From Mesodorylaimus sp. YZB2_4 (lineage: Eukaryota > Nematoda > Enoplea > Dorylaimida > Dorylaimidae): a stretch of DNA of 64,000 nt. Under the pieces are notes generated by a model. That model had not been told where the DNA came from. It ran no database searches and saw only the letters and a program-made list of their open reading frames with translations. How positions within the stretch are numbered: the first letter of the stretch is position 1; each line of letters starts with the position of its first letter. Below, piece by piece: positions 1-64,000 of the stretch. The stretch covers positions 93,065 through 157,064 of the forward strand of contig JASANH010001015.1 in assembly GCA_030248295.1 (NCBI GenBank), in the 5' to 3' direction. Made by a program: the position numbers and the translations under genes.

Positions 1-25
1 AATACGTGACCCTGTCAGGACTTAC

Positions 26-128
26 CCTCATTCTTCTGCCCAATCGACTCGTGTACGCAAACGCATAAAACTAACGCCACGATGGCAATGCCCATTTTTG
101 CACCAGTCGCCATGATCCTCTTGAACAT
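26..128 (-). CDS. First coding exon of a secreted or membrane protein, gene leaves the window
   Basis: Read on the minus strand, an ATG at 128 opens 34 codons that end in a strong donor (G|GTAAGT, intron from position 25 downward). The peptide starts with a short basic stretch (MFKRIMATGAK) followed by a hydrophobic core (MGIAIVALVLCVCV) and a polar end (HESIGQKNE), which is the layout of a signal peptide or signal anchor. The exon ends in phase 1, as is common for exons joining a signal peptide to extracellular modules. The rest of the gene lies beyond the left edge, so the product cannot be named. A chance ORF is possible, but the combination of start, hydrophobic core and good donor makes a real first exon likely. 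Confidence 0.5.
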
Positions 129-2680
129 GTCCTGAAGCCAAAATCTTGTATGAGGGGTCAAGCTTGTCCTGAGCCGCGCTTGATTGGCTTTCCTTCCACT
201 ATTCGCAGGGGAATAGGCTAAATGAGGAAGCTAGACCTAAAGGAAGCAAGTAAACAAGAGTAAACGACTTTTAGAGCTAGCATTGAGCCAGTTGAAGGAG
301 TTAGCAGTCCAATTTAGGAATTCCTCCATTCCTTCTCCCTCACGCCTCGCCATAGCCAACCTTATTTTCGGCCGCTCCCCGTCGAGAGGCGAATACTCGA
401 AACTGCTCGAGCGGCTCGGCACACGGTTTAATCGTGTTTTGGCTAATCCAGAAAGAAGATCGATTTAAAATGTGCATGTGTAGGAAAATGGTGAGTAATA
501 AAAATAAGACGAGGGCTTGGCTGAGGGTTCGGTCGAGCGTAAAAGAAATAGGTTAGGCCAGGTTGGGGGTTTTTCGAACAGAAGGCTGGCTAGGAAGTGA
601 AGAGGGATTGGCGAACAGATGCCAGCTTATGCCAGACTAAGCAGCTAAACGAGAGGACTCGATAAAAAAAGGCAAGGAACGAAATGAAAGAATGAATGTT
701 TCAAATGGCGAGATTTGGTCGGTTGAGTGGAACGAAGGGGAGGCAATAGGAGTAGTCTCATTTTGCCATCGTGTCTGGTCGGGCGGCTTGGTCTCGTGGG
801 GGAGGGATGAAGGGGTTTGGTCTTGAGCCTATAAGCCGTCTGGTAAACGGGCTTCGTGCCGATGGTGCTCGTAGACGACCAGCGTGGATCGATGCTCGTT
901 TCGTCTGGTTTTTATAAAAGCTATACGAAAAGGTAGTTGGCCAAGTCTGGAGGGGATGGGGGGAAGGGGAGCGGCTAAAGTGTTGGATGAAATAGCTTCG
1001 CATCGGATACATATTTCATGAAGGAGGGTAATGCGATCGGGGACTGCGTGTTCACTGGCTATTTAGAAAGCCATCATGAGCCAGACTAGCTTCATAAAGA
1101 AAGTACTGAGGGAGGATCGACTTTTTCGGAAAAGATGGTCTTGCGGTAAGGCTTATCTACTGCCAACACTGGCCTGCCCTACTACGTCCGTCTCGACCCA
1201 ATTATGTGAGCAATACTGGCCAGAAGTCAGGCCTTGTAAGCAAGGTCTACTGTGGAAAGGTGCAGATATGACGATCTGGCTGAAAACAGATTGCAAGGAG
1301 GTTCCTAGGCAGGCGGGGGAAAATAAGCAGCTATGCCCTCAGCACAATTCTGACGGCTGGAGCTGCATAAAAAGGGGAATATCCGTATGTGTGTGTGTAA
1401 TAGGCGGAATAGCCCTACATTGGAGAAGATACCCCGGGGAGCGTATGGACTCAAAAACCCTCCAGGCAGGTCACCTAGTCCTAGGTGCCTGATACATCGA
1501 CCCAACGGGTTTCAGCCAGGCCTGGAGAGCCAACGAAGGCAACTGATACGCTGTATGCGGCAGCGGCCAGTCAAGGCAACCACATACTGCTCCGTGTATA
1601 AGGCGGCCAGATACACTACCTTCTCCGCAGGCCAAACACACCTATTATAACCTGTTTCCTTTGAGAATATACACGCACTCCACGTTAACGCATGCGGGCA
1701 GACCGCGGATCGGGTCATGTAGTTTCAGGTCGGGTCTGGTCGGGTCGGGTCACTTTTGAAAGATCGGGTCAGACGGGTCAAAAATACTGCAATTTTGCAA
1801 GTTTATACTTTTAGCAATTACAGAATCCTTTTGTCATCTGTTCGGCTCCAGTATTTGCAAAATTTGCTCTTGTACAAAGCAACTTTTGCAAGAATAAAAA
1901 ACGAAAAATGCAAAGCTTTATAAGTGCATAACAGCCTTGCACTCCCAGGTTTATTCCGAGTAACTTCCAAGTGTCAGGCAGGTCAGATGTGAGTATGACC
2001 AAATTTTCTGGGCAATTTTTGCGTAAGGGTTCATATTTCAGGAAGCTCTGATTAACAGCTCTTACTGTGCCAACTCTGATAAATGAGTGGGACTAGCCAT
2101 AGTCTAATCGTAAGACCTGTACTACAGTACAGGTCTTCTCAGGAGTACAGTCAAATTTGATTCCTGAATATGAAGAAGTACGAAGTAAGGTAAGAAGTCT
2201 CGGGTATGCCTCAGAAAAGCCTGGCATTTACTCTGTGCACCAATAATAAGTTCCTCGGCTCATTGACTCCTTGACCATGTTACATTGCAAAGCAGTTTTA
2301 GCTGTGTTCAAAAGTCATATGTAGATACCCTTGAATTTCTTCGTCAGTAGTGAATATTCTGACAGGAGCTTGTTTCCAGCACAATATGACCTTGTAAGCA
2401 GTACCTTTTGTGAAAACTAGATGCGTACTCCAGCATGGGTCAATACTGTATATATATTTGCGTATTCTTAGTACAGCCTGTTTCTGGCTCCAAACTTATG
2501 CAACTAGTCTTTATTATTCGAGCGATCTTCTTTACTTCATCAGCTAAAAAAGTAGATCCATGATGAGAAGTGTGGCCTGCTTGTGCCATGGCACCATGAT
2601 GTACATGCTGCATGCTTATCATGGGGAGGGGGGAACCTTTAAAAAAATGGTGATGCATTATTGACTAGTCATAAAATTAA
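129..2680. other. Stretch without a recognised gene
   Basis: Several short ORFs exist, the longest 138 codons at 1076-1492 on the plus strand, but none shows a known domain, a convincing splice pattern or a biased composition. A short GGGTC-type simple repeat lies at about 1733-1780 and a perfect small palindrome (AGACCTGTAC/GTACAGGTCT) at about 2110-2135. Confidence 0.5.
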
Positions 2681-2687
2681 ATGTATT

Positions 2688-3064
2688 TCACATGATTCTA
2701 CGCGCATCAAGAACTAATCCAATCCTTCCAGGTTCGACAATCCCCCATCCGATCCAGACGTGAGCTCTGGCAATAACAGGTGACTCCAGTCTTCGCGCCA
2801 CGGCAGCTGCATCTTCAAACAAAGCTTTGCCTGGCCTCTTTCCTGGTTTTGTATCACCACTCGTCTTCTCACTTATCGAGTCCAGATCGCTGTTCGAGTT
2901 TTTCACGAATCACCTCGATCTAAGCAAATTTGTGAACAAATTTTTTGCCTGTCAACTGTTTATTTCAGTGGCTCAAACGCTGCACCTCCTTCCCTATGCG
3001 TAACTTTCTTATATAAACACTGCTACAGTACAACAATGAGACAGCGTCCTTTGTCTGATAAGCT
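2688..3064 (-). mobile_element. Old copy of repeat family A with a conserved ORF
   Basis: About 2805-3064 matches the interior of the nested element at 18905-19160, including the shared end CAGYGTCCTTTGTCTGATA. On the minus strand an ORF of 72 codons (2906-2688) contains DLDSISEKTSGDTKP; the other copy, read in the same frame, keeps DLESISEKTSDDAKP. A peptide preserved between strongly diverged repeat copies suggests a piece of the element's own protein. I do not recognise the protein family. The copy is truncated and decayed. Confidence 0.45.
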
Positions 3065-3461
3065 TATCAATGAAATTCCTGTCGCTTTCTATGCTGATGC
3101 CATACTACTGTGGCCATGTTTACAAGAATGGGAGCATGTAGCGATAATCTGTGATTGCACTGAATAATTTCATCCAGAAACACCCGTTTTTGGTTGTATT
3201 TATCTAAAATTTTACACGAAAGAAATAATGAATGAAATCTAGAAGGTCTAAAGGTTTTATAGCATTCTAAGAGCATCACTTCAGCTGGCTTCGATTTCAG
3301 CCGCGATATTCTAAATGACAAAAGCCGCGTAATGCTTGGTGCTTGTTTTCGAATCACTTTCTGAAATTCTAAACTATCCAACGTCAGATTAATCTATTTT
3401 AGAAATTCTTAGATTATCTTCTTTTGTGACAAGAACACAAAACGCTGCAAATCCTATCAAG

Positions 3462-3468
3462 TATATAT
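3462..3468 (+). promoter_or_regulatory. TATA box of peptide gene copy 1
   Basis: TATATAT lies about 70 bases before the ATG and is kept in the duplicate at 21934-21940. The flanking bases (CCTATCARG before, GCTGTCACAAAACG after) are also conserved. Confidence 0.5.
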
Positions 3469-3537
3469 GCTGTCACAAAACGACTGGATTATAGAAGCTT
3501 AGCTTGTTCAAAGTGTCAAGGATCAAAAAAGTGAAAA

Positions 3538-3857
3538 ATGTTTGTTGCCCTCTTCTGCCTTCTAATTCTGGTTGCATCGACGCACCAATTCAGTTTTGAT
3601 CGCGAACGCTTCAGCCGCCAATTAACTAACGAGGTACGTGATTGTGAGTTGTCATTTCTTATTTGCAGTAACTGATAAATTGACTGGCTGCTGTATTTTA
3701 GTCGGAGTTTTTGCGTGGCTCCTCGTATTGCCATCAGGATGACAAGTGCGCGGATAAAGGTTGCAGCAGATTCGAAGTTTTCCAGTGCGTGTACCTCGGG
3801 GTGAGAGAAGGCGTAGACTATGGCTGCATGTGCATGCGCATGGATACAGGCAAATAA
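3538..3857 (+). CDS. Small secreted Cys-rich peptide, two exons, copy 1
   Basis: Exons 3538-3633 and 3702-3857 are joined in phase 0 across a 68-base GT-AG intron. The product has 83 residues. It begins with a signal peptide (MFVALFCLLILVAST), then a short basic segment (DRERFSRQL), then a mature part with six cysteines spaced C-x5-C-x4-C-x7-C-x12-C-x-C. The final CxC and general spacing recall CS-alpha-beta defensin-like peptides, but those have CxxxC where this has CxxxxC, so family membership is not shown. A defence, venom-like or signalling role are all possible. AATAAA overlaps the stop codon. TATATAT lies about 70 bases upstream. The copy at 22010 differs by one residue (His to Asp just after the signal peptide). 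Confidence 0.75.
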
Positions 3858-3899
3858 AAGAAAATTCGAGAATTCAAACATTCGGAATGTGAGTAGCGT

Positions 3900-4128
3900 T
3901 GATACAGTTTTAGAAAAAAGATTCAGTTTCAGTTTCAGTTAACTGGATCTCAAAAGATTCAGCTAACTGAATTTAACTAAATGATTCAGTTTTTCCTTAT
4001 AAAGCATTTCGCATCTAGATGTGAACACTTGACGAGAACAATTCCCACTTTTCTTCAGTCAAATTACTGCTCTTCCGAATTTAAGACTTTAAACAGCTCT
4101 CAAGGCGCAGTAAAGACCAAAGTCAACA
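3900..4128 (-). repeat. Direct repeat, probable LTR (left copy)
   Basis: Starts TGATACAG and ends AGTCAACA, and matches 4869-5130 in the same orientation. It is rich in GATTCAGTTTCAG words. The pair brackets a BEL/Pao-like coding remnant, so they are probably its LTRs. The match runs a few bases past both proposed ends (TAGCGT on the left), so the exact LTR limits are uncertain. Confidence 0.55.
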
Positions 4129-4189
4129 CCAAAGCCACCAACACCACCTTACAATAAGCCTGCCATGTCTCACTTCCCACTTACCTGCT

Positions 4190-4860
4190 CTAAAGCGAGA
4201 GCAGCCAGATAAAGTCCAGCAAGCAATGGCTAGGAAACAGAGCGTACACGAACAGCTCTTGGAAATCCAGAGGCAGGCTACAAGGGCAGCACTGCGAGAG
4301 TATTATAGCTTGCCCAATTCTTCCGCCACATCGAATGATCTCATCCGTATCTAGTTGAAGAGGCATTGTGCTGTTGAGCAAAACCGACTTCTGATCGCCC
4401 AAGGTTCTGTTCAGGCGCCAGCTCATTTGGGATGTACTTTGCCTGCATCGCTTTGAATTATCGATCTCTTCTGGCGTCGATGGTTCCAATTCGGTCATTC
4501 TGTGGTAGGATTGCCTCTTCTTCACCTCGACCACAAATCGTATGCAGAGAAGGGTAACTCGTATCAGCTTTCTCGCTCTTGGGTATCGATTTTCACTAAA
4601 GATTCGGTCGACTTCGTCCGAACTTTGTCGATGCTACATACAATAAATTGTCCGCTCGATGTTGCCTTGCTTGACATCTACTTGGTCAAACTTGAACTTG
4701 CCCCTGTTAGCCATGTTTCTTCAGTTTGGCGCAGTCACTGTGGCCCATGCCACCACATTGATTTGTCTTTGGGTGTCATGGCCGTTGCTCCTCTGGAAAG
4801 GACATTGGCTGGATTGTCCTCTGTGTCGACAAACTTTATGGACTTGATGCTTGTGATGTA
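4190..4860 (-). pseudogene. BEL/Pao-like retrotransposon polyprotein fragment, decayed
   Basis: In minus-strand frames the region reads, in order: DTEDNPANVLSRGAT, then WWHGPQ followed by a stop, then RARKLIRVTLLCIRFV, then a coiled linker, then LDTDEIIRCGGRIGQA. This order (NPAD-SRG, LWWHGP, KLLR-RF, LD..G..R.GGRL) is that of the region between RNase H and integrase in BEL/Pao LTR retrotransposons. At least one internal stop and frame changes show it is dead. Gag, protease, reverse transcriptase and the integrase core are missing, so the element is internally deleted. It sits tightly between the two direct repeats. Confidence 0.75.
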
Positions 4861-4868
4861 CTTAGCGT

Positions 4869-5130
4869 TGATACAGTTTTGGAAAAAAGATTCAGTTTCA
4901 GTTTCAGTTAATTTAACTGAATCTCCGAATAGATTCAGTTTCAGTTACAGTTAACTGTATCTCAAAAGATTCAGTTAACTGAATTTACCTGAGTGATTCA
5001 GTTTTTCCTCATAAAGCATTTCGCATCAAGATGTGAACACTTGACGAGAACAATCTCCACTTTTAGTCTTTCAAATAACTACTCTTCCGTATTTAAGACT
5101 CACAAGGCGCAGTAAAGAACAAAGTCAACA
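4869..5130 (-). repeat. Direct repeat, probable LTR (right copy)
   Basis: Second copy of the 3900-4128 repeat, slightly longer because of an extra GATTCAGTTTCAG segment. In the orientation of the retroelement fragment (minus strand) this would be the 5' LTR. Confidence 0.55.
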
Positions 5131-5816
5131 CCAGAGGGTCCTTAATGAGCACAGCGATGCACGACCATGTCTCGACAGTCCACCCACCAACAAATCCGCA
5201 GACAGACCAGGTACCTGGACCTTGTAACCGTTCTAATTCGAACTTGCCATAGCTCATGACTGTTATTTCTTTTGGTCCAAAAGAAAGCCCTGCGCAAAAT
5301 ATTTAGCTCGTTTGGGCGACTACTCGGCAGAGGTCAGCGGCCGAAGTCCTGGAAATTTTTGGAAACATTCTCGCTTCGTCGGGTCTTTTGTGCAAAACAA
5401 TTCAGAACCAGAAGCCTGGAAGACGGGACCAAAGCCCATACCTGAACTTCGGGTTCAGAAGAACCCTGCGAGTGTTTGTCAACTTTCTGTCGCCTCGCAA
5501 CACACGAATTTAAAAAACCCGCAAGATTTTAGGAGCTGACCGCAGCTGACCAGATGGCCATTAGGGCCAGATATTTTCAGTAGAGCCTTCTTCCACACCA
5601 GGAACTCAGGAATTATCGAATAAGCATGTCAAGTTCAACTTACTGGTTGGCAAAGCTTTCTAAGATCAAGAAGATGTAACTTTAAAATGTTTGTAATAAA
5701 ATGATTGAAATTGAAGAAACCTTTTTCTTATAATGTAGGTGCTTTTATTTTATTTCAATCATACCGACTGCTTTTCAACTTGGACCTCGCCTAGCTTATA
5801 ACTCTGTCACCCGGCG

Positions 5817-6053
5817 CTAGCCTGCAGGAAATGATGAAGCACTACAATATTCGTGAAGATTTTGCAACATCTCTCCACATTTGGACCAAAATTCGGATGG
5901 ATCGATTTCTTTAACGATAACTAGCTTTTTAAGGATAACAAAATACACCTCCAACTCGCGATGAAGATGATTCGAACCAGCAATTCGTCCAGCTGCGTCT
6001 CGTTTCTCTTTGAGATCTGCGCGAACATCCGCAAACAGATTACTAATTTTCAA
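5817..6053 (-). CDS. Hypothetical ORF, possible terminal exon
   Basis: A 78-codon minus-strand ORF that stays open a little upstream of its first ATG. It is mostly charged and helical (MKISNLFADVRADLKEKRD, later ELEVYFVILKKLVIVKE) and ends CSASSFPAG. A minus-strand AATAAA occurs about 65 bases after the stop, near 5750, which would suit a 3' end. I recognise no domain. It lies inside the segment that interrupts the duplicated peptide locus, so it may belong to an inserted element. Confidence 0.3.
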   Translation of the reverse strand: MKISNLFADVRADLKEKRDAAGRIAGSNHLHRELEVYFVILKKLVIVKEIDPSEFWSKCGEMLQNLHEYCSASSFPAG

Positions 6054-6164
6054 AAGCGTATTAACTCGAAAACTGAATTTAAACTGATTCTAAAAAGATT
6101 CAGTTACACTTAAATTCAGTTTTGGCGAGGAGATTTAGTTTCACTTTCAGTTAACTGTAAGAGC

Positions 6165-6290
6165 GCTTAATGTGAGATTTGTAATTTCTTTTTGGAAACA
6201 ATAAAATGAAAATTTGGGAGAGATGGCGACTCAAAGTGTTTCTACACAGTACAACCCAGAAATTTTAGCCAGCCTCATTGTCGCCCTGTA
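6165..6290 (+). repeat. Displaced downstream flank of the duplicated peptide locus
   Basis: Matches 22360-22480, which directly follows peptide gene copy 2, including AACAATAAAATGAAAATTTG (a second possible polyadenylation signal). At copy 1 the same flank is separated from the gene by about 2.3 kb that holds the retroelement remnant. Confidence 0.7.
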
Positions 6291-6718
6291 GAGGCTACCA
6301 TGGATTGGGGATCGCATAGAGCTGACCAAGACTGACTGCTCTTACGGGGAGCGCGTGATTTAATCTTGGCGACAACAAATACCCAATCGGTCTTCCGTCC
6401 ACTTTGAATACCTCAGCCCATAACAGCCATATTTCCCCCCCGCATGCTACCTCAAGAGCTTACCTATGCGCCTTGGGGTGACCACCCGCGAAGCAGTATC
6501 ATGCTCATACTCATATTTTACTCATCGCCCAAGCAAATACATGCACTCAAGGAGCGAGAGACAAAGGAAACACGTACACAGATTGAAAGCGAAATGTAGA
6601 AATGTCAGAATGAAAACGTGAAAAACCTCTAAAAACCAGTCTCTGTTGGCACAGCATTCCATAAAACGGTCGACGAATATATTAAGCTTTGCTAATATGA
6701 CTCAGTCAGTGCTTGGGA

Positions 6719-6835
6719 CCCCCCCCCCCCTCCAGAACCCACCATCTGTTTCTGTTTATCTCGTTTTTGTGCTGTGCCATTTCAGTGGGCTGATAAGCTT
6801 TTCGACATAGCACTTGGACATAGCATAACTATTTC
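6719..6835 (+). mobile_element. C12 tract and fragment of repeat family A
   Basis: Twelve C residues at 6719-6730 are followed by a piece resembling 19165-19240 (GTGCTGTGCC, GTGGGCTGATAAG, ACATAGCA). It is an inverted-repeat arm fragment of family A. Confidence 0.45.
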
Positions 6836-7170
6836 CCTAATCTTTTATTTTAGTGTTTTTGGTATATTTTATAGCTGAAGCTGATAGACTGCCGCGATTG
6901 CTGACGAGCGTTATTACTAATACGGCACCTGCTGCGGCAGGTAGGACAGGATATCTTTTTTGTTCTCATGACGTTTCCTGTACGTACCTTTAAAGAAAGT
7001 GGCGGGAAATTATTACTAGATTTGAATTTCCCGCGCATTTGATCAGATCTGCACTCTGGCTAAGATTGCTTCCTAGATTAAGCCAGCATAGTGTTTTTGG
7101 CTCGATTTCTTGCAGTGCTACTGTTACTGCGTGCTCAAAGCCATCCCTTCATTAAAAAAGTTTAACTTAC

Positions 7171-7431
7171 ATAATCATTAGGTATCAGAGAGTATTCTCC
7201 GTATGGATCGGCTTGCCAAATATCTAGCAAGGCATGAATTCCGGTTCGACAGTCTTCACTTGTCACTCGCCCTTTAATGAGCAGACTGGTGCCATTCGCG
7301 TATCTAAAACCATATATTGCGGAAAATTTGACTGAAAGTCGAAAAATGCCTGCTTACTCAAAAACGTCACGAATAATCCCCGAGTCTCGAACTGGCGCTC
7401 CTGACCTGTAGTAAGGGCCTTCGTCATCAGC
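7171..7431 (-). CDS. Intradiol ring-cleavage dioxygenase-like protein, two internal exons
   Basis: Minus-strand exons 7431-7358 and 7303-7171 are joined in phase 2 across a 54-base intron (GTAAGC...TTTTAG) and end at a GTAAGT donor. The 69 residues contain DEGPYYRSGAPVR, then a Leu-Ile-Lys-Gly-Arg-Val strand, a Cys, then DIWQADPYGEYS. GPYY near the domain start and WxA(D/N)xxGxYS are hallmarks of catechol/protocatechuate-type intradiol dioxygenases; the Tyr of GEYS corresponds to the first Fe(III) ligand. The second Tyr and the two His ligands should lie further 3' but I found no such exon in the next kilobase. The 5' exon was also not found. It is either a gene with long flanking introns or a truncated copy. 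Such enzymes cleave catechols and are common in fungi and bacteria; in animals they are known mainly as transferred genes. Confidence 0.7.
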
Positions 7432-7434
7432 CTA

Positions 7435-8815
7435 TGTTAAACGACAATCCGCATGTGATGCGTGTAATAATGGGCCTGAACTAGCAGAAAATATGCGGAT
7501 TTGCGGTGATATTGCTGTTATTTGCTGCAGTTTAAGAAATGAACTGTATTTTTCTAGCCATACAAGAATACCACTTCCACTTCTTTGGTTTATCTTCAGA
7601 CTGATTAGACTAGATTCCCTTTCACCACATTTTTTCTAACAGGTCATTCTAGCCAAAGGTTTGTAAAATAAGGTTTCAGGTTCAGATGTTCTCATTTGAA
7701 AATCAGCACAAAGACTGCTTGTCGATCAAAAAGTCTTGACCTGAAACTTTTTCTTGCATAACTGTTCAGATGCTCAGAAACTTCCAAGACTGTATATCAG
7801 AAACCTTCATGTAACATTCTCGCGCAAAACGCGTAAAATTTAGTTTCAGATACGGATTTCCTCCGCAATGACCATTGCCAAACTGGTCAGTCGGTCAGTC
7901 ATCCATGATCTAATAACATCGTTTATGTTGCTTTCCTATCAGGTCCTTCCTTAGCATAAAGCGAGTTGGGACAGATTTGTGAACAAAACGGGCATTTCCA
8001 AAATCATGAATACCATTAAAAAAGTTATGAAACTGAGACAGTTTCAAACGTTTCCTTCTCTCAAAAAGCGTGGACCAACCAACTTTAGCCAAAGCATCAG
8101 AATGAGAACCGGTAAAATCGTTTGATGCTAGCCCAAGTGCCTCCTATTAGCACGTTCTAATTGCTCAGGGTCGCTGCACTGGCATGCACATGAGTCTAGT
8201 CTGGTGCACCTCACCACCCGATACTCCCCGGGGCCCCATTGCATAAAAGACTAGTCAACTCAATAAGAAAACTGGTTAAGACAACTGGGCTTAAGAATAG
8301 TCTTGGGTTTCTACGACAAATTTTTGCTTGTGATGAAGTAAGAACGCCACATGTCGAAGCTGGAATGTGGATATGCGGATATACCTACGTTGATCAGAAT
8401 GTAAATATGTGCAAGAATGTCGATATGGGTTGATCGAATAGATCACCTCCGATTATTTCAAGGCCATCGTCGACTCCGAAAGAGTTTAGGAAAACGACGA
8501 TCTCCTGTTCCTGTTCAGTGAAAATTGCTACAACAGGGTCGACTGTACCGACTTTTTTGGACGTAGCCATACCTGAGGCGCGTAATATCCAGTACTGTAC
8601 CTGTACCAATCAAAAATTCCATTGTAACAGATTTTTGAAACTGAACGAAGGCTCTGACTATTTGGGAATCTAAAATACTGTACGTCCAACTGGCCCCTGA
8701 GAAGCAAACAGCGCGTCTCAACACCAAATAATCACACAAAACATTAAAAAAGTCCGCCTACTTTCAGCGCCATACCCGCACCGTACCCCCCCCAGCGCTA
8801 TTGTGGAAATAGTGG
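7435..8815. other. Stretch without a recognised gene
   Basis: No ORF or exon chain here could be supported. I looked for an upstream exon of the dioxygenase gene and saw none with a good donor in the right phase. Confidence 0.4.
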
Positions 8816-8820
8816 GGATG

Positions 8821-9142
8821 AAAGTAGGGGTCACCAAATGCCACGTTTTGAATTTCCCGCCCAGGGGCCGCTCGTGACTTTAGAACGGTTTGGGCTGCTT
8901 ACTCTGGGAATCGCGAAAAAAACATAAAATCTTTCACTTTTTCACTTCGTGTCCATCTCATTTTGTACTACAGTAGAGTATATGTCTTTCGTAAAAAATA
9001 AGAGAAATTCTAAATTTCCCTGTGACCTCCAGATTAAGCAGCCCAACCGCTCTAAAGTCATAAGCGGCACGCGTGCGGGAAATTCAAAAGGTGCATACTT
9101 CAGGCACTTACGATTAGTGGCCCCTACTTTTCTCTTGAAAGT
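8821..9142. mobile_element. Palindromic MITE-like element
   Basis: The left arm at about 8821-8912 (AGTAGGGGTCACC, TTTTGAATTTCCCGC, TTTAGAACGGTTTGGGCTGC) is repeated inverted at about 9030-9142. A loop of about 115 bases lies between. No coding sequence. Confidence 0.6.
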
Positions 9143-9900
9143 CGAATTTCAACCAGAAGAAAGCAATCGATGCAATTTTTATGCTCTATACGAAAATAAG
9201 TGTCCAGTTCCATGATTTGTTTTGAAAGATTTTTAAAAATGGATTTTTTTGAAAATTTCCTCTAGTTGGCTGCAGTTTTTTTGGATATTTGGATATCAAA
9301 TGTAAAGCTAAAGCATAGACGAGGGGGTTAACGTTGATAGCCAGATGGGTTGAGCATATTTCAGGCTGGTCAAGCCCCGTCTCCCTGCTAGCAGAAAGGA
9401 ACGGGAGGTCTGAAACTCGTCAACTAAGAGGGCACCTTCAACTTTGGCGCCTAATATCTCGAGATAGGTGAAAGATAGAAATTTTTCGCGACAGGCATTC
9501 GATTCCTTATTCATTTGCAAACACGCCGATGTGTCGTTGATCGTGAAAGGCCGAAAGATTGGTGAGTTATGGCCGATATCGCCCAAGCAATAACAAAAAA
9601 CGTTTTTTGGGATAATGTCGTGCAAATCGACTTTCGTCCGCGAATTGAAACTTGGCAACCTGTGTTTCCTTTGGGTCGAACCTTACAGAAAACCTGTCTC
9701 GATAGTGCTACCAAAAGAAGGAGCCGATGACGATTCGCCTGGGTCAGACCGTGGGAGAGAAATGACGAATGATCAGAGACTACATGAGAGCGTCAACTGA
9801 AATGTTTAATGCATTAAAAAGGCCAAATAATAATTAATGTTTGCTTATGCATAGTTTCACATGTGCTAAGAACAGTGCCCAGGGAAATATGCTACACTTC
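9143..9900. other. Stretch without a recognised gene
   Basis: ORFs of up to 116 codons occur but show no domain, signal sequence or splice pattern I trust. Confidence 0.4.
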
Positions 9901-9905
9901 TGTTT

Positions 9906-9911
9906 TTTATT
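9906..9911 (-). terminator. Polyadenylation signal of the lectin-7TM receptor gene
   Basis: AATAAA on the minus strand, about 10 bases after the receptor stop codon at 9921. Confidence 0.5.
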
Positions 9912-9920
9912 CACAATTGC

Positions 9921-12900
9921 TTATTTCTTGCAACACAGCTTCTTCGCGAAATTTCTGACCTAAAAAAGTTAATGATCTTTTTATCGTTGAGCAGCGCGAC
10001 AAATTTTTGGCTTACTTTGTCGTTGGATAATAAATGGTATAGAAAAACCAGGATGCCGGTGGCCGCGTTAAGACCCAAGACGACTACGAACAGCGATACG
10101 TTCATGGAATATACGGCCCCCGATCCAATGAACCAGGAAGCGTAGGTCGCCGCGGAAACCATGGTCAGTCCTCCTCTGGCAATTCTGAAATTACGCAGAA
10201 TGCATTAAGGTTTCTTGCGTGCTTATTTCAAATCCTTGATTGCCTGCATGACACAACGCTTTCGTAGGGCGCCCCTGAAACCTCGTTTCCAGAAGCCTCC
10301 AGCAGAATCGTTGTTAAGCTGCCCAATGCCACGGATGGTAAAAACGTGGCGAGAAATACACTTTCATCGTGATTGAGCCAGCATCTAAGGCAAAAAATTG
10401 CTAAAAAGGTTCTAGAAATGCTCTTGCAAAGAACTTACGAAAAATCAGACATCACTTTGTCGAAGGATGTTGCAGCCGTTACTGCTGTCACCACAAATGG
10501 CACGCCTGAAAGTTCTAATCCTTGTTATCTCTTTCGCGCCAGCCCTTTGATGAGTCACTCGCTGTACTAACAGTATGCACATGTACTGTACTTACCATAG
10601 CAAAGACCAATAGCTGCTTTCAGTCCGATCAGCGGGTCCCCTCCCTTGTCAACAAAGGTCAAAACACTGTAGATAAACAAAGCTTCCACCAGTTGAAAGG
10701 AGAACGAGACGAGAAAGAAGTACTGCATTCCAATAGCTGCCATTTTGCACACTTCCTGAAAATGATTAGTCCGGTCTGGTCCTGCATGAAATGTGAGGCA
10801 TTGGTTTAATACTCACGTGACTGAAAGTTTCGTCTTTTCTTTTTGCAAAATTTAAAACTAGCACATGCGCAAGCATGTAGGTAATGTCGAAGTTCAATTG
10901 GATAACTGGGAGGTAAGCTTTTGGTCTAAACGGAATTTACTTTTGTCTGTTATACAAGGACTGGAAGGAATCTTACCTCGATACAATGCCAGATACAGCA
11001 GTAACTGCCAGTGCTGCGATCAACCATGCGCATCCGATGTCCATCGATATGCCAGCAATAATTTGTTCCAAAGGTGTCATGGGGTTCTAAACAGTAACCT
11101 GGGCATAATGAGTCTGACATCGCAAAAGTGATCATACGCATTTTTGCAATCCGCAATCCTCTTCTTGCCTTTCCACTACACAATTCGACGTGGACCCATT
11201 GCCGCTGTCTGCAATGTACTTGCGAACTCGAACTCGGACGTGCATGCCGCACGTTGCTGCGCAAATACTGAACGGCTCCCATTCCATTGGCGTACACTGC
11301 GATTCACTTACCTGGCCTGAAAAATATACGACTTTGATGCTTTGTCTTGGTGCAAGGTCAGCCTTGGTCTAACAGATCGATGTTGCAAGACTTACTCATA
11401 TTTTTCCCTGAGGACATTGTTGATTTGGTTGTGTTATCAAGGCTGCTTGAAGGGATTGCACTGGCCGACCTATCGGGCATGATCGAAGAGGGTATGCCAC
11501 CAGAAACATTGCTGCCACGGAACGATGTCGCTGGCAGGACAGTCAACCCTTTTGTGAGCTTACTGGCAGTCAGTAATGCAGGCTGGTCCGTTGTAGTTCT
11601 TGCAGGAACATCAGGAGATGGTGCAGATGGGAGCACTTGCGTATTTGAGTGGACAATGTCAGTAAGCTCTGGCGTGACGGCAATGTTTATTAGATCTAGT
11701 GATTTCCGAAGAGTTCCAAACATTTGCTGCTTGCTGTTCTTGGCCAAGTCAGATGGCTGGCTTCGGGTAGTCTCGCCCGTTTCATGAGTGCTCAGGCTAA
11801 TAGCTGTACTGCGACGCTGTCGTGAGGTTCTTCTGCCGCCGCGACGCCTTCGTGGTGTTGTTCCTCCTTGGAACAAAATCTCTGCTGGCGAATCGACTGT
11901 CGGATCACCATTTCGAACTTCGTATGCAGTGAAACATGCATGAGTATTTGGATCACATGGTGCAGAAGTGGTGAGTCGCCATGATTTTCCGAGGGACAAG
12001 AGGTCATCAGTTGTGTCGCGCCCCCCTGCAGATGTTGCACTTTCACTGCTTATGCTTGTGACAACGTCTTCTTTGGACCACCCTGGAGAAGGTGCAGCTG
12101 GAGGTGAATCTGTTGAAAAGGCATCGGCAGGGGTGCTATAGGAATCTGGTGAATATTTAATGGCAATGCTGCTGCGAGGCATTGGAAACAACCCCTGATT
12201 TGTCGTTCGTTGACCCCCACTTTCTGGAGAGATGGACGAAATTGTAGAAAATGGTGGCTGCTGAGTTGTTGTAACAATGGATGGCACAAAGGACGACAAA
12301 ACGGTTGTAAATGGCCATGTTAAGGCCAGTGAAAAAGGTTTCAGGCCTAAAAGTGCTTGGTTATCATCAGATGGCCCTATTATCGAAATTAGTGTCGAAG
12401 CTTTTTCCATATTGCCATCCACTATTTGCTGGCTAGCGGCTGAGTGCAACAATGTCCCACCGCTGTCAGTGATTGGAGGAGACTGTAAGCAGGAGACAGC
12501 AGCAGAGGGGTTGCACAAGTATTCTTCTGCCACTGAAGATTCTGTAGTGTGAGCTTGTGAGATTGCAGAAGAAAGTGACTGTGAGTTAGAAGTAGCGGCG
12601 AGCAAGTCGGATGCGTCAAAAGATATCGGAGATACAGTTGACAAAGTTTGTGTTGGTTCTTGAACTGAAACTAGATGTGGAGTTGCTCGACTTGATGCGG
12701 CATGCTCATTGTCAGTTGTAAGTTTTGAAGTGATACTACTAGTATAGCTGAATGCAGGGTCTGGACGAGCAGAAGGCTCTTTTGAGCTGGATGCGGATAA
12801 CAGAACAAGGGCTTCCAGACTGGTGCTTTTTCCCGTCGGTTTGGGATCAGGCGAGGGAGTCAAAGTCCAAGTTGCATGCGCGGCTGCTGTTGACGGGATT

Positions 12901-15900
12901 GCAGTGGATGTTGGCGCCTTTGAGTTGGTGCTTTCGAGGACATTGGTGATGCCAGTCGTCGCTTTTTTCGTGCTGCTTTTGAAAGATGAAGTTAGGCTTT
13001 CAGACTGCGATGTCACTACTGGGGTTGTGTGACTCGCAGTGTTGGTGCTAGAAGTCATCATTTCGGGGGACGGGCTTGTAAAGATAGTTGTTAGTTCAGA
13101 CGAGGAAAGCAATCGCTCCTCCCTCGGTGAGGTGACTGTGGGGACAAACGACAGGCTGATGGTCGATTGAGAACTGTCCATCGCTGTTGTTTGGATGTTG
13201 GCTGATGCTGGCATCTTGCTTGCAGCTGTGCTTGATGTTACACCATCAGAGCTGGTAGTGGTGATCGCAGTGGGGCTGCTGAATGATGTGGTGATTTCCA
13301 GGTGTAAGGTATTAGGGCTAGCTTCGATAGCGGTAGACTCTGTCACCAATTTGGAAAGGCTGCTGCTTGTGATTGGCATTTGCGTGGGTGGGATGCTTGA
13401 AGCATAAAGAGTTGTTTGTTGAAATTGGACTCCCAGCGACGAGGAATCGGGCGTTGTTTGAGCCACGGAAGAAGCTGCTTGAAGGTTCATCGCTTCGATG
13501 GTATTTCTTGCATCTGCTCCAGTGGCTGTCAAAGTGGACTGACCATGTATAGTCATAGACTGCGTTATGGGTATGGTCGTCTTAATTAGTGCACTCGACT
13601 GACTAGTACTGCCTTTTGTGCTTAGCAATGTGGTTGAGTACACTGTGGAAGGAGATGCACTAGTGGAAGTATAGACTGCTTGCAATGATGATCTGCTTGA
13701 TTCGGGTGCAGCGGTCGGCGTCCCAGACACCTGATTTGCTGTTGTTGGTGATGATGGAGGGATAATAGTCGAAGCTGACAGAATACTCTGTATTAAAAAT
13801 GATGATAGTGTCATCGCCAAGGAAGGACTGTGCCACGATGATTGCAGCCATTTGGATGAAGGTTCTTGAGTGGTCTGTATTTTGGTGGAGTCATAGTCAG
13901 TTAATGAACTGCCCGTATATTCCGTCTGTTGTGTGAAAGGGGCCGCGCTGGTGATCGAGCATGAGATGCCAGCAGCTTTGCATAGGTCGATTGTTGAACT
14001 GGCGGTAGTGATAGCGGTGTGTGTCTTGGAGGAAGTAGCAGCAGGGCTGGACGACTCAGTGGGAGACGACGCAGCTGCACTATCAGTGGATGGCGAAGCG
14101 GCTGCCGTCGTTTTTGTCGCAGGGTCACTAGCAAAATGCATGGAGAACGATGTTCTCGGGTGGGTGACTGTTGACGGACTGCTTGAGCGCACAGTGGATG
14201 GGGAGCTTGACAGCGAGTATGGGGGAAAAGTCGATGACGTGCTTGAAACCAACAGTGGCATCGTGGTACTTTGGCTCGACAGTCGTGACTTACTGCTGGT
14301 GGAAGCTGAAGACGACATTGATAATGATGCTGTCATGGAAGTCAAAGACCCTTTCGACAATGTTTTGGTTGTGCTCGAAGTTGAAGATGCAGAAGGTGAT
14401 GTTATGGTTGCGAGGGATGGTGACCATGGAGCAGATGCAGGTGGCGTTGAGGGGTTTGTTGATGGCATTATTGTTGAGGTGGACGAGGTGGTTGTGGATG
14501 CAGACCAAGTTAAGGGAGTTTTGTAAATTGGAGGCGATGTTATGGGTGTGGATGACACTGAAGGAATTGAAGAAAGAGTGGGTGAAGGCATGGCTCGGGT
14601 GGGGAAGGAGGTAATTGTTGATGAAGATGAAGGTGGAAAAGTTCCAGAGGCGGATGAAGACACTTTTGTTGAATAGGTGGAAGACGATCGTACAGATGCT
14701 GGTGACGTTGACGGGGTCGCAGATAACGTTATGGGCGAGGTGGACGAGGATGTTGGGGGTACAGACGAATTAGAAGTAGAAACAGAAGATGACGTCAGGG
14801 CTGAGGCGAATGACGTGGTTGGTATTGAAGATAAAGGTGCAAAACTTGTTGGCGCAGGAGGGGATTCCATGTTTGAGGAGGGGGAGGGTATTGCAGAGGC
14901 TGATGACGTTGAGGTGGGCGCCTCTGAAAAAGTCGTGTAAACAGGAGTTGGCTGCAAGGTTAGGGAGGCTGATGAAGAAGCAGAAGCTGATGACGACGAG
15001 GTGGTTGAGGATACCATAATGTCACACACGCCTGGACTGCATTCGTGGTTGGTATTGGTACCAGGACATGTTGCTGGAGACAGGGGACCAGTGCAACCTG
15101 AAATTGCGCCCTTCACCAAATCAGAGTGGCAACTTGAAGCCGAAACAGCTTACTCAGCTCGCATATGTATTTGTAGCTACTTGAGTCGCATAAAGTGGCA
15201 TTGAACGTGGTTGGAAATTTGGGATTCACAATGAGGCATGCGGGTGAAATTCCGTCTGGCGGGGTTACTGCGATCGATATTGTCGTGAACTGCGATCCAG
15301 GGGTCGCCGAATCGGTCATCCAGCAGTAGTCTGAGAGCAATGTTCCACCAGTCGCTGCTCTCGCTCCAACCCATATCAGATCTGTGCTGCCTTTTGTCAA
15401 ATTATGGATGATTTGTGCATACATCGCATAATCGGTGAAATATGCCACACGACCTGATTGAAAGGGGGGATTCCCCAAGGCAGTGCTGTTGCATTGAGTA
15501 TTCGTCCAAGTGCTTGCTTGAGGACTCATCTTGTAGCACTTGCCATTGTAAAAGACGCCGCCTCTGCTTTGACAAAACGTTGCATCGCCTACAATGCATC
15601 AGAGGTGACTGCTCTCTTTAACAGATTCTCGTGCTTCAAACTCTTACAGGAGGTTGCGGCCGCCGCTGTCACAATGGAGGATGTCTGGGATGATGTAATT
15701 TCTAATTTTGTCGAGGAGGAATTGTTTTGCAGTTGAGTATTCGGTTTTGAGGATAGGTCACACACGCCAGGCCTGCAGTTGGGGTTTGTGTTAGTTCCAG
15801 GACATGTTGCGGGTGGGAGGGAGCCGTAACAGCCTAGAATGAAATCAGTGTCATTACCTGGCTATACTCCCCATCAATTCATTTTATGCTCAGGCTTAAT

Positions 15901-16484
15901 TAGCCCAGCAGCAACTTACTCAGCTCGCATATGTAAGAATAGCCGATGCCTGAATCGCAGGGAGCTGCGCGAAATTTGCCCATATCTTGGGAATCCACAT
16001 AAAGACAAGCGGGAGAAACTGTTGGTGAAAGGTTGACCGAGGTCGTCTTGGTCGTGAATTGCGATCCGGGAGTTGATGAATCACTCATCCAACAGTAATC
16101 CGAGAGTTTTGTTCCTCCTGTCTTAGCTCGAGCACCGATCCACACCTTGCGTTCGGCCTGTTGTGTAAATCTTCCTAGGATTTCTTCAAGCATGGCCATA
16201 TCTTTGTAATAGGCCACTCGTCCAGTCAGAAACCCCAGAGAAGACCACACAGTCAAATTATCGCACCGCGCAGCGGACCAAGTACTTGGTTTGGATTGCA
16301 GTTTATAACACATTCCGTTGTAGAATACTGCACCGCTACTTTCGCAAATTATTCTCAAGCCTGAGGGAAATAATAAAAGCTCAACGCATGTCAAACTGAT
16401 CAAGGCCAACTTACATTCTGCATCGACTAAACAAGCTGCTGTCAACGCCGTGATCAGCAACTTTGCCAGGAATATGCCTTCCAT
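9921..16484 (-). CDS. Chimeric 7TM receptor: signal peptide, two C-type lectin domains, mucin stalk, TSP1, adhesion-type 7TM
   Basis: Thirteen minus-strand exons join in phase: 16484-16415, 16360-15920, 15833-15648, 15588-15154, 15097-11396, 11316-11138, 11086-10977, 10925-10817, 10755-10596, 10505-10439, 10384-10244, 10184-10016, 9959-9921. Product about 1935 residues. Residues 1-23 are a signal peptide. Exons 2 and 4 each encode a C-type lectin domain (WIGAR/WVGAR, SDYCWM, PAC, YICEL) without the EPN/QPD or WND calcium-sugar motifs. Exon 3 is a short Cys linker. Exon 5 is a Ser/Thr-rich stalk of 1234 codons. Exon 6 is a TSP1 repeat (EWEPFSICAATCG, VRVRVRK, six Cys). Exons 7-13 give seven helices of family B2 type (QYFFLVSFSFQLVEA in TM3, CWLN before TM5, LNAATGILVFLYHLL in TM7) and a tail VRNFAKKLCCKK. 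No GAIN/GPS region is seen. The exon 11 donor is uncertain (needs a GC-AG intron). Surface receptor; ligand unknown. Confidence 0.8.
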
Positions 16485-17168
16485 AGCCCCGCTGCGGTTA
16501 CTGCTGTATAACAGAGGAGGAAATATAAGAGATGGCCTGTGCTCGAAATTCCATACAATTTGATAGCAGACCAACAACGTATTCTACAGTATGTTGCGAG
16601 GAGCCCGCTAGACTGGAGGTAGAGAATATAAAGGCCTTCCACAATTTACAGCCATCAGATATCAATTATTTTTGTCAATATTAAACTAAAATGCCTTGTA
16701 ATTACAGGCCTGCACTAATGGAAAGCTTACAAATTGTATTTCCCTAAAAGCAGAGGATGGAAACCTTTCCAAGTTGGGAGCTCCGTCGCAAGGAAAACCT
16801 TTGAGGGCTCCAAAAAATTGATTATTCAGCTGCAGCCAAGTTTAAGCGGAAACCAGACGCTTATGCGCACTGATACGACTTTAGACACTTAAAAAAAAAG
16901 AGAAAAGTAGCTGCTGCATATAAAGTACCAAAAAACAGTCAAGCCGAAACTATCCAGTGCTGAAAAGTGGAAAAAGAATAGAGCTTACTTGTGTAGATTG
17001 ACAGCTGAGAGAATAAATTGATGCCGTTTTCATTGTGGAATGCAAGTACGCCAGTGCCCAAAACCATTGCAACTGTGGGGTTTATTGCTTCAGGTTCCAG
17101 CTACTTGTGGGCTCACAATGACGGGGTGACTGACACAAACGGATGATTCTATATGCTGCAGCTAATAA
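16485..17168. other. Upstream region of the receptor gene
   Basis: Contains a TTTATATTC sequence on the minus strand near 16625-16635, a weak TATA candidate about 145 bases before the ATG. Otherwise no gene is seen. Confidence 0.35.
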
Positions 17169-17298
17169 GAGGTGATGCACACCAACCACTGCTCATTGCA
17201 AGTAGGCACCTTTGATAAGTGACCTGGGCCCGAGCACAAGTATATGCTCCTTCCTGCCATCCTGCTGCTATGCTATGCCTCTGTAGCAAAAGACTTAT

Positions 17299-17435
17299 GC
17301 TGGAAGTATAGTTCGATGCGATGCGTCAAAATAAGCTTGCGATGCGACGGTTTAGGCATCTTTATACTTTGTCAGGTCACCCTAAAATGCATCGCACGCT
17401 TATTTGACGCATCGCATCAAACTATACTTCTCGCT
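17299..17435. mobile_element. 137-bp MITE with 4-bp target duplication
   Basis: Near-perfect inverted repeats (GGAAGTATAGTTCGATGCGA and its complement TCGCATCAAACTATACTTC) bound a short loop. TTAT occurs on both sides (17295-17298 and 17436-17439), and the uninterrupted family A sequence reads AAGACTTATCAGTCC, so the TTAT is a target-site duplication. Confidence 0.75.
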
Positions 17436-17450
17436 TTATCAGTCCACTTA

Positions 17451-18809
17451 GGGGCCATCCATAAAGGTCGACCGCACCAAATCTCGATTTTTTGACCCCC
17501 TCCCCCTGACCGCATGCCGACCACTTCTCGCGAACCCCCCTCAAAAATGGTCGACCACTTCAGCCACCCCCCCCCCTTCCAAACGCAGTTTTGTGAAATG
17601 TTTTATCTTATGCTTTCTCGAGCTCGACAAGGTGCCATCTCCTTCGAAGGCAAATCTTTTTTTTAAATGCAGCGGATTTCTATTTTGTAGAAGCGTCCAC
17701 AAACTTGTCCCAGTTGGCCCAGTTCTCTATGGGATTTTCAATCATTTTAGCTGGCCAGCAGTCATGATATGATAAGTGAGGCTGTGAGGTGACTCGGAAT
17801 AGGTCGGGATCCTAAGTCTGACATTAAGGCATCGGGAGATTCTGCTAATAATCATGACATGCATAAGCATGGTACACTCTGATCCATCATATCTGCCATG
17901 AAGAGGCAAAAGCAACATCGGCTCAAATCGATAATGATAGCAACACTGATTTTACGTAGCCCAGGCTGACCTTGCTGGACGCGTATCGAAACTGCGAGTG
18001 TACTCGTCAATTTCAGCTTATTTATAATGACTGAAACTCGACCTGATAAAAAGCTTAAAAATCTGGATGACTAAAGTGTGCTTTAGTGAGGAAAATAGAC
18101 TCATCTCCTTCGTCTGTGCGAGCAATGTACGACCACAACCAAAAAATCCCGATCCCGATCGGGCTTTCCCTGATCCCGATCCCGGAAAAAAGTGATCCCG
18201 ACCTATCCCTAGCGGTGACCAGCTCTCACGGCAGGCTCCCTGTGTCTTCACTGGGAGCCCCTCCACACGAGGGCATACTGGGTGAGAAAGGGCTCAGGCT
18301 TAGCTTAGGGACCATCCCGACTGGTGTTCGAGAACAGTCTCCCAATTCTCTGCTCCTTGGGTGGGCGTCCGCCATTTGACAGTAGCAGGGGTGTTGCCCA
18401 GAGCCAGGTGTCCTGAGCCAGCGACAAGCTACTGAACTGCCATCCTCCGGAATAGAACCTCGGCCTCCCAGTCAGGGTTTCCGGCCAGCCAGGCGGGCCT
18501 GAACCAGCTGAGCCATCTCCTTCCAACCCTTTCGGATCAGATGCCATTCCAGTTGGGAATAAGAGTCCTGATAAAGCCGAAATTGCATTGTCGAGAATGA
18601 ACGACCGAGGAGAAGAGAAGACAAAGAGTTTTAAAAATCATCAAAAGTTTTTCGCGCGCACTACTGGTGAAGATAAAAGGTGTTTTTTTGTCATCAACAA
18701 TTAAAATTTGCTGCGGTCGACCATTGGCCGCAACCCCTCCCCCGACCGCAGCTGACTACTTTTTGCTAGCCCCGTCCCCCCAGCCTGCGGTCGACCTTTA
18801 TGGAGCCCC
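17451..18809. mobile_element. TIR element inserted into family A
   Basis: Left end GGGGCCATCCATAAAGGTCG (17451 on) and right end CGACCTTTATGGAGCCCC (to about 18809) are inverted repeats that continue inward as ACCGC. The family A sequence CACTTA/GGAGGCAC is split by it. Inside are C-rich tracts, internal GGTCGACC repeats and a SINE. No transposase ORF is visible, so it is non-autonomous. Confidence 0.65.
18235..18525 (-). mobile_element. tRNA-derived SINE inside the TIR element
   Basis: On the minus strand, TGGCTCAGCTGGTTCAG (A box) is followed about 50 bases later by GAGGTTCTATTCC (B box). The tail has the family words CCCTCGTGTGGAGGGGCTCC, also seen at 23800-23880 and 59590-59630. Confidence 0.6.
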
Positions 18810-19734
18810 TTCGGAGGCACAGCACAACGGTTACAACGGAACAAGACATAAAAAATGGAGATTTGTCACAAAGGTCTCAGGACAGGTGGCTCCACTCTTT
18901 ATGCCACTGCAGGTGCATCTTCCTGTAAAGGTTTGGCCTGCCTTTCGCCTTGGTTTTGCATCATCACTCGTCTTCTCGCTAATCGACTCCAGATCTGTGC
19001 TGGCTTATGGCACCAGATTCTGGTGATCGCGTCAGTGCATGCCATTGTCCATCGGAATAGTGAACAGATTCTCGATTAGTGGGCTGAACAGCCTACAGTC
19101 TACGTCATTGCCTTACACTACAACAATAAGACAGTGTCCTTTGTCTGATAATCAGACAAATCTCCGTTGTTTATGTCTTGTTCCGTTATAACCGTTGTGC
19201 TGTGCCTCCTAAGTGGACTGATAAGTCTTTCGATACAGTAAGGCATAGCATAGCAGCAGGACGGCATGTATTTGTGCTGGCACAGTTCACTCACCAAAGG
19301 TGCCTACAATGCTCTAGCACTGGTTAGTGTGCATCAGCTCTTTGATGCGCCTCGGCGGCATTAGGTACAACATATGGGCCTGTGGATCAGTCACCCCCAA
19401 AGTCATTGTTAGCCCGCAAGTAACTGGAACCCTGAAGCAATGGACCCTGGTCGCAATGGGTTCAGGCACTGGTGTACTTAAATTCCACATTGAAAACGAC
19501 ACCAATTTGTACTCTCAGCTGTAAATGTACATTAGTCGTTTTCCAGGCTGATTTTTGATTCCTAGAGATCATGGCTTGAGACTTTCTTCAGTGATCGGTA
19601 TCTAACGTGAACAAAAAAGAGCCATATCTTTAGCCTTGTTTACAAGACTATAACGCAGTGATAATTTATGCTTGCGCTGCACCATGTTTATGCAGAAATA
19701 CCTTTTTTTTTGTTGCACCTACATTAGTGTTAGA

Positions 19735-19880
19735 AATGAGCTCAAGGTCAAGGTCAGAATTCTGTCAAAACCCTGATTGATCGACCCTTGGTCAAAGTCA
19801 AGGTCTAGGTCAGAAAATTTTTTGAAGGGTCGGTCAAGGTCAGGGTCAGGTCAGAATTTCTTGCACCCGGTCAGAGTATT
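19735..19880 (+). repeat. AGGTCA-rich repeat, copy 1
   Basis: Tandem words GGTCAAGGTCAG, GGTCAGGGTCAGGTCAG and GTCAGAAAATTTTTTGA. A second copy in the same direction lies at 21480-21635, bracketing about 1.6 kb with no gene, so they may be the ends of one element. Confidence 0.6.
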
Positions 19881-21480
19881 CTGACGGCAAAAGAAAGTAA
19901 ATTTAGTGAAATGTTGGTGAAAAACATTTCAAGCTCCCGCCTTCCTTCGCGGGGATCTGGGGGCAGTTTTACAGTTCTAAATCCCAAGGCATGTCCTAAA
20001 TCCTAGGACAGTCCTAAGCTATTTCACAATCAGCTTGGTATCCCACCCAAGGACACCAGGCAGTCATACAATAAGTTCAGGGCGACCTCGACCATGTCCT
20101 AAGACACTCCCTGGTGTCTTTATTTCCCAGCAGCGCTGGCAGGCGCAGGGCAATATTTCTTGATCTATGGCAATTTTGAGCTGATCTTTTTAGAGCAACT
20201 TTTTGGGCGTCTTGAGATTGTGGCATTTTGCGTTAGCTCTCTCGAGCCGTAAAAATGGTTCTTTTTCAGCTGAACTAAAATTCTGTCGCCCCTTTTCAAC
20301 CGTTGAGGCCAAAAAGGGTGCCATCATCATCATTTTACTCCTTCCTCACCCAACCAAATACATGCACTTGACAGGGGAGGGGGACACAGTATTAATTAAA
20401 ACTTGTACGCGTGATAGAGTCACTAGCAAGCATAATCATGGTACAGACTCCCGTTAAGCAGTCGCAGAAAACACAAAAGTGTGTGGACTGAAAATTATGA
20501 CGTGGAAAAAACAAATGATGTGGTTCGCGCAGTCTGCTGACATGACGGTCAGATTTTGTGCATGAAACGAGGATTCCCAAATCGTTGAACCCATGGTAAA
20601 CCTCATAAAATAAACCCAATTTGGCACGTTTACAGAGCTCATATAATGTGGACCAGCCTGCCTCAGTTTAAGGCATCCTCGTGGCATAGTAAAATCATTC
20701 AGATAATCGCACAACAAACTTCGACCAGTCATGGGTGCCTAGCTCACACGAAAAGTATTTATTTCCCGCGTTAAATTTTGTGGTCTGCTAAAATGTCTCG
20801 TCGACCTTTTTAATTATGAAACAAGATGTGCCATGTCTTAGGACGTGCCTAAATCTACGGATAAGGCACCCCTAGAACAACTATCGTGAAGCGTCCGAAA
20901 TTGTCTAAGCGTTGTCCCAAGTTGCTGTCTAATCAGTGCCCTGAATTCATACTGTGAAAAATTAGAATCTCACTGTGGAACTGGCCCCTGCTGTGAGTCT
21001 CGTGCTATTGCAGTTATCTTACTCGTCCATTCCCCTGCCAGCCCAGCTGCATGGACTACTGTGTGCCAGCGTAGTGTGCGCTTGCGAATGCCATCCCTAT
21101 CTCTTCCCATTCGTTCATATCCAAACTTGGCGTCATTGGAGCGAGGTATTCTGGCTGTACCAGCCAATTAGAGCCTGGTAAGGCGCCTTTTCTCGGATTA
21201 CGGCGAAAAGAAATCGATCATGCAGCAGGCAGTTTGAGCAGGAATTGACGTATAACGAATGAGATGTATCTTCGATCTTGAATTGGTGTCAGCTTCTCTA
21301 GTTTTCCCAAAGCCGTGAAACAGCTTTACATATCTTTTTGAGCTTGATAAAAATTCAGTTTTTTGGGCTGCTCGTGAAATTTCACGTAATGCCAGAAAAT
21401 TGTCAGCTGTAGTGAATTTTCCTGGTAAAATTGCAAACACAGAAGCTTTGTTGCTGGTGCCGGTTAAGCAAAATTTTTTG
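19881..21480. other. Stretch without a recognised gene between the AGGTCA repeats
   Basis: Contains short repeated words (GTCCTAAG, CTTAGGAC) near 19990-20110 and 20830-20860. ORFs of up to 92 codons show no domain. Confidence 0.4.
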
Positions 21481-21635
21481 TCTGATCACTGTCAAAGTCA
21501 GAGCTAGAAAATTTACAATTCCTCGCAGGTCAACGGTCAGGTCAGAAAGTTTTTTTTGGTTCGGTCAAGGTCAAGGTCAGGTCAGAAAATTTTTTGAGGG
21601 ATCGGTCAAGGTCATGGTCAGGTCAGACAGTGAAA
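21480..21635 (+). repeat. AGGTCA-rich repeat, copy 2
   Basis: GGTCAAGGTCAAGGTCAGGTC and two GTCAGAAA(A/G)TTTTTT motifs, as at 19735-19880. Ends about 35 bases before the duplicated peptide locus begins. Confidence 0.6.
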
Positions 21636-21670
21636 AACCCAGGCCAATGGAACACTAACCAACATGGAGT

Positions 21671-22342
21671 ATCTAAAATTTGACATGGAAGAAATAAAGA
21701 ATGAAATCTAAAAGGTCTAAAGGTTTTATAGAAGCATTTTAAGAGCGTCACTTCAGCTGGCTTTGATATCAGCCGCGATATTCTAAATGACAAGAGCCGC
21801 GTAATGCTTGGTGCTTGTTTTCGAATCACTTTCTGAAATTCTAAGCTATCCAACGTTGGATTAATCTATTTTAGAAATTCTTAGATTATCTTCTTTTGTG
21901 ACAAGAACACAAAACGCTGCAAATCCTATCAGGTATATATGCTGTCACAAAACGACTGGATTATAGACGCTTAGCTTGTACAAAGTGTCAACGATCAAAA
22001 AAGTGAATAATGTTTGTTGCCCTCTTCTGCCTTCTAATTCTGGTTGCATCGACGGACCAATTCAGTTTTGATCGCGAACGCTTCAGCCGCCAATTAACTA
22101 ACGAGGTACGTGATTGTGAGTTGTCATTTCTTATTTGCAGTAACTGATAAATTGACTGGCTGCTGTATTTTAGTCGGAGTTTTTGCGTGGCTCCTCGTAT
22201 TGCCATCAGGATGACAAGTGCGCGGATAAAGGTTGCAGCAGATTCGAAGTTTTCCAGTGCGTGTACCTCGGGGTGAGAGAAGGCGTAGACTATGGCTGCA
22301 TGTGCATGCGCATGGATACAGGCAAATAAAAGAAAATTCGAG
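21671..22342 (+). repeat. Duplicated segment carrying the Cys-rich peptide gene, copy 2
   Basis: Partner of 3202-3870. Homology resumes after the gene at 22360-22480 with 6165-6290, so this copy appears to keep the uninterrupted arrangement. Confidence 0.85.
22010..22329 (+). CDS. Small secreted Cys-rich peptide, two exons, copy 2
   Basis: Exons 22010-22105 and 22174-22329 with a 68-base intron; 83 residues. Signal peptide and six-Cys pattern are identical to copy 1; the only coding difference I see is Asp for His right after the signal peptide. TATATAT lies at 21934-21940. AATAAA overlaps the stop, and another AATAAA follows in AACAATAAAATG near 22390, within sequence also conserved downstream of copy 1. 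The identical intron next to a more diverged upstream region suggests gene conversion of the gene body. Function unknown: antimicrobial, venom-like or signalling roles fit equally. Confidence 0.75.
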
Positions 22343-22605
22343 GGATAAATGAAATACATGAGATGCAAGATTTGTAATTTCTGTTTTGAAACAATAAAAT
22401 GAAAATTTGGGGGAGTTGGCGACTCACAAAGTTTCTACACAGTACATCCCTGAAATTTTAGCTAGCCTTATTGTAGAAGACAGGATAGTGATCAGCAGTA
22501 TTTTACCGCCTTCTTATCGCGCCACTGGTGAATTGGCGGTGATCACACGCTGGGAATTCAGCAAGAATATTGTCACACATGCCACACCACGTTCAACCGG
22601 CGAGG

Positions 22606-22690
22606 TGCCCGTCGTCCAGCGGGTCAGGGTGTCTGCCTCTCACGCTTGGTGCGCATGCACAGGGGAGGTTTCGACGCCTGCCTGGGAAGA
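22606..22690 (+). mobile_element. tRNA-Asp-like SINE head
   Basis: GTCCAGCGGGTCAGGGTGTC (A box region), an anticodon-arm-like CTCTCACGC and GGTTTCGACGCC (B box) follow in tRNA order. It resembles 58725-58815, whose anticodon loop reads TGTCACG as in tRNA-Asp(GTC). Confidence 0.5.
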
Positions 22691-22864
22691 GAATTATTGC
22701 AAATTTATGCGCTCCTTAGCCGTCGAGTGTGCTGTATAGTGCTTGGATATGGATAAAGTGCGATATGACATCACGCCCACTCAGATCGCATAATCCATTT
22801 TAAGTGTCCTCGCGAAATCAGCGCAATACACTAATCTGCACTTGATCTGCACTGTAGGCTTTTT

Positions 22865-23165
22865 GTACCGTTCCCAGTTGCGCTTTTACCAATTGCGCTG
22901 ATCCCAATTGCGCCGTTCTCACTTGCGCCGTGCCTCAGTTGCGCCGTTTGCAGCGGTGTGTCCATTAGCGCCATTTCGACGAGCCTGTTTCAAAGTGGAT
23001 TAACACGTGAATGCTCCTTCATACTTCGTCTGGGGTCTGGGGCTGGGGCGCCCCAGAAGTCACTGAATACTTCCCCCGGGTCCTGGGTCTGGGGCGGCCC
23101 CGCCTGCGTTTTCGACAAATCCGCCTCATCCCAGCCGCCAGGTTCTGGGGCGGGAGTTCGATAGC
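22865..23165. repeat. Degenerate TTGCGC tandem repeat followed by a GC-rich patch
   Basis: About five units of roughly 15-16 bases containing (A/C)TTGCGC at 22870-22950, then a patch with repeated GGGTCTGGGGC and GGGGCG at 23030-23155. No coding sense found. Confidence 0.45.
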
Positions 23166-23794
23166 TGGGATATTCGATAGGCAAGCAGCAACGATGGATG
23201 ACAGCTGAAAGCGGACTGAAAATGTTGGAAAGAGTGCCCATTTCCGATGTTGTGTGGAGCGCAGTAGATGTTGGCGCCGATCGATCTTACAGGTTGACTT
23301 GGCACTAACGATGTTACGAGTACACATGAGAAGTAAGGGTGGGAGGTTCAGAGAAAGGCGATAGATGAATCATAAATAGCATAGTTGTGTCCTGTACTGT
23401 ATGTTGCAGAAAATGACCGAAAGATGAAGTCATGGTGCATGGCTGTGTGGTGTCCGTCTATGGATATAGGATGACATGGCATGGCATGGTGATGTACTGG
23501 GGATGTTGAAGTGAAGCTAGGACGTGGTCAGGGATCAGCCAAAAACTGAGAAAGTGGATTCTGAAGCTTCCAGTCACAAGTCAAGTTGTCTGGAATGAAC
23601 TATATGAAGCTGTAAAAACGCTGCAACAAAAAGGGTGCAAAAATATTAAAAAACCGTGCATGTGTCTGTACCAGTACACCTGTATAATTTGACTACATCA
23701 GCCAGGGATGACGAAAATTTTATCTGGTCACGCTCCTGCCAACTCAGACAAAATTTCAAAAAACTAATCCGTCTTCTGCTTGAGAGGGTCTTTT

Positions 23795-24115
23795 TATATT
23801 TTTGCCAGCACACACAGCAGCATCCCTCTGCGCGTCTCCACTGGGAGCACCTCCACGCGAGGGCATCCTGGACAGGACACCGACTTCCTCGGACAATGGC
23901 TTTGTCCGTGCTCCTGCCCAAACTGTCTCTGCACTAGGAGCACCTCGGCGGTCCCATGTGCGTCACCCACGGCCTGGCGTGCAAGGTCAGCGAGGGTTTA
24001 TGGCTCGCAAACCGACCTCCATGACCAGGGATCGAACCCGGGACGAGTCCATCCACTCGCCACCAAGCAACGCGAAGAGACGAATGCAGATTTTCCGCGG
24101 CTGCTCTGCGTGACC
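23795..24115 (-). mobile_element. tRNA-derived SINE, longest copy
   Basis: Minus-strand CGGGTTCGATCCCTGG (B box) near 24030 is followed by a body with GGAGGTCGGTTTGCGAG, GCTGACCTTGCACGCC, GTGGGTGAC, GACAAAGCCATTGTCC and CCCTCGCGTGGAGGTGCTCC. The same body occurs in plus orientation at 59460-59640. Confidence 0.7.
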
Positions 24116-24119
24116 ATAC

Positions 24120-26110
24120 CAGTCTTTGATCCATAAAATTTTCACCCCCCTGTGCACATTTTGCCAGAGTCGTTTTGCTATTTTACCATCATTAGCATCA
24201 TGACATAAATCACTAAAATTTATAACAATCTCGACCTTTCCTCAAAAAACCTCAAAATCCTGGCTGCAGCCCCTGCGCTGCACCAACAAGGCCGCACAAA
24301 ATCAAAATACAGCGCAATTCCCTCCGTCTACCAGGAAATCGAGGGCTTTTTTCGTGAAATATACTTACTACCAGCCAGGATACTACAACCTCATGCGTTG
24401 GCCCATGCTAAGTATTTTTCACAGAAATCTATACTCTCTTCACCCAATCGCAAGGTTTTACCAGAAAACCTAGATAATTTTTTGGCGCTAGCTCTTAACA
24501 AAAATAGTAATCACTTCAAAATTGCTTAATTCGTATTTGTATTCCCGCTTGATGCTCAGGTACAAACTGCTCACAGCAAACTTCTGGTGTGCGCGATTGG
24601 CCCCACGAGCCTACAAAGAATGTTTCTGTTTCTGCTTGTTCTTTCCATTTATGGGTAAAAATTTCTCTGAAATTTTGATCTGCGAACAAAAGTTCAAAGC
24701 GTAAAACATTTCTGTGATTACTTGTCTGTTCAAGCGGATTAAACGAAATTCGCCTTATTAATTCATGTTTTATTGAAAGGTTGGTGAAATTTTTTTTCGG
24801 CGCATGTATCTAGTTCAATAACATGAAAAGAATTCAACACGATTTTCGCTCGCTCGGTTCTTTTTTAAGCAGGTTTGCAATCATTAGGCAATGCGTAAGA
24901 AAACAATCGATAGGTCTGAGAGTATGGGCTTAAAAAAGGCTAGTTGATTCTTTTGTGGTTGGAAAATGACCATTATTATTATTAGATGGTCCGTAAAATT
25001 GGTGGTACAATTCAAGTTCGGGAAAGGAAGCCCTGGAAAGAATAATTTATTTTCTTAACCTTTAAAAAACAATATGGGATAGCTCTATTCGAAACCACTC
25101 GTCTAATCGATTGGTTGCTAGGGGTTCGAGTTCGGAATTGATGCCGGGCGTTAAAAGAACGCTTAGAACTCTTGCTCGACTTCTATTGTTTGATGGTATT
25201 CCGAGTAAAGCACTTTATCTTCTCGCGTGCTTCGTGTAGGCGGAAACGGATTAGCGGTGTACCTTTATTCGACTAGGGTGATATATTAGCTGTGATAAAT
25301 TTGATGTTGCACCTCGGCGCTTGCCGAGAATCTCTTCTAGACCTGCTGGGTTTTATCGAAAAAACTCGCATATCAATCATAGTTCCTTTGCGCGAGACAG
25401 CTTTTTTCTATCAAAAGAAGCTTCTTGTCATATTTTTTAGTCGTTTGGCTTTCAAATCCGGTTTTCTCATGGTCCATATTCGAGAAAGGTCTTTTGTGCG
25501 TGGATGATTGCATGCTGATTTCTTTTTCATTCTAGGCAGGCACAGCTAATTTCCATTAACTGATGTTTCATCCGCCAGCGAAGGCCATATTCTAAACTCG
25601 ATTCGAAGAAACCACTTGCATTTAGGCGAATAGAAAAAACGATTTTCTTAGGTATTTCGGGAAAGATTTTGCACGTTTTCTCGGCAATTTGATTCTTGGA
25701 AAGTTTTTTCGTTTTGATGGCAGACCTTTTTTTTCAAAGATAGGTGGTCAAGGAAACGAATGGGGCTGGGAGTTTATAGGGTTCGGGTGAGTAGTTTCGT
25801 ATGATCGTTATTCATTACGCTATGCACTCGTCATCGCGAAATGGAGGCGGTCTTGACGCTTGTGGCCGATTGATCCGAGCCCCTTCTATGCCATGTCCAT
25901 ACATAGGCATAGCGGCGGGGCGTGTTTAGTAGTTGCGAGGAGGCCGTTTCGAGGCCCTTAGTTACCATAATATGAGCACGACAACCAGTAACCTTATTAT
26001 ATTAGTTCTTTTTTTAGGATCGTCATTCATGCTATGACATTTTCGAAAATGAATTATTGAAAAGATTGACATTGTCTGCGTTGCACGCGATTTGCTCATC
26101 GACTTATCCT
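24120..26110. other. Upstream flank of the galactosyltransferase gene
   Basis: Two kilobases with no supported gene. TATAAATA at 26112-26119 lies about 150 bases before the ATG and may be a TATA box. Confidence 0.4.
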
Positions 26111-26264
26111 TTATAAATATGCCATTTATGAACGTATAGTCGAGGTATATTCGATTTGGATTCGATAAAATATATCGAGCGAGTGCGAAAAAAGGGTGGT
26201 GGTTAATGCGAGTGGTGCATAATTGACCGACGATTATTGTGATCGCTGGTCGTTTTATTTTTCG

Positions 26265-29200
26265 ATGCCGCCCGTCGATTCATGGTTGAACAGGTGGCGG
26301 CCGTCGTTCTTTTCTAATAGAGCGGCTAGGCAAACGCCAACAATATTTATACCATTTCGACCATTTTTATTCGTGGCAAGGCGGACGTTGATTTTTTGTG
26401 CCGTCATATTAATTTCCTACGTATTAGTCACCAATATGATTGGTTATGAAAGAATATGGTCCAATTCATTGCCGTCGTTTATGCCCGCCACAACGCCGAC
26501 CTCGAATCATGGACACGACCCGTCGGCCAAGCACAATCTAAGGTACAAACATGGTCGAACGTCCGACGACAATGGCCATACGACTAGCACGAACGACACG
26601 GACGGGGACAGGTACGGCACGGGCTTGTTTGGTCAGATGCGAAATGGGCAATCGTGGGGGGGGGGGGGGTGTCCTGAGTCGCCTGTTCGGGGCTGTCGCC
26701 TAATGGAAAAGCATGAAATGCCTGGGAAACCATCTCGTAACAATTCCCCCACTGCGCTCGCTGGGAGAATCGACTCACTGAGATGTGTGACGGTTCCCCC
26801 ACCTTAATTTTTTGCCTGATGCGCAGGTACGACTCGGGTTGCAAAAGGTAGGACGAGTATAGGCTTGTATAGGCTTGTATGATGTGTGGCAGTGTAAAGT
26901 GCAAATTTCGCTGCTGCGCTTCATGTGGAAGGTATTCAGGCTACGAACTTTTTGAACTCCGTGCGCACTTCGCCATCAGGAAGAATATGTGACACGTTAC
27001 CGGTGAGAGTGTATGTAAGATCAGGCCAGATTTTTCTGCTGATCAAGGCATGGTTCATGTCCCAAGTGCTTTAGTGGGACTTTAGAGAATTCACCAGCAA
27101 GCAGCTGCAGATTTTGGTGAAGCAGTTTCTTTCACTCACGAAGCATTTAAGGCTCGTCTTCTTCGTCCTTGGACCAGGCGAGAGTTTCCAAGGAGCCACA
27201 AGGTCGTCATTATAAAATGGCAGTCGAATGATAAAACAGTAAAATCATGGAGTATTTGAGGCATATATTTCATATCTTCTAGGATAAGTAATGATTTGTG
27301 AATGTGTGTTTGTTCCTAGACGAAGGCTCAAAATTTGAATAGCTACAATGTCCAACACTGATGGGGTGGGGGGGGGGGGGGGGAATGTCGCATATCTCAT
27401 TGAGTCGATTTCTCCACCAGGCGCAATGGGGGAACCGTTTTATTTGAAAAATCAGGCAAACTAGAAATTTTTGACCCAAATCAGGAAAAACTGACTTGCA
27501 TTTTGAGATTCTAAATTTCGAATCACCCGCCTTTTCTGTGTGCTTGTTGATCATGCGATAGGTCACTAAATCAATTGAAATTCATTCAGTAGTGTAGGCA
27601 GTCTAAAAATTTTAAAACCTCAGTTTTGTCCGAAAAATCTGGAAAAAACAGAGAAATCGTTTCCTGTAGCTATGGAAAACTGGTTTCAGGAAAAACTAGT
27701 TTTGGCGAAACTAGAAGAACGGAGTTCAAGGAAACTGTACTACAAAACTAGTTTAGTTGGGCATAGTTTTGGGCAAACTAGTTTGTTGGGCAAAAGTTGG
27801 GCAAAACTAGTTTTGCAAAACTAGTTCGAGTAGAGAACGCTAGTTTCAAGGAAAACTAGTTCAGCTTGGCAAAACTAGTTTAGTTGGGCAAAACTAGTTC
27901 AGTTGGGCAAAACTAGTTTAGATGGGCAAAACTAGTTAAGTTGGGCAAAACTAGTTTAGCAAAACTAGTTCAAGTAGAGAAAGCTAGTTTCAAGAAAAAC
28001 TAGTTTAGCGAAACTGGTGTCAAAAAAACCTTGTCAGGAGCAGGGGAAACATCCTGGGTTGTTTTTGGTAACAAAGCACAAAAATGGGAAAAATCGTTGG
28101 TCAATAGTTAAAAAAAAGTATATGATATTTTTTGAATCTCTGATCCTTAAAATGTGAGAGGTTTGTAAAATTTTTGCGTTATCGCCAAAAGATCAGAGAG
28201 GATGAGATGAGAGTTTCCATATTTGTCATAAAATTCTGGCAAATGGCGTGCTGCTTGAAATGAAGCGAACACAACGCAGGGATTTTCTTGTTTGTTGCAT
28301 CAGTCAACGTCAAACCTTCAAAGTCTTTGTTTATTTAGGCGTAGGTTGCGTTGTGCTAACAACCACGCTTCTTTATCTTGAGGGTGTTGTCCAGGTTGAA
28401 TTACACGTGCGATAGGGCAAAGGTAGAGTAAAAAATGCACTATCACTACAAGTTTTCCGCCATTTTTTAAATACACTTTTAGCTCGATAAAACTAGTTTT
28501 GGATCAACTAAAAAATAAAGAAATCTTACATCAAAGACTAGTTTGAGTAGCTATAGAAAACTGGTTAAGGAAAAACTAGTTCGGCGAAACTAGTTCGAAT
28601 GGATGGAGAAAGCTAGTTTTAACAAATTTAGCTGGATAAAACTAATTCGAAAAAACTAACGTTAGTTTGGCAAAACTAGTGTCAAGTAAACTGGTTAGGG
28701 AAACTGTTGCCAAAAAACTGAGTTTAAGAAAACAAGGTTGGCGAAACTAGCTTCGTGTAAACTAGTTAGGGAAAGCAGGTATTATGGAAACTAGTTTGGG
28801 AAACGTGCCAAGAAAACGAGTTTGAGAAAACTAGTTTCTTGTAAACTAGTTTGGAAATTGGGGAAACTTGTTTCATGTTAACTAGTTGGGGGAAAATGGT
28901 GTTAAGAAAACTGCGTAGTTTAAGGGATCGAATAAAATTGAGATATTCTTTGTGTGATGGTTGAAATGGTGTGATTACACAGCGTGTTCGTAGTTATGAG
29001 AAATAATAATCAAAGGCTACAAGTTATAATGAAGTTAACCTAATGTGAAAAATTTTGTATTTTAGAAACTTGGCTGATTATGAGAAAGTTGGTTGGTTCC
29101 TAAAACACCTTGTAAAATGGCATGTGAAATATGGAGCATAATGTACTGTATGTGATGATTAGATTATGAGAAACAAATCTAGAAAGGAACCCAGAAAGAT

Positions 29201-32200
29201 CTGGTTTTGCACGTGTAATGAACTATTTATGTATACCGTTAAATCGTAACCTTATTATGCGAATTTTAAGAAACTGGTGATAACAAAACTCACAGACCCT
29301 AGGTTACAGTTATGACTGAACAGTTATACGTATAATATGCGCCTTAACCTAACACTTTAGAAATGAACCCGCTAGACTTTGTTTTGCAGTAGTTAGAACT
29401 TGAAGTTATAGCTTGAATAGTTATATATACCGTAACCCGATGCGAAACCTAGCTTCTGAGGCAGTTTTGTCGTAATATTTTGGTTTTATAACTTAATTAT
29501 GCTTATCAGAGTACCGCTGATGCTAAAATCCAATCAATAAGTTTTTTGGCTGCGAGAAATCTGCCTACTGAACTGACTATGCAAATGAATGTAAGAGAAA
29601 AAATTTGAAAAATGTCTTGACGTTTGAAAAGTTTTAATTGGGTTTATTGTTGAGAAAAGTTGACGAGTTGTCCTGTGGTTCACAATCGACGAATGTAATT
29701 TTCTATTTTCAAGGCCATTTGTGGGTGGATTAGAAATGTTGGTTTCTATTTTATGCACGTTTGATCGTGAATGCAAACCAAATATGTCGCGATGGTGGGA
29801 GGATTGTTTGCCGTGTATGGCAGACGGGGGGGGGGGGGGCAGTGTTTTCAGCCGACTGGTGAAAAGGTCGTCGGGTGTCTCGTGTTCATTGATGCGGAGT
29901 TTGGAGGATGGAATGGAATTTGGGGGAAAGGGGACCGTGTAAAGTGTGCTGGGATGGGTTGAAGTTTGAGATGTTTTTTAAGATGTGGCTTATAATTTCC
30001 AATAATTTCAGTGTAAAAAAGTAGAGTTTTGATTAAAAAAATTCTGAAAAGTGGAGTTTACTTTTTTAAAGTTGAAAAACAAGTTTTATAATTGACTTAT
30101 TTTCAGAGCTTTTGAATCAAGAGCCAATGATGACTTGGCGGAGAATACTGATCTAATTGTGGACCAAGCGGAAGAGAAGTTAAAAGAGTGGAATCGAATG
30201 CAGCCGAGCCTGGTTACCTATGATTCTATGATGGTTAATGGGTCGGATGAGAGAGTGGACGAGATGGAATCGACGATTGCGAAGACTGGTCGGAGAGAAA
30301 ATGGTGCTGGTTTGATTGAGACTTTGTTGTTGAATCGAACAATGTCGTCGGTGGACGAAGATGGTAGGCGGTATCGAATAGATTCGCAAAAACGAGCAAA
30401 ATCTCGATCAGCTGCCAAATTGCCGCTGTGTCCAATGCCGCCACCTGATCTGAGTAAGTCGGGGGTGGGGGTGTTGCAAGTATGGGCAAGGTCGGCTGGG
30501 TTAGAGGGGGGTTGGGTGGGAGGGGGCAGAGATCAGATCACATCGCTGAAGCCTGGTCTGATTGCGTGTGATACAGGTCAGCCCAGACCAGGTTTGGGTC
30601 GAGTGAGTGAGTTCTATGAATGTTTACAGTACATACAGTACTGTAGATTGGCTGGACAATTGACCTGTGCTTGGAGGCCAGGGCTTGGTCCTGCCTAGAT
30701 ACTATTTGATCGCTTTTGCTTCCTTCCTTTTCTTTCTTCCTGCTGGACCTGAGGTGGGAGGGGGGTTCGAGAGGAAAGGTTCAATGTCCTGGCCGGTTTA
30801 CCTCCTCTTCCCTTGCTCATACTTGATCAGGGGGAGGCTGTCTGCCTTGACTGCTCGGTGGGGGGGGGGGGAATTTTTAATGTTTTAATGGTGCTGTGAT
30901 AAATGTTTTTAAAGACAAAGCGCACTCTAGAATCGATGTGGGAATATTGGATAAGGAATATGATCTTCAGATTCAGCACCCACATGTTCAGTGGGGTTGG
31001 CTGAAATTCTGTGCAAAAAAGTCGAAGTTTTTGATTGCAAAGGTGCATTGAAAATTTCGACTTTTTAAACAATAGCGATATCGGTCCAGAAATTTTGACA
31101 CTCCTGTAATAGATGGGTGCTGAATCTGAATATCGTATTCTTTTTTCAATATTCCCGCATCGATAGTAGAGTGTACTTTGTCTTTAGGATAAAAAGTTAT
31201 AGCACAATGAAAAACTCTTTTTTTGCTTCTTGAATCCCCCTCCGGCCAGGGACTGAGTTTCGGACGCTGCGCCTCACAAAAGCTATGGTGTATCCGTTGT
31301 TTGGCAGGGGCTAAAATTCAGGGCCGACCGATATATCGGTTGACCGATAATATCGGCCGATAACTGCGTTATTGGTTTGATGGGAAAATCTATATTATCG
31401 TCATTATCGGCAGCACAAATTATCGGTATCGGCCGATATCGATAATTTATGCTGCCGATAATATAGCTTTTCCCGTCGATAAGAGTTCAGGGCGAGCATA
31501 TGGCTTGTTGATAGTGATTGTGACGAGGAGCAGGGAGCTACGGATTCGGGATCAAAGAATTCAGTGCCCAAGAACGGTCTGGAGCTAAATCGCGATCATC
31601 ACGATATGTTCTTTTCTTGAAATGCTCTAAAAACTTCATAAAGTTTGTCCTGCATCGTAACTATTTTTTAAAAGTACAGTATGGCCATCTCACAGCACTG
31701 CGCAAAATGCTGATACTATGTTTTGTGGGTCTTTCCGTTTATGGGGACGTGGAAAAGTGTTTCAGGGTGAATCCCCGATGCTATTTTCTGGGGTAGAGAT
31801 GGGGATCACGGTCAGGGCACCAGTCGAAAACAGCACCCGAACCCCCCCCTCCCAACCCCGCCCCCCCCCCCCCCCCCCCCCCCCACACTATGGCCTTCAA
31901 AAAGTTGTGAAAGGACCTGCTTTGCATATTTCACTCATTATCCCTACCTAGGGTCCAACAAAATAAGTTTAAGACAGTTCAGGGTCTCGGTGCGAGGTTC
32001 CAGGGTGTGCGTGCGCATGATTCACCTCCGCAAAATAGCGAGCAAAATCCAACTAATATTCCAATTTAAATAAAGGGTAGAAGATCATGGATAACTTTCG
32101 TTTATTCTAGCGTCCAGACCCTGTCCTGCCGGCTGGGTTTTATTATTTATGCCCATTTCCTGACAGTGTCACACGGCTGGTCCTTGGGGTGTCATGCGTT

Positions 32201-35200
32201 GCATCAAGTATGTCTGACATCAGCACCCGTACCACAGAAAGCAGATAGAGCTAGGGGGTTAACGGATAGGATTACCGATTGGTAATGAGTAGAGGTAGAG
32301 ACAGGCCTACCGCTACCACTAAATGCGGGTAGGGAAAAGATAGCACTATCTGATCATTGCTGCCAGCAATCCATTACGTTTTTCTGTTGAACTGCGCTAA
32401 TAAGTCTGCACTTGGAGGGAAACGGGTTTTTCTACCCATCATCAGTGGCTAAGGCTGCCATTGTTCCGCATTCAGATAGGCCGGTTATCTTATCCTATCC
32501 ACCGTCTGTCATCCTATGCAGCCGTCTCATCTTTTGCGCGCTCTTTCGTGTTGATTTCCTTCCCTGCCTGATGGCTACCCTCCTCCAGAGCAGGGTAGCC
32601 AAATGATAGGGTAGACACCTGCCTCTACCAATTGGCTCCCTCTACCTACTCTTTCCGTGGTACTGGTAGCGGTGAGGGTAGCCCTGGATCCAACCTCGAG
32701 GTAGGCCTATCTTCACCACAGGGTACCCCCTACCTGCTTTGTGTGGTACGGCCTCAGCTTAGAAGGGCGAGCAAGTTTGTAGTTGGGATATTGCAATTTA
32801 CATAAGCGTTCGTTCGGGATCACTTTTTTCGGGATCGGGATCGGGATCGGGATTCGCTCAATCCCGGACGGGATCGGGATCGGGATTCGCTCAATCCCGG
32901 ACGGGATCGGGACCGGGATCGGGACCGGGATCGGGATCGGGATCGGGATCGGGATTCGCTCAATCCCGGACGGGATCGGGATCGGGATTCGCTCAATCCC
33001 GGACGGGATCGGGACCGGGATCGGGATTTTTAAAAAATTATTCCACTTTTAATTCGATGTGGGTAACTTACAACCCGCCCCAAGTATTCAGCAAATAGCG
33101 AGCTAAAAACTTTTTCGCGCAGTATTTATCGTGGCATTCAGAATCGTGCAAGCAAAAAGACCTAGAATTAGTCACAAATTAGCAAACAAATCCCTCACTT
33201 CATCTTCACCAGTTCAATCATCCACCAAAGTTTTTCCAGCTTACCCTTTGGGAACACTCCCTTCCCGATCCCTTCCTCTCCCCTTCCCCTTCTTCACACA
33301 TCTCCACAACATTTAATCCCGACCATTTTTTATCGGGATCGGGTTCGGGAGGGGCGATCCCGACTGGGATCGGGATCCCGAACGAACGCTAATTTACATA
33401 GTCTACGGGCCCGAGATTTTGGGCTTCCAGAATGATTCTTATTGCTCTTTAATGGAAGCATAGCTTGCGGAATTGAAAAAACTGCATGTTTAAGGATGGG
33501 GATCTGACCAAAATTCGAATTTCCCGCCGAAAAGTTTGAATTTTTCTGAACGTTAAAAAATTATCGGTTTTATCGGCCGATAATTGCGTCATCGGTTATC
33601 GATTATTGGCCGATACCGATAATTGCCTTATCGGTCGAACCTGGGCTAGAATGCTTGGAGTTGGCTCGCTTTGTGACCAAGGGTCTTGGATTCACGTCAG
33701 TTCGATTCCTAGGGTGGTCACGGACTAGGTTTTGGATGCTGCGCTGGATGGGGGGGGGTGAGTGGGGAGCCAGGGTAGGGAGTGGGTGAATCCTGGTGGA
33801 CTTGGTGAGCAATAAACAGGGCAGGTAAACTGTTGAATGGAGGACTGTGAATGGCTGCATTCGGAGACTTCAAATTTCGAATCGCCCATCTGGCTGAAGT
33901 CGACAAAAGTCGTTTGGAAGTTTAAGAGAGCTTTATTCATTCGCTGTGAATGATCTACACCCGACTCTGAGTAGCCAACAAATGTACATAGAGCTAATAA
34001 CTTCATTTCCTTGGATAATTTTTTATGCAGTATTTATCATTGCATTCAAAATTAGGCAAGGAAAAAGGCGTAGAATCAATTAGCAATTGGCGAATGCCTT
34101 CCTTCCTCTCGATCAGTTTAATTATCCACCAAATTTCCTCCAGCTTCCTCTTCTGAAACATTCCCTTCCTCCCCCCCTCTGAGACATCTCCACAACATTC
34201 AGTCCTGACTGGGATCGAGTTCGGGAGGGACGATGCCGAACGAACGTTACCGAAGCGACACCATTTGTTTCTGTTATGTCGTTGGTATATTTTGTGGAAG
34301 GAAGCAGTTGAAGTCCAATACGTGATGAGAAATCAGGGAAAAATGGAATTTTTGTCTAAAAAACCTAGAAAAATCTTTCCAATTTTTGTATGAACCATGA
34401 GAAAGTTGTTGATGGTCCGTCTGTGCATGTGCCCATGGAGGCAAGTCCCCTCTGGCCCGTTTGAAAAGACCCTACTCAGCATTTTGAGCTTGGCCACACT
34501 TGGAGTTGGCTTTTAGTCGGGTAGAACGGTCAGTTTTCTCGCCTGATCTCATCCCGGCGGACGTCATGTCATGTCATATTTTATCCATAGCCAAGCACCT
34601 TGGCATTTTTTGGTGATAAATCCTGTCTTGAATCAAAAGAGTAAAAAAGTCTTTTTTTCAGCTGGAAAAATGAAACAATCTGTTTTATTGATGAGTATGT
34701 TGAAAGAATCGGACGTGATTCGAAGTCATCCAGAGCTGTCGAGGGGCGGGCGCTGGAAACCGGACAAGTGTAGAGCTAGATACAAGGTGAGTGGTGGAGA
34801 GTTTTGGGGGTAAGGGATCGAATAGATAGCCAATATCCAACTGGATATATCCGATAATTGGATATCTAAAAAAATTTTTTAAGGCTAAACATTTCTTGGA
34901 TATACTCTAATAAGCTGATTTTTTCATTAAATTAGTATTTTTTAAAAGAAAATACAGCAGAGACCTTTTGAAAAGGGTTTTTTTCCACACTGATTGTCCA
35001 GCATCGACTGACCCGCCAATCCAGGCCGGATCGGAATTTTGAATTCCCGCCAAAATATCCTTCAACCCGTCGCCTCCCGATCGCGGGAAACACAAATTAG
35101 CAGGGGCAATACAATGTTTGCTCGAGTGGCCTCAGATCCGGGTCGGTCGATGATGGTGAGTTTCCTTAAAAAATCAAAATTAATTGAGTGGCACAAAAAA

Positions 35201-38200
35201 AGGGCGAAATTTTTTGTGAACACATTGAAAAACTGGTAGCTCGAATGAAGAGCCACTAAGTCTAGAGCCTGAGACTGGCTAGTTCAAGATTGGTTCTAAT
35301 CAAGAAAGCAACAAAATTGGGCAATTTTTTAATAAAATATTTAAATCAAGAAACGGAAACATAATGAAAAATAGAAGGTCCGAGGTGGAGTCGAACCCGC
35401 ACCTATGAGATTAATAGTTTCTCGAGGGAACGGATGTGTTATTTGTTGTATTTAAAAACTGTCAAAAATACTCAAACGAGATGAGACTGCGTGATTTAGT
35501 GAGCCAGACTGGCCGATGGGAAAAATGTGTGCCTTCACTTATTTTGTGGGAAGGGGGTACTCCCCTGGCTGAGCGCCTGGATTTGCGATCCGTGGAATTG
35601 TGAATCTGAGGGGTGAGGGTTCGACTCCCGCTTAGGGTTCATGTTTTTGTTTCTTGAAATGTAGGATTGTTAGGCCTGCCAGCGAGGGGATAAGTCATTT
35701 GGAATTGGATGACGAAACTAATGAGCTGGATGAAGAAAATGTGAATTTATTATATGCGCTCATCGTTGGCTTATAGTTTATCATGATAAACTGCATGATA
35801 CGAGGAAGGTTTAAAACTACACAAGAGGAGTAAGAATTGGAGTGAAAATAAGAGAAATCCTTGCAAATTCCCTGAAAAAAATGGAACAGGCAAATTTAGG
35901 AAGTCAATTCAAAGTAATAACGCAAAAAGTTATATTCAATTGGATAATCCGTATAGTCAATCGGATAACCCAGATGATACCCAATCAGATAATCCGGATG
36001 TACTGCAAATCAGATAATCTGCATATCCAATTCATTAATCTGGATATCCAATCGGAAAATCTGGATATCCACTCGGAAAATCTGGATATCCACTTGGATA
36101 ATCTGGATATCCACTAGGGTAATCTGGATATCCACTTAGGTAATCTAGATATCTACTCGGATAATCTGGATATCCACTTGGATAATCTGGATATCCAATT
36201 GAATAATCTGGATATCCACTTGGGTAATTTGGATATCCACTTGGATAATCTGGATATCCACTTGGATAATTTGGATATCCACTTGGATAATCTGGATATC
36301 CACTTGGGTAATCTGGATATCCAATTGAATAATCTGGATATCCAATTGAATAATCTGGATATCCACTTGGGTAATCTGGATATCCACTTGGATAATCTGG
36401 ATATCCACTTGGATAATCTGGATATCCACTTGGATAATCTGGATATCCACTTGGATAATCTGGATATCCACTTGGATAATTTGGATATCCACTTGGATAA
36501 TTTGGACATCCACTTGGATAATCCAGATATTTAATCGGATAACCCAGATATTCAATAAGATGATGCGGATGTACTGCACAGTTGGATAATCTGGATATTT
36601 TATGGGATAATCCAGATATGTAATCTTATTACTCGGATATCCAATCAGATAATCGGGATGTTCTGCACAATTGGATAATTTGAAAATCCAATTAATAATC
36701 GGGATATTTAATCGGATAACCCAGATATCTAATCAAATAATCCGGGTGTACTGCACAGTTGAATAATTGGGATATTTAAATCGATAATCCATATATATTC
36801 AACCAGATAATCCAGATATCCAATCGGATTATCCAGATATACTGTACAGTCGGATAGTATGGATATACAATCCAATAATCTGGATATTAAAGAATTATAC
36901 GGATATGTTAGCAGATAATCCAGACTCGATATCTGGTCCGATAACTGCTTTTTAGGGGTAAGATGGTTTTTGTCATTTTAGATAGCCGTGATCGTGCCTT
37001 TCCGTGATCGACAATCGCATTTGAATCGTCTTATCGATTTTCTTATTCCAATGATGGAAAGGCAATTATTGGATTTTCGATTTATTGTAACTGAACAGGT
37101 GAGGGCTGGACTTTGGTGTCTGTGGATGGAGGGTGTAGGAAATGGTGGGAGAATGTTTATTGTTAAAGAGGTTTTTTTGGTAATTAAAAAATGGCGGGAA
37201 ATTTAAAAATGTCAGAAAAGCAGATATTGTCTGTGTTTTAGTACGGGAAAGATTTATTCAACAAAGGGCGCATAATGAATGCGGCATTTATGTTGGCGGA
37301 GAAATTGGGTGTTGATTGTGTAATATTCCACGATGTGGATATGTTTCCACAGGATGATAGGAATTTGTATTATTGTCCGAATGAACCCAAGCATTTGGGT
37401 GCCTATGTGAATACGTTAGGATACGAGTAAGTCCACGCTGCTCGGTGGTGTTTGCCATTCGAGGATGGTATTTGGACTCGGTTGCAGGTTGTGGTACGAT
37501 TACATCGTTGGAGGAGTTCTGGCCATAAATGTCGAGCATTACCGGCAAGTGAATGGCTACAGTAACATGTACTGGGCCTGGGGAGGAGAGGACGACGATA
37601 TGGGTTACAGGTGAGTACAAACGGGGGGGGGGGGGCTGGGATGAGGTGTGCAGGTGGTATGTTTTAGAATATTGGCCAATAATTTGACAATCGAGAGGCC
37701 GGAGAAAGAATACGGGACGTATACTATGCTCAAGCATGTGAAGAGACAAAGGACAGCTCCTTCGATGATGTAAGTAGAAATGGGGTGGGCTGGGAAGGAG
37801 AGAAGGGACCACTCTCAGGCGAGACATGCCAATCAATGAGGCCGCGGTGGTGCAGTGGTTCGGCATCCGTCCGCCTGTAATTAATTGGTCGTCGGTTAGG
37901 AAGGTCTGCTTGCGAATCCTACCCCTGCATAGTATTGGTAACAGTAGGACGAATCAGTACACTGGATTGGTAACTTTAGGGTGCGGGTTCGATTCCTGGT
38001 CAGGGCTAATGTTTTTGTTTTTGTTAATGGATTCTATTTTGAGCCGATTTTTTTCATCTAAAAGTTGTCAGTTAGGATCATTTTCGCTGGTGAATCTTAT
38101 CCTTAAGGCACTTCTGTCATCAAGGAAAACACTGCCGAAAATACTCATTTTGTGTGGTTTGGCATCTCAGGGGGTTACTCAATGGTCGAAACTTCTGTTG

Positions 38201-39577
38201 GGCGGTACGGTCATGACACGTGTTAAAAGGTGACTTGGAGGTTATCTAGAGTTTAAAACACCTAAATCTAAGGCAGTAATGACTATTAGGAGGTAGGGGT
38301 TCGATTCCCACTCGGCGCCAAAGTTTTTGATTTTTTTTGATACAAGTCTGAGCTATTCGTGTAATCATATGGGCCTGACTATTCAGGTGGGTTTGTCTTC
38401 AAATACCCTGAGCCATTGCATGTCATACTTCATCCATAGCTAAGAACCATAAGGCGCACTCGAGGGCGAAGGAACACATATTCGACATTCATTTTGTACC
38501 GAGGCGGGAGTCGAACCCTCCCCTCTACGCACATTGCATAGATAGTTGGTTAGCGTGAGAAACTGGTAGCTACTGGTGCAGGAACGCCGGTTTGCCCACG
38601 TGTGCCTGCATTCTGGGTTAAGAATGTGAAAGGATGCAAGAGAATGTTTTGGTGGACTAATTTATAAAAATATTTGTATTTCAGATACAAATTGCTCAAT
38701 ACGGCAAAGACACGTTGGCCGACCGATGGGCTGAGCCAAGTGGATTGGAAGGTTGTTAAGGTAAGTGCTGGTGGGATTTGTGAATTTAGTTGGTGATTTC
38801 TATGAAGGGGGATTAAGGAAGTGAAGTAGACCCCCTGTGGTTGGTATTGATCGATCCAAAACATGTGTTTTCGATAGGCATGTTTTAATAGACTGGTTTA
38901 GCGTCAGCGAAAATTTGAATTCCCGCGATTACGATGGCTGGACTGCTTATGACAATTTGGCACTTGTTGAGCAGATCTGTTTGATCTATCGATTTAAATT
39001 AATAATTGAGATCATCGCGGGCGAGTGCGATTTGAAAATTTGAATTTTCGAATTTGAAAACTTATTTTTCAATTTTTTGTAGCAATTTCTTTTCGTGTTG
39101 TTATCGTCGATAAATTTGGGTTCGTACAATTATCGATCTTAATCGTGCCAGCCGAAATTTGCCTGAGATCGCGCACAGATCTGCTTAATGCTTGATTTAT
39201 TGTCATCAGCAGTCTAAGCGGGAATTTCAAACTTAAAGTGTTCGCCGAGCCGCTGAGAAGGTCTATTGGGGCCCTAGAACAGCCAGACTGTTACGGTATG
39301 GCTATCGATGTCCGTCCGAAAGCGCAAGGAAGAACATATCAGCGCCAAAAGTGGGTGGGTGGAAGGATCTGCTAATTTACGTTATGACAAAAAATGATTC
39401 GCAGGCGTATAAAGCGCGGCAAATTTAAACTGCCCATCTAGAAGTGCCCTATGAGTTTAATAGTACTATCATTTTTAGTTGATCGTCAAGCCATTGTATT
39501 ATCATTTGTACGTTGATGTTGGCATTCCACCGGACGAGTGGCGGTACGAGAAGCCGACGAAGAAAAAGAAGAGATGA
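26265..39577 (+). CDS. B4GALT: Beta-1,4-galactosyltransferase family protein, nine exons
   Basis: Exons: 26265-26542 (or to 26611, both phase 2), 30107-30453, 34662-34786, 36982-37098, 37242-37426, 37488-37610, 37668-37769, 38685-38760, 39479-39577. All join in phase; the product is 483 or 506 residues. It is a type II Golgi membrane protein: short cytosolic tail, one helix (TLIFCAVILISYVLVTNMIG), an acidic stem, then the catalytic domain. Family motifs in order: LPLCPMPPPDL, GGRWKPDKC, VPFRDRQSHL, FHDVDMFPQDDR (DxD metal site), NKGRIMNAAF, WGGEDDDMGYR, and the end LIVKPLYYHLYVDVGIP with a KKKKR tail. It transfers galactose, or GalNAc in some invertebrate members, from the UDP sugar to terminal GlcNAc. 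The start was chosen as the first ATG before the helix. All catalytic motifs are intact, so the gene is probably functional despite its repeat-filled introns. Confidence 0.93.
27690..28920. repeat. AAACTAGTTT-rich repeat in intron 1 of the galactosyltransferase
   Basis: About 25 or more copies of ACTAGT in about 1.2 kb. Around 27860-27960 they form a 19-base tandem (GGGCAAAACTAGTTTAGTT); elsewhere spacing is irregular. The core AAACTAGTTT is its own reverse complement. Confidence 0.85.
32227..32751. mobile_element. 525-bp TIR element with GGTAGAGG-type repeats
   Basis: Left end CCGTACCACAGAAAGCAGAT and right end CTGCTTTGTGTGGTACGG are inverted repeats. The inside has repeated short words such as ACCGCTACC and GGTAG, and no ORF of note. 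Confidence 0.6.
32805..33390. mobile_element. 586-bp TIR element carrying a GGGATC minisatellite
   Basis: The ends are perfect inverted repeats AGCGTTCGTTCGGGATC / GATCCCGAACGAACGCT. The 10-bp sequence AATTTACATA flanks both sides (32795-32804, 33391-33400) as a target-site duplication. Inside, 32830-33028 is an array of GGGATC and GGGACC units with four blocks of ATTCGCTCAATCCCGGAC. A truncated copy of the non-repetitive half lies at about 34020-34246. Confidence 0.8.
34020..34246. mobile_element. Truncated copy of the GGGATC TIR element
   Basis: Follows 33110-33390 with scattered differences (TTATCCACCAAA, CATCTCCACAACATT, CCGAACGAACGTTA at the end). It lacks the minisatellite and the other terminus. 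Confidence 0.65.
35385..35650. mobile_element. Two tRNA-like fragments in intron 3
   Basis: A minus-strand GCGGGTTCGACTCC near 35390 and a plus-strand GGCTGAGCGCCTGG plus GAGGGTTCGACTCCCGC at 35565-35635 resemble Pol III B and A/B boxes. Neither folds into a full tRNA, so they are SINE pieces or tRNA pseudogenes. Confidence 0.4.
35930..36950. repeat. 21-bp satellite in intron 3 of the galactosyltransferase
   Basis: About 24 regular units with core GGATATCC and spacer ACTTGGATAAT at 36040-36530, with decayed units on both sides. Since the unit is seven codons long, both strands stay open for over 100 codons, but this follows from unit length and is not a gene. Isolated related words occur earlier at 34835-34870. 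Confidence 0.92.
37842..38330 (+). mobile_element. tRNA-like SINE fragments in intron 7
   Basis: GCCGCGGTGGTGCAGTGGTT at about 37841 is the same head as at 59418. GGGTTCGATTCCTGG at about 37985 and GGGTTCGATTCCCACTCGG at about 38300 are B-box-like. A reversed GGGAGTCGAACCCTCCC is at about 38506. No intact tRNA. Confidence 0.45.
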
Positions 39578-39579
39578 GC

Positions 39580-40850
39580 GAAAGAAACGGCGAAGAAAAT
39601 TTATCAAAAAATGTGCCAGTCGTACGAATATCATTTCAGCGCCGGTGCCGTTTTCGTGAAACCACAATTTGCGTGGAGATGGAAAGCAGCTTTTAAAAAT
39701 ACGTTCACTAGGTAAACTATTTTATTTTCGAATGCTCAGGTGTGCTGTGATGACGTACAGTACCCGTAATTGTAAAAGGAAAGAGCACTTGTTACAAGGT
39801 TAGCAATTCAATGCTGCTTACGCTCCTTTTTTATGCCGCACTTTGCGCTTTCCTTTTTGTCATTGGATTGGATTGCGATAGTCATGATTTTGCTATTTTA
39901 TGTGGTTTTTCTGTTGCGGATGAGCCAAAGTGGCTGTTTAGGGTTCTGGTATATCCTCGTTTTTGCCTTTATGGTAATTATGAGTTCTACGCACATTTTT
40001 GAGATTATAAGCTGATGTTGGTTTGTTCTTATAGAATGTATGTGTTGACACGGTGCTCAGCGGTACTTAGAGATTCTGCACCAATTGACTTGATTTGAGT
40101 GATTGAAGTGCTTTGGCCCGTGTTACGGTGAGTGTATAGATATGAGGGTCCATGCATGAGATTTTGTGTTTGTCAAAAGGTTCATGATATTATAGAATGA
40201 ATACATGAATTTACGGAGAACTAGCGAGAAAAACGACGAAAATCATTGCTTGGGGTCGACGTGGCAGCTGATGCATGATCGTCGTTCCCAACGTTGAGAG
40301 TAGCTGAAAAAAAGGAGGGAAGAAGAGAAAGGAAGATGCAAGAAAAACATTTCTTACTCGATTATAAAACAAAAATTACAGACTCGATTCTCGCATTGCT
40401 CACAGTCGTAAATGCAAAAATGACACAACGGCCGATCGCAGTTGCGACACGAGGTTTCGGCTGTGCGATCCATACACATTCGGCAAGATGATGGATTTGT
40501 GGACAATGCTTTTTGGGAGCCATTAAAAAGTTTTTTCCATGAGAGTTCTAAAAAGACTTTTTAAGCCGGCAGTTTTACTATTTTGTCCCCAAATTAGGTC
40601 AGCTAAGGCTGGCATTAGGCTTGAGCCAGCCTAAGCCTTTCTCAGCTTTTAAGCGTCGGTTGTTTGGAGAACAGATGCCATGTTTTAGGAACAAATTAGC
40701 TGGTCTAGGGAAGATAAATCTTTTTTTGAAAAGTTTCAGTGCACGCTAAAAGTGAATTGCACAAGTAATAGGAAAGGGGGCATATACTATCTGAATTATG
40801 ATTAAATTGTGCTTCATAAAAGGCTGAATCCAGAAATTTGTAAACAAAAA
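39580..40850. other. Downstream flank of the galactosyltransferase gene
   Basis: Probably 3' UTR plus intergenic DNA. A hydrophobic plus-strand ORF at 39811-40002 has no partner exon and is not supported as a gene. Confidence 0.35.
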
Positions 40851-40856
40851 AGTTAC

Positions 40857-40965
40857 CTTCCGCTGCCGTGAATCCATTTAGGCTATCATTGAATGACAAA
40901 GAATCGGCGAATCGCTTGGAAGGCGGAATGGTGTCATCCGTTTCGAGTTCTAGAGAACGTTTCAT
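40857..40965 (-). CDS. Candidate first coding exon of an unidentified gene
   Basis: An ATG at 40965 opens 36 codons (MKRSLELETDDTIPPSKRF, then a Ser/Asn-rich part ending TAAEG) up to a donor GTAACT at 40856. The KRSLE...PSKR pattern looks like the start of a nuclear protein. No convincing next exon was found; one acceptor near 40745 would add only about a dozen codons. Confidence 0.28.
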
Positions 40966-41219
40966 TTTTCTTAAAATACGAGAGCGACTACAAATTCCAA
41001 AACTTCTATCCGCAACCGCAAAAAGGATTTCCTCTTCTCGCCGGTTTTAAGATATTTAGCGCGTCTAGCAGACATCAATTATTATGAAGTAAGCAGGCTA
41101 TGAGAAAAGCGGGAATTCAAATTTTGATTACAAAAAAGACAATCAAGTCAATTACTGATCCAGTATTGATAGACCAAAAGATAAATGTGATCTGCTTGTT
41201 AATTTGTCGAGAGACTTAC

Positions 41220-41392
41220 GAAATATTGCCAGGCGCCTCTTGATTGTGTTGCTTTTTGGTTTTTCAACAGCATTCTGCCAGAAACTGTATTTTTGACAGG
41301 GTACGCTTTTTAGTTGAATGATTCCTCGAGATAAATGCTCATCACGAATAATCCCTTTGAGCCACATACAGTAGATGTTTCTACGCTGTGTA
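41220..41392 (-). CDS. Candidate internal exon of an unidentified minus-strand gene
   Basis: Open between an acceptor (GGATTTAG) and a good donor (C|GTAAGT). It encodes about 57 residues beginning TQRRNIYCMWLKGIIRDEHL, basic near the end (TIKRRLAIF). No domain recognised and neighbouring exons not found. Confidence 0.28.
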
Positions 41393-41621
41393 CTAAATCC
41401 AGCACAATAGCAAACTAGCTATTTTGAACTCCCGCCTATTCTAGACTCAGGTTCCGCAAGCAGACAACATTAGAATTTGCTATAAGCAGTTCGCAATGTG
41501 CGCTTGGCGGCATGGAAAAATTATTTGTCGACGAACACTTTCGAAAGTCGGTCGGATAGGTCTTTTCGTTAGGATATCGTAAATTTATGTAGATAGTCTT
41601 ACTGGAAATCGGGAGAAGAAG

Positions 41622-43175
41622 ATGGATGAAATTGCGACCCCGATCGATAGGCTGCCGGATAGCCTATTATTGGATATTTTGACGTATTTGGATCTGGAAT
41701 CATTATTCAGGGCAGCCAAGTAAGTTGGGAATTTTTGAGTTGCAGAGAAAGGGATTGAAAATTTGCCTTTTAAGATGGGGTCTTGAGGTGAAATATTTTC
41801 AAGGTCGGAGGAATTTCTCTCTAGTATCGGAGAAGTTTATACTTCCTTGCCCCGTTTTGAACCCAATCGCAGAGCTGCTAAATTTTGACTGCTTCCGCTG
41901 TCATATAATCAAATATCCTTGAATGTGACATTATTTCCAATCGTATTCTCGTGCTTTTTTTCGAAAAACTTGCAAAAGCTAGCAAAAAATTTTGTTTTTA
42001 GTGTCAACCATCGATTTTATCGTTTAACACAGGATAAAAGATTTTGGAAACGCGTGGATTGCATCGATTTACGTTTCTTGACATTATCTGGTTTGAAAAA
42101 GTTAATTCGTCGTCCGAGTGCCATTCATTTAACCAGTTTGCGTTGGGAAGGTTTTGTTCGTCGATCGCCCGGTTTTCAGCGAGGTTCAAGCACACGAATA
42201 CGAATGTTACACGCTGCTACACCGGCAATTTTATCGGAATTGGCACAAAGGTGTCCGAATTTGCGTGAATTACATATTATTTACGCGAATTTAGATCAAG
42301 TGACATTACTTGATTTTCCAGCCACTTTAGAATTCCTGGGTTTCGAAGGTTGCGTTGTATCGTTCGATTTTTTCGGCCCGTTGAATGATCCGAATATTTT
42401 GCCTAATTTACGAGGACTCGATTTAAATTATTGTCATAATTTATCTAGCCATTCTCGATTTAGCATCCCCGGCATTTTGTCTCGAGAAGCCTTGACTGTT
42501 TTGCAATTGAAACATTGTTTCAAATTGTCGTGTGAAGATTTGGCACGGGTTCCAATTCGATTATCGAATTTACATACGTTGAACGTCAGCGATTTGAGGT
42601 GAGTGAAGCTTTAATTGAATCTGTTCTGTTCTGTTGCTTTTTCTTTGAGACTTGAGACCAAATCACACTTCACATTTTGAAAAAAAACATCAAACCAAAA
42701 ATTGAAACAGGCTTCTAGCGATCCAGATCCAGGCCTAGGGTCTGATCACTTGATGCTTTTCCTTTTTAGCACTGTGGATGCAAATTTTATTGGAATCTTA
42801 TCGGAGAATGCGCGTTCATTGAAATGTTTGGACATGTCGTTTTGTCAGGGTGTCGATACAAGGTCTATTACGCCTTTGGCAAAATCGAACGTATGTCGAT
42901 TAGAGAAATTGTACGTGATCGAGACGAAAATCACGGACGAAGCGTTGCCGTTGTTGGCACAATATCAACCGCAATTGAGATATTTGAATATTGTCAAGAC
43001 TGGTTGCACAGCCGATGGAGTGGCCTCGTTCAGTCGATTGGTCGATTCGCGATGTCAGGTCGAGCATAAATGTACAGATGTAAGTGAGAAGATTGGAGCG
43101 TCATTTTGGTGGATTAATCCGAAAGTGAACGAGGATGTGGACGAGACGCAAGAGCCAGCTCCAATGGAATTATAG
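41622..43175 (+). CDS. F-box/LRR protein, three exons
   Basis: Exons 41622-41719, 42002-42598 and 42770-43175 join in phase 2 at both junctions; 366 residues. The N-terminus is an F-box split by intron 1: RLPDSLLLDILTYLDLESLF, then NHRFYRLTQDKRFWKRVD. Exons 2 and 3 carry leucine-rich repeats of the FBXL kind (LAQRCPNLRELHIIY, LRGLDLNYCHNL, LTVLQLKHCFKL, LKCLDMSFCQGV, LEKLYVIETKITDEAL, LRYLNIVKTGCTADG). It ends in an acidic tail (VNEDVDETQEPAPMEL). F-box proteins bind Skp1 in SCF ubiquitin ligases, with the LRRs choosing the substrate; the substrate here is unknown. Acceptors are GTTTTTAG and CTTTTTAG. The gene appears intact. Confidence 0.9.
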
Positions 43176-44560
43176 TCTGGTGTCGAATACGGGATGTAGT
43201 CGTAGATGGGTGTAAAACGGATGGATTCATTATCATTCCTTAATTAATTCTTTTATAACTTATTTCTTTCTTATTCATTGGTAGTTCTTTCTGAACGCCT
43301 TATCCGATATAGTCGATGTAACTTGTCTGTATGGAAAGTTAACTGCCTGGAACCTTTTTGACATTTGCGCAAGATTAATCTCATTAAAGCGAGATGCGGA
43401 GGAAACGAGTGCAGGAATGGCACTGATCGTACTGTTAAAATCTAAAACCACCTTTCACCAGATGGGATATTTGCAGGAAAGATGTAAAAGCAAATTTGCT
43501 CAGATAACGTGTGTATGGCATTGAATTTCAGCTAGAGGGAACCCTGTTTGATAGAGGGATTCAAATCGGTGCCTGAAACCTGAAACTATATTTTACGCAT
43601 TATCTGGAAAGCGAATATCAGATTTTGACTAAATACAAGGCATTCTGCTCTTTGTGTTTTCCATGCGTGCAGTATGGTGGGTTCAGTTCATCAGCTCTGA
43701 TAAAAATATGATTGCATGGATGGGTAAAATATGGTTTCAGATCGGGTACTTCATTATTGATCGGTTAACTTAGGTTTGCCTTTTTTAAAAGTTGAAACCG
43801 GAGTTTATTGAGTTGGACATTTCGGCAGGCCATAGCTTTTTTTGGCACTCCCACTTGTCAAGTCCCAAATGGGGCCAATAACAGACACGAGTTTCCAATC
43901 TATCACGCAAGCGGATCCTTGTTATCTGGTTGCTTTTCTAATCGGGCATTTTATTTGTAAGTTTGATCGTCGATTAGCGTGCACAGATCCTTTTTTGAAC
44001 TCATAAAGAAGCCGAAATCAGATGTCCTGAGTGGGGATCGAACCTTGGACCTCCGGATTGTTAGGCTGACGCATTCACCGCTGAGCCATTCATAACAAGT
44101 CGCAAATGAAAGTGCTCTTAACCTGGATGCCTACACAAATCTCTAAACCCTCATTCATCCCCGCCTCCCCCCGCTTAAAGCTATAAGATTTTCAAAAATG
44201 TTGGCACTCGAACTTAAAAAGCATTTGCTTTGGACGGGAAGGCGCCAAATGTTTCGCGAAGGCGGTAAAAATAGTTTTTGGTCATATATGCAAGGACATT
44301 CCAAAAATATGTCTTTCATGTCAAGAATGTGGAAACAAATTCTGAGACATAAGCTGCTGTGTAACAGGTTCCCCCATCGGGACAGCTTATTGCTGTGAAT
44401 TTTTATCCAGAGTCGCATGTTCGAACGTCCTTGGCAGACTGGTTGGTAGACCAACTAACAGAAGGCGGGTGATGCAGATTATTTTACTAACCAATCACAG
44501 CTCGCACTGCATCCTCCCTCTCTCCAGGCGAGCTGGTCAATGTGCCATTCCATATCAACC
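43176..44560. other. Intergenic stretch with a tRNA-Val-like fragment
   Basis: No gene is supported. At 44028-44098 on the minus strand TGGCTCAGCGGTGAATGCG, GCCTAACAA and AAGGTTCGATCCCC follow in tRNA-Val(AAC) order, but the acceptor stem does not pair, so it is a pseudogene or SINE head. Confidence 0.4.
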
Positions 44561-44567
44561 ATCTGAC

Positions 44568-47500
44568 TTATTTTGACCGCCCATCATCAGCCCATCCATA
44601 CAAGTTGTTTTTCCACCACGAGCTCACATCAGTGCACAATTTCTTTGAATGCACATCAATATCAATTATGGACGAGAGAGTAAGGTGAGCGTGCTTTGGA
44701 CCAAAGGCAGCGCATTCTGGTGATTCTAAGAGATTTTTCAACTCTTGAATTTGCGCATTGTGCCCACATCCCACCATGATCGTTCTGAGGGCATCAAAGA
44801 GAGCATTGCACGGCCCCAGGCTGCTGGCGCATTGGTCCATTGTTGAACATGCAGCGTACAAGTTGGGTGCTGTCTGGCTGTAAACGGCACGAATGCACTG
44901 CGAAACAGCGCTTCGTTTGGTTTTGGTGTCGCAAAATGAGGCCACTGTCTTTTCATTTTGCATCAATGGAATATAACTGTACCAAAAGTAGGTCTGAGTA
45001 CCTATTTCCCTGAAAAGAGTGAGTTTTTAGCCCGATGCTCTGAGAGCGAATCGAATTTGTTGTCTTTTGACCAAGTTTCAGTAAAAGTATTGCATGGCAA
45101 GTGACAGCAAGCGATATGCTGCTGCAAGTAAATCTGGTGAAACAAAAAGGGCCTGATTATAGTCGGTCGCTAGCCTGTCGTCCGACCAGGCGCGCGTGCC
45201 TCAAATTCGCGTAGTTGCCGCATTCGGGCGATTTTATCGAAACTTTCAGCGATAACCCAAGTTAATGTCAGCGAAAATTTTGTAGAGAAAAATATGCTCT
45301 ATCAAGCAGATATGATTTGAATTTTTTTGTTATTATTAAAGAATTTTTGCTATTCAAATGGAGAAAATTGTTAAATTTAATGAAAGCTGCAACAGCAATA
45401 CGAAGACAACCAGTCGATAGAGCGCATTTTTTTCTGCTAAATTGTCGCTGACATTGATCCAGGTTATCGCTGAAAATTTCTAGAAAAATTGGCAGAAAGC
45501 AGCAAAGGCGCAAAAATGCATTTCGACAGGCGTGTGTGCACCCAATTATAATTTGGCCCTGATTTTCTATCTCACAGTGATCGCAAGTCACGATCTCCGC
45601 TCAGGGTTTACGTTTTTCAATTATCGTTCTACCTGTAAGACATACCCGTGCAGCATATCTTTGCGCAACGACAAGGTGCCCGACAAAATTGACGTGATGA
45701 TCCACAGCGTATCTTCATCGGCGCCAAGGAGCTTGTTCATGGCTTTTACAGCATCAATCACACAAGTCCGGCGAGTGTATTCCTCCCAAGACATAAATAG
45801 CGACACTCCGCACCGAGCCGTTGCCTCAGAATCTTTATTCTTCAGTTGTTCTCGCACCGCTGTCGGATCATTGCATTGGTTGCTAAGAAATCGAGTAAAG
45901 GGGTCACATACAGCTTGCTTCAGCCAATGATCACATTATTGATGCCACCCTTAGACAGTGTTTCTGTATGGGCCGACCACGACCTTGACAAGTGAAAATG
46001 TTGACCCAATGATATTAGAATGCACAAATTAGACACAAATAATTAGTGATTTGTCACATATTAGAACAAATTACAAATTAGTGATTAAGAATAGTATGTG
46101 CCCCACAATTGTATGGAGGCGCAAAATTGAAAAATACTGTATTTTGCACCCCTTCCCTGTGGAAATACACATAAAAACGTGTTGCTTTGGCGATATCTCC
46201 CATATCTCCCAAACCCTTGGTCCCGAAATGATCTATCCACCATACCATACCATGATCTATTTCTTCCTGACAACCATAAGGTGAAACGAAAGAAGTTTTC
46301 AAGGTGGGTCCGGAGTGGGTACAGAAAATCTGATTCCATGCGCGTCCTGTTTTCTGATGAGAAGATTAGAGGGTCATGGCACACCCGAAAGAATATGTCA
46401 AAATGACCACAAGATAATGGCTATCGAATGCTTTTTTAAAATTTTGCCTAGATCTTACCGTTCGCGATATATTCCCGTCTGCAATTAGAATTCAAATTTT
46501 TCTGCACATACTTTCCGAATAACTCGATATAAAGAAAAGAAAACCCCTTTAAAGTTTTACCATATGTGCGCCTTGGTACCCGCTTTCAGAAAATATAGGT
46601 ACGTTATATACTTTGTCGTTACATGTTAGGGTCAAAATCGCAAAAACCCCTAAATTTGCCAGCCATGGTTTTATTCTCGATCTTTAGAGTTCGACCGCAG
46701 GCTGCTATCGACACCAAACATAGCTTGCCTTGCAGAGCAAAAAATGCTGCAAGAGTAGCCCTTTCCCATGTTCAGCAGTCACTAGTTAAAAACGCGTACA
46801 GGACACGTATTTCTCATATCTGCCATTGCTAGGGCTGTGCGGCTGGCGACGAATCAGCGATTGTTTGCGACCGTAACGAAAGCGATTTCGCAGTCGCAAG
46901 CCGCAGACGCTTCGCGAACTGCAATTCCCACACTTTACAAGTAAATGTCCTGTACGCGGTTTTTTGGTGACTTCTGAACATGGGACAGAGCTACTAAGCA
47001 AAAAATGGGGTCAAAATTTTTATTTGGCACATTAAGATTTGTATGAGTCGACCCTCACAGAAACCCTGTCTAAACTCACAAGGTACAATTATGTGATCAA
47101 GATTTGCAGGCATCTCATTTGAAACTAGTGGCCAATTCGGTTGGAAGCTCCTTTGTGGAAGTCGCTATTGTGGGGTGGGGGGAGGGGGGGTGTAAACTAG
47201 TAAACGCTTGTGCGCTAGTCAAGGCATTCGATACAGCACTGGATGCAGCCCAAGGGATCGCGAAGGTGATTTGGGTCATGGTAAGACAGGTACATATGGA
47301 CCCTTGAACCACTAGGACCACCCTGGAACAACCAGCTAGTCTCGGCTTGGTCCCCGGATGGCCTATCGTGATATTACCGACTGCGACTCTGCCCGGCATC
47401 AGAAACCAGTAAACTCTGCATGCTTACTTGATATAACAGTCGAGAACCTTGAGTTCGACAGCAGTTGCATTAATAGGAGAAGCAGCACTTTCGGCACACT

Positions 47501-47612
47501 GAAAATATGCTTCGACTGCACTTCTACACATGCTCACCGCCGATGACATGGAAGATTGAGAATCGGTGTTTCCAACGAGGCAGGCTCCGATCAGCACAAG
47601 GATTCTACGCAT
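44568..47612 (-). CDS. Secreted Cys-rich protein, three exons, paralogue A
   Basis: Minus-strand exons 47612-47428, 45882-45646 and 45009-44568 join in phase 2 at both junctions; 287 residues. It starts with a signal peptide (MRRILVLIGACLVGNTDS) and has about 16 cysteines after it, in two loose blocks: SMCRSAVEAYFQCAE...DCYI.NQC...ARC...RTC, and SFC...SQC...YAACSTMDQC...GPC...GCG...ECAAFG...KLC. The layout hints at two diverged copies of one all-helical disulfide domain, as in nematode families such as DUF19, but I cannot assign it. Paralogue B, 4 kb away on the same strand, has exons of exactly the same lengths. Intron 1 is about 900 bases longer than in B because of an inserted element. Probably extracellular; role unknown. 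Confidence 0.82.
45150..45562. mobile_element. Palindromic MITE family P, copy 1, in intron 2 of paralogue A
   Basis: The left part (GGGCCTGATTATAGTCGG, AACTTTCAGCGATAACC, GTCAGCGAAAATTTTGTAGAG, GCTCTATC) recurs inverted on the right (GATAGAGCGCATTTTT, GTCGCTGACATTG, GGTTATCGCTGAAAATTT, ATTATAATTTGGCCCTGA). Related copies are at 49198-49440, 58985-59412 and 60470-60725. Confidence 0.75.
45948..47085. mobile_element. About 1.1 kb TIR element in intron 1 of paralogue A
   Basis: TTAGACAGTGTTTCTGTATG at the left and CAGAAACCCTGTCTAA at the right are inverted repeats (extending to GGCCGAC and GTCGACCC). Paralogue B lacks this block. A second hairpin with arms at about 46767-46812 and 46938-46984 (CCCATGTTCAG, CGCGTACAGGACA) is nested inside. 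Confidence 0.6.
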
Positions 47613-47875
47613 TTTTCTTCGTCCACTGTCAACTAGTCTTACAGCGCGAGGGTCACCTTGTATTTATTATTGCCACCCAATCCAGCCTAGCTGGCAGCAG
47701 CTTGTTAGTCGGATTGTATGTAGGTGTCAGGACGACTCATTTTCCTGTCTCCTTTTTATGATCTTGTACGATCTGCAGCGCATTTGTGACAGCTGTGCCA
47801 TATTTTCCAAAGTCTCGCTACCCTTTCGATCAGCGCATGTGCAGTCGTTTATATTAGCTACGAGAAATATTTCTG
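47613..47875 (-). promoter_or_regulatory. Conserved upstream region of paralogue A
   Basis: Nearly identical to 50596-50860 upstream of paralogue B: AACTAGTCTTACAGCGCGAG, TGTATTTATTATTGCCACCC, GTATGTAGGTGTCAGGACGA and others (plus-strand reading). It probably holds the promoter and 5' UTR duplicated with the gene. Confidence 0.5.
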
Positions 47876-48068
47876 TAACGAGAAATATTCCAGTAACCAG
47901 GCAACTCTCACGCTTGCATCTTTAACTTGTTAGTTTGTATATGGTGAAAAGCGGATACTTGTAAAGTAGTCACTTGTGGCGCTTGTAACACTTGCAAATG
48001 CCTCGGTGAAACTGGGCCAGGCCGCGAGTCCGTACAAAGTATACAGTGCACACACAGAAACAGTAACG

Positions 48069-48222
48069 GTTTGTGCTGTATGCATAAGGAAGAAGGCCCC
48101 ATGGATAGTTCAGACGACGAATTGGAGGTCAATTGGATTCAATGTATCAAATGCGATACCTGATTTCATCAAGCATGCATTTTTGCAGAGAGGCGGATAA
48201 GTTTGTTTGTGATACGTGTACG
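48069..48222 (+). pseudogene. PHD-finger fragment with a stop and frameshifts
   Basis: Across three frames the order is CAVC, then HKEEGPMDSSDDELEVNW, IQCIKCDT, a TGA where PHD fingers have Trp (48161-48163), FHQACIFAE and then, in a shifted frame, ADKFVCDTC. The pattern C-x2-C ... C-x2-C ... (W)FH-x2-C ... C-x2-C is that of a PHD zinc finger. The stop and at least two frame changes show a dead copy. PHD fingers occur in chromatin proteins and also in ORF1 of some LINEs, so a transposon origin is possible. It sits between the two secreted-protein genes. Confidence 0.6.
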
Positions 48223-48583
48223 TTCGCCTGAGAAATAAATACCCATTGACGAAATTGACATACACCTGTGTGTATACGAGTATGAATGTGTAAAGAATGA
48301 AAAAGCGCATCGATGTGTTCGAGGTCAGTGACAAGATTCGAATTTATTTTTTTAAGAATAGGTGTTAACGCCGGCAGCTGTCAGCTTACACGCTTATAAC
48401 TTTTTTGTACTCCGCGCTGCAGTGATCGTAACTGAGAATCGTTTACACTATGGTAGTGTGCGCGAAGGTGTTACGGGGAAGAAATAAAGGAGGGTGATTA
48501 CTTTACTAACCAATCACAGCTCGCACTGCATCTCCCCTCTCTCCAGGCGAGCTGGTCGATGTCACCCATATCACCCATCTGAC

Positions 48584-50595
48584 TTACTTTGACCGCCCAT
48601 CATCAGCCCATCCATTCAGGTTGTTCTGCCACCACAAGCTCGCATCAGTGCACAATCTCCTTGGGTACACATCATTACCGAGCATGGACGAGAAAGCGAG
48701 GTAAGCGTGCTGAGGACCAAAGGCAGCGCATTCTGGTGATTCTAAGACATTTTTCAACTTTTGAATTTGCGCATTGTGCCCACATCCCACCATGATCGTT
48801 CTGAGGGCATCGAATAGAGCATTGCACGGCCCCATGCTGCTGGCGCATTGGTCAATTGTTGAACATGCAGCGTACAAGTTGGGTGCTGTCTGGCTGTAAA
48901 CGGCACGAATGCACTGCGAGACAGAGCTTCGTTTGTTCTTGGTGCCGCAAAATGAGGCCACTGTCTTTTCATTTTGCATCAATGGAATATAACTGTACCA
49001 ATAGAAGGCCAGAGTACCTGTTGCCCTAAAAAAATGTGAGTGTTCAGCCCAATGCCCGCTCAAAAAAACACTGCAGATCTGAAAGATAATCGAACTTGTT
49101 GCCTTTTGACCAGGTTTCAGCAAAAGTATTGCGCGGAAAGTGACAGCAGGCGACATGCTACTGAGTGTAGATCTAATGGAGGTGGCCCAAAGGTGGCTAA
49201 GGGCCTGATTGTAGTCGGTCGCTCCCCTGTCGCACGACCGACTCTGCCGCATTCGCGCGATTTTTCTCGAAATTTTTAGCGATTTTCCCAAGTTCATGTC
49301 AGCAGCAGTATTGCAGAGAAAAACGTGCTCTATCAAGCAGATATGATATCAAGGCTTTTATCGAAGAATTTTCGTGAATTTTCGCGATCAAAAATGCGTT
49401 TTAACAGACCTTGGTGCACCCAAGTATAATTAGGCCCTAATTTTCTGCCTCGGAGTGATCGCAACTCAGAGGCACTGGTTCGATCTCCGCTCAGTGTTTA
49501 TGCTTTTAAATTATCATTCTACCTGTAATACTTACCCGCGCAGCATATATTTGCGCAACGACAAGGTACTCGACAAAATTGAGGCGATGGTCCGCAGCGT
49601 ATCTTCATCGGCGCCAAGGAACTTGTTCATGGCTTTTAGAGCATCAATCATGCAACTCTCGCGAGTGTATGCCTCCCAAGGCATAATTAGTGACACTCCG
49701 CACCGAGCCGTTGCCGCAGGATCTTTATTCTTCAGTTGTTCTCGCACCGCTGTCGGATCATTGCATTGGTTGCTAAGAAATCGAGTACACGGCTTGGTCA
49801 GATACTATTTGGTTCAGCCTAGGAGTTGGACCTACAAATTACAAGGGGACTGTATCTCATATACCGCATTTCATACTTTCCAGCGGACTTATTATTGTCA
49901 CCTTGTCATTAGCAGTTTTTAAAAGTCTGCGCAGTCTCTCCTCGGTTTTTCTGATTTATAGGTCGAACTCCTTCCATGACGAGTCATTGGATGAAGGTCA
50001 TTGGTGTGTCATTGGCCTCATCCAATGACACGTCATTGTTGCCATCTTCAACTCATAGGGTCTAAGCATGTGCTTAATATTTGCAGGCATCTTATTTGAA
50101 ACTAGTGGACATATTCGTCTGTAGGCTTCTTCAAGGAGGTCCCTGTCGTGCTGACCAATTGGGGGGAGAGGGTGTATGTCATTAGACGCTAGGTCTGATA
50201 AGGGAGTTTGATACAGCGTTTGGGGCAGCCCAATCGATCGCAAAAGTAATTTGACTCATGGTAAGGTAGTATACACCTGGACCCTTGAACCAGTATGACC
50301 TCTCTGGAACAACAATCTAGTCTCGGCCTAATCCACGGACGCCTATTAAAAGAGATATTATTGACTGCGACCCCAACCACGATCAGAAATCATAAACTCT
50401 GCATGCTTACTTGATATAACAATCGAGGACCTTGCCTTCGACAGCGCTTGCATTCATAGTAGAAGCAGCACTTTCGGCACACTGAAAATATGCTTCGACT
50501 GCACTTCTACACATGCTCACCGCCGATGACATGGAAGATTGTGAATTGGTGTTTCCAACGAGGCAGGCTCCAATCAGCACAAGGATTCTATGCAT
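48584..50595 (-). CDS. Secreted Cys-rich protein, three exons, paralogue B
   Basis: Minus-strand exons 50595-50411, 49772-49536 and 49025-48584 have lengths 185, 237 and 442, the same as paralogue A; 287 residues. Signal peptide MHRILVLIGACLVGNTNS. All cysteines seen in A are kept, while surface positions differ (for example SLFMSWEEYTRRTC in A against SLIMPWEAYTRESC here), so both copies look maintained. Intron 1 is short (about 640 bases). Intron 2 carries a shortened family P MITE at the same place as in A, so that insertion came before the duplication. Function unknown. Confidence 0.82.
49198..49440. mobile_element. Palindromic MITE family P, partly deleted copy, in intron 2 of paralogue B
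   Basis: Keeps GGCCTGATTGTAGTCGGTCG on the left and ATAATTAGGCCCTAA on the right, with much of the second arm lost. Confidence 0.65.
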
Positions 50596-51175
50596 TTTTG
50601 TTCGTCCACTGTCAACTAGTCTTACAGCGCGAGGGTCACCTTGTATTTATTATTGCCACCCAACGCAGCCTAGCTGGCAGCAGCTTGTTAGTCGGATTGT
50701 ATGTAGGTGTCAGGACGACTCATTTTCTTGTCTCCTTTTTATGATCTTCCACGATTTGCAGCGCATTTGTGACAGCTGTGCCATATTTCCTTAAGTCTCG
50801 CTATCCTTTCGATCAGCGCATGTGCAGTCGTTCGTCTCATATTAGCCACGAGAAATATTTTATCTGCTTGTCTTCTGTTCCTATGGCAAAAGGGTATGAC
50901 TGATTGATGTGCGCACAGCAGACGCTCGGACATTTGCCATGCCTGCTGATGATAAGGGAGAATAAAGATACATATACAGTATGCATGGATATGATTTCGA
51001 TATCCATATCTCATTAACATTATGTCTAATGCACAGTACCCCTCCGAAACATACAGATAAATATAATGCAGGGCGATGGTGTGAGAGGTAATAAGGTACG
51101 AGCACAATCACGCAGCCTGAGTGTCGACGTTAGTTTATTCTACCAAAACCACTACGCTAACACTACTGAGACTCA

Positions 51176-52180
51176 TGAGGCCGCAGTCGCACTAGGTCCG
51201 AGAATGGTTCTAGAACCGTTCTCGATAAATTGTCCCTCGGTCGCACTACTGGTCGAGAATCGTTCTCATTCTAGTGCGACTTTGCATCTCTTCTCGCGAG
51301 AGTCGTTCTAGAATTGATCTGGGAGTGGGGCCCCACTCCGAGATCAATTCTCACCTGAGAGCGATTCTTCATTCTGGTGCGACCAGAAGATTAGTTCTCG
51401 CTCGATTCTCGATGCTCACTTTTCAAAGGGCGGAGCCTTTTTGTCATCGTAATCACATTGCATGAAAATCACACATTCCTCGAAATTCTTCCTGGAGGAG
51501 AAATTTTTGCAAATGGGTCCCAGGCGGGGGAGAATAACCAGAGGGGAGAGGATTTCCAGAGGGGGGAGAATAAAACTGAAACATTTTTCAGATGCCACTA
51601 TAGAAAGATAGACAGCCTAACGCTTGCCAAAAGTACTGCCAACTGTGTTCATTTTAATACTTCTCTTCCCGTATTCATTCATGGGAAGAGGAGCACCGAG
51701 TACTAGAGTTAGAAGCCATGATAACAAACACGGCTAAGGCGAGAGATAATTTGCGTGCGGAGACGCTTCCTATCGTAATAGATACATGCCCCTGGAATTG
51801 CAACTGCAGGTAGCGCACAGGCGAGGGGCCATTTTTTAGCAGCTCAGGAATATAAATTATGTTTGGTAATTCTGCCCGACTTTTGCTATTTTGCCCCAAG
51901 TAACATGAGTCCTTTGCTTATTGAGTTAACAGATAAGTCTACAGCAGATTCAAAGTCTGATGTGAAAGTTTAGTGGATATTATAAATATCAGCGCCAATG
52001 TGCAGACTTTTCTGCCGAGGAAAGACTTGAGAACAGTTCTAGATGCGATTTCACCTGAAAAATTAGAGAAAAGTTCTCATTCTGGTGCGATTTCAAGGGG
52101 AGAATGGTTCTCGAGATCAATGCTCGAGAACAATTCCAGAATCGTTCCCGAGAATGATTCGTAGTGCGACTGCGGGCTCA
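51176..52180. mobile_element. About 1 kb TIR element with GAGAAYGRTTCT repeats
   Basis: Ends TGAGGCCGCAGTCGCACTA and TAGTGCGACTGCGGGCTCA are 19-bp inverted repeats with one mismatch. Inside, GAGAATGGTTCT-like words and CATTCTGGTGCGA recur near both ends, and GAGTGGGGCCCCACTC at about 51325 is a perfect palindrome. No transposase is visible. Confidence 0.65.
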
Positions 52181-52189
52181 GGCAGAGTA

Positions 52190-52560
52190 GGGTCGGCCAC
52201 ATTCGTCAGTTGGGCATATTTCAAATCTGTGCCCTGCTAGGCAGACATGCGTCAAAGACGGCAGCGGCGTCTGTTTGCGACTGCAACGAAGCCGTGTGCT
52301 CGGTCGCGGAGCACTGTCCGTGCGTGGGAGCTCGCGCGCTTAGAAAAGACAACGGCCAGAAACCACTTTTTGTTTGATAGCTATGCAATCGAGGATACCA
52401 GACTAATAAGCATAAGCTTGAAATGAGAAAGGAAGTGAGAAGATATGAAAGAAGAAGCAGGGAAGTCGGATAATGCGACAAACACTAAAAATCAAAGCGT
52501 CTGCCTCGCAGGGTACAGATTTGAAATATGCGTCGGTCGGAGGAGGATCATCATCTGACA
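52190..52560. mobile_element. MITE-like inverted repeat
   Basis: CATATTTCAAATCTGTGCCC near 52214 and GGTACAGATTTGAAATATG near 52511 are inverted copies, each followed inward by AGGCAGAC. The interior resembles the hairpin element at 46820-46930 (GTTTGCGACYGYAACGAA). Confidence 0.55.
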
Positions 52561-53720
52561 GGCCGATGGAGGAGGCCTTTATATAGACGATCCTCAGTCT
52601 CGTCCTCGGTCTCGCTCATATTGTTAGGGGGCGCCCGCGTCGGTGTGAGCCAGTAATTTATTACATATAGTATAGCCATGTCCTACCCGAGGGGTAGGTA
52701 AAGAATTTTTGCCGGCTAGAAATCCGCCTTTAACGTCTCTCAGCCCAGCCAGGGGAGAGTATCGATTACTCTCCCCCACTCGCCATGACCTACCTGGTGG
52801 GGGTTACACTGGTCTTCTACGCATGCACTGTACTGGTACTATAATATCTCGTGGTCTGGTAGAACCATCCATCTTATTTTCTATTCTTCAGCTGGGCCCA
52901 TCAATGTGCCAACATGCAATGTGCAATGACTGCACAAAAATTTTTTTTTTCAAATTTTGACAAATTCATGCTAAACTGATGCAATGGTACACGCATTCAC
53001 GCATTTTTAACTTCCTTAGGATTTTTTCCTAATTTATATCTCAAATGCATATCCCAAAACGCCCAAAAAGACAGTATATAGATACAATATGATAGTCATA
53101 TTCATATTTCATAAGCTATGAATATTCATTAGATACAATTATGATATGGATCAACATTAATTGGCCCAAAAAGTCAGATTCTCTTATTCAAACGTGGTAT
53201 GTATTGCTTTTTTTGCAAAAGCAGCGAAGTGAGCAGCTGAAATTATTTTTTTGGTGATATAGGTGAAAGTGCAACGTTTTTCGAAAGGTCGTCATGGGAG
53301 CATATCGAACTGGAACACTTAAAAAAGCGAGTCACATTTACCCATGGTTTTTATTCAGGGTTTCTGTTCATGATTGAGCGCTTGCATAAAGTTGTGACAC
53401 TTTTATACCCACTACTGATCGCGAGATGGACTATCGTTTACAAAATGCTTTCTTCAATGCACCTTGTAGCGCACCGGCATTTATGGTACATGAGTCAGTT
53501 GGCGCGATTACGCTTTGGACTAACAATAAGCTCACCTTCAGTGCTAGGCATTGTTTATGATACGTATGCTGTTCACCTCCGCTATGCCACGCTCGAACAC
53601 TGCTAGCTTGCCAGCTCCCCACTCTATTATATAACGTTAAATAAGACGAAAAAAAGCTTTCACAAAAAATTCAAATTTAAAAATGGCGGGAAACTGCGTA
53701 CAGCAAAATATTCTGTCCAT
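52561..53720. other. Stretch without a supported gene
   Basis: A+T-rich DNA with a TATATAG-like word near 52580 and ORFs of up to 83 codons. Nothing recognisable. Confidence 0.35.
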
Positions 53721-53727
53721 CTTTTTT

Positions 53728-54843
53728 CTACGTTTTGTTCAAAAGTTGATCAAGTTCGTTAGGATTCTCGTGGGCAGCATTGTTGGCGTGGATGAATGTC
53801 ATATTTCGACCATGGTTGATATTGTGGTCATGGCCGACTTGACCCCATCGTCTGGCCCAGCCGTACTGTTTCGCCCGGGCGGTCTTGATTTCAGGGATAC
53901 GTACAGCGTAGATGACTGGATTGATGAGACTTTTGAAGAGAATGCACAAATTGGAGAGGACACCCAGGGCGAATACGAGTTTGGGATGTGTGTCGAGTGT
54001 GAGAGGACACGTGCTGCAGGTGAGCAGGAAGGCGAGACAAGTGGGGATCCAGAAGAGGAAGAAAGTGACCCAGATGCAAACTGTGGTCATGAATGTGCGT
54101 CGTTTTCGTTTCAGTGCCGTGCTGGGCGTGACCAACTGGTCTTGGCGATAAGACAGGTGCAGGAACTTGATGTAGAGGGTTGACATGACCAGGAATGGGG
54201 CCACGAAGACGAAGAAGGTGACGAGACGGAATGAGAGTGTGGACCAGAATTGTATTTGCCAGCAGTGGCCGAGGCAGGGGTGATAGGGGGAACGGAATCC
54301 CTGGTTGGGGGTTGCTGAGAAGAATAGGAGTAGGAAGAAGGGGGGCAGGCACCACATGACGCAGATGACGAGTCTGGTGGCCCTGGGCGTCAGGATCTCC
54401 TTGAATGTGCTGGGATGAGATATGTTCAAGTAGTGGCTGACGGCCAGTGCCAACAAGTGCCAGGTGCTGGTGATCAGGCCACCCATGCGTAGGGCCTCGA
54501 ATGTGAGCGAGACGCAGGCATTGGTGAACAGGCCCAGCACGGAGTACACGTAACTGTTGTACACCACACTGAAGGTCATGGCGATCGAAGTGCACAGGTC
54601 GGAGACGGCTAGGCTGATGGTCAGGGGCAGAGTGGGGTTGCCGCAACGACCGCTCGATGGTCGCTTGATCAGACGAGTGGCCAGTAGCAGGGCCCCGTTG
54701 ACCAACATGACCACCATGGCTAGCAGAACAATGACGGGCACTGCCACAGCATACAGCTGCCGTTTGAGGAGAAATAGAGATGCTTCGATAGGGGTCAGGT
54801 TGGAGGAGCAGGGCAGAGACATGTTGATTGGAATACCATGCAT
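53728..54843 (-). CDS. Class A-like orphan GPCR, intronless
   Basis: The ORF opens at 54948, but the ATG at 54843 is preferred: it puts a short N-terminus with two N-glycosylation sites (NMS, NLT) right before TM1, giving 371 residues. Seven helices are clear: TM1 VIVLLAMVVMLVNGALLL; TM2 PLTISLAVSDL; TM3 ending LLALAVSHYLNISHP; TM4 VICVMWCLPPFFLLLFF; TM5 LVTFFVFVAPFLVMSTLY; TM6 VCIWVTFFLFWIPTCLAFLL; TM7 LCILFKSLINPVIYAV. NPxxY in TM7 and the FWIP form of CWxP mark class A. The DRY motif at the end of TM3 is SHY, so the acidic and basic residues are lost. A basic loop (KRKRR) precedes TM6. Ligand unknown. The upstream region is packed with GATA sites. Confidence 0.88.
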   Translation of the reverse strand: MHGIPINMSLPCSSNLTPIEASLFLLKRQLYAVAVPVIVLLAMVVMLVNGALLLATRLIKRPSSGRCGNPTLPLTISLAVSDLCTSIAMTFSVVYNSYVYSVLGLFTNACVSLTFEALRMGGLITSTWHLLALAVSHYLNISHPSTFKEILTPRATRLVICVMWCLPPFFLLLFFSATPNQGFRSPYHPCLGHCWQIQFWSTLSFRLVTFFVFVAPFLVMSTLYIKFLHLSYRQDQLVTPSTALKRKRRTFMTTVCIWVTFFLFWIPTCLAFLLTCSTCPLTLDTHPKLVFALGVLSNLCILFKSLINPVIYAVRIPEIKTARAKQYGWARRWGQVGHDHNINHGRNMTFIHANNAAHENPNELDQLLNKT

Positions 54844-54849
54844 GGCAGA

Positions 54850-56110
54850 TGGACAACTGATAAGTACTGATAGGATTCTGATGAATAAGCTGATTAATGA
54901 CTGGACTTCACAGTTTGGGCAGCCCGCTGATATGAGATGGTCCAGCACTGATTAGCACGGTTGATAAGGGGTGATATTCGTGAATAAATGCCAGATAAGA
55001 ATTACTGATAAGGATTGACATCGACGAAGAAATGTCGGATTTGATTCATTAATAAGAAGTGATGCTATATATGATTCACTGATAAGAAGTGATATCGACA
55101 AAAAATACCAGATAGGATTTGCTGATAAGAAGTGGTACCGACGAATAAATACCGCATGCGATTTACTGATCATTGGTAATATTGGCGAAACATTTAGGCC
55201 TGGCCAAGAATAGAATCAATACAGTACTCATTGTTTTGACGGAAAATGATGCGGGGATCTGATGAATCTGACCAGACCTGATTTATGCGGAAACAGTAAG
55301 TCTATCAGGCAATCGTGCCTGATGATAAGGATTTTCTCGCGGGGCACAAAATATCAGTCAAATCTGTTGATAACGGATGATAAGAGTAAAAGTTCAGTGA
55401 TAATAACTGTTTTGGGCAGAACAGCAGCAGACTGACTGGAATGGGTTAGTCATGCTGAACGTTGTTGGCCCGCAAGACGCAAATCTTACTATCGAGAAGA
55501 GTCCAATCTGATAAGGACAGATATGAACAGGCAGATTGCCTTAGTGATAAGGACCGGTATGACACGCAGTCATTGCAATCAAGCTGTGGTCTGCACCTTA
55601 TGCCTCAGGCTCCCACCTGCACAGACAGTCACTAGAACCAGAGGACGTTCTCCTTATCAGTAAATCCAGTTGCTATCAATAACACATTATCAAAGGGATA
55701 TTTTGTCCTAATCAGAGCTATTTGTGGACAGAAAAACGACGTTTTCACATCCGACAGGCATTATCAGTTCGAAAATAGCGCCTTATCAGTGCGCACTGAT
55801 AAAATCAGTGTCGTGCCATAAGAAGAGATAATAGAACAAGGGACATGTGATGGATTTAGGCGTCAGCTAGACTCGTCCAGTTTGACTTTATCAGTGAGTT
55901 GGCTTATCAGCGAAGACTAAGAATTTTATTTTAGAGTACCGACGCAGCGCAAAGAACGAAAATGACCAAACTGTAGCTCTTATCAGCTGTTATCGCTTCG
56001 CTTATCAGAAGCAAGAAACACAGAATCTCCAGCCAAGCGGGATTCCAACCAGCACCCGCGTATCAGATATTACTTTTATTTAGTAAAACAATTGATACTG
56101 GTGATAACAC
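54850..56110. promoter_or_regulatory. Dense cluster of GATA-factor sites beside the GPCR
   Basis: I count about 25 GATAA/TTATC words in about 1.26 kb, roughly half in the extended form CTGATAA/TTATCAG, on both strands. The first part (54957-55170) is a degenerate tandem repeat of about 57 bases (CTGATAAGAAGTG, ATCGACGAA, AAATACCAGATA). The rest (55320-56105) has the motif without a shared repeat context. The cluster lies just upstream of the GPCR start. Confidence 0.6.
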
Positions 56111-56640
56111 TGATAACTATTCCATCTAGGAGCACCTCTACACTGCGTCCTCCTGGCCAGCAATGTTCTTATCCGAGCGGCTTTTTCAGCCAAGAAAAAC
56201 AGCTGGCCTCATTAATTAAGAGTCCTAAGTAAGATTGACTCGGAAGGAAGAAAACCAGTCCCTATTCTCTGCCCAGAGGGAATAAAGGATAAGCTTGAAA
56301 GAGACAACAGCAAATATGTCGGATCGAGTTGTGATTAAAAAATGACACATACGCACTGGCTGGGCTGAGAGGGCAGACCATAAATGGAATGGCATTCAGG
56401 GAAATTAGTCTCGTCCCCATTGGATTAATCGAAGCACGATATTGCTCGATGGCAGCTGAAGAAGGGAAGGGAGCAAAGGGGAATGGGCACCTGGCATATT
56501 GATTAGTAACTTCAGGTACGAGCAGACTTCATCTGCCAAATGTGGGCTGCTGCTCTTGATCAAAAGCTAGCCAGTTTGCCAAGGTTTTTAAGATTGTGTA
56601 AAGACTCGAATTTGTGTTTTTGTTGTTCCAGTATTTACTA
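56110..56640. other. Stretch without a supported gene
   Basis: No ORF or domain of note; AGGAGCACCTC at 56130 resembles a SINE tail word. Confidence 0.35.
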
Positions 56641-56659
56641 GACCACCTTTTGCAGAAAC

Positions 56660-56782
56660 ATGTCGGACTAATCCCTCGAAAAGATTGCAGCTGATGCCAC
56701 GGCCAACGAGGGAAAATCGAACCTCGCCGCGGCCCCAAAAGGAAATTCAGGCGTGCACGACTTGCCCCCCGCCTCTCAGTGA
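56660..56782 (+). pseudogene. Small tandem gene family, copy 1, broken
   Basis: Follows TTTTGCAGAAAC, as do the other two copies. It reads MSD, a stop (TAA for the expected Lys codon), then SLEKIAADATANEGKSNLA, AAPKGNSGV and PPASQ before a final stop. Downstream bases (AAGTACCAAGTGAAGAACGA) also match copy 3. Confidence 0.6.
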
Positions 56783-57133
56783 AGTACCAAGTGAAGAACG
56801 ACAACGAATAATGCGTGAATTTCTTCATCCGTTCCGGGATGGATAAAAAAATTCAAGCGCGTCTTTGCAAAACTGATTGAAACAAACTAAAAACTGAGCT
56901 GGGGCTAGAATTGAGGTTGAAATCCACGTGCTTCAAATTTCCCGCCTTTTCAGACTGGGGCCTGAACCTGAAGATCGCGCAGCATGACCACGCATTTTTC
57001 GAGTTGTTGTGAAAGAAACCTGTTTCGGGAAAGAAAAGTGACTTTTCTTTTCCGAAACTAGACGCCGCCTATAAGTTCGAGCGAGATGATGTGTTCGGTT
57101 GATCTATTGTATCAAAGCTCCTTTTGCAGAAAA

Positions 57134-57319
57134 ATGTCCGACAAAAATTTTAAAAAGACCACTGAAAATGCCTCGGCCGACGAGGAAGAGAAGCGGAATC
57201 CAGCCGCGGCTCCGAAAGGAGATTCTGGTGTGCCCAACTGCCCCCGCCTCCGGTCGACCAATATAAAGTGGAGGGAGACGATCAAGAAGAGGAAAATGAA
57301 AACGGAGGAACTGAAGTGA
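57134..57319 (+). CDS. Small tandem gene family, copy 2, longest ORF
   Basis: 61 residues starting MSDKNFKKTTENASADEEEK, then AAAPKGDSG, ending basic (KKRKMKTEELK). Compared with copies 1 and 3, a one-base shift near 57240 would instead give a PPPVDQYKVEGDDQEEENEN tail, which is acidic like the start and ends at a GTGAGC donor-like site. So this copy is either frameshifted or continues by splicing. The ATG lies 5 bases after CTTTTGCAG, an acceptor-like sequence shared by all three copies, suggesting a 5' UTR intron. No family recognised. Confidence 0.45.
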   Translation: MSDKNFKKTTENASADEEEKRNPAAAPKGDSGVPNCPRLRSTNIKWRETIKKRKMKTEELK

Positions 57320-57778
57320 GCTTGTCTGCTTGGACTCGCAGCTAAGGTTTTTGGGAGTGTAGTATCTACAGGAAGAGTTGCGATTCGGCTTGCGAGTGGG
57401 GTCTGAAAATTTTAAGGTCTAGAAAGCGAGAAAAGTAGGTTTCTTGGTTCCATGGCCCCCTCTAGGCTTAAAAAATTTTCAAATTTGTAATGTTTAAATT
57501 TTAAAAAGGGGGTTTGACTCCTCCTGACGAGCCAAAAAATAGTGACCCCGTTAGGTAAAACAAAGGAAAGTACGGTACCTTTGTAAGATTTGTGCGCAGG
57601 TATAGTTGTGGGCAGGCACCTTTAGTCGGCGGTATGAGTTCCTAGTGGGTGGCTAACTTGATATAATATAACAAAAGCACGACATTCAAATAAAAAATTT
57701 GAACCAGATAACGCGTAAACATTTGAACGCTTCATGTGCTTGGTTGATCTATTGTTTCGAAGCTTCTTTTGCAGGAAC

Positions 57779-57883
57779 ATGTCAGACAAATCCCTCAAAA
57801 AGACGGCAGCTGATGCCACGGTGGACGAGGAAGAAAAACCGAATCCCACTGCAGCCCCAAAAGGAAATTCCGCCTCCCAGTGA
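57779..57883 (+). CDS. Small tandem gene family, copy 3, short
   Basis: 34 residues: MSDKSLKKTAADATVDEEEK, then PTAAPKGNSASQ. It lacks about 20 bases present in copy 1 after GGAAATTC and stops early. A later remnant (GGTGACCAGTACCAAGTGAA, then acidic codons) shows the reading frame once went further. CTTTTGCAG lies just before the ATG. Probably a decaying copy, or a short peptide gene. Confidence 0.4.
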   Translation: MSDKSLKKTAADATVDEEEKPNPTAAPKGNSASQ

Positions 57884-58293
57884 GCCTCCTACTTCCGCCT
57901 CTCGGTGACCAGTACCAAGTGAAGAACGACAACTAAGATATCCTAGAAAATGAAGGTCAAGAGAATAAACGAAACGATAATGGAGGAGTTCGAAATGAGC
58001 CTGTGTCGTGAAGCGAGTCGGATTGTGAGACCATTTCATACAATGCACCTGTGGTCTGATTTTGTTTTGATTTAAGACGGGCTCGATTGATGAGTCGGCC
58101 CGTAGCGCTGATTGACAGGCCGCTAATGAGGCAGCTGGGCCGCCGGCTAGGCGCCGAGTAAGCATAGCATGTGAGCGATGTACATACACGACATTACATT
58201 ATTTATATTAATGTTTGGATTCCCTAATTCTCGACAGTTCTCAACAAACTTTACAAAACGCCAGCCAGAAACAGTAATTGACCTGCGATCAGT

Positions 58294-58384
58294 TCACCTC
58301 ACGCACACACGAGGCATTTGCTGGCGGCAAACGAAGCAGGGTCCATCCTGGCAATAGATGTGCCCTACACACCTCTTGCCACAG
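58294..58384 (-). CDS. Candidate terminal exon of a RING-like zinc-binding protein
   Basis: After an acceptor-like CCTCTTAG the minus strand reads CGKRCVGHIYCQDGPCFVC, then RQQMPRVCVR and a stop. The GHIYC...C-x2-C spacing is like the second half of a RING finger. Only 30 codons, and no upstream exon identified, so it may be chance or a pseudogene fragment. Confidence 0.28.
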
Positions 58385-58499
58385 CTAAGAGGTCAATTGA
58401 GCTATTTCCACTGATTTCCAGCTGAAAAATAATATGCCATACATGAAGCTGAAGCTGCTTCTGCCACTAATGGCACTCTACTGGGGTCTAGGGGAAGGC

Positions 58500-58620
58500 G
58501 GTCCGTCACAGCCAGTACTTTCTTTTCAGCTGTGCTATGCTAAGCCTTACTGCACCAAAAGACTTATCAGTCCACTTAGAAGCACAGCACAACGGTTAAA
58601 ATGTGATAAGGCCCAGCTTC
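58500..58620 (+). mobile_element. Fragment of repeat family A
   Basis: Contains TGCTATGCTAAGCCTTACTG, AAAAGACTTATCAGTCCACT and AGCACAGCACAACGGTTA, matching the arms of the element at 17169-19340. Confidence 0.6.
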
Positions 58621-58724
58621 GAGCGTTGATAATGGTACTAGTGCACCCAGGCGGAGAGAGTGGCAATACCAAAATCTCTGAGACGAAAAACCCGTCACTA
58701 AGTGAAACACCACCGGCTTCGTGG

Positions 58725-58815
58725 CCTGGTGGGTTAGGCGTCTGTCTGTCACGCTGGGTGCGCAGTTACGGGCGAGTGTTCGACTCGCGGGTCGGTAAAT
58801 CATTTCGTGTAAAAT
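58725..58815 (+). mobile_element. tRNA-Asp-derived SINE head
   Basis: TGGCCTGGTGGGTTAGGCG (A box region), CTGTCACGCTGGG (anticodon arm as in tRNA-Asp GTC) and GAGTGTTCGACTCGC (B box) lie in order over about 80 bases. No matching acceptor stem. Confidence 0.6.
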
Positions 58816-58984
58816 GTGTCCCTTCATCCTCGAGTGCGCATAAGCGTTTGGTGATGTGGTAAAACACAAACATGAACAGTGCATTTGAAAAAAATTCAAC
58901 TAATCACCTAAAAATCATCATGAAATCATCCAGACTGCAAGTACACTATGACGCAGAAGCGAATTATACTGCGCAATATTTCGT

Positions 58985-59412
58985 GGGTGCGACCGAGTTC
59001 CCAGGGCGACTTTAGCCAGAAAATTTGGCGCACACGCACCTGTCGACTGGGCGACTTTTCTCGAAAGTTTCAGCGATAATCTGACTTGTTGTCAGCGACA
59101 ATTTTGTAGACAAAACTGTGCTGTATCAAAGCACAAATAATTTCGAAGCTTGAGTTTTCTGTTTTCAGTTTTTATCAAATTTTTTTCCTAACTTTTCGCA
59201 AATCAAATGAAAAAAATTTGTTTTATACTCAATCAAACGCAGTAAAAGCAAAACAAATACAATCAGTCGGTAGAGCACATTTTTCTCTATAAACTTTTCG
59301 CTGACAAAGAGCCTCGTTATCGCTGAAAATTTCGAGAAAAATTAATAAGAAGCGGCGAAGGAGCAAAAGTGCATTTTGATTGGCGTGCGTGCACCCGATT
59401 GTAATTCGGCCA
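58985..59412. mobile_element. Palindromic MITE family P, copy 3
   Basis: Same arm words as 45150-45562 (TTTCAGCGATAA, GTCAGCGACAATTTTGTAGA on the left; GGTAGAGCACATTTTT, TTATCGCTGAAAATTTCGAG and CCGATTGTAATTCGGCC on the right). A SINE abuts its right end. Confidence 0.7.
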
Positions 59413-59665
59413 TCAGAAGCGGCCGCGGTGGTGCAGTGGTTTGGCATTTGTCTGCCTGTATTCCTCGGTCCCAGGTTCGATCCCCGGTGATGGAGGTCAG
59501 TTTGCGAGTACAGTATAAGCCATCGCTGACCTTGCAGGCCATGCTGTGGGTGACTCACCCAGTGCGCCATCGTCCGAAAAAGTCGGTCCAGTCCAAGACA
59601 CCCTCGCGTGGAGGCGCTCCTCGCGGGGATACTCTGCTGTGTGGCCTGGTCCTCTACTGCCTTGC
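59412..59665 (+). mobile_element. tRNA-derived SINE, full head and body
   Basis: GCCGCGGTGGTGCAGTGGTT (A box) and CCCAGGTTCGATCCCCGG (B box), then GGAGGTCAGTTTGCGAG, GCTGACCTTGCAGGCC, GTGGGTGAC and CCCTCGCGTGGAGGCGCTCC. Same family as 23795-24115. Confidence 0.7.
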
Positions 59666-59699
59666 ATTATAAGGTTTGGTTGCTGACCGGCTAAAAGCA

Positions 59700-60460
59700 A
59701 AACTGGCTCAATTCCAAAAAACTTTGGAAAAAATCCGAAAAAAACAAATTTGCACTTTGAACCCTGGTTGTCCCCTGTATTGAGAAGTTGGACGACTGTT
59801 GGCTGATGACAAGTCCTAGGCCGAGGGTGTGTGTCTTGTCAAGTTGCGCAATTCGGCATTTGACTCCAGTTCTTGTCAAGCATGACCATCTGTGACCCGT
59901 CTGCTTGAACTCAAAGAAATTTGAGATTTTTTCCGGCGAGAGAAAAGGAAGGAAAATGTCGAATTTTATGTGGTCATTATGAAAACATGCAATAGACTCC
60001 ACCGCTTCCCTAATTCTTACCAGTAACTCTATTTCTCTAGTCTAGTCAAATTTGAAATTCACCGTACCCAAGTTCTGATATTCTTTGAAAAAGAAACGTA
60101 GTTTAGGGACAAGCTGATCGCCAAAGTCAAGTTCGCTTTGCACCGCATCGTTTTCCTAAGTTTCAAACTGAAAAATGTGGAGGTGCTCCCTGTGGAGACG
60201 CACACAGTGACGCTGCTTCCTGTGCTTCCAAGCTTTGACTTTTCTCTGATCGAAAAATTCTTTTATGAAAAAGCCAGAGCGATCGAATTGCACATAATTT
60301 CTCCTGAGGCATCAAATCAGAATCCAGGCAGAAATTGTAGTTGCTGTGCTGATGGAGTCAATGACAAGGGATCACTGGACCGACATGCAACAGACTTTGA
60401 GGATGTACGCCACCTGGCCCCTTCTCACGTAATTCCACCAGCCAGTTTCCTTTGACTAAG
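59700..60460. other. Stretch without a supported gene
   Basis: A plus-strand ORF of 105 codons at 60138-60455 has no recognised domain, and 60178-60225 resembles the SINE tail, so it is not called. Confidence 0.35.
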
Positions 60461-60469
60461 GGCCAAACT

Positions 60470-60725
60470 ATAGTCGCTCTCTGGCCGTACGTAGATTCAA
60501 ATTCGAGGTTTGATTTTTTGTTTTTGGTTCTATCAAAAATTTTTTTCATATTTTCGCTGTTCAAATGAAAAAAATTTGTTGAATAAAAGCAATAGCAGAA
60601 AAATAAAACCAGCCAATCGATAGGGCATCTTTTTCTCTGCAAAATTTTTGACATTAACTAGGGTCATTGCTGAAAATTTTAAGAAAAATCGGTGTGTTCG
60701 ACAGGTGTGTGCGCAGCCGCAAGGG
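60470..60725. mobile_element. Palindromic MITE family P, copy 4, partial
   Basis: Starts AGGGCCAAACTATAGTCGC and keeps CGATAGGGCATCTTTTTC, GACATTAACTAGGGTCATTG and GCTGAAAATTTTAAG of the right arm. Confidence 0.55.
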
Positions 60726-60799
60726 CGAGCGACACCACATTCTTCAGAACTTTTCAACAAAGTTTCAAAATTTTGTTTTCCCGCCCAGAAGTTTCTCAT

Positions 60800-61440
60800 G
60801 GCACTAAAACTTCTCCATCCAGTATGTGGTCCTGCTTCCGAGGCATGACCACATACTGGTGGCGCTCATAAACCTCAGGGCAGTCAACAAAGTCCTTTGA
60901 TTTGGCCACTGACTAAAACATCACGCTGACGGTGTGCTGCCATGATCGATTGCCAGACTAGCCTCTAAACACCAACACAGCATTGTCCGCTAACTCACCT
61001 CGCCTGCAAAACTTCGTTTGGCAAGCAGCCGACTGGCTTGCTAGCAGCATTCTGTATCTTGCAGGCTCGCTGTCTGCAAGATGCACTCGTTCAGTGACCC
61101 ATCGATTCGGGTCAGAGCATGCTCTCTGGGAACTCAGAAGATCACAGGGTGCTCCCCCCTAACTTATCAGGGACCCACTACTAGATGCCCCCAGATGATG
61201 GGCGTGGATTGAGTAAATTAAGCTCACCTAAATTCCAATTGAATGTTGTAGCACGGCCTTCGCTTTACCCGAAAAGATAAAAATTGAAGACAGCAGACAA
61301 AGCGTGATCGCGAGTCACACTTTAACCCCAGAAATCCTTGACCCCCTCCCCCTCCATCTTATATCGCCTCTGCGACAAATCCTACCAATCCATCATGTAA
61401 TCATTCCAAAAAATTCAGCACTTGATCATTTTCTGACTTG
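60800..61440. other. Stretch without a supported gene
   Basis: No ORF or repeat recognised; presumably the 3' flank of the minus-strand LRR exon. Confidence 0.3.
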
Positions 61441-61927
61441 CTAATGCAAATTAATCTTGCGATATTTTTCCACTTTTAGTTGATTCATCACGGAACTATT
61501 GCTTATCAAAACCTCTTTCGATTCCAGGCACCCATCGACCACAGCCTGAACGATCTTCACAGTCGCCTCTGTACAGCGAGGCACATGCAAATACTGCAAG
61601 CGAGGGCACGGCGAGGCCAATGCCATCAAACAATCATCATCAAGCTCCAACTGACGCAGCCTCATGTTCTTGGACTCGCAGACCAACATCCGCAAATTCG
61701 ACATCCTCCTGATCAAAGCCACGAATGGCGCTTTGGATGACCAGTGACGAACTCGAAAGACCAGTCTCTCCAACTTCAGAGCAGATGTGTCCACCGAGAC
61801 AGGCTGCCCATCAACTAGCGAACTGTCAAGATAAGCACCCGCGGTCAGTTCTTTCAATTCCAGCATATATCTGGTATAGCCATGAAGCATGACTGTATAC
61901 TTAAGTATTCTAAGGCTCCCTGAACCC
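61441..61927 (-). CDS. Terminal exon of an LRR protein, probably F-box/LRR-like
   Basis: After an acceptor-like GGTTTTATAG the minus strand is open for 161 codons: GSGSLRILKYTVMLHGYTRY, LELKELTAGAYL, KLERLVFRVRH, SNLRMLVCESKNMRLRQLEL, CPRLQYLHVPRCTEATVKIV, ending KVEKYRKINLH. The spacing of Leu residues and CPRL-LHV-RC matches cysteine-containing LRRs of FBXL proteins, as in the gene at 41622-43175, though the two are not close copies. The acceptor phase needs a two-base carry from an upstream exon I could not find. Its 5' boundary lies in the inverted duplication shared with 62795-63170. Confidence 0.55.
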
Positions 61928-62137
61928 CTATAAAACCGGTTCAGGCTGCTCGGACAGGTCGACCATCACGCTGGAATTCAAAAAAAGGGGCTTCCGAGGC
62001 CTCTTTGTGAAATGATACCGCAAAAATAGTCACTGCAAAGCACTTTTGGGCTCAACCAAGGAAGTGACATCGACATTTCGTTTCACTTTCAAAAATGGGC
62101 AAAACACTTTAAATTTGGCGCCTAACAGGTATTCTTC
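61895..62137 (-). repeat. Inverted duplication, left arm
   Basis: Minus-strand reading matches plus 62795-63170: KRNVDVTSLV-coding bases, TTGCGRTATCATTT, GCGTGATGGTCGACC, GAACCGGTTTTA(T/C)AG and TTCAGGGAGCCT. The arms are about 0.65 kb apart. Confidence 0.75.
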
Positions 62138-62617
62138 CGCCAGCATTGCAATAAGGTGCGCGAGACAGAAAAAGCATGGAAGAAGGAAGATTGAGTTGAG
62201 GAGGGGGAAGTGAAAATGGTTGAGTAGCTGCCCTGCTTCGTTTCTAAGTTTCTCAAGCTTAGTTGAGCAAGCCAAAGGCAAGCGGTAACAACAACTTAAA
62301 ACGCTAACATACTGTGCGCGAATGTTTTCTTGTCGATCAAAAAGTGCCTTTTGTAAAAAAACCGACAAATAAAGTTCTTTTTGCATGTTGAATAACTGCG
62401 GGTCTAACCTCAACCGCTGTTGCAATTCTTAGAACATTGTCTTTCTCATTCCCTTCACTGAAGGCTCAGTGTGATTATGGATGCGACATCACAAACTGTC
62501 AAGAATGTAATAGCTAGTTTACAGAATGAGTGAAAGCGCTTTTTTCGCAGATTGTGCGCCACGCAAGAAAAAGTGAAATATCAGGGTGAATTCGCGGAGG
62601 CGGGAAAGCAAAAAAAC

Positions 62618-62700
62618 TTTTGCCCCTGCGTAGAGTCGAACCTGAGTCACTTAGGTTTGAAATCTCGCTCTCTACCAAGAGGGGGCCTCCTCTCCGCATT
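62618..62700 (-). other. tRNA-like fragment
   Basis: Minus strand has GGCCCCCTCTTGGTAGAGAG, TTTCAAACC and CAGGTTCGACTCTACGCAGG. The acceptor ends pair partly, but the D-loop is too short and the anticodon stem does not pair, so it is not a working tRNA. Confidence 0.35.
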
Positions 62701-62794
62701 GTGTGCGTCGGTCTTCATTATCTCATGCTTTAAGTGACAATAACCGCAACTTTTACTATAGGTCCATTTTGCAAGTCAAACAAGCCTTTGTACC

Positions 62795-63170
62795 TGAGCA
62801 TCACGACAAATGCGCCAAATTTGAACTGTTATGCCCATTTTTGGAAGTGAAACGAAATGTCGACGTCACTTCCTTGGTTGTGCTCAAAAGTGCTTCGCAG
62901 TGACTTTTTTTGCGATATCATTTGAAAAAGAGGTCTTTGAAGCCCATTTTTTTGAATTTTAGCGTGATGGTCGACCCATCCGAGCATGCTGAACCGGTTT
63001 TACAGGTGTTCAGGGAGCCTAGGCGCATTTATAGTCGACAAAATTTCTACTCCTACCCGGCCACATACTTAAGCGTATGCTATTCGTCGGGGTGGGAGTA
63101 GAAATTTCGTCGACTATAAATTTATAAAATGCGCCTATAGAATACTAAGTATATAGCCATGACCAAAATC
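62795..63170 (+). repeat. Inverted duplication, right arm, interrupted by a MITE
   Basis: Copy of the 61895-62137 arm on the other strand. It keeps the acceptor-like TTTTACAG before TGTTCAGGGAGCC and is split there by the element at 63020-63137. Confidence 0.75.
63020..63137. mobile_element. 118-bp hairpin MITE
   Basis: TAGGCGCATTTATAGTCGAC...AATTTCTACTC and its complement GAGTAGAAATTTCGTCGACT...GCGCCTA form a long hairpin. The empty site in the other arm reads GAGCCTTAGAATAC, consistent with insertion at TA, as in Tc1/mariner-type MITEs. Confidence 0.75.
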
Positions 63171-63179
63171 AAGCGCAAC

Positions 63180-64000
63180 ATGTAAATGCTCAAGTTGCTC
63201 AAGTTTAGCTGCGCACCTCTAAAGGCGGGAAATATAAAATATTGTTAGAGACATATAATAAAATAAACTTCTGGCCTCTGTAAAAAGTTTATATCAATCA
63301 GCTGGAATCAGATTCGATTGCGATCAGAGGAAATTCTCTGGAAACATTGCGCTATTGAGAGCAATTATCACCGCGGTGCAGATTCAGCATCCGACATTGG
63401 ACAACTGCAGACCAGGAATTAGGACTGCGTGCAAGGCGGTGCCCCAATGAATCCCGTGGAACCATGTTGGGCCGCACAGACACCACAAGTCCTGGGAGAG
63501 ATCCCCCTGCGGTTGAATGTTTCTAGGACAGGTACCGCAATCGAAAAACTTTTGAATAAATCAAAACCTTCTAAAAAGATCGAAAAACTTTTTAGAGAGA
63601 AAAAAAATTTTTCAAAAAAAACAACCGGATCCGAGCCTTAATTTTACGGAGTCGATTTGGAGAAAAAACAATCGAAAAAATCAAAAAACCGAAGAATTTT
63701 GAAAAGTAACAAAACCCTCCGTAACGAGGCTTGTGATTAAAAGCCAGAATTCCCGACGGCATAACAACGCTACTGCGCACCACGTTACTGCTCCATATGT
63801 TCTGGCGCCCTCATTCTTGCTTCGCGCGCTCGTGCGCCACCTCATTACTGCTCCTCACAATACTGCTCTCTGCAATAGTGCGTCCCTTATTCTGGCTTCA
63901 TGCATTAGAGCGATGTACTTTTACTGCGTTGTGCTGAATCCAAATAGAGAATCTACACAACAGTGAAATAATTTGAAAATACTGTCGTCGTGGCCTAGGC
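63180..64000. other. Right end, no supported gene
   Basis: Lys-rich ORF remnants near 63430-63640 and repeated TACTGCTCC/ACTGCTC words at 63770-63880. Nothing recognised. Confidence 0.3.

Follow-up and report, generated by a model that had tools for sequence, protein, structure and literature searches.

A predicted nematode receptor that joins C-type-lectin-like domains, a mucin-like stalk and a TSP1 repeat to an adhesion-type 7TM core, with no GAIN domain or GPS detected

Introduction

Can a receptor with the seven-helix core and the long N terminus of an adhesion GPCR be built without a GAIN domain? The question is raised by a minus-strand locus (16484-9921) of the window, that is, the whole stretch of 64,000 nucleotides of Mesodorylaimus DNA that was analysed. 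Our preferred reading, to which we give a probability of roughly 60%, is that the locus is one gene for a predicted adhesion/secretin-type 7TM receptor devoid of GAIN and working by the mechanism proposed below. It would probably belong to a GAIN-less branch of adhesion-type GPCRs that serve in contact or recognition and whose signalling involves no self-cleavage, and sensing of surface or mucus contact, as proposed in the first-pass annotation of this DNA, may be a reasonable guess.

Gene model

Re-splicing of the locus reproduced the thirteen in-phase minus-strand exons and the 1935 residues that had been proposed for it. The predicted transcript (5808 nt, stop included) contains the terminal stop codon only. 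Its 12 introns measure 51-90 nt; 11 are of the GT-AG type, the remaining one (intron 11, 10243-10185, minus strand, in the TM5-TM6 loop) is GC-AG, and five of the 12 acceptors read TTTCAG. A GC donor at the TM5-TM6 loop is possibly used also by the paralog on C151 (contigs are given here as C and a number). The features are as follows.

16415..16484, minus strand: exon 1, start codon and predicted signal peptide (MEGIFLAKLLITALTAACLVDA) (spliced model; residues 1-29 hydrophobic)
15920..16360, minus strand: exon 2, CTLD1, C-type-lectin-like (Lectin_C 3.1e-5; family profile against PDB)
15648..15833, minus strand: exon 3, Cys motif (CPGTNTNPNCRPGVC) and short Ser/Thr linker (spliced model)
15154..15588, minus strand: exon 4, CTLD2 (about 50% identity to CTLD1; weak PDB match to CTLD chains)
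11396..15097, minus strand: exon 5, Cys motif and Ser/Thr-rich mucin-like stalk (residues about 405-1612)
11811..11852, minus strand: furin-type motifs RRRR and RQRR in the stalk (residues 1460-1473; motif scan)
11138..11316, minus strand: exon 6, TSP1 repeat (Pfam; paralog scores)
11087..11137, minus strand: 51-nt intron between the TSP1 exon and the TM1 exon (spliced model)
10977..11086, minus strand: exon 7, NPMT..E linker and TM1 (spliced model; family alignment)
10817..10925, minus strand: exon 8, TM2 (spliced model; structure-match alignment)
10596..10755, minus strand: exon 9, TM3 with conserved Cys and start of TM4 (spliced model; alignments)
10439..10505, minus strand: exon 10, remainder of TM4 (spliced model; structure-match alignment)
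10244..10384, minus strand: exon 11, extracellular loop 2 (CWLN) and TM5, GC donor at its end (spliced model; alignments)
10016..10184, minus strand: exon 12, TM6 and TM7 (spliced model; structure-match alignment)
9921..9959, minus strand: exon 13, very short cytoplasmic tail (VRNFAKKLCCKK) and stop (spliced model)
9906..9911, minus strand: AATAAA, polyadenylation-type signal shortly 3' of the stop (sequence)

Cys motifs resembling CPGTNTNPNCRPGVC also follow the CTLD in C151, C406 and C62. The frame of the stalk runs into a stop shortly inside intron 5 (11395-11317), and a transcript retaining this intron would therefore encode a secreted lectin-mucin protein. This stop speaks for a model that fuses two adjacent genes, one for a secreted lectin-mucin and the other for a TSP1-7TM protein. 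However, the gap between exons 5 and 6 is just 79 bases, the frame leading into TSP1 has no start codon followed by a signal peptide, CTLD and then 7TM recur along the arrays of C39 and C83, and the order is the same in five of five other loci, all of which makes such a fusion very improbable.

Two other open reading frames of the window (44568-45026 and 48584-49348, minus strand) encode near-identical protein (FWYSYIPLMQNEKTVASFC in one), a local duplication, and a 21-base repeat of about 25 copies at 36013-36530 is open in two frames.

Domains of the predicted protein

Pfam searches were run on three overlapping pieces of the protein (residues 1-408, 405-1252 and 1235-1935). Lectin_C is reported on CTLD1 only (3.1e-5). 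For CTLD2, Pfam gives nothing better than chance; its identity to CTLD1 is 49-50%, and it weakly matches CTLD chains of the PDB (best 0.0038). A family CTLD profile retrieves CTLD proteins from the PDB from 1.7e-5. The CTLD cysteine pattern is present in both, as indicated by Pfam for CTLD1 and by identity and profile for CTLD2. A structure prediction of CTLD2 with CTLD1 was not used (pLDDT 36). The usual calcium- and sugar-binding motifs of C-type lectins are EPN or QPD together with WND. QPD and EPN are likewise named as motifs in passages of PMC9085898. A motif scan found none of EPN, QPD and WND in CTLD1 or CTLD2, and the ligands of these domains may therefore be proteins. The two C-type lectin domains of the first-pass annotation are thus retained as domains, devoid of the calcium and sugar motifs, and "lectin" is used here as a name of the predicted fold only.

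The stalk of about 1200 Ser/Thr-rich residues was borne out, with a Ser/Thr share of 40% over residues 405-1612 (1208 residues), and is probably O-glycosylated. The TSP1 repeat following it was also recovered, with six cysteines and a profile match (TSP1_spondin, 5.4e-6; TSP_1, 9.1e-4), both scores being under the curated cut-offs in the window's copy; three of five paralogs tested pass the TSP_1 cut-off.

The 7TM part is assigned 7tm_2 by Pfam (6.4e-13). Its nearest solved structure is ADGRD1 (8.1e-12, single sequence query), and a 15-member family profile returns ADGRD1 (2.9e-15), ADGRL3 (7.7e-15) and thrombospondin-1 (1.4e-7) from the PDB. The cysteines of TM3 and loop 2 are kept in 15 of 15 aligned members. 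The adhesion-type seven helices of the first-pass annotation are supported by the 7tm_2 and ADGRD1 matches, but not by hydropathy alone, which gives six peaks, TM6 being placed by alignment with ADGRD1. The protein combines a 7tm_2 core nearest to adhesion receptors with a long ectodomain carrying adhesion modules, as expected for class B2, and the hormone-receptor (HRM) domain of class B1 was not found by Pfam over the whole protein in three pieces. The protein contains no H[LIVM][ST] triplet.

Other receptor-like genes were seen. The window holds a single-exon rhodopsin-type GPCR (53728-54951, minus strand; 7tm_1, 1.3e-19) with AVSHY replacing the usual DRY, which matches chains of melatonin, serotonin and galanin receptors best in the PDB. 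In the assembly, long open frames (481-1287 aa) on C130, C885, C253, C731, C688, C159, C343, C24 and C103 align as a single piece with most of the 7TM at 19-25% identity, and may represent another set of class-B-like receptors, present in several copies and intronless there.

Absence of GAIN and GPS and the TSP1-TM1 junction

Neither GAIN nor GPS was found by Pfam in the three overlapping pieces of the window's protein. A scan for the GPS pattern was negative in the window at 9000-17000 and in six family stretches, and positive in four of four GPS-bearing control loci. A GPS profile search of the 145 Mb assembly reports eight matches, none of them on the contigs of the 29 loci described below; six of the eight lie beside other 7tm_2 matches (C58, C72, C130, C249, C2 and C16), and the GPS of C58 and C72 reads CNHLTTFAVLM. 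A GAIN profile search of the genome gives a single match (C58), and none on the contigs of the 29 loci; because the GAIN family matches only once in the genome, this search is counted as weak. The lack of GAIN and GPS claimed in the first-pass annotation therefore agrees with Pfam, with the genome-wide GPS search and with the positively controlled pattern scan.

The TSP1-TM1 regions of the paralogs were spliced with a small purpose-written aligner, yielding 29 distinct 7TM loci, window included. TSP1 directly precedes TM1 in 24 of them, namely 22 open loci (for one of which, C62:10k, the fetched stretch includes just part of TSP1) plus two interrupted by internal stops. The latter (L018 and L022) have their stop in the 7TM part and look like decayed copies. 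No TSP1 adjoins TM1 in the other five (C206, C76, C22, C78 and C441); C83:224k, read outside the spliced set, has TSP1. The 51-base intron between TSP1 and TM1 was confirmed at 11137-11087, and leaves no room for a GAIN domain. Among the 22 open loci, the corresponding intron measures 46-72 nt in 20; in the other two, C63 and C39:559k, its length is 232-233 nt. A GAIN domain would fit into none of the 22.

These introns bear on a GAIN/GPS exon that is present but missed. Six-frame searches can overlook diverged domains and GAIN matches once genome-wide, but the TSP1-TM1 gaps are too short in all 22 open loci and the GPS pattern is absent from the window's 9000-17000 and the six family stretches while present in the four controls. 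No such exon was found, and we regard its existence as most unlikely of all the alternatives weighed here. As the GAIN-less build is common to a large family, it is no accident of the gene model.

The linker from TSP1 to TM1 is roughly 10-17 residues long and carries P-M-[TS], often followed by x-x-E, in 19 of the 22 open TSP1 loci, the exceptions being C83:337k, C589b and C39:512k. Forms of this motif are recognisable in C76 and C78, though TSP1 is absent there. Such conservation would suit a built-in agonist, exposed on displacement of TSP1 in a Stachel-like receptor without GAIN. However, the segment does not show the TxFAVLM Stachel pattern, unlike C58 and C72 of the same genome, and it may simply cap TM1, so that we hold an agonist role to be improbable.

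A large and partly tandem family

A genome search with TSP1-7TM gave at least 155 matches (of 193 candidates, 123 were scored), and the CTLDs as query found 62; the predicted genes form a large, partly tandem family in the 145 Mb assembly. From the TSP1-7TM matches listed, 49 rows for the TM6-TM7 exon were picked by hand, not all of them necessarily family members, together with 56 CTLD rows. C708 may be the second haplotype of C83:309k. Both C39 (nine 7TM and 23 CTLD rows) and C83 (10 and 16) present alternating blocks of CTLD and 7TM, with eight of nine and nine of 10 7TM rows, respectively, in one orientation.

The order CTLD, Ser/Thr-rich frames, TSP1 and 7TM exons recurs in all five further TSP1-family loci of this genome that were read (C151, C589, C406, C62 and C83). 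In C151, C406, C62 and C83 a single long frame of 1212-1675 codons makes up the stalk, with smaller pieces alongside in some. In C589 it is split among several frames of 124-591 codons, pointing to introns or damage. Two loci depart from this plan. In C206, CTLDs are followed by a Ser/Thr-rich frame of 1736 codons and the 7TM, without TSP1, and C78 comprises two CTLD-like stretches (one Lectin_C match), a short Thr linker and the 7TM. Since GAIN is absent in these TSP1-less types too, its lack is wider than the TSP1 branch. In a tree of 29 rows (27 from the family, two GPS-bearing), the GPS-bearing pair splits off with support 100/100; all TSP1 rows fall together, though support for the group is modest (73/87) and long branches meet in the tree.

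Paralog stalks resemble the tail of the window's stalk in composition, with no significant sequence match (best E 0.067). A conserved island in the stalk, suspected by eye, was dropped on that value, reached in one paralog.

The assembly also contains a separate CTLD cluster (C21:899552-951506; 38 Lectin_C matches on one strand over about 52 kb), 133 matches to the cuticle-collagen N-domain, which indicate a nematode, and two latrophilin-like genes, which agree with that; C. elegans has two latrophilin-like genes. Searches run without a positive control gave one match, below cut-off, for the Srh chemoreceptor family and none in the assembly for chitin_bind_4.

Selection and the role of the 7TM core

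Ratios of dN/dS were computed by the Nei-Gojobori method on chosen close paralog pairs, all drawn from family genes other than the window's. They amount to 0.08-0.19 for the 7TM (10 of 10 pairs), 0-0.44 for TSP1 in seven of nine pairs, the other two being saturated, and 0.14-0.60 for the CTLDs (seven of seven pairs), the pair at 0.60 having almost no changes. Between the window and its nearest paralog, C151, synonymous change in the 7TM is near saturation (pS 0.74, pN 0.225); TSP1 gives dS 0.98 and dN 0.40, and the CTLDs pS 0.74-0.83 and pN 0.28. The predicted 7TM exons are under purifying selection and the family members look like working genes, the CTLDs and TSP1 being somewhat freer to change than the 7TM. 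No average sign of positive selection was seen on the CTLDs in the seven close pairs.

These values weigh on whether the 7TM is more than an anchor. In a membrane-anchored adhesin, the lectin and mucin part would act in trans or once shed at the furin-type motifs, as could be expected from the very short cytoplasmic tail and the two such motifs in the window's stalk; C. elegans LAT-1 is reported to work via its N terminus alone (PMC11540312). Against this stand the strong purifying selection on the 7TM exons, with core residues kept, and the occurrence of furin-type motifs in only three of the six TSP1-family stalks read, a count on which furin processing as a family-wide substitute for the GPS was also dropped. 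We consider an adhesin role possible but rather unlikely.

Proposed mechanism

Returning to the receptor reading, domain order, the short TSP1-TM1 linker, the lack of detectable GAIN or GPS and family membership come from the sequence, and we infer the rest of the mechanism. The lectin-like tips would recognise a surface protein or glycan while being kept away from the cell by the long, probably O-glycosylated stalk. Pull or binding would then be transmitted through the cysteine-rich TSP1 to TM1, and the 7TM core would couple to a G protein, with no self-cleavage and no tethered agonist of the usual kind. That the family has expanded suggests that it serves as a repertoire for different surfaces, such as microbes, food, mates, hosts or the animal's own cuticle. 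More tentatively, these genes could be contact receptors of a class of their own. In these, TSP1 would replace GAIN in holding and gating TM1, the variable lectin-like tips of tens of genes would serve as a recognition repertoire, and activation would proceed by displacement or tension, with neither self-cleavage nor Stachel.

Comparison with known systems

Like ADGRD1 and the latrophilins, the window's protein comprises a 7TM core and a long multi-domain N terminus, and TSP1 is listed among adhesion GPCR modules in passages of PMC12716839. It differs from adhesion GPCRs in that no GAIN or GPS was detected and TSP1 sits directly on TM1. ADGRA1 (GPR123) has a short ectodomain and is a single human gene, in contrast with the expanded family found here. 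In human it is likewise an adhesion-type 7TM protein without GAIN, according to parts of PMC12922695 and PMC11697300; the former describes GAIN in all adhesion GPCRs except ADGRA1, and the latter in 84 ADGRA1 homologs from 47 species. Those parts also back the first-pass premise that GAIN is the norm in adhesion GPCRs.

CTLDs joined to an adhesion-type 7TM have precedents. In the plant-parasitic nematode Bursaphelenchus xylophilus, the protein Bxy|Bu_11124 has two CTLDs and a 7tmB2 latrophilin-like part but carries a GPS, unlike the window's protein, as described in passages of PMC9085898. Amphioxus Adhesion GPCRs with Lectin C-type domains are mentioned in passages of PMC2246102, where the GPS is ascribed to many Adhesion receptors, not necessarily the CTLD-bearing ones. 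In the titles, abstract openings and selected passages of the literature searched, no GAIN-less CTLD-mucin-TSP1-7TM family is named. The unusual build claimed in the first-pass annotation is upheld in that GAIN and GPS were not found and that this is common to a large family, but receptors without GAIN/GPS are not unheard of: among sponge Adhesion GPCRs, selected passages of PMC4302439 give up to 12 of 40 without GPS, as here, although some of these reportedly have short N termini and may be incomplete models, unlike here. The GAIN domain counts as the hallmark of adhesion GPCRs, and their agonist is taken to come from it. A family with a 7TM core and huge ectodomains in which no GAIN is seen would be a natural experiment that asks if such receptors need GAIN to sense contact, and its TSP1-7TM part, of about 325 residues, offers a simple test object.
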